Below are positions 1 to 21,715 of a DNA stretch of 21,715 nucleotides, piece by piece. A program made the translations under genes and the position numbers. The notes beneath the pieces were generated by a model. That model was not told the origin of the DNA. It made no database searches and worked only from the letters and a program-made list of their open reading frames with translations. How positions within the stretch are numbered: the first letter of the stretch is position 1; each line of letters begins with the position of its first letter. The stretch lies in IMG/VR virus record IMGVR_UViG_3300008107_001243, positions 1 to 21,715 of that record. The stretch is one strand, 5' to 3'. Source of the DNA: a virus.

Positions 1-49
1 CATTAAATACCATACCCCTACACTGTGAAGGGTCGGTATATCTATATCC

Positions 50-131
50 CCTTATATATCACTATGCTGCATTGCAACAATCTACACCATATCAGCAAAG
101 CCTTATATATCCCAATGCTGCAATGCAACAA
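50..131. repeat. 31-bp imperfect direct repeat, two copies 51 bp apart
   Basis: Copies at 50-80 and 101-131 both begin CCTTATATATC and end GCAACAA, with about 27 of 31 positions equal. Where they differ, TGCATTGCA (68-76) in the first copy is the reverse complement of TGCAATGCA (119-127) in the second, so the pair can also fold as a 9-bp inverted repeat across 42 bases. Confidence 0.7.
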
Positions 132-181
132 ACCACCATCGATGATAAAGCCTCGCGCACCTACACCAAGCTTCAGGCATA

Positions 182-303
182 CATACGCAGCAGCTTTGCT
201 GCCTACAACAAACAACAAAACAATTAAATGCCGAAAAGCCTCGCATGACATAGGCATCACTCGCACATGTAATGCAAGCGTCATACGCCGCAGCTTTGCT
301 GCC
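182..303. repeat. 22-bp direct repeat containing a GCAGC-TTT-GCTGC hairpin
   Basis: Copies at 182-203 and 282-303 match at 21 of 22 positions. Each contains GCAGCTTTGCTGC, a 5-bp stem with a TTT loop. The reverse-complement form, GCAGCAAAGCTGC, occurs at 458-470 inside the first gene, so this is a recurring element of the early region. Confidence 0.75.
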
Positions 304-318
304 AGAAAAGCCTTACAC

Positions 319-348
319 TTGACAGGGCTATTGAAATGTTTGTATAAT
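319..348 (+). promoter_or_regulatory. Sigma-70 promoter P1
   Basis: TTGACA (319-324) and TATAAT (343-348) are both perfect consensus, 18 bp apart. The bases after the -10 box (TGAGGCCGAAACAGCGAT) are shared with P2 near 1281, and TGAGGCC with P3. It should drive the first early genes through host RNA polymerase. Confidence 0.85.
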
Positions 349-389
349 TGAGGCCGAAACAGCGATGTTACTGCTTCAAAACGCTACAC

Positions 390-400
390 TACCGAAGGTA
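390..400 (+). promoter_or_regulatory. Start-site hairpin TACC-GAA-GGTA
   Basis: A 4-bp stem with a GAA loop lies six bases before the ATG at 407. It belongs to a set of hairpins placed before start codons in this region and is the reason for choosing ATG 407 over the in-frame ATG at 365. Confidence 0.6.
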
Positions 401-406
401 AACACC

Positions 407-580
407 ATGCAAATCGAACAAATCATCACTGCCCTACACAATGCAAAGCTGTACGAAGCAGCAAAGCTGCAATGTGGCTTCGTTAACATTGACAATCTGT
501 CAATGCTTGTAGCGATAGCTACTGGTAAGGTTGCAACAATCAAGGAATTATTTGCAGTGTACACTTACACTTGGGAGTGA
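407..580 (+). CDS. Small early phage protein, unknown function
   Basis: Encodes 57 residues and is the first gene after promoter P1. I do not recognise a family. The protein begins MQIEQIITALHNAKLYEAAK, probably an amphipathic helix, and ends VYTYTWE. An in-frame ATG at 365 would add 14 residues, but the hairpin and GGTAAACACC spacer directly before ATG 407 match the arrangement at neighbouring genes, so 407 is preferred. The coding sequence holds three perfect hairpins: 458-470, 487-505 (8-bp stem, 3-base loop) and 509-522. Position suggests an early host-directed role; this is inference. Confidence 0.65.
   Translation: MQIEQIITALHNAKLYEAAKLQCGFVNIDNLSMLVAIATGKVATIKELFAVYTYTWE
487..505 (+). 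repeat. Perfect 8-bp-stem hairpin, loop ATC
   Basis: CATTGACA (487-494), loop ATC, TGTCAATG (498-505). It lies inside the coding sequence of the 57-residue protein and is followed four bases later by another perfect hairpin, GTAGC-GATA-GCTAC (509-522). It is one of the strongest of the micro-hairpins in this region. Confidence 0.8.
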
Positions 581-597
581 CCAACATACTGTGTCGT

Positions 598-611
598 CCC
601 CCTAAAGGGGG
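598..611 (+). promoter_or_regulatory. Intergenic hairpin CCCCC-TAAA-GGGGG
   Basis: A 5-bp all-GC stem with a TAAA loop lies between the first two early genes. No run of T follows, so it is not a standard rho-independent terminator. It may be an RNA processing or stability element. Confidence 0.55.
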
Positions 612-634
612 ATGGTTACAAAAACCCTTCAACA

Positions 635-647
635 TTACTGAAAGTAA
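635..647 (+). promoter_or_regulatory. Start-site hairpin TTAC-TGAAA-GTAA
   Basis: A 4-bp stem with the TGAAA loop, six bases before ATG 654. Compared with the TTCC/GGAA copies, both stem arms change together (C to A on one side, G to T on the other). There is no good Shine-Dalgarno here, so the hairpin is not simply a ribosome site in disguise. Confidence 0.65.
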
Positions 648-653
648 ACTATC

Positions 654-893
654 ATGAAACAATCACTCAAACGCATTTTCTTCATCTATAGCGAAGCTAC
701 TCTCGCTGTGTTTTTCGCTGCAATGTCGTTGCTTGAAGTAGCTTGCTACTTTGCTATTCCGTCATCGGTGAGCCTTATCGGTGAGCTTGCATTGGGTGCT
801 GCAATAGGCTTTGCCTTGATAGCTGCATTGATGGTAAATGTAATTTACCGGAATGAAAAGCGTAACAGCAACCAAACCTACAACATTATCTGA
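654..893 (+). CDS. Small two-pass membrane protein, unknown
   Basis: Encodes 79 residues. After a short basic start (MKQSLKR) come two hydrophobic stretches, about residues 8-35 and 41-64, followed by a basic tail (YRNEKRNSN), so a two-span inner-membrane protein with both ends in the cytoplasm is likely. No family is recognised. The stop TGA lies inside the loop of the hairpin that precedes the next gene. Small early membrane proteins in phages often act on the host envelope or exclude other phages; that is inference here. The gene contains perfect hairpins at 736-751 and 833-849. Confidence 0.7.
   Translation: MKQSLKRIFFIYSEATLAVFFAAMSLLEVACYFAIPSSVSLIGELALGAAIGFALIAALMVNVIYRNEKRNSNQTYNII
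736..751 (+). repeat. Perfect 7-bp inverted repeat, AAGTAGC-TT-GCTACTT
   Basis: The arms are 736-742 and 745-751, with two bases between; in RNA this would form six pairs with a 4-base loop. It is inside the coding sequence of the two-pass membrane protein. Confidence 0.75.
833..849 (+). repeat. Perfect 7-bp-stem hairpin, loop GTA
   Basis: GGTAAAT (833-839), loop GTA, ATTTACC (843-849), near the 3' end of the membrane-protein gene. The GTA loop is shared with hairpins at 1053-1067 and 1685-1699. Confidence 0.75.
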
Positions 894-901
894 AAGATAA
901 T
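885..901 (+). promoter_or_regulatory. Start-site hairpin ATTATC-TGAAA-GATAAT
   Basis: This is the longest stem of the family, 6 bp around the constant TGAAA loop. It sits at the junction of two genes: the TGA of the loop is the stop of the upstream gene, and the next ATG (902) follows the stem without a gap. No Shine-Dalgarno is seen. Confidence 0.7.
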
Positions 902-1021
902 ATGAAACACATCATCAATTGGCTGACAAACCCTCAGCCTGTGTCATTAATGACATTCATGTCACCCGTCATAGTGCTTGCTGTGATGTTTATCGGCTTC
1001 GCTTTACTGAAAGTAAACTAA
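902..1021 (+). CDS. 39-residue single-pass membrane peptide, unknown
   Basis: A short frame starting MKHIINWLTNPQPVSLMTFM, with a hydrophobic segment at about residues 16-36 (including PVIVLAVMFIGFALL), and ending LLKVN. It fills exactly the space between the stop of the upstream membrane protein and the next start, and it is flanked on both sides by hairpins of the start-site family. The start is uncertain because the hairpin abuts the ATG and no ribosome site is visible. A 14-base palindrome (TGTCATTAATGACA, 942-955) lies inside. It could be a small membrane toxin-like or exclusion peptide, but nothing in the sequence proves a function. Confidence 0.5.
   Translation: MKHIINWLTNPQPVSLMTFMSPVIVLAVMFIGFALLKVN
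1003..1017 (+). promoter_or_regulatory. Start-site hairpin TTTAC-TGAAA-GTAAA
   Basis: A 5-bp stem with the TGAAA loop, five bases before ATG 1023. It overlaps the last codons of the 39-residue membrane peptide, encoding LLKVN. Confidence 0.65.
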
Positions 1022-1022
1022 C

Positions 1023-1274
1023 ATGTTCAACCTCATTCGTAGTCACCTCGCAAAAGCCGTAGGCTTTACTGTCATTGGTAAGGGCAGCAAGAAACGCCAT
1101 TACACATTCACATTCAGCGAAGCTGCTGAGTGGGCAGCATGCTATGGCAGACATGGTGGTGCAAGCATATACAAGGGTGGCCTATGGGTAGCATCCAGAG
1201 GCAAGCATACGAAACCTACGGTTTTTAAAGCTAGTCGGAAAGCCCCTACATTTGACAGGGCTATTCAAGCTTGA
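1023..1274 (+). CDS. Small basic early protein, unknown
   Basis: Encodes 83 residues, rich in Lys, Arg, His and Gly (for example GKGSKKRHYTF near residue 20), with a compact alternating pattern in the middle (ASIYKGGLWVASRGKH). No family is recognised. The charge would suit a nucleic-acid-binding protein, but that is only suggestive. Its start is set by the TTTAC-TGAAA-GTAAA hairpin just upstream. The 3' end overlaps promoter P2: the -35 box lies inside the last codons. Perfect hairpins at 1053-1067 and 1212-1224 lie within the gene. Confidence 0.65.
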   Translation: MFNLIRSHLAKAVGFTVIGKGSKKRHYTFTFSEAAEWAACYGRHGGASIYKGGLWVASRGKHTKPTVFKASRKAPTFDRAIQA

Positions 1275-1280
1275 TATAAT
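1252..1280 (+). promoter_or_regulatory. Sigma-70 promoter P2
   Basis: TTGACA (1252-1257) and TATAAT (1275-1280) with the optimal 17-bp spacer. Flanks resemble P1 on both sides: GACAGGGCTATT in the spacer and TTGAGGCCGAAACAGCGAT downstream. It lies at the 3' end of the previous gene and drives the GP88-family gene. Confidence 0.88.
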
Positions 1281-1310
1281 TGAGGCCGAAACAGCGATTT
1301 TGCTGCAACA

Positions 1311-1323
1311 TTCCTGAAAGGAA
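1311..1323 (+). promoter_or_regulatory. Start-site hairpin TTCC-TGAAA-GGAA
   Basis: A 4-bp stem with the TGAAA loop, seven bases before ATG 1331. The 3' arm contains AGGA, so the Shine-Dalgarno would be partly paired when the hairpin forms. It decides the start of the GP88 gene at 1331. Confidence 0.7.
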
Positions 1324-1330
1324 ACACATC

Positions 1331-2086
1331 ATGTTCAAGTCTAAAGCTTTGCTTTCCATCAATGCTGATGCAAAAACTAGCAAGGGTGAAACCTTCGGTT
1401 TTCTGACAGGCATTCTCTATCTAGCACCTTACCTTTCCACTAAGTGGAACACATGCAGCATGGCAGCTAAAGCTGAATGTGGCGAGGCATGTCTGTACAC
1501 TGCTGGCCGTGGTGCAATGTCAACTGTGGCAAATGGCCGCATCAACAAAACCATTTGGTTTTTTACTGAACGCAATAGTTTCATGCAACAGCTTGCTGTT
1601 AACATTCGACAGCTAGTGAGCAAAGCTGCTAAGCAAAGCTTAGTTCCATTGGTTAGACTCAATGGTACTAGCGACATTCGCTGGGAAGCTGTAAGCTTCG
1701 TTGATACCGATGGTGTGGAATACTCTAGCATCTTCGATGCTTTCCCTACAGTACAATTCTACGACTACACAAAGGATGTGAATCGTAAGGGTTTACCCTT
1801 AAATTACGATCTGACATTCTCATACAGTGGTGTCGTAGGCTTTCAGCCTTATGTCAACAAAGCCATTGAAAATGGCATGCGAATGGCTGTCGTTTTCCGT
1901 AGTGTCGCTGCTATACCGAAGGTATTTAAAGGCATGTCAGTTATCGGTGGCGATAACAGTGACATTCGTCACTTAGAGGATAAGGGTGTGGTTGTTGCAT
2001 TGTATGCTAAGGGCAAAGCGAAGCTTGATATGACGGGCTTTGTCGTTGATGCAGCTAAGCCTGTATTCATGCTGCAAGCCGCCTAA
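1331..2086 (+). CDS. GP88-family phage protein (gene 88 product-like)
   Basis: Encodes 251 residues. It carries the features I associate with the phage gene-88 family: LAPY near residue 31, a Cys cluster (C42, C50, C54) followed by GRG (59-61), and NGTSDIRWE at 111-119. The molecular function of the family is not known to me. It has its own promoter (P2), so it is probably strongly expressed early. An upstream in-frame start at 1280 is rejected because the TGAAA hairpin and GGAAACA site sit just before 1331. The nucleotide sequence is odd: at least ten perfect inverted repeats with stems of 6 bp or more and 2-4-base loops lie inside the gene, and a 14-base palindrome spans the stop codon. Confidence 0.8.
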   Translation: MFKSKALLSINADAKTSKGETFGFLTGILYLAPYLSTKWNTCSMAAKAECGEACLYTAGRGAMSTVANGRINKTIWFFTERNSFMQQLAVNIRQLVSKAAKQSLVPLVRLNGTSDIRWEAVSFVDTDGVEYSSIFDAFPTVQFYDYTKDVNRKGLPLNYDLTFSYSGVVGFQPYVNKAIENGMRMAVVFRSVAAIPKVFKGMSVIGGDNSDIRHLEDKGVVVALYAKGKAKLDMTGFVVDAAKPVFMLQAA

Positions 2087-2094
2087 GCTTAGGC
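1343..2094 (+). repeat. Array of perfect micro-hairpins inside the GP88 gene
   Basis: Perfect stems of 6 bp or more with 2-4-base loops occur at 1435-1449, 1547-1562, 1587-1600, 1629-1643, 1685-1699, 1727-1741, 1786-1801, 1862-1876, 1940-1957 (7 bp) and 1958-1973. Shorter ones with 4-5 bp occur at 1343-1355, 1389-1401, 1464-1475, 1837-1849, 1913-1925 and 2016-2026, and the palindrome GCCTAAGCTTAGGC at 2081-2094 spans the stop. Loops are often GAA, TTC, GTA, TTT, AAA or TAA. Stem sequences differ, so these are not copies of one element. Confidence 0.8.
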
Positions 2095-2262
2095 ATTCCG
2101 TGTAAGGTTGCGAGTCAGCCTTATGCAGAGTGTCTGTACCATGATGATGCGAATAGCCATGTGATGATGGGTTGCGTTGTGGCACAGGGATTCAGGCCAA
2201 GCTAAGCATATGTTATGCGAGGCAAAAGCCGACTAAGTTGTAGGGTTGTTTTTCTGCAACAG
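2087..2262. other. Non-coding gap before promoter P3
   Basis: I see no credible gene. Apart from the palindrome at the GP88 stop codon, the stretch holds a hairpin GCATA-TGT-TATGC (2206-2218). No clear T-run terminator is present; a TTTTT at 2249-2254 follows no strong stem. It separates the P2 transcript from promoter P3. Confidence 0.5.
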
Positions 2263-2292
2263 TTGACAGTGCAAGTTAAATGTTTGTATAAT
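2263..2292 (+). promoter_or_regulatory. Sigma-70 promoter P3
   Basis: TTGACA (2263-2268) and TATAAT (2287-2292), both consensus, with an 18-bp spacer. The -10 context TGTTTGTATAATTGAGGCC is the same as at P1. It is followed by a long leader with boxA-like and boxC-like elements and should drive the operon of small genes from 2567 onward. Confidence 0.85.
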
Positions 2293-2316
2293 TGAGGCCA
2301 AGCTGATCACAGCAAG

Positions 2317-2363
2317 TCGTTCTTTAAAAATCAAATGCTAGTGTCGGTGAGGGTGTGTGTTTC
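2317..2363 (+). promoter_or_regulatory. boxA/boxC-like antitermination element
   Basis: TCGTTCTTTAAAA at 2317-2329 matches the boxA core of rRNA leaders and phage nut sites (YGYTCTTTAA). GGTGTGTG at 2352-2359 matches boxC as described for lambda nut sites. They lie about 20 and 55 bases after the expected P3 start. In known systems boxA RNA is bound by NusB and S10 to help RNA polymerase pass terminators. No clear boxB hairpin and no N-like protein were recognised. Confidence 0.5.
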
Positions 2364-2402
2364 TTAGCAGGGCATGCATCATCACTATGGACTAGCCCAA
2401 TC

Positions 2403-2445
2403 TGTACAGGGTGAATGTACAGGGCATGCTGACATATCATGCTGA
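2403..2445. repeat. Two adjacent tandem pairs with 13-bp period
   Basis: TGTACAGGG occurs at 2403-2411 and 2416-2424, and CATGCTGA at 2425-2432 and 2438-2445; both pairs have a 13-bp period. CAGGGCATGC at 2420-2429 also occurs at 2368-2377. They lie in the P3 leader and could be protein-binding or RNA-structure elements. No function is known. Confidence 0.5.
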
Positions 2446-2545
2446 TAATATGTGAGTGAATCCATTGTGGCTGTTGGGTGATGGCTAGACAATGGGTTTC
2501 AGTGAGGGTATCAATGATGCACTGACTGAAGCTATTTCGCTTCGA

Positions 2546-2558
2546 TTACCATAGGTAA
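2546..2558 (+). promoter_or_regulatory. Start-site hairpin TTACC-ATA-GGTAA
   Basis: A 5-bp stem with an ATA loop, eight bases before ATG 2567. It resembles the TACC-GAA-GGTA hairpin before the first gene, including the trailing AAAC and CACC. A GAAGC/GCTTC inverted repeat (2528-2543) precedes it. Confidence 0.6.
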
Positions 2559-2566
2559 ACAACACC

Positions 2567-2743
2567 ATGAAAATCATTGAAAATGACGATGGTTCTTATA
2601 TCCGTCAATGGAAATGTGCATGTAACAGGGTGCTTGAGACTGACAGGCACAGTGCTGGTGATGTAGAGTGCGACTGTGGTCGATGGTTCAATACCTTCGG
2701 TCAGCAACTGCAAGACCCTGCTAATTGGCACGATGATTATTAA
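2567..2743 (+). CDS. 58-residue protein with two CxC pairs (zinc-ribbon-like)
   Basis: Begins MKIIENDDGSYIRQWKCACN and has Cys pairs C17-x-C19 and C35-x-C37, spaced like a small zinc ribbon; the tail is acidic and aromatic (NWHDDY). No named family is recognised. It is the first gene of the P3 operon, 275 bases after the -10 box, and its start is set by the TTACC-ATA-GGTAA hairpin. The stop TAA at 2741-2743 runs straight into the next start-site hairpin. A metal-binding or nucleic-acid-binding role is possible from the cysteines; this is inference. Confidence 0.65.
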   Translation: MKIIENDDGSYIRQWKCACNRVLETDRHSAGDVECDCGRWFNTFGQQLQDPANWHDDY

Positions 2744-2756
2744 TTCCTGAAAGGAA
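2744..2756 (+). promoter_or_regulatory. Start-site hairpin TTCC-TGAAA-GGAA
   Basis: A 4-bp stem with the TGAAA loop, five bases before ATG 2762 and directly after the previous stop codon. Confidence 0.65.
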
Positions 2757-2761
2757 ACAAC

Positions 2762-3190
2762 ATGGCTAAAACAATTATCCCTGTCACTGCTGGTGTATCA
2801 ACATGGGGTGAGAATGCTGACTGTACAGTCAGGGCATTGGCTAACAGCGCTGGCTTAGTTTATGGCAATGCTCATAAGATATTGCGTCAACATGGCAGGA
2901 AAGACAAGCGAGGCTGCACCTGTAATGTGTGGCACGATGCATACATTTCCAATGGCATGTCACTGGTAGGTGTCTACGGCACAACCAAAGGGGCACGATA
3001 CCTAGCGAAGAAAATATCTGTTGTGGCACAGGCTGGCACAACCCTCGGTAGCATATTGCCTAAGCTTACAAACGGCAGCTACATTGTCATCATTACACGG
3101 CATGCATTGGCTGTGGTGAATGGTGGTGTCGTTGACATGAATTTAAATCGGTCTAACAGCCGTGTCATTGCAGTGTACAAACATTCCTGA
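2762..3190 (+). CDS. Possible papain-like cysteine peptidase/amidase-fold protein
   Basis: Encodes 142 residues. A Cys in an N-terminal helix context (NADCTVRALANSAG, C21), a later strand with His (IITRHALAVVNGGVVD, H114) and an Asp eleven residues on (D125) give the Cys-His-Asp order of papain-like folds. This arrangement is common in phage proteins of unknown role. A second Cys pair (GCTC, about residues 51-54) lies in between. If active, it could cleave a host protein early in infection. The start follows a TTCC-TGAAA-GGAA hairpin and GGAAACA. A perfect 16-base palindrome (2817-2832) spans the codons for C21. The fold assignment is tentative. Confidence 0.6.
   Translation: MAKTIIPVTAGVSTWGENADCTVRALANSAGLVYGNAHKILRQHGRKDKRGCTCNVWHDAYISNGMSLVGVYGTTKGARYLAKKISVVAQAGTTLGSILPKLTNGSYIVIITRHALAVVNGGVVDMNLNRSNSRVIAVYKHS
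2817..2832. repeat. Perfect 16-bp palindrome
   Basis: CTGACTGTACAGTCAG is fully self-complementary. It lies inside the protease-like gene over the codons for the putative catalytic Cys. It could be a protein-binding site or a chance result of the coding sequence. Confidence 0.6.
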
Positions 3191-3196
3191 AAGGAA
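3184..3196 (+). promoter_or_regulatory. Start-site hairpin TTCC-TGAAA-GGAA
   Basis: A 4-bp stem with the TGAAA loop. The loop TGA is the stop codon of the protease-like gene. It lies seven bases before ATG 3204 and rules out the in-frame upstream start at 3162. Confidence 0.65.
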
Positions 3197-3203
3197 ACAT
3201 ATT

Positions 3204-3443
3204 ATGGAACACAATTATACAATCATCCTCTACCCATATACTGTAGCTTCAAGCTCCGGTGTTGTGCAGATATCACCCTCTACACAGTATGGGTATTGGG
3301 AATTCTCAGACGGCAGCGAAGGTGGTGGGCTGTGGTTTGAGGGTAAAGAACTGGTAGATTTCGATGGGCATTATGTCCTGCCAGCTAGAGTATGTAAGGC
3401 ACTGCGAGACAATGGCTACATACTAGACGAATCGTTCGATTAA
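3204..3443 (+). CDS. Small early protein, unknown
   Basis: Encodes 79 residues. The N-terminal half alternates polar and hydrophobic residues, with many Ser and Gly (SSSGVVQIS, FSDGSEGGGLWFEGKE), and looks like a small beta-sheet domain; the C-terminal part has a short helix (PARVCKALRDNGY) and an acidic end. No family is recognised. The start at 3204 is chosen because it follows the TGAAA hairpin and GGAAACA; an in-frame start at 3162 would overlap the previous gene by 29 bases. Confidence 0.65.
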   Translation: MEHNYTIILYPYTVASSSGVVQISPSTQYGYWEFSDGSEGGGLWFEGKELVDFDGHYVLPARVCKALRDNGYILDESFD

Positions 3444-3444
3444 C

Positions 3445-3455
3445 TCCTGAAAGGA
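3445..3455 (+). promoter_or_regulatory. Start-site hairpin TCC-TGAAA-GGA
   Basis: A 3-bp stem with the TGAAA loop, eight bases before ATG 3464. The core CTCCTGAAAGGAAACA is the same as before 3645. Confidence 0.55.
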
Positions 3456-3463
3456 AACATAAT

Positions 3464-3610
3464 ATGTTTACATATGTACATATTAAAGACAGTTTCACAA
3501 TTGCATTCAATGGCAATATATACATGGTGATCGATACACTACTTGATGTTTCAGTTAAATTTAATTCTTATGATGATGCATTAGAATATATCGAATCAGA
3601 AACTATTTAA
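3464..3610 (+). CDS. 48-residue early protein, unknown
   Basis: Begins MFTYVHIKDSFTIAFNGNIY and ends with an acidic stretch (SYDDALEYIESETI). The pattern of short strands followed by a helix resembles other tiny phage proteins, but I do not recognise a family. It sits between two genes with identical CTCCTGAAAGGAAACA leaders, has its own copy of that leader and fills the gap exactly, which supports it as a real gene despite its size. The codons are AT-rich compared with its neighbours. Confidence 0.6.
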   Translation: MFTYVHIKDSFTIAFNGNIYMVIDTLLDVSVKFNSYDDALEYIESETI

Positions 3611-3626
3611 TTGTTCGTTAACACAC

Positions 3627-3637
3627 TCCTGAAAGGA
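3627..3637 (+). promoter_or_regulatory. Start-site hairpin TCC-TGAAA-GGA
   Basis: A 3-bp stem with the TGAAA loop, seven bases before ATG 3645. Confidence 0.55.
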
Positions 3638-3644
3638 AACACAC

Positions 3645-4034
3645 ATGAAAGTATTCGTATACTTTAACCTGCACCGCAAGCTGTTCAGTATCAAGGCACT
3701 TGAGGGTGACATGAAGGGGCGTGTCATAGCACATCGTCAACAGGTGCTGCTCACCAATGCGACATTCAAGGTGTCTGAGGCAGGACGGCAGCGTGTCATC
3801 CGTGAACAGCGCAAGAATGTACATGCTGGTGTCAGTGGCACATGGTTTGATGCTGCTAAAGCTGGTGGCAGGGCACATGAGTTCATCAGCATGAATGGCT
3901 CACTCATTATGTATAACCCCTACAAATACGATTCGTTTGTTCACCGATATGGTGAGCATCCGATAAAGTCTGCAAGAGTTGTAGCGCTGTCTGTCAATGA
4001 CAGCAAGCGTCCATCCATCCACACTTGGGAGTAA
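3645..4034 (+). CDS. Conserved phage hypothetical protein (KNVHAGVSG type)
   Basis: Encodes 129 residues. It matches, from memory, a conserved phage family beginning MKVFVYFNLHRKLFSIKAL with a central GRQRVIREQRKNVHAGVSG (about residues 47-65). The N-terminal part looks like a small beta domain and the centre is basic, which would allow nucleic-acid binding, but the function is unknown. The start follows a TGAAA hairpin and GGAAACAC. The last codons (CACTTGGGAGTAA) supply GGGAG, the likely ribosome site of the next gene. A CTGTC-AAT-GACAG hairpin (3991-4003) lies near the 3' end. Confidence 0.75.
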   Translation: MKVFVYFNLHRKLFSIKALEGDMKGRVIAHRQQVLLTNATFKVSEAGRQRVIREQRKNVHAGVSGTWFDAAKAGGRAHEFISMNGSLIMYNPYKYDSFVHRYGEHPIKSARVVALSVNDSKRPSIHTWE

Positions 4035-4039
4035 TTAAT

Positions 4040-4345
4040 ATGCTGCTTAAACTAGGCAAATGGAATGTTCGTATCGTCAATACTGGCGACACTTATGGCA
4101 GGGCTATGTGCCTTACTAATGACAAAGCACCGATGGTAGAGTTCTACGATGTGCGATATCCACATACTCAGTATGGACAGTTTGTCTCACGCTATTATAT
4201 CTCCACCATACTTAGTCAAGACAGCCGTGGTGGTGAGTACTCTAACGGACTGTGCCTAGATGGTAGAGTGCCAGCGTGGCAAGTGTCTGCTGAGGATATG
4301 GCACAGGTTGTAACCTTTCTGAAAGAACATAATGCAAACACCTAA
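4040..4345 (+). CDS. Conserved phage hypothetical protein
   Basis: Encodes 101 residues. Features remembered from a phage family are GQFVSRYYISTIL in the middle and GLCLDGRVPAWQVSAEDM near the C-terminus. Function unknown. The start at ATG 4040 is chosen because GGGAG (4027-4031), within the end of the previous gene, is well placed; a TTG at 4025 in the same frame would overlap that gene and has no better site. The 3' end overlaps the start of the next gene by 14 bases and carries its TGAAA hairpin. Confidence 0.75.
   Translation: MLLKLGKWNVRIVNTGDTYGRAMCLTNDKAPMVEFYDVRYPHTQYGQFVSRYYISTILSQDSRGGEYSNGLCLDGRVPAWQVSAEDMAQVVTFLKEHNANT
4317..4327 (+). promoter_or_regulatory. Start-site hairpin TTC-TGAAA-GAA
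   Basis: A 3-bp stem with the TGAAA loop inside the end of the upstream gene, four bases before ATG 4332. It is the most downstream copy of the family seen in the window. Confidence 0.45.
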
Positions 4346-4553
4346 ATGTTATTATAGTTTTGCCCAACATAATGATGACGATATTAATAATTGGAGCGTC
4401 ATTGTAGATGGGATGCCAATATGCAGCAAGCGTACATTCCCTGAAGCTGTGCGCTGTGCTGAGAGTTTCAACCTAACACCATCAGAATACTTTTGGAATG
4501 GTGTAATAGGACAGTTTATTCAACTAGTTAATATTGAAGAGGTGAAAGCATGA
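4332..4553 (+). CDS. Small phage protein, unknown
   Basis: Encodes 73 residues, starting MQTPKCYYSFAQHNDDD. A short beta-like stretch (WSVIVDGMPICSK) is followed by a helix (FPEAVRCAESFNL) and a polar-to-aliphatic C-terminus. No family is recognised. It overlaps the previous gene by 14 bases and the next by ATGA, so translation is probably coupled along this run of small genes. From here to about 6776 the genes are tiny and AT-rich, typical of fast-changing early phage accessory genes. Confidence 0.65.
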   Translation: MQTPKCYYSFAQHNDDDINNWSVIVDGMPICSKRTFPEAVRCAESFNLTPSEYFWNGVIGQFIQLVNIEEVKA

Positions 4554-4714
4554 CAATACCAGAAACTATTGGTGCAGATATTGCCAAACAATGCAAGTGG
4601 GTAGGCGAAGATATTATGTCTGCTTTTCTTGAGGCACTGACTGATGCCAATCACCATACTTTGCGTTCACGGATTGAAGATGCATATAATAATTATCTTG
4701 ATGAAATATCATGA
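4550..4714 (+). CDS. 54-residue protein, unknown
   Basis: Begins MTIPETIGADIAKQCKWVGE and is predicted mostly helical and acidic (SRIEDAYNNYLDEIS at the end). ATGA overlaps at both ends and a GAGGTGAAAGC ribosome site upstream support it as a real gene in a coupled operon. No family is recognised and no function can be given. Confidence 0.65.
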   Translation: MTIPETIGADIAKQCKWVGEDIMSAFLEALTDANHHTLRSRIEDAYNNYLDEIS

Positions 4715-4881
4715 ATGCATACCGGCAGACACATTATCATTTCTTCTTGAACTGTGCAGACCACAGGCTTGCTCATGGACTAGCGACACTATCCCTTGAC
4801 CATATACAACGGGGCAAGTGGCTGAGTGAAGATGAGATTAAAGACTTTACAATTGCTTACATGATGGGGAATGAGCTATGA
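4711..4881 (+). CDS. 56-residue protein, unknown
   Basis: Begins MNAYRQTHYHFFLNCADHRL; the N-terminal half is rich in His and aromatic residues and the C-terminal half is acidic and helical (WLSEDEIKDFTIAYMMGNEL). It fills the space between two ATGA overlaps without a gap, the main evidence that it is expressed. No family is recognised. The histidines and a cysteine might bind a metal, but the spacing matches no motif I know. Confidence 0.6.
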   Translation: MNAYRQTHYHFFLNCADHRLAHGLATLSLDHIQRGKWLSEDEIKDFTIAYMMGNEL

Positions 4882-5096
4882 CAACACACATAGACATGTT
4901 TAATGTAGACAACTACTACACATGGGAAATGGCAGAGTTGCAAGGCGCTGTATATACAGTGGCTATACATTCTGTTGACGAACCCCATCATGGTGCTGGT
5001 AAATACATTATGGATGACATACTTGCTGCCATTAATGTAACATGTGAGATGTTAGATGGTAGCCCACATGTTAGAACCCGTATAAGGAGCGAATGA
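4878..5096 (+). CDS. Small phage protein, unknown
   Basis: Encodes 72 residues, starting MTTHIDMFNVDNYYTWEM and ending RTRIRSE. It contains several His and Met residues and an acidic middle (VDEPHHGAGKYIMDD). No family is recognised. It overlaps the previous gene by ATGA and ends one base before the next start, with that gene's AAGGAG ribosome site inside its last codons. Confidence 0.65.
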   Translation: MTTHIDMFNVDNYYTWEMAELQGAVYTVAIHSVDEPHHGAGKYIMDDILAAINVTCEMLDGSPHVRTRIRSE

Positions 5097-5097
5097 A

Positions 5098-5328
5098 ATG
5101 GCTAAAGTAGTATTTGAAAACAATGAATATATTCTCAGAGATGATTGGGGTATTGATGATGTTCGCAACATTATAGATTATGCTGACATTACAAAGGCTA
5201 AGTCTTTCACAGATGACGATTGTGTCCGTGTGCTTGAGATGGTAGCGGAGAGTTTCGATGCTAACTATGGCATCACATGGGATAGTTTGGAGCATGCCAT
5301 CACTACATATATAGAGGATTCAAAATGA
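5098..5328 (+). CDS. Small acidic phage protein, unknown
   Basis: Encodes 76 residues and is strongly acidic (DDWGIDDVRN, FTDDDCVRV). It ends IEDSK; two genes downstream end EESK and a third ends KETK, because this C-terminus also encodes the ribosome site of the following gene (GAGGATTCAAAATGA). The start at 5098 follows AAGGAG by nine bases. Acidic early phage proteins can act as DNA mimics or inhibitors, but there is no specific sign of that here. Confidence 0.65.
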   Translation: MAKVVFENNEYILRDDWGIDDVRNIIDYADITKAKSFTDDDCVRVLEMVAESFDANYGITWDSLEHAITTYIEDSK

Positions 5329-5390
5329 GTGACGCAGTTATATACTTGCTGCACATGATTGAGATCGTTATACTTTTTATTATCCATTGA
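5325..5390 (+). CDS. Possible 21-residue hydrophobic peptide
   Basis: Reads MSDAVIYLLHMIEIVILFII plus His, then TGA. Nearly the whole peptide is hydrophobic, like a single membrane span. It begins with an ATGA overlap and the same GAGGATTCAAAATG junction used by neighbouring genes, and ends 13 bases before the next start, so it fits the operon. Because of its size this remains a tentative call; it may only serve translational coupling. Confidence 0.4.
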   Translation: MSDAVIYLLHMIEIVILFIIH

Positions 5391-5403
5391 AAGAGGAAAC
5401 AAA

Positions 5404-5562
5404 ATGAAGTATTCAGTAACAGTGGCGTTCAGCCTTTTGCAAACCATTGAGGTGGATGCAGACAGCAAAGATGATGCTATGCTCGCCGCATGGGACTTGT
5501 TCGACCAAGCCAAGGCAGTGCTTGGCGAGGGGGAGATTATCTGTGTAGAGGAATCAAAATGA
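5404..5562 (+). CDS. DpnD/PcfM-like small protein, first paralogue
   Basis: Encodes 52 residues: MKYSVTVAFSLLQTIEVDAD, then SKDDAMLAAWDLFDQ, ending VEESK. The strand-strand-helix pattern with an alternating N-terminal strand and SK(D/S)(D/E)A before the helix is that of the small DpnD/PcfM-like family, common in phages and plasmids and of unknown function. The next gene is a clear paralogue. The start follows AGAGGAAACAAA; a TTG further upstream in frame is rejected. The final codons hold the ribosome site of the next gene. Confidence 0.65.
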   Translation: MKYSVTVAFSLLQTIEVDADSKDDAMLAAWDLFDQAKAVLGEGEIICVEESK

Positions 5563-5735
5563 AAACATTTAAAATAGTTATGACCCGTACAGTTTATCAA
5601 TGTGCTGAAATTGAAATAGAAGCATCCTCTAAATCAGAAGCTGTGCAACAAGTATTAGATACTCCAGAGCAGCATGTGTGGGATACAGACTTTATATTAG
5701 ATTATGAAATTGCTTACCTAGAGGAATCAAAATGA
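5559..5735 (+). CDS. DpnD/PcfM-like small protein, second paralogue
   Basis: Encodes 58 residues: MKTFKIVMTRTVYQCAEIEI, then EASSKSEAVQQVLDT, ending YLEESK. It shares the strand-strand-helix layout, the SK-x-E/D-A step and the EESK end with the preceding gene, so the pair probably arose by tandem duplication. The function of the family is unknown. It starts with an ATGA overlap and a GAGGAATCAAA ribosome site; an earlier in-frame start at 5490 lies deep in the previous gene and is rejected. Confidence 0.68.
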   Translation: MKTFKIVMTRTVYQCAEIEIEASSKSEAVQQVLDTPEQHVWDTDFILDYEIAYLEESK

Positions 5736-5965
5736 AACAGTCAGACTATTCAAGACTTGAAGACATGTTAGGCCGTGCATATGAGTTGGCTGCACAGGTT
5801 GTGAACGGAGACAAGGCAGACACCTCACTTGCTGAGGAAGTATGTGGTGAGTGTGCTGAACTACTGGCACTCATGGATAATGACATGGGTGTATTCGGTG
5901 AAGAGGAAGTGATCGATAAAGAACTGCAATCTTTGGCTCTCATGTTACAAAAGGAAACAAAATGA
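5732..5965 (+). CDS. Small acidic helical protein, unknown
   Basis: Encodes 77 residues, predicted almost entirely helical (YSRLEDMLGRAYELAAQVV, then AEEVCGECAELLALM), strongly acidic and ending KETK. A CGEC pair lies at about residues 38-41, but a redox role is not supported by other features. ATGA overlaps at both ends place it in the coupled run. No family is recognised. Confidence 0.65.
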   Translation: MKQSDYSRLEDMLGRAYELAAQVVNGDKADTSLAEEVCGECAELLALMDNDMGVFGEEEVIDKELQSLALMLQKETK

Positions 5966-6234
5966 AAACATTCACAGTGATTGTATACTCCGATGCAGGG
6001 CATGCATGGGGCAAGGTGAAGCGTCAAGTGCTGGTGAATCTAGGCATTGCAGACAAGGTGTCTACATACAGCTACCAGTACAAGGACAATGTATATCTTG
6101 AAGAGGACTGCGATCTCAGGCTATTGATGGAGGCACTGCCTGAAACAACTCGCATTAAGTTTGTTGAGAAGCACACCGATAATAACAGCCGCATCCGTTC
6201 ATACTCTCATTACTCCACAGAAAGCGCAACATGA
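5962..6234 (+). CDS. Conserved phage hypothetical protein
   Basis: Encodes 90 residues. The pattern GHAWGKVKRQVLVNLGIADK (about residues 13-32), then YSYQYKDNVYLEEDCDL and a C-terminal NNSRIRSYSHY, is one I associate with a widespread small phage protein of unknown function. ATGA overlaps at both ends. The C-terminal RIRSYSHY is basic and aromatic, so it may contact nucleic acid or another protein; this is inference. Confidence 0.7.
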   Translation: MKTFTVIVYSDAGHAWGKVKRQVLVNLGIADKVSTYSYQYKDNVYLEEDCDLRLLMEALPETTRIKFVEKHTDNNSRIRSYSHYSTESAT

Positions 6235-6377
6235 TAGATACTAGAGTGCCATCGATTACACTGGTATATAAACTAGTGAACGCTGCTATACATGAGTTTG
6301 AAGATAAAGAATATGAAGAAGCTATTGAGTCACTTGAGTTGGCGAAGCGAACTCTTGAGGATATAGCAGATGTTTAA
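6231..6377 (+). CDS. 48-residue helical protein, unknown
   Basis: Begins MIDTRVPSITLVYKLVNAAI and continues as one acidic amphipathic helix or helical hairpin (EFEDKEYEEAIESLELAKRT), resembling a single helical repeat. It overlaps the previous gene by ATGA and the next by eight bases, leaving no gap, which supports expression. No family is recognised. Confidence 0.6.
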   Translation: MIDTRVPSITLVYKLVNAAIHEFEDKEYEEAIESLELAKRTLEDIADV

Positions 6378-6609
6378 TATGCTGGCAATAAGCGCTGGTT
6401 GTTTTGCCATATTATCCTTTGCCTTTTGGGTAGGTGGTGAGACTGAGCGTATGAAGCAAGAGCTTATAGCTGCACAGATAGAGAGCAGGTGCTACGCTAA
6501 GGGTAAGTTTGAAGCATTTGTTGCCAAGGATGGCACAGACTATGCTTGTTTCAAACAAAACATTGAGACAAAGAAGATTAGCAGATCATCAATTGTTATG
6601 GGAGAGTGA
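6370..6609 (+). CDS. Small membrane-anchored protein, unknown
   Basis: Encodes 79 residues. Residues 3-22 (including LAISAGCFAILSFAFWVGG) form a signal anchor or uncleaved signal peptide, followed by a charged domain with two cysteines (SRCYAK and YACFK). The layout suggests one membrane span with the C-terminal part in the periplasm and a possible disulfide. It is not a clear spanin. An alternative start at 6379 would shorten the protein by three residues. It overlaps the previous gene by eight bases. Confidence 0.65.
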   Translation: MFNMLAISAGCFAILSFAFWVGGETERMKQELIAAQIESRCYAKGKFEAFVAKDGTDYACFKQNIETKKISRSSIVMGE

Positions 6610-6611
6610 GT

Positions 6612-6776
6612 ATGGCATACGAATATATGCTTGGATATATGCAAGGACGCAGAGGACAATTTCGTTTCCGGCAAAATGTCAGTGATGAATACAATGCCGG
6701 ATACTTAAAAGGGTTTGCGTTATATGAGGGTGACATAATGATACTGAGACAACTAGTTAATAGGTACAACAAATGA
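6612..6776 (+). CDS. 54-residue basic protein, unknown
   Basis: Begins MAYEYMLGYMQGRRGQFRFR and has a repeated Tyr-Gly rhythm (GYMQG, then AGYLKGF). The ribosome site GGAGAGTGAGT lies just upstream, at the end of the previous gene, and the gene ends with an ATGA overlap. The tail is MILRQLVNRYNK. It is Arg-rich in the first half; a nucleic-acid or host-protein target is possible but unsupported. No family is recognised. Confidence 0.6.
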   Translation: MAYEYMLGYMQGRRGQFRFRQNVSDEYNAGYLKGFALYEGDIMILRQLVNRYNK

Positions 6777-7051
6777 AAGGTGCTTACATGATTACCGATA
6801 TTGATATCAATGACTTTGAAGTGCTGCCAGTGCGTGAGCTTTACAAGTGTAGGCCACGAAGCTATGTGCAGCTACCAACTGGTGAGGTGTTCTTCTACGA
6901 TCACATTGACGGCTCGTACAGCTACTGCCTGAACATGTTCGGTGAGGTGTGTCACTTGGCTGCATGGCAGAGTGTGCATCCGCTTGATAGGGTCAGGCTT
7001 TGGATACCAGCACTTGATAAAGACCCTTCACCTAAGTCGGACATTGCTTGA
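6773..7051 (+). CDS. Conserved phage hypothetical protein
   Basis: Encodes 92 residues from ATG 6773 (ATGA overlap); an in-frame ATG at 6788, five codons later, follows AAAGGTG and could also be used. The middle reads SYVQLPTGEVFFYDHIDGSY and then SYCLNMFGEVCHLAAWQSVH, a compact beta-rich small domain that I recall from other phage early regions, function unknown. It is the last gene of the first small-gene operon: its stop codon overlaps the -35 box of promoter P4. Confidence 0.65.
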   Translation: MKGAYMITDIDINDFEVLPVRELYKCRPRSYVQLPTGEVFFYDHIDGSYSYCLNMFGEVCHLAAWQSVHPLDRVRLWIPALDKDPSPKSDIA

Positions 7052-7077
7052 CAAATATTTAACTTCTCGTTTATAAT
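7048..7077 (+). promoter_or_regulatory. Sigma-70 promoter P4
   Basis: TTGACA (7048-7053) and TATAAT (7072-7077), both perfect, with an 18-bp spacer. The -35 box overlaps the stop codon of the upstream gene. The leader to ATG 7124 is about 40 bases and contains AGC-AATTTC-GCT and AATAGGAAACA. The flanks differ from P1-P3. It drives the DUF932 gene and probably what follows. Confidence 0.85.
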
Positions 7078-7123
7078 CTAACCCCTCAGCAATTTCGCTG
7101 GCTTCTCAATAGGAAACATCCGT

Positions 7124-7966
7124 ATGTCTAAACATGTCATCTTCTCCCGCAATGCCAACAACACAGCCCTGACAACAGAGCGTATCCAACAGCTATCCCC
7201 TGCTGTGTTCGCCACTACCAAGCATGACCGCTTGACTGATCGTTATGTTGCACTGCACACTAGCGATCTCATCCCTGTGATGCAGGACTATGGATATGCT
7301 CCAGTGCAAGCAGCACAAAAGCGTAGCCGTAAGGTAGCTGCTGAGCATTCAGCCCACATGATTGCCTTTGCTCGTACTATCGACACTGACTTTGCTCAGG
7401 GTGATGTGCGTCCTGAAATCATCCTGTACAACAGCCATGATGGCAGCAGCAGCGTCAAGTTGTTTGCTGGTGCATTCCGATTCATCTGCTCTAACGGCAT
7501 CGTTGCTGGTGACGGCTTCCAGAATCGTATGTATCACAACACCTCTGCATTGTCAGGCTTTGAAGACATGCTGCGTAACACAGTGGCTAACCTGCCAGCT
7601 ATGATGGAGCGTATCAACCTGCTCAAGAGTGTGCAGTTGTCCAGCGCCACAGCCTATGAGATGGCTAAGCGTAGTGTTGCTACTCGTTGGGACATGTACG
7701 ATACACAGGAGAAGGGTGTCTATGCCATCGAGAAAACCATCACCGATGTGCTTGCCATCAACCGCAATGAGGATGACCACATGGATGCATTCACTGTGTT
7801 CAACCGCATTCAAGAGAGCGTCATCCGTGGCAAGGCATTCGTCAAGAGCTTGACTGAGGCAACACCACACGGCTCTATCCGTAAGGCTCGACCCATCAAC
7901 AGCGTGAAAGAAAACATCCGCATCAATGGCGAGTTGTGGGACATTGCTGAAGAGATGGCTGCGTAA
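7124..7966 (+). CDS. DUF932 family phage/plasmid-like protein
   Basis: Encodes 280 residues. The middle of the protein (KLFAGAFRFICSNGIVAGDG, near residue 112) is the typical core of the DUF932 (phage/plasmid-like) family, found on many phages and plasmids; its function is not established. The C-terminal third is helical and ends with ENIRINGELWDIAEEMAA. It is transcribed from its own promoter P4 and has the good site AATAGGAAACATCC before ATG 7124. Being first after a strong promoter, it is probably abundant. Confidence 0.82.
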   Translation: MSKHVIFSRNANNTALTTERIQQLSPAVFATTKHDRLTDRYVALHTSDLIPVMQDYGYAPVQAAQKRSRKVAAEHSAHMIAFARTIDTDFAQGDVRPEIILYNSHDGSSSVKLFAGAFRFICSNGIVAGDGFQNRMYHNTSALSGFEDMLRNTVANLPAMMERINLLKSVQLSSATAYEMAKRSVATRWDMYDTQEKGVYAIEKTITDVLAINRNEDDHMDAFTVFNRIQESVIRGKAFVKSLTEATPHGSIRKARPINSVKENIRINGELWDIAEEMAA

Positions 7967-7981
7967 CTAGTGTAGTACTTG

Positions 7982-8009
7982 ATGCACATCATTTAAGTAT
8001 GGTGTGCAT
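7982..8009 (+). promoter_or_regulatory. 11-bp-stem hairpin between DUF932 and ADP-ribosylglycohydrolase genes
   Basis: Arms ATGCACATCAT (7982-7992) and ATGGTGTGCAT (7999-8009) pair over 11 bp with one G-U, loop TTAAGT; three more weak pairs can extend the base. No T-run follows, so this is probably a processing or stability hairpin or a partial attenuator rather than a full terminator. Confidence 0.65.
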
Positions 8010-8034
8010 TGACAACAACACAAGGGGTATATGT

Positions 8035-8865
8035 ATGGATAAAGACTATGCAATTGGCATGTTTATTGGCACAGCTATTGGTGATGCACTTGGCGCACCA
8101 CTAGAATTTACACAGCCAAACACAGGGCATCCGCTCACTGAGATGGTGGGTGGTGGCGCTCACGATACTGCTGTTGGTGAGTGGACAGATGACACAGCCA
8201 TGATGGTATGCATTGCCGATGCGTACATCAACTTCAAAACCTTTTCACCGAAGGTGATTGCTAATAATTTCGTTGATTGGAAACGCTACGGCACACATGG
8301 TACTCGTGACTATTGCTTTGACATTGGCCGTACAACATCTGATGCACTGTCGAGCATTGAGAAGTCCCGCATCTATGGTGGCAGCACAGACTACAAGACC
8401 AGCGGCAATGGTTCTATCATGCGAATGGCAGCTAATGTTATGGTCAATCACAGATGCATGGCACTAGCTATTGGCGAGTCTGTTGCGACAGCACTGATTA
8501 CACATGGCACAAAAGACACTGTGCAATATGTATCGGCACTGGCTGAAGAGCTTCATCGTGGCAGCAGACTGTCTTGCTATGATGGTCTGCGTGTCAAAGG
8601 TGCTGATAAGATTGATGGCTCTGTGATGGGTTGCTATGCTTCAGCATGGGATAGCATTGCTCGTACAACAAACTTTAAAGACGCTGTTGTACATGCCATC
8701 AACAAGGGTGGTGATGCTGACACAGTGGGTGCTGTCACTGGTATGATTGCTGGCCGTATCTATGGCTACTCTGCCATCCCTCAGCGCTGGCTCGACAAGC
8801 TGGTCAAGCATGATGAGTTGCTCAGCATGGCTGAAGACCTATACAACCTGTACGAAGAAGATTGA
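8035..8865 (+). CDS. ADP-ribosylglycohydrolase (ARH/DraG family)
   Basis: Encodes 276 residues, a full-length member of the family. It has the N-terminal GTAIGDALGAPLEF (12-25), the metal-binding WTDDT (50-54), a central SGNGSIMR, and the C-terminal GGDADT (225-230). Enzymes of this type use two Mg ions to remove ADP-ribose from proteins or small molecules. In a phage it could reverse ADP-ribosylation imposed by host defences or balance the NAD pool; this is inference. The start at 8035 is chosen because AAGGGG (8022-8027) is seven bases before it; an in-frame start at 7999 lies within the upstream hairpin. Confidence 0.88.
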   Translation: MDKDYAIGMFIGTAIGDALGAPLEFTQPNTGHPLTEMVGGGAHDTAVGEWTDDTAMMVCIADAYINFKTFSPKVIANNFVDWKRYGTHGTRDYCFDIGRTTSDALSSIEKSRIYGGSTDYKTSGNGSIMRMAANVMVNHRCMALAIGESVATALITHGTKDTVQYVSALAEELHRGSRLSCYDGLRVKGADKIDGSVMGCYASAWDSIARTTNFKDAVVHAINKGGDADTVGAVTGMIAGRIYGYSAIPQRWLDKLVKHDELLSMAEDLYNLYEED

Positions 8866-8866
8866 C

Positions 8867-9220
8867 ATGACAATACAATCAACAAGTGACGGCGCTGCTG
8901 TCGTTGACACAGAGTATTTCTGGATACCTATAGATGAGCATACACCAAGAGGTGCAAAGCTACAGCTGTTGGGGCAGGGTGGCGTAGCCATCTACTCCAT
9001 TTATAATGGTGATAAATTCTGGACACACTGGTGTCCTTTGCCTAAGAACTCTCGTAAGATCAAACCATATCCGTCTGTAGTTCCAGATGATATTGAAGAG
9101 CTTAGCGTAGAGTGGTACAGCATTGGGCAGATGCTTATTGGTGCGGTACTTGCGGCACTTGTGGTGGTGGCTGCGCTTTTAATATTCACTGGCATGTACA
9201 TAGGCAGGATGCTCATATGA
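8867..9220 (+). CDS. Membrane-anchored phage protein with N-terminal cytoplasmic domain
   Basis: Encodes 117 residues. The N-terminal part (FWIPIDEHTPRGAKLQLLGQ, then a beta-rich stretch ending FWTHWCPLPKN) recalls small phage domains such as DUF551. It is followed by a linker and a C-terminal hydrophobic segment at about residues 87-112, so the protein is probably tail-anchored in the inner membrane. The start at 8867 comes one base after the previous stop; an in-frame start at 8747 lies far inside the ADP-ribosylglycohydrolase gene and is rejected. It overlaps the recombinase start by ATGA. Function unknown. Confidence 0.65.
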   Translation: MTIQSTSDGAAVVDTEYFWIPIDEHTPRGAKLQLLGQGGVAIYSIYNGDKFWTHWCPLPKNSRKIKPYPSVVPDDIEELSVEWYSIGQMLIGAVLAALVVVAALLIFTGMYIGRMLI

Positions 9221-10314
9221 AACTACCACGCTACCTATTATCCTTCATCCGCTATGACACTACACATTACCGCTACAACCCTCCAGTAGATGCGATTGAT
9301 GCTGGTATAGTTGAGCGTAAGGCATGTGGCACAGACTACGAAGCTGCTGTCGAGTATGCTGAGAACCATAACGCAATCATGGATTCGTGGCGTAAGGAAC
9401 ACCGCTACTTAAAGAACTTGTCTGAGAAGTCTAGGGTTGAAGACCTGTTCAAGTCTTACATCAACAGCATTGGCTACAAAGCTCTGTCGCCAAAGAGCAA
9501 GACTGATTATGTCTACTACTTGAAGCAATGGTTTCATGACACCACAGTGGCACAGGAACTATACAGGACAAGGCTGTGTGACATTGCCACACCAATGTGT
9601 CAGCGTATCTACGACAAGCATGCAGAGAACAGTGTTAGCCTTGCCAATCACACACTGGCTGTCTATCGTTTGTTGTTTAGCTTTGCTATTCGCAATGGCT
9701 TTACAAAGCACAACCCTTTCACTGAGGTGAGTAGACGGCAAGACAAACCAAGGCGTGTGGTGTGGGAAAAGAAACACATCAAGCAATTCATGGACAAGGC
9801 ATTCACCAAGTATGAGTGGCGTAACATTGGACTGCTGGTGTACATGGCCTACTCATGGGGTCAGAGGCTAGGCGACATGCGACTGCTCACATGGGACAAC
9901 TACGATGCTGACACAGGGGTGATGAAGCTGGAGCAGAGCAAGCGCAGGGCAAGGGTGGAGATACCAACCAGCGCTGCCTTGCGTGAGATGCTGGCACAGC
10001 AGAAGGCTGACATTGGCTGGCAGAAGTACATTGTCCCGTCCCCTATTGGTGATGGTAGTGGTGGATTTAAACCTTACACTCTATTGCAATTGGCTAAGGT
10101 TGGTGGCACAATCATGCGAGAGTCTGGCATACCAGATCACCTTAAGATGATGGACATGAGGCGAACAGCAGTGACCGAGATGATTGAAGCTGGTGTACCG
10201 CTGACCAATGTCATGTCTGTCACAGGACATGCAACAACACATAGCCTTACACCTTACATTAAGAACACATTAAAGAGTGCATCTGTTGCACAGGATATGA
10301 GGGATATGATATGA
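9217..10314 (+). CDS. Tyrosine recombinase/integrase
   Basis: Encodes 365 residues, normal for a phage integrase. An N-terminal arm and core-binding domain is followed by a catalytic domain with the first Arg in GQRLGD (R217), a beta-hairpin with Lys (QSKRRARVEIP), the second Arg in MMDMRRTAVTEM (R315), the late His in VTGH (H338) and the nucleophile in TPYI (Y347). The first His of the usual HxxR box is Met (M312), as I recall for some phage relatives. There is no adjacent repressor, excisionase or obvious attP: the gene is tied to both neighbours by ATGA overlaps. It may integrate, resolve concatemers, or be a remnant of temperate ancestry. Confidence 0.85.
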   Translation: MKLPRYLLSFIRYDTTHYRYNPPVDAIDAGIVERKACGTDYEAAVEYAENHNAIMDSWRKEHRYLKNLSEKSRVEDLFKSYINSIGYKALSPKSKTDYVYYLKQWFHDTTVAQELYRTRLCDIATPMCQRIYDKHAENSVSLANHTLAVYRLLFSFAIRNGFTKHNPFTEVSRRQDKPRRVVWEKKHIKQFMDKAFTKYEWRNIGLLVYMAYSWGQRLGDMRLLTWDNYDADTGVMKLEQSKRRARVEIPTSAALREMLAQQKADIGWQKYIVPSPIGDGSGGFKPYTLLQLAKVGGTIMRESGIPDHLKMMDMRRTAVTEMIEAGVPLTNVMSVTGHATTHSLTPYIKNTLKSASVAQDMRDMI

Positions 10315-10586
10315 ATAAAGAAGACATCATCCGCATGGCGCATGAGGCTAATGTGTATTGCACTACTCGCCAACCAACTCTTGACGCTATGCTTCAGCGC
10401 TTTGCCGAGGTTGTCGCAGCAGCAGAGCGTGATGCAATCTACGATCAGTGGCACTCATGTGTCATGTCAGACTTAGAGAACGGCGTGAAGTGGTTGAATG
10501 AAAAGGCTGCTGCTGAATGGCATACAAACTATCCAGCGCAGAGTAATCTATTTCCATCATGGGTTGAATCAAGGGGCAGCAGATGA
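10311..10586 (+). CDS. Conserved phage hypothetical protein
   Basis: Encodes 91 residues beginning MNKEDIIRMAHEANVY, with LQRFAEVVAAAERDAIYDQ (about residues 28-46). This helix pattern (DIIRMA...RFA.LVAAAER) is very common in small proteins of phages of proteobacteria; the function is unknown. ATGA overlaps link it to the recombinase upstream and the next gene downstream. Confidence 0.7.
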   Translation: MNKEDIIRMAHEANVYCTTRQPTLDAMLQRFAEVVAAAERDAIYDQWHSCVMSDLENGVKWLNEKAAAEWHTNYPAQSNLFPSWVESRGSR

Positions 10587-10777
10587 ACAAGACACTTGAA
10601 GCATGGTTGCGTGGGTACATACTGTTCGATGTAAACGGTACAAGGTTCTTGCGCTACAACTCAGCGCTGTCTAAACGCAAGTCCATTGAGGGGGATGTGG
10701 AGTTCAACGGCTTGCACATCTTTAAAGGGTGGCAGTGCTTTTTTGTTCGCTTTGATAAACCGCAGGAGATTGTATGA
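10583..10777 (+). CDS. Small phage protein, unknown
   Basis: Encodes 64 residues: MNKTLEAWLRGYILFDVNGT, then a basic middle (LSKRKSIEGD) and a strand-rich end (FKGWQCFFVRFDKPQEIV). No family is recognised. It has ATGA overlaps on both sides and GGGGCAGC upstream as a weak ribosome site. A small beta domain is the most one can suggest. Confidence 0.6.
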   Translation: MNKTLEAWLRGYILFDVNGTRFLRYNSALSKRKSIEGDVEFNGLHIFKGWQCFFVRFDKPQEIV

Positions 10778-11037
10778 CACCAGAGCAAACACTTGATTGG
10801 CTGGCCCAACAACACTTCGATCAGTGCCGTGAAGACCGCCCTGTTCAGCATTGGATTCGCAAGATGAAGTCTGAGTTGCCAGAGCAAGAGCCTATGACAC
10901 AAGACGAAGCACCCGCAAGTCCGAAGGACGCAGCCCTGAAGCTGGCGCTGGAGTACATTGAAACAAATGCACATGAGCGTAGGCATGTTCGATGGGCAAT
11001 TAAAGAAGCCTTGGCACAGCCATCGAAGCCAAACTAA
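10774..11037 (+). CDS. Small phage protein, unknown
   Basis: Encodes 87 residues. The N-terminal helix (MTPEQTLDWLAQQHFDQCRE) is followed by an acidic proline-rich linker (LPEQEPMTQDEAPASPKD) and a C-terminal helix (LKLALEYIETNAHERRHVRW and AIKEALAQP). The C-terminal pattern recalls many small phage proteins ending in EALxxALAQP; function unknown. It starts with an ATGA overlap and ends 13 bases before the next gene, with AAAGGAGAAGAACAC between. Confidence 0.6.
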   Translation: MTPEQTLDWLAQQHFDQCREDRPVQHWIRKMKSELPEQEPMTQDEAPASPKDAALKLALEYIETNAHERRHVRWAIKEALAQPSKPN

Positions 11038-11050
11038 AGGAGAAGAACAC

Positions 11051-11353
11051 ATGAAAGTAACAATTGGTAAATATAAAAACTGGTTTGGTCCTTATCAACT
11101 AGCTCAGGCTCTTTGCTTTTGGATGAAGGATGACACCGATTGTGTACACAAGTTTGGTGAGTGGTTGGCACATGGCAGTGTGCGTCCTACACCAAAGAAA
11201 GGTGACACGATTGTGTTGAGAGATGATCGACCCATGACAATGCTGTATAAGTTTTTAACTTGGATACACACCTTTCGCAATCAAAAGATTAGTGTACACA
11301 TTGACAAGTGGGATACATGGAGCATGGACAACACAATGTGCCAGCTGAGTTGA
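11051..11353 (+). CDS. N-terminal fragment of a conserved phage protein (split gene)
   Basis: Encodes 100 residues in this frame. MKVTIGKYKNWFGPYQLAQA, then HKFGEWLAHGSV, and VHIDKWDTWSMDNT match the first half of a conserved phage protein of unknown function. In the family as I remember it, WDTWSMD(H/T)TLA continues into a helix (LPMLKQLK) and on to FKRWDWVM. Here the frame ends CQLS and stops, while the second half continues in another frame from about 11338. So the gene looks broken, with some 25-30 residues missing. The start follows AAGGAGAAGAACAC. Confidence 0.7.
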   Translation: MKVTIGKYKNWFGPYQLAQALCFWMKDDTDCVHKFGEWLAHGSVRPTPKKGDTIVLRDDRPMTMLYKFLTWIHTFRNQKISVHIDKWDTWSMDNTMCQLS

Positions 11354-11658
11354 GGTCAACAGCAGCACCGCCCAAAGAAAATGAATATTGTGTTGATGAC
11401 AATCATTTCAAACGATGGGATTGGGTGATGGCAGAAATGATCTTTGCTTTTGAAAGTCAATTCAATGATTGGGAAGAGAGGTTTCACACTGGCACTCATG
11501 ACATAGGCTGGATTCACAATGACAGTGGAGCATATGAAATGATTAAAGGTGACAGGGATACATACAAGTATGACATGAAAGGTGCTGCTGCTTATCAGAA
11601 GCGGATATCAAATGGATATAAATTGTTCGGTAAATATTACGAAAACTTATGGGACTAA
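11317..11658 (+). CDS. C-terminal fragment of the same conserved phage protein
   Basis: From GTG 11338 the frame reads VPAELRSTAAPPKENE, then HFKRWDWVMAEMIFAFESQF, FNDWEERFHTG and RISNGYKLFGKYYENLWD, the second half of the conserved phage protein started at 11051. In-frame starts at GTG 11308, ATG 11317 or GTG 11338 have no good ribosome site, so any translation would depend on coupling to the upstream fragment. The frame stays open for about 110 codons with family-like sequence, so the break is either recent or both halves are still made. The start given is provisional. Confidence 0.65.
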   Translation: MEHGQHNVPAELRSTAAPPKENEYCVDDNHFKRWDWVMAEMIFAFESQFNDWEERFHTGTHDIGWIHNDSGAYEMIKGDRDTYKYDMKGAAAYQKRISNGYKLFGKYYENLWD

Positions 11659-11670
11659 GGAGAAGAACAC

Positions 11671-11823
11671 ATGAGTGCATGGTTGATTGCCACTATCGGC
11701 GTGGTATATTTAGTGGTTGCTGCTGATTTAATTATCAAAGGCAACATAGGATTGGGCATAGCCTTCGTTGGCTACAGCTTAGGTAATGTAGGCTTGTACA
11801 TTGCAGCAAAGGCTGTAGCATGA
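11671..11823 (+). CDS. 50-residue two-pass membrane protein
   Basis: Begins MSAWLIATIGVVYLVVAADL and has two hydrophobic stretches, about residues 4-22 and 26-46, with a short turn IIKGN between. Many phages of proteobacteria carry a similar small protein with (F/V)GY(S/A)LGN(V/I)GL(Y/L); its role is unknown. The leader CTAAGGAGAAGAACACATGA is almost the same as the one before 11051, so the two share a translation-initiation cassette. It overlaps thyX by ATGA. Confidence 0.65.
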   Translation: MSAWLIATIGVVYLVVAADLIIKGNIGLGIAFVGYSLGNVGLYIAAKAVA

Positions 11824-12467
11824 GCGAAGTTAAACTGGTATGGGCAACGCCCGATCTTGATAAGCATCTAGCTTACATTGCACGGGTAAGCAATCCCAAC
11901 AATCAAGACAACCCCAACAAGGAAGGGCTGTTCAAGTACATGATGCGTGAGGGACATGTCAGTCCCTTTGAAATGTGCAACATGTGTGTAGAGATTACGA
12001 CAACCCGTGACATTGCACGACAGGTGTTGAGGCACAGGAGCTTTAGCTTTCAAGAGTTTAGCCAGCGCTATGCCAGCACCGATGCTCTGCCAGCATCCGG
12101 TATTCGTGAATGCCGAATGCAAGATGATAAGGACAGGCAGAACAGCATAACAACTGATGACATCAACCTTCAAAACATATGGGCTGATCTTCAAAGGAGT
12201 GTGCTTGATATGGCTGAGGCCAATTACACTAATGCACTGGCTTTAGGCATTGCCAAAGAGCAAGCAAGAGCGCTGCTGCCTGAAGGCTTAACCACCAGCC
12301 GCATGTACATGAACGGCAACATGCGTAGCTGGATACACTACTTGAATAGCAGGTTGCACAAGTCAACACAAAAGGAACATCGTATTGTTGCACAGCAAGT
12401 GTTGAATGTGATGTATGATGTTGCTCCTCTCACTGCTGCTGTATTCTTTCCAAAGGAACTTTCATGA
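11820..12467 (+). CDS. thyX: Flavin-dependent thymidylate synthase ThyX
   Basis: Encodes 215 residues, the usual length. The signature RHRSFSFQEFSQRY lies at residues 71-84, matching the ThyX motif RHRxxSxxxxSxRY. The C-terminal part has LPEGLTTSRMYMNGNMRSWIHYLNSR-type sequence, with the Arg and Asn residues of the substrate and flavin site. The enzyme makes dTMP from dUMP with methylenetetrahydrofolate, FAD and NADPH, supplying thymidine for phage DNA independently of host ThyA. It overlaps both neighbours by ATGA, at the head of the replication block. Confidence 0.95.
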   Translation: MSEVKLVWATPDLDKHLAYIARVSNPNNQDNPNKEGLFKYMMREGHVSPFEMCNMCVEITTTRDIARQVLRHRSFSFQEFSQRYASTDALPASGIRECRMQDDKDRQNSITTDDINLQNIWADLQRSVLDMAEANYTNALALGIAKEQARALLPEGLTTSRMYMNGNMRSWIHYLNSRLHKSTQKEHRIVAQQVLNVMYDVAPLTAAVFFPKELS

Positions 12468-12721
12468 CATGTAAATGCACTGACGATAACCCATTCCTAT
12501 GGAATGTAAATCGTAGATCATCATCGTTTGCCAATGACCCTTTGTATACGGCAAGACTTAGTAGCGGAAAAACAACAGGTCAAATTATGACGGATGTTGT
12601 AAAGAAGAAACGCGAAGAGAATGTAAACTATGGTTCAGTCTATGGGTTGAACAATGACAGAGAGGCGGCAATGCTTCGTGCTAAATTGTTTAACATCTTT
12701 GCAAGAACTCCACCAAAATAG
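12464..12721 (+). CDS. Small basic protein, unknown
   Basis: Encodes 85 residues. The N-terminus MTCKCTDDNPFLWNVNRRSS has a CxC pair; the rest is basic and helical (DVVKKKREENVNYGSVYGLN, then EAAMLRAKLFNIFARTPPK). No family is recognised. It lies between thyX (ATGA overlap) and the primase-helicase (four bases between the genes), so it may serve DNA replication, but nothing in the sequence shows a function. Confidence 0.6.
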   Translation: MTCKCTDDNPFLWNVNRRSSSFANDPLYTARLSSGKTTGQIMTDVVKKKREENVNYGSVYGLNNDREAAMLRAKLFNIFARTPPK

Positions 12722-12725
12722 AGAC

Positions 12726-14336
12726 ATGGCTTTCATAAAGACACATACCCGCTGTGAGAAATGTGGCAGCAGTGATGGCTGTGCTATCAATAATGATAGA
12801 TCAACCTACTGTTTTGTTTGTTCTGTATATACACCACCTGATGATGAGAAAGAATACACTGTGATTGATGTAGAAATTAAAGCGCCAGATATGTCGTTCC
12901 TCAAGAACTATGGCAATGGCAATGCTGTGTCTGTTGTCGATAGACGCATTACTAAAACAACAATGGAACGCTTCGGTGTTGTTCGTGATGAGGACAAGTA
13001 TTACTTTCCCTATTACGACAAAGACCTACAGCTTGTAGCTGCTAAGGTCAGAGGTGTGAAGGACAAGACCTTCGTTGCCAGTGGTGCATGGTCTAGAGGC
13101 ACACTGTTCGGGCAGAACCTCTTTCCCACTGGTGGCAAGTACATCACCATTGTAGAGGGTGAGTTTGATGCACTGGCTGCATACCAAATGACAGGTAGCA
13201 AGTGGCCTGTCGTTAGCATTCGCAATGGTGCAGCATCGGCTGTCAAAGACTGTCGTGCCAACTACGAATACTTGAACAGCTTCGACACCATTGTCGTTTG
13301 CTTTGATGGTGATGCTGCTGGTATCAAGGCCAGCAAAGAAGTGGCTGAGCTTTTCGGTAGCAAGTGCAAGGTGTTCAAGCCTGTTGCTGATCACAAGGAT
13401 GCGTGTGATTGGCTTGCTGAAAGCAAAGAAGCAGCATTCGTTGATCGCTGGTGGAAGGCTGAGTCCTTTGTACCGGATGGCATTGTAGCTGGCAGCACCC
13501 TGTGGGATGTGGTGTGTACACCTATGGCACCAGCCGATTGCAACTACCCGTGGGCAGGGTTGAATGAACTCACCTATGGCCTACGCTTTGGTGAGCTTGT
13601 CACTGTCACTGCTGGTAGTGGCTTAGGCAAGAGCCAAGTGCTGCGTGAGGTGGTGTGGCATCTGTTGCAGAAGACTAAGGACAACATTGGTCTGATGTTC
13701 CTTGAAGAGAGTGTTCGCAAGACAGCGCTGTCGATGATGAGCTTGGCTGCTAACGCACCATTGCATCTACCTGACTCTGTTGTGTCCAATGAAGAGCGTG
13801 AACGAGCCTTTGCTGAGACACTTGGCACAGACCGACTGTTCTTGTTTGATCACTTCGGCAGCACATCAGTGGAGAACATTGTCAATCGTGTACGCTACAT
13901 GGCAAAGGGCATGGGATGTAAGTATGTATTCCTTGATCACCTGTCCATCATTGTGTCAGCACAAGACAATGGTGATGAGCGCAAAGCCATTGACGAAATC
14001 ATGACGAAGCTGCGTATGCTGGTGCAAGAAACCAACATTGCCCTCATCATTGTTAGTCACCTGAAACGACCAGCCAATGAAGGCCATGAGGAAGGTGCAG
14101 TTACTTCGCTTGCACAGCTTCGCGGCTCTGCCGCAATTGCACAGCTGTCAGACATGGTGATTGGTCTTGAACGCAATGGACAATCTGAAGACCCTGTGAT
14201 TCGCAACACCACTAAGGTGAGAGTGTTGAAGAATAGATACAGTGGGCAGACAGGACCAGCCTGTCACTTGCATTACAACAAGCACACTGGTAGAATGTTG
14301 GAAGTTGAACCTGAACCTGATGGAGAATTGCTATGA
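12726..14336 (+). CDS. T7 gp4-like primase-helicase
   Basis: Encodes 536 residues. An N-terminal Cys4 zinc site (C10, C13, C29, C32) is followed by a TOPRIM domain with IVEGEFDAL (E144) and CFDGDAAG (D194, D196), then a RecA-like DnaB-type helicase with Walker A AGSGLGKS (296-303), a Walker B-like YVFLDHLSII and IIVSHLKRP. This is the layout of T7 gene 4: it unwinds the parental strands as a hexamer and makes lagging-strand primers. The start at 12726 is chosen over an upstream in-frame ATG at 12654 because the zinc domain begins right after it. It overlaps the next gene by ATGA. Confidence 0.93.
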   Translation: MAFIKTHTRCEKCGSSDGCAINNDRSTYCFVCSVYTPPDDEKEYTVIDVEIKAPDMSFLKNYGNGNAVSVVDRRITKTTMERFGVVRDEDKYYFPYYDKDLQLVAAKVRGVKDKTFVASGAWSRGTLFGQNLFPTGGKYITIVEGEFDALAAYQMTGSKWPVVSIRNGAASAVKDCRANYEYLNSFDTIVVCFDGDAAGIKASKEVAELFGSKCKVFKPVADHKDACDWLAESKEAAFVDRWWKAESFVPDGIVAGSTLWDVVCTPMAPADCNYPWAGLNELTYGLRFGELVTVTAGSGLGKSQVLREVVWHLLQKTKDNIGLMFLEESVRKTALSMMSLAANAPLHLPDSVVSNEERERAFAETLGTDRLFLFDHFGSTSVENIVNRVRYMAKGMGCKYVFLDHLSIIVSAQDNGDERKAIDEIMTKLRMLVQETNIALIIVSHLKRPANEGHEEGAVTSLAQLRGSAAIAQLSDMVIGLERNGQSEDPVIRNTTKVRVLKNRYSGQTGPACHLHYNKHTGRMLEVEPEPDGELL

Positions 14337-14584
14337 TAAAAGATGTTGAGAAAATTGTTGACTATTATCGGACTAGAGCAAATCAATTTGAGAATCTTGA
14401 GGAAGCTATTGATTACTTTGAGAAAGGCAAGTCAGAGAATTGGATGTGGGAATATCTACTTGAGTACGGTCTGCAAAAAGAAGAAGCTGACAAGATGTTT
14501 AATCTTCTTGATGATAAGACGATTGATATGTTAGCTGGATTTAAAGTAAGTTTTATTATTGGTATTGCAGATGAGCAAGGGTAG
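14333..14584 (+). CDS. Small acidic helical protein, unknown
   Basis: Encodes 83 residues, nearly all helical and acidic (EKIVDYYRTRANQFENLEEA, then YFEKGKSENWMWEYLLEYGL and EEADKMFNLLDDKT). It is coupled to the primase-helicase by an ATGA overlap and overlaps the next gene by 14 bases. Possible roles include a helicase loader or partner, suggested only by position. No family is recognised. Confidence 0.65.
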   Translation: MIKDVEKIVDYYRTRANQFENLEEAIDYFEKGKSENWMWEYLLEYGLQKEEADKMFNLLDDKTIDMLAGFKVSFIIGIADEQG

Positions 14585-14774
14585 CGCACAGCGTCCACGC
14601 TCAGTGGCTGATGAGGAATGGGCTAGTCGATGGAACTCCATCTTCGGTAAAGACAGTGTTGAAGATTTCAAACTGTCGGTAAATGTTGATAAGTACCTAC
14701 CAATTGAAACATTAAGGAACGAACATGAGCGAGATAGAAATCTATTGGCAAGCGATAAGAAAGAAGAGTCCTAG
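14571..14774 (+). CDS. Small phage protein (MSKGSAQRP type), unknown
   Basis: Encodes 67 residues: MSKGSAQRPRSVADEEWASR, then WNSIFGKDS and a charged tail (NEHERDRNLLASDKKEES). The start MSKGSxQRP with a following W-x-IFGK is one I recall from many small phage proteins near replication genes; function unknown. It overlaps the previous gene by 14 bases and, unusually, the next gene by 50 bases in another frame. Confidence 0.7.
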   Translation: MSKGSAQRPRSVADEEWASRWNSIFGKDSVEDFKLSVNVDKYLPIETLRNEHERDRNLLASDKKEES

Positions 14775-14883
14775 ACCTTTACCAGAGTTTAAGAACTTGC
14801 ACATTAGTCACCAGCATATGATTATTCAAAGCGTCAACTTGTTACTAGCTGTCATCAATGGTGCATCTAATGACATGGCTTGA
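14725..14883 (+). CDS. 52-residue phage protein, overlapping its neighbours
   Basis: Begins MSEIEIYWQAIRKKSPRPLP and continues with a helix HMIIQSVNLLLAVINGA. The YWQAI start, PLPEF and the long C-terminal helix recall a small phage protein found next to MSKGSAQRP-type genes. AAGGA lies at a good distance before ATG 14725. It overlaps the previous gene by 50 bases and ends 14 bases into the next one. The overlaps make it easy to miss, but the ribosome site and codon pattern support it. Function unknown. Confidence 0.6.
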   Translation: MSEIEIYWQAIRKKSPRPLPEFKNLHISHQHMIIQSVNLLLAVINGASNDMA

Positions 14884-15253
14884 TCGAACCCTGATAAGGG
14901 GTGATTTCCTTTGTCTGTGTACAACAGAAGCTGAGTTTGTAAAAGAACTTAAGCGAACAAAGGTGCCTACCCCGTGGCCTAAGTGGATTGATGATGATGC
15001 TCTTGCCATGACACACTATGTTGTCACAGCCAAAGGCAACAGAGTTAGTTTCGTATGCATTGCTGATAAGAAACTAGATGGTATTCCAACAGCGGGTTTG
15101 CTGGTGCATGAGGCTGTGCATGTGGTGCAGGAATACTTCAGATACATTGGTGAAGAATCACCAAGCATTGAGTTTCAAGCATACGCCATACAGGAAGTGA
15201 GCAATCATTTAATGTATGCTTATTCAGATAAACAATTAAAGAAGAGGAAATGA
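14870..15253 (+). CDS. HExxH metallopeptidase-like phage protein
   Basis: Encodes 127 residues. LLVHEAVHVVQE (77-88) holds an HExxH zinc motif (H80, E81, H84), with a possible third ligand Glu in SIEFQAY (E101). Such small proteins are common in phage replication regions; whether they cut proteins is not known to me. The start MTWLDRTLIRGD matches the family better at ATG 14870 than at ATG 14858, four codons upstream. It overlaps the previous small gene by 14 bases and ends one base before the polymerase gene. Confidence 0.75.
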   Translation: MTWLDRTLIRGDFLCLCTTEAEFVKELKRTKVPTPWPKWIDDDALAMTHYVVTAKGNRVSFVCIADKKLDGIPTAGLLVHEAVHVVQEYFRYIGEESPSIEFQAYAIQEVSNHLMYAYSDKQLKKRK

Positions 15254-15254
15254 A

Positions 15255-15974
15255 ATGGATTGGGTATACGACATTGAGACATACCCCAACTGCTTCACCT
15301 TCACAGCCGTATGTGCAGACAACTCACGCACTCATGTGTACGAATGCTCGACACGAAAGAATGATGTGTCGCAATTGTTTGAGTTCTTAGACATGTTGCA
15401 TGACAAGAAGCACAGGATGGTGGGCTTTAACAACAAAGGCTTTGACTATCCAGTGCTGCATGCTTTGCTTGAAGTGAGGGCTAAAGCTGTCACAGTGTCG
15501 GGCAAAGCTGTTGCCAAGAAAGCATACAAGGTTGCACAAGACCTCATCTCTGTACAAGCTGAGCATAACAATGCTCGTTTAAAAGAGCATATAAAGCAGA
15601 TCGATCTATTTAAGATACATCACTTCGACAACAAGGCACGAGCCACTAGTCTGAAGATGATTGAATTTAATATGAAGTCTGACAGCATTGAGGACTTGCC
15701 ATTCCCTGTTGGCACTGAGCTTACCGACAGTGAGATTGATGTGTTGCTTAAATACAACATGCATGATGTTATCAAGACGCTCGACTTCTACAACATATCA
15801 TTGAACGCCATCCGGTTTCGTGATGAGTTGTCAAAGAAGTACAAGCGTGACTTCACCAATCACAATGATACAAAGATCGGCAAAGACTACTTCATCATGC
15901 AGCTTGAGAAGACAATGCCAGACTCATGCTACAAGAAAGACAGTACTGGTAAGAAGGTTTCAGGCAATCTTTGA
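15255..15974 (+). CDS. DNA polymerase, 3'-5' exonuclease part (split gene)
   Basis: Encodes 239 residues. It carries the three exonuclease motifs of family B-type polymerases: YDIETYPN (D6, E8), NNKGFDYPVL (D64) and YNMHD (Y167 and D171). The end, SCYKKDSTGKKVSGNL, stops short at TGA 15972-15974; the polymerase domain continues in the next frame from about 15958. In the phage family I remember, this junction carries a further stretch before the fingers/palm region, so the gene seems to have lost roughly 25-30 residues and its frame. Proofreading for phage replication would be its normal role. Confidence 0.85.
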   Translation: MDWVYDIETYPNCFTFTAVCADNSRTHVYECSTRKNDVSQLFEFLDMLHDKKHRMVGFNNKGFDYPVLHALLEVRAKAVTVSGKAVAKKAYKVAQDLISVQAEHNNARLKEHIKQIDLFKIHHFDNKARATSLKMIEFNMKSDSIEDLPFPVGTELTDSEIDVLLKYNMHDVIKTLDFYNISLNAIRFRDELSKKYKRDFTNHNDTKIGKDYFIMQLEKTMPDSCYKKDSTGKKVSGNL

Positions 15975-17238
15975 ATGGTTCAAGAAGCAGACCATTACTG
16001 AAACTAAGGGTGTGTTCTCTGACATTGCAGAAGACAAGCTTGAGCGAGTGGCGATGTTTGCTGACATGAACATCATGCGTAAGAAGTTTAAGGCAGAGCA
16101 GATAGACGAAGAGCTTGCTGTGTTTAAAGCTGCTTACCCTGCTGGCTGGATTGATAAGGTGGAGTTGAAGGCCAAGAAGAAAGGCCAGCCTGTCTATTCC
16201 TACTGGTACTGCTGGCATGAAGCTGAGACATTGAATGTCATGGTTGATGGCTTTCGCTTTGACTTCGGCACTGGTGGCATTCATGGCAGCTTGTCATCAT
16301 GCATCGTAGCTGAGAGCGATACTCACCAGCTTATTGATGCTGATGTTAGCTCTATGTATCCGAACATTGCCATTGCCAACAGGGTGTATCCAGAACACCT
16401 CACTGACAGGTTCTGTGACATCTACAAGGATGTGTACGAACAGCGTAAGAGCTACCCCAAGGCTAGTGCTGAAAACGCTATGCTGAAGCTGGCATTGAAT
16501 GGTGTGTATGGTGACAGCAACAACCAGTACAGCCCCTTCTATGACCCTCAATACACCATGACCATCACCATCAACGGACAGCTTAGCCTGTGCCTGTTGG
16601 CTGAGAAGCTGTTGACTATTGAGGGCTTGTCGTTGGTACAGGTCAACACCGATGGTGTCACTGTGTTGTGTCCACGCAACATGATGGACAGGTACAACAC
16701 CATCTGTGAAGCATGGCAGCAGCAGGTAGGATTGCAACTTGAGTATGCCAACTATTCAAAGATGATTATCCGTGATGTGAATAACTACCTTGCCTTCTAC
16801 ACAGATGGTAAAGTTAAACGCAAGGGTGCTTATCAGTATGAAGGATTGGGCTGGCATCAAGATCAAGGCGGCTTAGTCATCCCTATGGCAGCTGAAGCAA
16901 ACATGATTTATGGTACAGACATTAAAGATTTTGTACAAAACCATAAAGACATGTACAATTTCATGCTGAGAACAAAGGTGCCACGCAATAGCAAGCTTAT
17001 GCTGGTGATGGATGATGGTACTGAAATACAACAGCAAAACATTTGTCGTTACTACGCTTGCAAAGATGGTGGTAAGCTGGTTAAAATCATGCCAGCATTG
17101 ATTGAGGGTGGTGAAGATAGACGGTTGTCAATTGACAGCAGTTGGAATGTTAAGACATGCAACAACATCAAAGACTTCGGCAATGATATTGACTATGATT
17201 ATTACATTGCAGAAGCTGAGAAGCTTGTTGTACAATAG
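15958..17238 (+). CDS. DNA polymerase, polymerase part (5' end frame-disrupted)
   Basis: The frame reads FQAIFEWFKKQTITETKG, then the palm motifs: LIDADVSSMYPN (motif A, about 16330-16365), KLALNGVYG (motif B, from 16486) and VNTDGVTV (motif C, Asp at 16651), as in family B-type phage polymerases, where motif C here is NTDG in place of DTD. About 425 residues to the stop are intact. Family-like sequence begins at 15958 in a frame that is open from 15820, but no start codon there has a good ribosome site (GTG 15820, ATG 15865, TTG 15904, GTG 16012 and ATG 16054 are the options). It may be made by coupling with the exonuclease part, forming a two-subunit enzyme, or the gene may be damaged. Confidence 0.82.
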   Translation, partial: FQAIFEWFKKQTITETKGVFSDIAEDKLERVAMFADMNIMRKKFKAEQIDEELAVFKAAYPAGWIDKVELKAKKKGQPVYSYWYCWHEAETLNVMVDGFRFDFGTGGIHGSLSSCIVAESDTHQLIDADVSSMYPNIAIANRVYPEHLTDRFCDIYKDVYEQRKSYPKASAENAMLKLALNGVYGDSNNQYSPFYDPQYTMTITINGQLSLCLLAEKLLTIEGLSLVQVNTDGVTVLCPRNMMDRYNTICEAWQQQVGLQLEYANYSKMIIRDVNNYLAFYTDGKVKRKGAYQYEGLGWHQDQGGLVIPMAAEANMIYGTDIKDFVQNHKDMYNFMLRTKVPRNSKLMLVMDDGTEIQQQNICRYYACKDGGKLVKIMPALIEGGEDRRLSIDSSWNVKTCNNIKDFGNDIDYDYYIAEAEKLVVQ

Positions 17239-17243
17239 GTTTT

Positions 17244-17261
17244 CTTCTTTAGTAAAAGAAG
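17244..17261 (+). promoter_or_regulatory. Hairpin CTTCTTT-AGTA-AAAGAAG
   Basis: A perfect 7-bp stem with an AGTA loop just after the polymerase stop codon. With the hairpin that follows it marks a boundary between the polymerase and the SSB transcript. It may protect or process the mRNA end. Confidence 0.6.
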
Positions 17262-17268
17262 CGGCATA

Positions 17269-17295
17269 GGTAGCCTCGTTAGTGCTACTGTTTTT
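17269..17295 (+). terminator. Weak rho-independent terminator
   Basis: GTAGC (17270-17274) pairs with GCTAC (17284-17288) across a 9-base loop, followed by TGTTTTT (17289-17295). The stem is short, so termination would be partial. It lies upstream of the SSB gene and may lower or separate transcription of the two modules. Confidence 0.5.
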
Positions 17296-17309
17296 AAAAA
17301 GGAAATGAT

Positions 17310-17729
17310 ATGACTGAAGAAGTTAAAGCTATCAAGATTAAAGCAGATGTATTCTGGTGTCAGCATGACAAGATCAATGAGATGAGTGGAAAGTTCCAAC
17401 TCAACCTGTGCAATCTTTCTGATGCGGCAGTAGCTGCATTCGAACAGATGGGCATCAGTGTTCAGATCGGTGAAGACAAGAAAGCCGACATGGGTAAATA
17501 CATCACATGCAAATCTGAGAAGCCTATTCGGGTATACGATACAGATGGTGATGAGATTGTTGGAACACAGATTGGTAATGGCAGCAAAGCCAAAGCACTT
17601 GTTGGTTCATATGATTGGACATACAAGAACAAGAAGGGTGTTAGCCCTGCCCTGCGTAAGCTTGTCATCACTGACCTTGTAGAATATGCAGCCGCTGGTG
17701 GCAATCTCGATGATGATGACATCTTGTGA
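17310..17729 (+). CDS. Putative single-stranded DNA-binding protein
   Basis: Encodes 139 residues. The body is beta-rich with aromatic and Lys residues (KAIKIKADVFWCQHD, KYITCKSEKPIRVYD, LVGSYDWTYKNKKG), and the end is an acidic tail NLDDDDIL, the hallmark of SSBs that contact replication partners through the tail. Position between the polymerase and exonuclease fits. The exact family is not certain; OB-fold membership is inferred. AAAAAGGAAATGAT gives a good ribosome site. A hairpin and a weak terminator precede the gene, so it may have separate expression control. Confidence 0.65.
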   Translation: MTEEVKAIKIKADVFWCQHDKINEMSGKFQLNLCNLSDAAVAAFEQMGISVQIGEDKKADMGKYITCKSEKPIRVYDTDGDEIVGTQIGNGSKAKALVGSYDWTYKNKKGVSPALRKLVITDLVEYAAAGGNLDDDDIL

Positions 17730-17877
17730 ACTAGAGCAAGCTGAGCGGCATGCCTACATCAGTGGTGACACTGGTAAGGCTGCTCTCTTAGCCAAGATTA
17801 GCGATCTACAGCGTGAGGTTGATAATCTTGAATATAGGCTTGACGAAGAAGATGACAACAGCACTGATCGACAGTGA
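17716..17877 (+). CDS. 53-residue coiled-coil protein, unknown
   Basis: Begins MTSCELEQAERHAYISGDTG and continues with KAALLAKISDLQREVDNLEY, a heptad pattern of a short coiled coil, ending in an acidic tail (RLDEEDDNSTDRQ). It overlaps the SSB end by 14 bases and the exonuclease start by 26 bases, both in other frames. Several ATGs at 17710-17716 can start it; 17716 is taken. No ribosome site is clear. Function unknown; a partner of the neighbouring replication proteins is possible. Confidence 0.5.
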   Translation: MTSCELEQAERHAYISGDTGKAALLAKISDLQREVDNLEYRLDEEDDNSTDRQ

Positions 17878-18559
17878 CATTGTTGCATATCGTATAGCAT
17901 TCGCATGCCAGAATGAAAACGAAGTAACTGCTAGGCGTAGGCTTGACAGCTACTTAACAGACATTCTTGTATGCGGTGTTGACAGCACATACCCTGCTTG
18001 CTTCGTAGATAGTTGGCAATTGTTTCTCACTGGAAAGAATAACTTCCGGTATGACATTGCAACAACAGCTGTCTACAAAGGAAATAGGATTGCCCCAAAG
18101 CCTGAACATTTGCCAGCATTACGCAAGCATATGATAGAGGAATGGGGCGCTTGTGTTTCTGATGGTCACGAAGCTGACGATGATGTAGCCATAGCTGGCA
18201 CCACACTAGGCGATGATGGCATCATGGTGTCATTGGATAAGGACATCGATCAGGTGGCAGGGTGGCACTACAACTTCGTAAAGAAGACAGGCTACTATGT
18301 CACTGAAGCAGAAGGCTTATTCAAACTATACTGTCAAATATTGACAGGAGACACAGCAGATAACATCATCGGTATCAAAGGTGTTGGTCCAGTAAAGGCT
18401 AGCAAGATACTAGATGATTGCGTCTATGAGTACGACATGTACTGTCGTTGTGTTGAAGCATATGATGGCAATGAAGATCGTGTAATTGAGAATGCTCGAT
18501 TACTTTATTTACGCAGAACAAAGGACGAACCTTTATGGACCCCACCAGAGAAGACATGA
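17852..18559 (+). CDS. 5'-3' exonuclease (FEN/T7 gp6-like)
   Basis: Encodes 235 residues. It has ALIDSDIVAYRIAF at the N-terminus, HEADDDVAIAG in the middle, VSLDKDID, and a helix-hairpin-helix region GDTADNIIGIKGVGPVKASK, the acidic metal-binding residues and H3TH element of the flap-endonuclease family. In T7-like phages this enzyme removes RNA primers and degrades host DNA to nucleotides. The start at ATG 17852 puts the first active-site Asp pair close to the N-terminus; an upstream in-frame start at 17813 is rejected. It overlaps the next gene by ATGA. Confidence 0.88.
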   Translation: MTTALIDSDIVAYRIAFACQNENEVTARRRLDSYLTDILVCGVDSTYPACFVDSWQLFLTGKNNFRYDIATTAVYKGNRIAPKPEHLPALRKHMIEEWGACVSDGHEADDDVAIAGTTLGDDGIMVSLDKDIDQVAGWHYNFVKKTGYYVTEAEGLFKLYCQILTGDTADNIIGIKGVGPVKASKILDDCVYEYDMYCRCVEAYDGNEDRVIENARLLYLRRTKDEPLWTPPEKT

Positions 18560-18879
18560 AACCAAATGATGTGGCGATGATACTGCGTCCAATCATTGTA
18601 GAAGGCGAAGAATGGGATGGAGGTTTTGAAGTATTGATTGCTGGTATTGGACCTATAACAATGCCAGAAGATAGCATCCGTGAGTTGATCAGCATGGCAA
18701 TGTTGGTAGCTACTACTATTCCTATGATGGAGAGTGATTCAGAGCTTACAGAAAAGATCATGATTGAGTGCGCTAAGGTGTACGGCGATGCTGATGATGT
18801 TGATATTCAAACCATGATAGCTACAGAGGAAGGTTTGTCACTCACTGTTAATAGCAAAACAGTTGGAGGTGTACATTGA
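18556..18879 (+). CDS. Conserved phage hypothetical protein
   Basis: Encodes 107 residues: MKPNDVAMILRPIIVEGEEW, then GGFEVLIAGIGPITMPEDS and ISMAMLVATTIPMMESD. This is a conserved phage protein of unknown function often placed near nucleotide-metabolism genes, from memory. It is acidic and begins with an ATGA overlap; an in-frame ATG at 18535 with AAGGA upstream is an alternative that would add seven residues. Its last codons contain GGAGGT, the ribosome site for the next gene. Confidence 0.7.
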   Translation: MKPNDVAMILRPIIVEGEEWDGGFEVLIAGIGPITMPEDSIRELISMAMLVATTIPMMESDSELTEKIMIECAKVYGDADDVDIQTMIATEEGLSLTVNSKTVGGVH

Positions 18880-19313
18880 TTGAACAGTGCAGTACTTGTT
18901 TCTATTTTAATCAAGAGAAACAACAAGAGCCTTGCTACAACTGTCATGGTTATTGTAACTGGGTAGCTAAAGACTTCTTAGCTAATGTCAGCGACACACC
19001 TATCATACTGAAGACGGGCGTTAAGTATGATCAAGACAAGCCTCAGTGGACACTAGTACCCTTCAAAGCATTGGACGAAGTGGTGAAGGTGCTAACCATT
19101 GGTGCAAGGAAGTATGCTCCTGACAACTGGAAGAAAGTTCCTAACGCACGACAGCGCTACATTGATGCAGCGTTCCGTCACATGTCAGCCTACGCTGCTG
19201 GTGAAAAGCTTGATGATGAGACAGGTAAGAGTCACTTGGCACATGCTATGTGCTGCTTGTTGTTCTTGCTAGCGTTTGATCTGGATAAAACTTTGGAGAA
19301 AACTAATGGCTAA
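18876..19313 (+). CDS. dATP/dGTP pyrophosphohydrolase-like protein (DUF5664), with N-terminal Cys cluster
   Basis: Encodes 145 residues. From about residue 48 it has KYDQDKPQWTLVPFKALDEV, IGARKYAPDNW, YIDAAFRHMSAY and HLAHAMCCLLFLL, the pattern of the DUF5664 dATP/dGTP diphosphohydrolase family, which converts dNTPs to dNMPs. The first 30 residues form a Cys-rich cluster (CSTC near residue 5, then CYNC and CNW), perhaps a zinc site. The start is TTG at 18876, supported by a perfect GGAGGT five bases upstream and the overlap with the previous stop. It probably adjusts dNTP pools with ThyX and RNR. Confidence 0.75.
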   Translation: MIEQCSTCFYFNQEKQQEPCYNCHGYCNWVAKDFLANVSDTPIILKTGVKYDQDKPQWTLVPFKALDEVVKVLTIGARKYAPDNWKKVPNARQRYIDAAFRHMSAYAAGEKLDDETGKSHLAHAMCCLLFLLAFDLDKTLEKTNG

Positions 19314-19479
19314 GGTTACTGTCACTGTTGAGTTTCATGTAGACGTAGATGATCTTGGTGCTGCTTACAGCAATGAAGATTATCTGATTGAGGAAATTAA
19401 AGATCAAGTATCTTATGGCCTATACAGGTTTGATGCTCAAGAGATTGTCTTCACTCGTGTTGACATTGAAGGACTATGA
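19306..19479 (+). CDS. 57-residue protein, unknown
   Basis: Begins MAKVTVTVEFHVDVDDLGAA, a beta strand with alternating Val, followed by an acidic helix (NEDYLIEEIKDQVSYGLYRF) and a last strand (EIVFTRVDIEGL). The strand-helix-strand plan resembles the small DpnD-like proteins upstream, but similarity is weak. GGAG lies ten bases upstream. It overlaps the previous gene by eight bases and the next by ATGA. Function unknown. Confidence 0.6.
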   Translation: MAKVTVTVEFHVDVDDLGAAYSNEDYLIEEIKDQVSYGLYRFDAQEIVFTRVDIEGL

Positions 19480-19667
19480 TGGAAAACATTGTTATTCACT
19501 TAGCCAACAATGGTTTCATTGTCACCTATAACGAAGAGTTCTCTCAACAAGACTACATTGCATACGACATTACAGAAGTTTGCGACATTGTTCGTGACAT
19601 CTTACGGGCAGCAACATACAATGTTGACATGTCTAATGTTGTAACAAACACTGTGCCAAATGCATAA
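19476..19667 (+). CDS. 63-residue acidic protein, unknown
   Basis: Begins MMENIVIHLANNGFIVTYNE and continues DYIAYDITEVCDIVRDILRA. The first strand-turn-strand and the following helix look like a compact small domain. Phage proteins with a similar start (NGFxVxYxD) are common, function unknown. It overlaps its neighbours by ATGA and by eight bases. Confidence 0.6.
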   Translation: MMENIVIHLANNGFIVTYNEEFSQQDYIAYDITEVCDIVRDILRAATYNVDMSNVVTNTVPNA

Positions 19668-20028
19668 CTCCGGTGAATGGACTGACGCGAGGTTCCGAAG
19701 CTTCATCACTTCGGCACTTCGTGCTGCGTCCAGACGCTGGCCTCCTAAGTACAAGTCTTTGAAAGAAGCCTTTGTCGGTAAGAAGGTTAATGCAAAAACT
19801 GGTAAGATTGCAATGCACTACAAGTGCGTTACCTGCGATGGCATCTTCGTTGCTGCTGATGTACAGGTAGACCACATCCACCCTGTCGTTGACCCTAAGA
19901 AGGGCTTCGTCAGTTGGGATGTGTACATTACTAGGATGTTCTGTGAGATTGAAGGACTACAAGTGATGTGCAAACCCTGCCATAAAGAGAAAACTACACA
20001 AGAGAAACTTGAAAGGAAAACGAAATGA
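19660..20028 (+). CDS. HNH endonuclease-like protein
   Basis: Encodes 122 residues. The N-terminal helix is basic (RFRSFITSALRAASRRWPPK). Then come CVTCDG, QVDHIHPVVDP and MCKPCHKEKT, the His and Cys pattern of an HNH/zinc-finger nuclease: Cys pairs bind zinc and the DH pair forms the active site. In phages such proteins, often next to replication or repair genes, nick or cut DNA, and some are linked to packaging or host DNA breakdown. It is full length for a small HNH protein. It overlaps the RNA ligase start by ATGA; AACTTGAAAGGAAAACG gives that gene its ribosome site. Confidence 0.8.
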   Translation: MHNSGEWTDARFRSFITSALRAASRRWPPKYKSLKEAFVGKKVNAKTGKIAMHYKCVTCDGIFVAADVQVDHIHPVVDPKKGFVSWDVYITRMFCEIEGLQVMCKPCHKEKTTQEKLERKTK

Positions 20029-20915
20029 GCTTCATCAAATATCAACACATTGAGAAGTTTGGCAACACTGAAGTAGAAGGCATTGAGGTTGGCACATGCT
20101 ATGTGTTTCCAAAGCTTGATGGCACTAACGCTAGCGTGTGGATACATGAAGGCAAGATGTGTGCTGGTAGTAGGAATCGTGAGTTGTCATTGGACGCAGA
20201 CAATGCTGGCTTCATGAGAGCTATGATGGATGACTCTGATGTTGTTCCATTCCTGTACAGCAATCCTCATCTTGTACTGTATGGTGAGTGGCTTGTTCCT
20301 CATACACTGAAGACATACAGCGATGACGCATGGCGCAAGTTCTATGTGTTCGATGTTGGTGATCGTGCGAAGGAACGGCTGCTGTCATACGATGAGTACA
20401 TGCCAATGCTGCGTGATGCTGGCATCAACTACCTTGCACCACTTCGTATCATCAAGAACGGAAGCATTGATCATTTCACTGATTGTCTTGAACAAAACAT
20501 CTTTATGATTAAAGATGGTGCTGGTGTTGGTGAAGGTGTTGTCATCAAGAACTACGACTATCAGAACAGGTATGGTCGGCAAGTATGGGCAAAAATCATC
20601 ACCAATGAATTCAAAGAGAAGCATCACAAGGAGATGGGCGCACCTGTCACCGGTTGTGAAATCGTTGAAGAAAAGATTGTTGACAAGTTCGTAACACAGG
20701 CTATGATCGACAAGGTGGTGGCGAAGATTGAGAACGACAACAACGGATGGTCTTCAAAGAACATTCCTCAGTTGATCAACACAGTGTTCTATGACCTGAT
20801 TAAAGAAGAAGCTTGGGAGTTTGTCAAAGCTCATAAGAATCCTACAATCAATTTCAAAACACTGTCACACTACACAACCGCTAAGATTAAAGAACTACGA
20901 AAGGACATCTTCTAA
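20025..20915 (+). CDS. RNA ligase (Rnl2-like, nucleotidyltransferase family)
   Basis: Encodes 296 residues. Ligase motifs are present in order: motif I KLDGTN (K30 receives AMP), CAGSRNREL, motif III YGEWL, motif IV GEGVVIKN and motif V WAKI. This is the covalent nucleotidyltransferase fold of RNA ligases such as T4 Rnl2 and relatives. In phage infection such enzymes reseal RNAs, for example tRNAs cut by host anticodon nucleases. No polynucleotide kinase/phosphatase is in the window. The start has a good AAAGGAAAACGAA site and the gene ends in a TAATG overlap with the next. Confidence 0.88.
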   Translation: MSFIKYQHIEKFGNTEVEGIEVGTCYVFPKLDGTNASVWIHEGKMCAGSRNRELSLDADNAGFMRAMMDDSDVVPFLYSNPHLVLYGEWLVPHTLKTYSDDAWRKFYVFDVGDRAKERLLSYDEYMPMLRDAGINYLAPLRIIKNGSIDHFTDCLEQNIFMIKDGAGVGEGVVIKNYDYQNRYGRQVWAKIITNEFKEKHHKEMGAPVTGCEIVEEKIVDKFVTQAMIDKVVAKIENDNNGWSSKNIPQLINTVFYDLIKEEAWEFVKAHKNPTINFKTLSHYTTAKIKELRKDIF

Positions 20916-21121
20916 TGAAAATTACAGTTGAATCTATTAAGGAGAACGAAGACGGGTCTGCTGATTGCAATATCTATCTTGATGAGGAAGCTAAAGACTT
21001 TCTAATTCGCTATGCCATCATTGCCTGTCTAACAGAGGCTATTGAGAATGGTAGGAAAGCAACCCCTCCTGTTGCAGAAACAACACAGGATGAGAATAAA
21101 GAAAGCAAGGCAGATGAGTAG
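20915..21121 (+). CDS. Small acidic phage protein, unknown
   Basis: Encodes 68 residues: MKITVESIKENEDGSADCNI, then YLDEEAKDFLIRYAIIACLT and a charged unstructured tail (TTQDENKESKADE). The pattern EDGSA...D.E.K.FL...I...L..AI is common in small phage proteins of unknown role. It begins with a TAATG overlap after the RNA ligase and is the last gene before a strong terminator. Confidence 0.65.
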   Translation: MKITVESIKENEDGSADCNIYLDEEAKDFLIRYAIIACLTEAIENGRKATPPVAETTQDENKESKADE

Positions 21122-21147
21122 GGTATAACTGTCTTCCATCTTTTATC

Positions 21148-21166
21148 GGGGCTTCGGCCCCTTTTT
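21148..21166 (+). terminator. Strong rho-independent terminator
   Basis: GGGGC (21148-21152), TTCG tetraloop, GCCCC (21157-21161) and TTTTT (21162-21166). This is the clearest terminator in the window and closes the replication/nucleotide operon ahead of the reductase gene. Confidence 0.92.
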
Positions 21167-21174
21167 CACCTGCC

Positions 21175-21216
21175 TGAATAGCATTATGAATAGGAACATG
21201 AATAGTATTATGAATA
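21175..21216. repeat. 18-bp tandem repeat (24-bp period) over the reductase start
   Basis: TGAATAGCATTATGAATA (21175-21192) and TGAATAGTATTATGAATA (21199-21216) match at 17 of 18 positions. The repeat duplicates an ATG, giving in-frame starts at 21186 and 21210 as well as 21198 between them. Confidence 0.75.
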
Positions 21217-21715
21217 AATACCCAGTGGTATTGGACAAATCTAGAGACTCTTTATTTGATGAACTTGGACTACAACGCCTTAAAGAAAGCTACATGCGCG
21301 AGGATGAAACTAGCCCACAGGAGCGCTTTGCTGCTGTATCGTCAGCGTTTGCAACCAATGCTGCACATGCTCAGCGGCTGTATGAATACAGTAGTAAGCA
21401 CTGGCTTAGTTATTCTACGCCTATCCTGTCTTTCGGTAGGTCTAAGCGTGGTCTGCCTATCAGTTGTTTTCTTAACTATATTGATGACAGTGCAGAGGGT
21501 CTTGTTGACAATCTATCTGAAACTAACTGGCTCTCGATGTTAGGTGGTGGTGTCGGTATCCACATGGGTATCCGCAACAGCGATGACAAGTCTGCTGGCA
21601 TCATGCCTCACTTGAAAATCTATGACGCTAGTTCATTGGCCTACAAGCAGGGTAGCACACGGCGCGGTAGCTATGCTGCCTACCTCAACATCAATCATCC
21701 AGACATCATTGCCTT
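21210..21715 (+). CDS. nrdA: Ribonucleotide reductase alpha subunit (partial, runs off the window)
   Basis: The first 168 codons are present; the 3' end lies outside the window. MNKYPVVLDKSRDSLFDELG is followed by WLSYSTPILSFGRSKRGLPI (with the catalytic-site Cys in PISCFL), LSMLGGGVGIH and STRRGSYAAYL, all typical of the reductase large subunit in phages. It makes deoxyribonucleotides for phage DNA, working with ThyX. Class I alpha is the likeliest; the beta subunit is not in view. The start is uncertain because of a tandem repeat: ATG 21210 fits the family best and AGGA at 21192-21195 lies 14 bases before it, while 21186 and 21198 are also in frame. Confidence 0.9.
   Translation, partial: MNKYPVVLDKSRDSLFDELGLQRLKESYMREDETSPQERFAAVSSAFATNAAHAQRLYEYSSKHWLSYSTPILSFGRSKRGLPISCFLNYIDDSAEGLVDNLSETNWLSMLGGGVGIHMGIRNSDDKSAGIMPHLKIYDASSLAYKQGSTRRGSYAAYLNINHPDIIA

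Follow-up and report, generated by a model that had tools for sequence, protein, structure and literature searches.

The window, i.e., the whole 21.7-kb stretch of DNA analyzed here, is an IMG/VR virus record in which all recognized genes lie on the plus strand. The downstream genes matched DUF932, ADP-ribosylglycohydrolase, integrase, Thy1, primase/helicase, DNA polymerase, exonuclease and RNA ligase. The nearest relatives of the primase/helicase were found in MW202701 and in the Pelagibacter phages HTVC115P, HTVC103P and HTVC104P, and those of gp88 in Limnohabitans phage DC31 (65%) and MW202701 (62%). The DNA polymerase, of family phrog_1252, is split between two overlapping frames (15255-15974 and 15820-17238, covering profile positions 53-273 and 292-648), which may reflect a frameshift, an intron scar or an assembly error. 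A 36-nt direct repeat, CCTTATATATC..TGCTGCA..TGCAACAA, with 86% identity and 51 nt between the copies, was observed at 50-136. The features around the leader considered in this work are as follows:

1331-2086, plus strand: gp88-family gene (PF17338), upstream of promoter P3; it served to find relatives.
2263-2292, plus strand: promoter P3, TTGACA-N18-TATAAT.
2299-2566, plus strand: whole untranslated leader, 268 nt, from the inferred start (about 7 nt after TATAAT) to the ATG at 2567.
2302-2313, plus strand: short hairpin GCTGATCACAGC, 5' of boxA, in the position that boxB takes in rrn leaders.
2319-2329, plus strand: boxA GTTCTTTAAAA, a NusB/NusE-binding element by consensus.
2335-2503, plus strand: conserved structured leader RNA with covariation, matched by covariance model R2 (154 bits, E = 6.6e-36, the window itself being among the training rows of the model).
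2352-2359, plus strand: GGTGTGTG, proposed as boxC, unsupported, inside a variable hairpin.
2567-2743, plus strand: first gene of the operon, encoding a 58-aa Cys-rich small protein with no Pfam match.
2567-7051, plus strand: the operon that follows the leader, with 19 short genes.

The 58-aa protein contains a CxC...CxC arrangement and is similar to the protein encoded first behind the RNA in four relatives (L036, L008, L012 and L013).

The phage promoter postulated in the initial annotation of this DNA was borne out: P3, composed of TTGACA (2263-2268), an 18-nt spacer and TATAAT (2287-2292), agrees with the sigma70 consensus at 12 of 12 positions and is the third of four perfect sigma70 promoters in the window (at 319, 1252, 2263 and 7048). 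P1 (305-374), P2 (1238-1306) and P3 (2259-2299) are near-copies of one promoter unit, TTGACA..TATAATTGAGGCC, with boxA at P3 only. No boxA accompanies P1, P2 or P4, the pattern TCTTTA[AG][AC] occurring on the plus strand only at 2321 and 10719.

A boxA had been placed about 20 bases past the start of P3, and TCGTTCTTTAAAA does lie there. The 11-mer GTTCTTTAAAA is the sole match in the 21.7-kb window to GYTCTTTAANA, given as the boxA consensus in the excerpted text of PMC5725501. The string is T- and A-rich, and a match to the consensus appeared somewhere in 14 of 100 shuffled versions of the window, so that a boxA-like string arisen by chance had to be considered. However, the shuffles averaged 0.14 matches per whole window, and with the element standing about 20 nt behind a perfect promoter a chance match is not plausible. 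Conservation among relatives, on which the initial annotation had staked its proposal, was found for boxA at near-fixed spacing in 54/54 and 40/40 copies of the RNA described below, which refutes the chance explanation, and a control with the motif reversed gave far lower counts (see below). We consider the probability of a coincidence negligible and, judging from the sequence, take the boxA to be real. Across 45 distinct boxA sequences, T-C-T-T-T-A-A-N-A was invariant except at N, and the first position was G in 43, an invariance that is partly fixed by the pattern used for locating boxA; the changes fell at N, at the Y position (where A also occurred) and twice at the first G. The variable positions thus appear to be nearly those of the published consensus. 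The same 11-mer GTTCTTTAAAA, taken from a Legionella CRISPR leader and placed before a CRISPR array, increased pre-crRNA about 10-fold, as given in the excerpt of PMC7862264.

Comparison with the boxA of candidate hosts, suggested along with the original proposal, revealed that the 13-mer GTTCTTTAAAAAT (2319-2331 of the window) is identical in Limnohabitans rrn. It occurs in the rrn operons of all four Limnohabitans genomes searched; six of its 14 copies there lie in 16S leaders, six in 16S-23S spacers and two elsewhere (i.e., 12/14 in rrn operons), and in these four genomes it is nearly rrn-specific. In Limnohabitans sp. 2KL-1, two identical boxA-bearing repeats were seen outside rrn in opposite orientation on one contig (L369:1501-1513 and L370); a repeat search found no CRISPR array at the two non-rrn Limnohabitans copies. 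For a broader comparison 100 Comamonadaceae 16S loci were taken (80 with genus labels, the other 20 unlabelled), and leaders could be read in 86. TTCTTTAAAA serves as boxA in 21 of these 86 leaders, and in 14 of the 17 labelled as Limnohabitans.

The likeness extends upstream of boxA. The hairpin GCTGATCACAGC, missed by the initial annotation, sits 5 nt ahead of boxA; its exact 12-mer was present in 11/86 Comamonadaceae rrn leaders and GCTGATC[AG]CAGC in 63/86, and the start region of the window, TATAAT-TGAGGCCAA-GCTGATCACAGC, is similar to that of certain rrn leaders, e.g., TATAAT-TCAAGGCTTC-GCTGATCACAGC. An HMM built from 78 distinct Comamonadaceae rrn leaders had its best window match at 2262-2333 (E = 2.1e-4; the next was 0.45). 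This match comes mainly from the promoter, the start region and the hairpin, not from boxA, because the host spacers are longer (about 40-60 nt from hairpin to boxA in host rrn leaders versus 5 nt in the window). A model restricted to the hairpin did not reach significance (E = 0.034) and had a stronger chance match in the window at 104-91. Short hairpins precede boxA in the relatives as well, their sequence varying, and close relatives carry different ones at the equivalent place (e.g., L004 and L006); the copying of the exact rrn hairpin is thus a single-phage observation. In the cultured Limnohabitans phage DC31 (PQ492658, L229:2430-2501), an rrn-like leader composed of TATAATCAAGGC, a GTAAAC-GAAA-GTTTAC hairpin and the identical 13-mer GTTCTTTAAAAAT is intergenic, stands before a hypothetical gene and is not followed by the structured leader RNA. 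From DC31, the similarity to Curvibacter phage P26059A and the match of boxA and leader, we infer that the host of the present phage is probably a member of Comamonadaceae.

The boxC claim did not hold. The proposed element GGTGTGTG occurs once in the window versus 1.25 times expected from shuffles, is kept in 6/54 RNA-bearing loci, and forms part of a variable hairpin that some relatives lack. According to the excerpt of PMC10250234, the E. coli rrn leader presents boxB, boxA and boxC in 5'-to-3' order, boxC being UCUGUGUGGG at 18-19 nt 3' of boxA; boxA is described there as both required and sufficient for forming the rrnTAC and recruiting the factors, and the role of boxC as unclear. Being at chance level, poorly kept and different from UCUGUGUGGG, GGTGTGTG was rejected as boxC, and an rrn-type UCUGUGUGGG at 18-19 nt after boxA is absent from the leader of the window. 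Another candidate, GTGTCGG at 2341, kept as GNNTCRG in 50/54 RNA-bearing loci, was rejected as well, since it stands 11 nt after boxA, not 18-19, and falls within the P1/P2 internal loop of the RNA.

This RNA, which the initial annotation had also missed, is untranslated, comprises at least 169 nt and was drawn with six helices and 37 pairs, a pseudoknot included. Its elements are listed below with the pairs showing changes on both sides and, for all but one helix, the share of paired cells:

2337-2341/2392-2396, plus strand: helix P1, enclosing the variable hairpin; 3/5 pairs, 88% of cells paired.
2401-2408/2416-2423, plus strand: helix P3 of the RNA; 7/8 pairs.
2424-2453, plus strand: H-type pseudoknot as a whole, stems A and B.
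2424-2428/2438-2442, plus strand: pseudoknot stem A; 5/5 pairs, 96% of cells paired.
2432-2437/2448-2453, plus strand: pseudoknot stem B, crossing stem A; 3/6 pairs, 100% of cells paired.
2461-2468/2489-2496, plus strand: helix P5 (span 2461-2496); 5/8 pairs, 96% of cells paired.
2470-2474/2481-2485, plus strand: helix inside P5; 2/5 pairs, 100% of cells paired.

The alignment comprised 32 sequences from 39, thinned at 95% identity from 70 boxA-selected copies, with L019 set aside. In total, 95.1% of the cells in paired positions were paired, a figure favored by the drawing of the structure by hand from the window and the aligned rows, and changes on both sides were found in 25 of the 37 pairs. 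The covariation score was 0.593; shuffled controls gave 0.245, and slid controls no more than 0.155. Further pair types were no more numerous than in shuffles (52 vs. 57.9). We judge the excess of double changes to be too large for a bias of hand-drawing alone. The case for the structure rests on this covariation, because the RNA of the window by itself folds only moderately better than its shuffles (z = -2.1). Rfam 15 gave no matches at the gathering thresholds and, for 2280-2580, none with E values of 5 or less, and a known riboswitch or other RNA family was thus rejected as the identity of the leader RNA, which, as judged by comparative analysis, is a new RNA family.

The intervening RNA also bears on whether the Nus complex might reduce first-gene translation. 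Such repression by boxA is described for the suhB 5' UTR in the excerpt of PMC5725501, and the present boxA likewise lies in a 5' UTR; unlike that of suhB, which is close to the Shine-Dalgarno sequence, it ends 237 nt ahead of the ATG at 2567 with the structured RNA between, and translational repression of this kind seems highly improbable here.

The link between boxA and the RNA was followed in relatives collected via the gp88 gene. Model R2, which does not include boxA, matched 54 of 86 sources, namely the window and 53 of 80 gp88 loci, and none of five pieces of named phages. In all 54 of these loci a boxA, TCTTTAANA, stands 13-14 nt upstream of the RNA, although this count is not fully independent, since the training rows of models R1 and R2 had been picked with the boxA pattern. 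A cleaner test is provided by a pattern of the 3' part of the RNA, which holds no boxA: it occurred at 40 places in viral_contigs, and boxA was found 103-129 nt upstream in 40/40. The gp88 gene lay within 3 kb upstream in 36 of the 40 places, one being too short for reading; in L376, L383 and L395 another gene occupied the gp88 slot, yet boxA and RNA were retained. The first gene downstream of the RNA also varies among relatives. With both the upstream and the downstream genes varying, boxA and the RNA form a unit independent of both neighbors. The 27 of 80 gp88 loci without an RNA match include pieces that end early and others that differ in sequence after gp88. No RNA homologues were found in the whole records of MW202701 and DC31 or in pieces of HMO-2011, HTVC023P and P26059A; an exact pattern revealed no prophage copies of boxA with the RNA in genome_contigs, and BLAST against named phages gave no match for the P3 leader or for one other boxA-led leader.

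A sigma70-type promoter adjoins boxA in 14/54 RNA-bearing loci, and none was recognized beside boxA in the other 40. Eight loci without such a promoter (L017, L020, L028, L037, L044, L045, L048 and L074) share variants of a motif, GTTATC-N5/6-TTCTNTATAGGG, located about 40-60 nt 5' of boxA, ahead of a GUGA-loop hairpin and boxA. A phage single-subunit RNA polymerase was considered for these TTCTNTATAGGG relatives; PF00940 was unmatched in 17 records, but the control genomes gave no match either, so that this negative does not establish absence. No second copy of the full TTCTNTATAGGG-type motif was found in ten loci inspected.

Taken together, the strict co-occurrence of boxA with the RNA and the identity of this boxA to that of Limnohabitans rrn operons make it probable, in our view, that host Nus-factor antitermination of the rRNA type, with no recognized N protein, serves the new phage leader RNA. 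The first ~35 nt of the P3 transcript would mimic the leader of a host rRNA operon, with a hairpin in the boxB position and then boxA; the nascent boxA would recruit host NusB-NusE (S10), and together with NusA, NusG and SuhB this would modify RNA polymerase in the rRNA manner, rendering it resistant to Rho, with no phage N protein involved. The modified polymerase would first synthesize the untranslated, pseudoknotted RNA of ~170 nt, whose folding it may assist, as has been proposed for rRNA, and would then continue into the translated early-type operon. The initial annotation regarded this operon as poorly defended against Rho, which its sequence does not bear out: 97.3% of 2567-7051 is coding, with no gap larger than 34 nt, and can thus be covered by ribosomes; the long untranslated stretch, i.e., the uncovered load, is the 268-nt leader. 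The leader itself is rich in G (C/G 0.70) and lacks C-rich stretches; it thus shows no evident site for Rho loading, and protection from Rho is perhaps not the main point. The factor-only antitermination envisaged at the outset thus gains good support from the linkage of boxA, its consensus and the nearly rrn-specific 13-mer, though not in its boxC part.

The phage leader shares with rrn leaders a strong sigma70 promoter, a hairpin followed by boxA and a structured untranslated RNA behind, and differs from them in the missing boxC, in the short hairpin-boxA spacer and in its load, a ~170-nt RNA plus a protein-coding operon. The use of boxA outside rRNA is already known from suhB, CRISPR arrays and lambdoid nut sites; what we rate as new is the leader RNA family attached to boxA, a variant on this known use. 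The phage element shares with the boxA found ahead of CRISPR arrays (Stringer et al. 2020, as cited in the excerpts of PMC7862264 and PMC12691694) a non-rrn use that favors full-length transcription of a long RNA without translation, and it is the same 11-mer as that used in PMC7862264; it differs in standing, in phages, before a structured leader RNA or tRNA genes.

Of the rrn operons and lambda nut sites to which the leader had been likened, it is the former whose order, a hairpin and then boxA, is found here. An unrecognized N-type protein bound to the upstream hairpin or to the structured RNA could, together with boxA, bring about processive antitermination across the operon. N proteins are short and poorly conserved, and the leader, like a lambdoid one, carries boxA in a phage operon; it opens a set of small genes, with many small unannotated proteins among their products, and has a hairpin near boxA. 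For an arginine-rich protein of the N type, ten of the 19 operon proteins were scanned against Pfam, with no match to an antiterminator. Moreover, unlike in lambdoid nut/N systems, the hairpin precedes boxA, in the order of rrn (PMC10250234, excerpt), no boxB follows, and a large conserved RNA is present; the hairpin sequence changes among close relatives and so does the first gene after the RNA. We regard an N-dependent mechanism as quite unlikely.

A put-like RNA had also been suggested, and a conserved structured RNA does follow boxA. In a put- or EAR-like system the pseudoknotted RNA itself would bind RNA polymerase and suppress termination, boxA being a helper. The put system of HK022 suppresses termination without factors, by way of the zinc-binding domain of RNAP. 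As with HK022 putRNA, a structured phage leader RNA opens an early operon, and it is strongly conserved at the operon's 5' end whereas the first gene changes, as expected of a cis element. The architecture, in contrast, is unlike that of putRNA (~70 nt, two stem-loops; PMC9378689, excerpt), with at least 169 nt, six helices including a pseudoknot, and boxA; no Rfam match was obtained, and a contact with polymerase is only putative. Antitermination by the RNA itself thus appears unlikely.

The same low probability is assigned to a trans-acting role, in which the leader would be processed to a small, stable RNA with a target in the host or the phage, and boxA would only ensure its complete transcription and folding, as with rRNA and CRISPR arrays. 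The conservation of the RNA independently of the upstream gene (L376, L383 and L395) and of the downstream gene would fit such a role, as would the like design of boxA ahead of phage tRNA genes. On the other hand, in the sequences inspected the conserved block extends to the ribosome-binding site, with no evident terminator. Alongside the preferred reading, rRNA-type antitermination by host Nus factors, the leader RNA would most likely act in cis at the start of the operon.

The combination of a promoter with boxA was seen in many phage contigs. A perfect promoter followed by TTCTTTAAAA was found in at least 120 stretches of the viral collection, as compared to 25 with the boxA letters reversed. 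Among the matches listed, 103 distinct promoter-boxA sites were retained (duplicates merged, sites with <80 nt downstream dropped, the window's own group included); a tRNA gene lay within 400 nt at 71/103 versus 1/20 in the reversed control, and within 60 nt at 56/103, most often 16-18 nt after boxA. Perfect GNRA-loop hairpins between the -10 element and boxA were counted on 101 distinct sites and on 96 distinct spacers among the matches listed; 32 of the 96 spacers had one, whereas shuffles gave a mean of 0.3 and a maximum of 2. The proximity of tRNA genes and the GNRA hairpins suggest that a promoter-hairpin-boxA cassette before an untranslated RNA recurs in phages; contigs with a promoter, a GNRA hairpin, boxA and tRNA are exemplified by L090:6270-6335 and L143:1294-1357 (within L083-L202). 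The tRNA arrangement is not general, as no boxA was seen in the examined pieces of the tRNA clusters of the named phages JSF10, Aeh1 and EcS1. A search of 78 of the at least 120 promoter-boxA stretches for the leader RNA returned one weak match (L098, 13.9 bits, E = 0.5). In the open-licence literature, at the level of titles and abstract openings, nothing was found on boxA at phage tRNA clusters or on this leader RNA.

Only as a tentative and rather doubtful idea do we suggest that phages, the present freshwater group and others with tRNA clusters among them, use copies of the host rRNA leader (promoter, hairpin and boxA) as an all-purpose cassette to make untranslated RNAs, and that the boxA-tethered pseudoknotted RNA of the present group is itself part of a new protein-free antitermination device, a hybrid of the Nus and put types. 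If rRNA-type antitermination does operate here, it would represent phage use of the host rRNA antitermination complex without an N protein and add a structured RNA family to phage operon leaders; the role of boxA outside rRNA would become testable in a cultured system, Limnohabitans with phage DC31, and many phage tRNA clusters might be transcribed by polymerase modified in the rRNA manner.

Several other boxA-led leaders share motifs of their own and perhaps represent further families of boxA-led phage RNAs: one set carries AGACGCAATATTGAAG (L085, L117, L139 and L187), another TTCTTATACACAT (L106 and L182), and a third a CATATAG..CTATATG hairpin followed by GGTTACC (L088, L116, L119, L127-L129, L144, L179 and L188). 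Some of these leaders are located on contigs of more than 340 kb.
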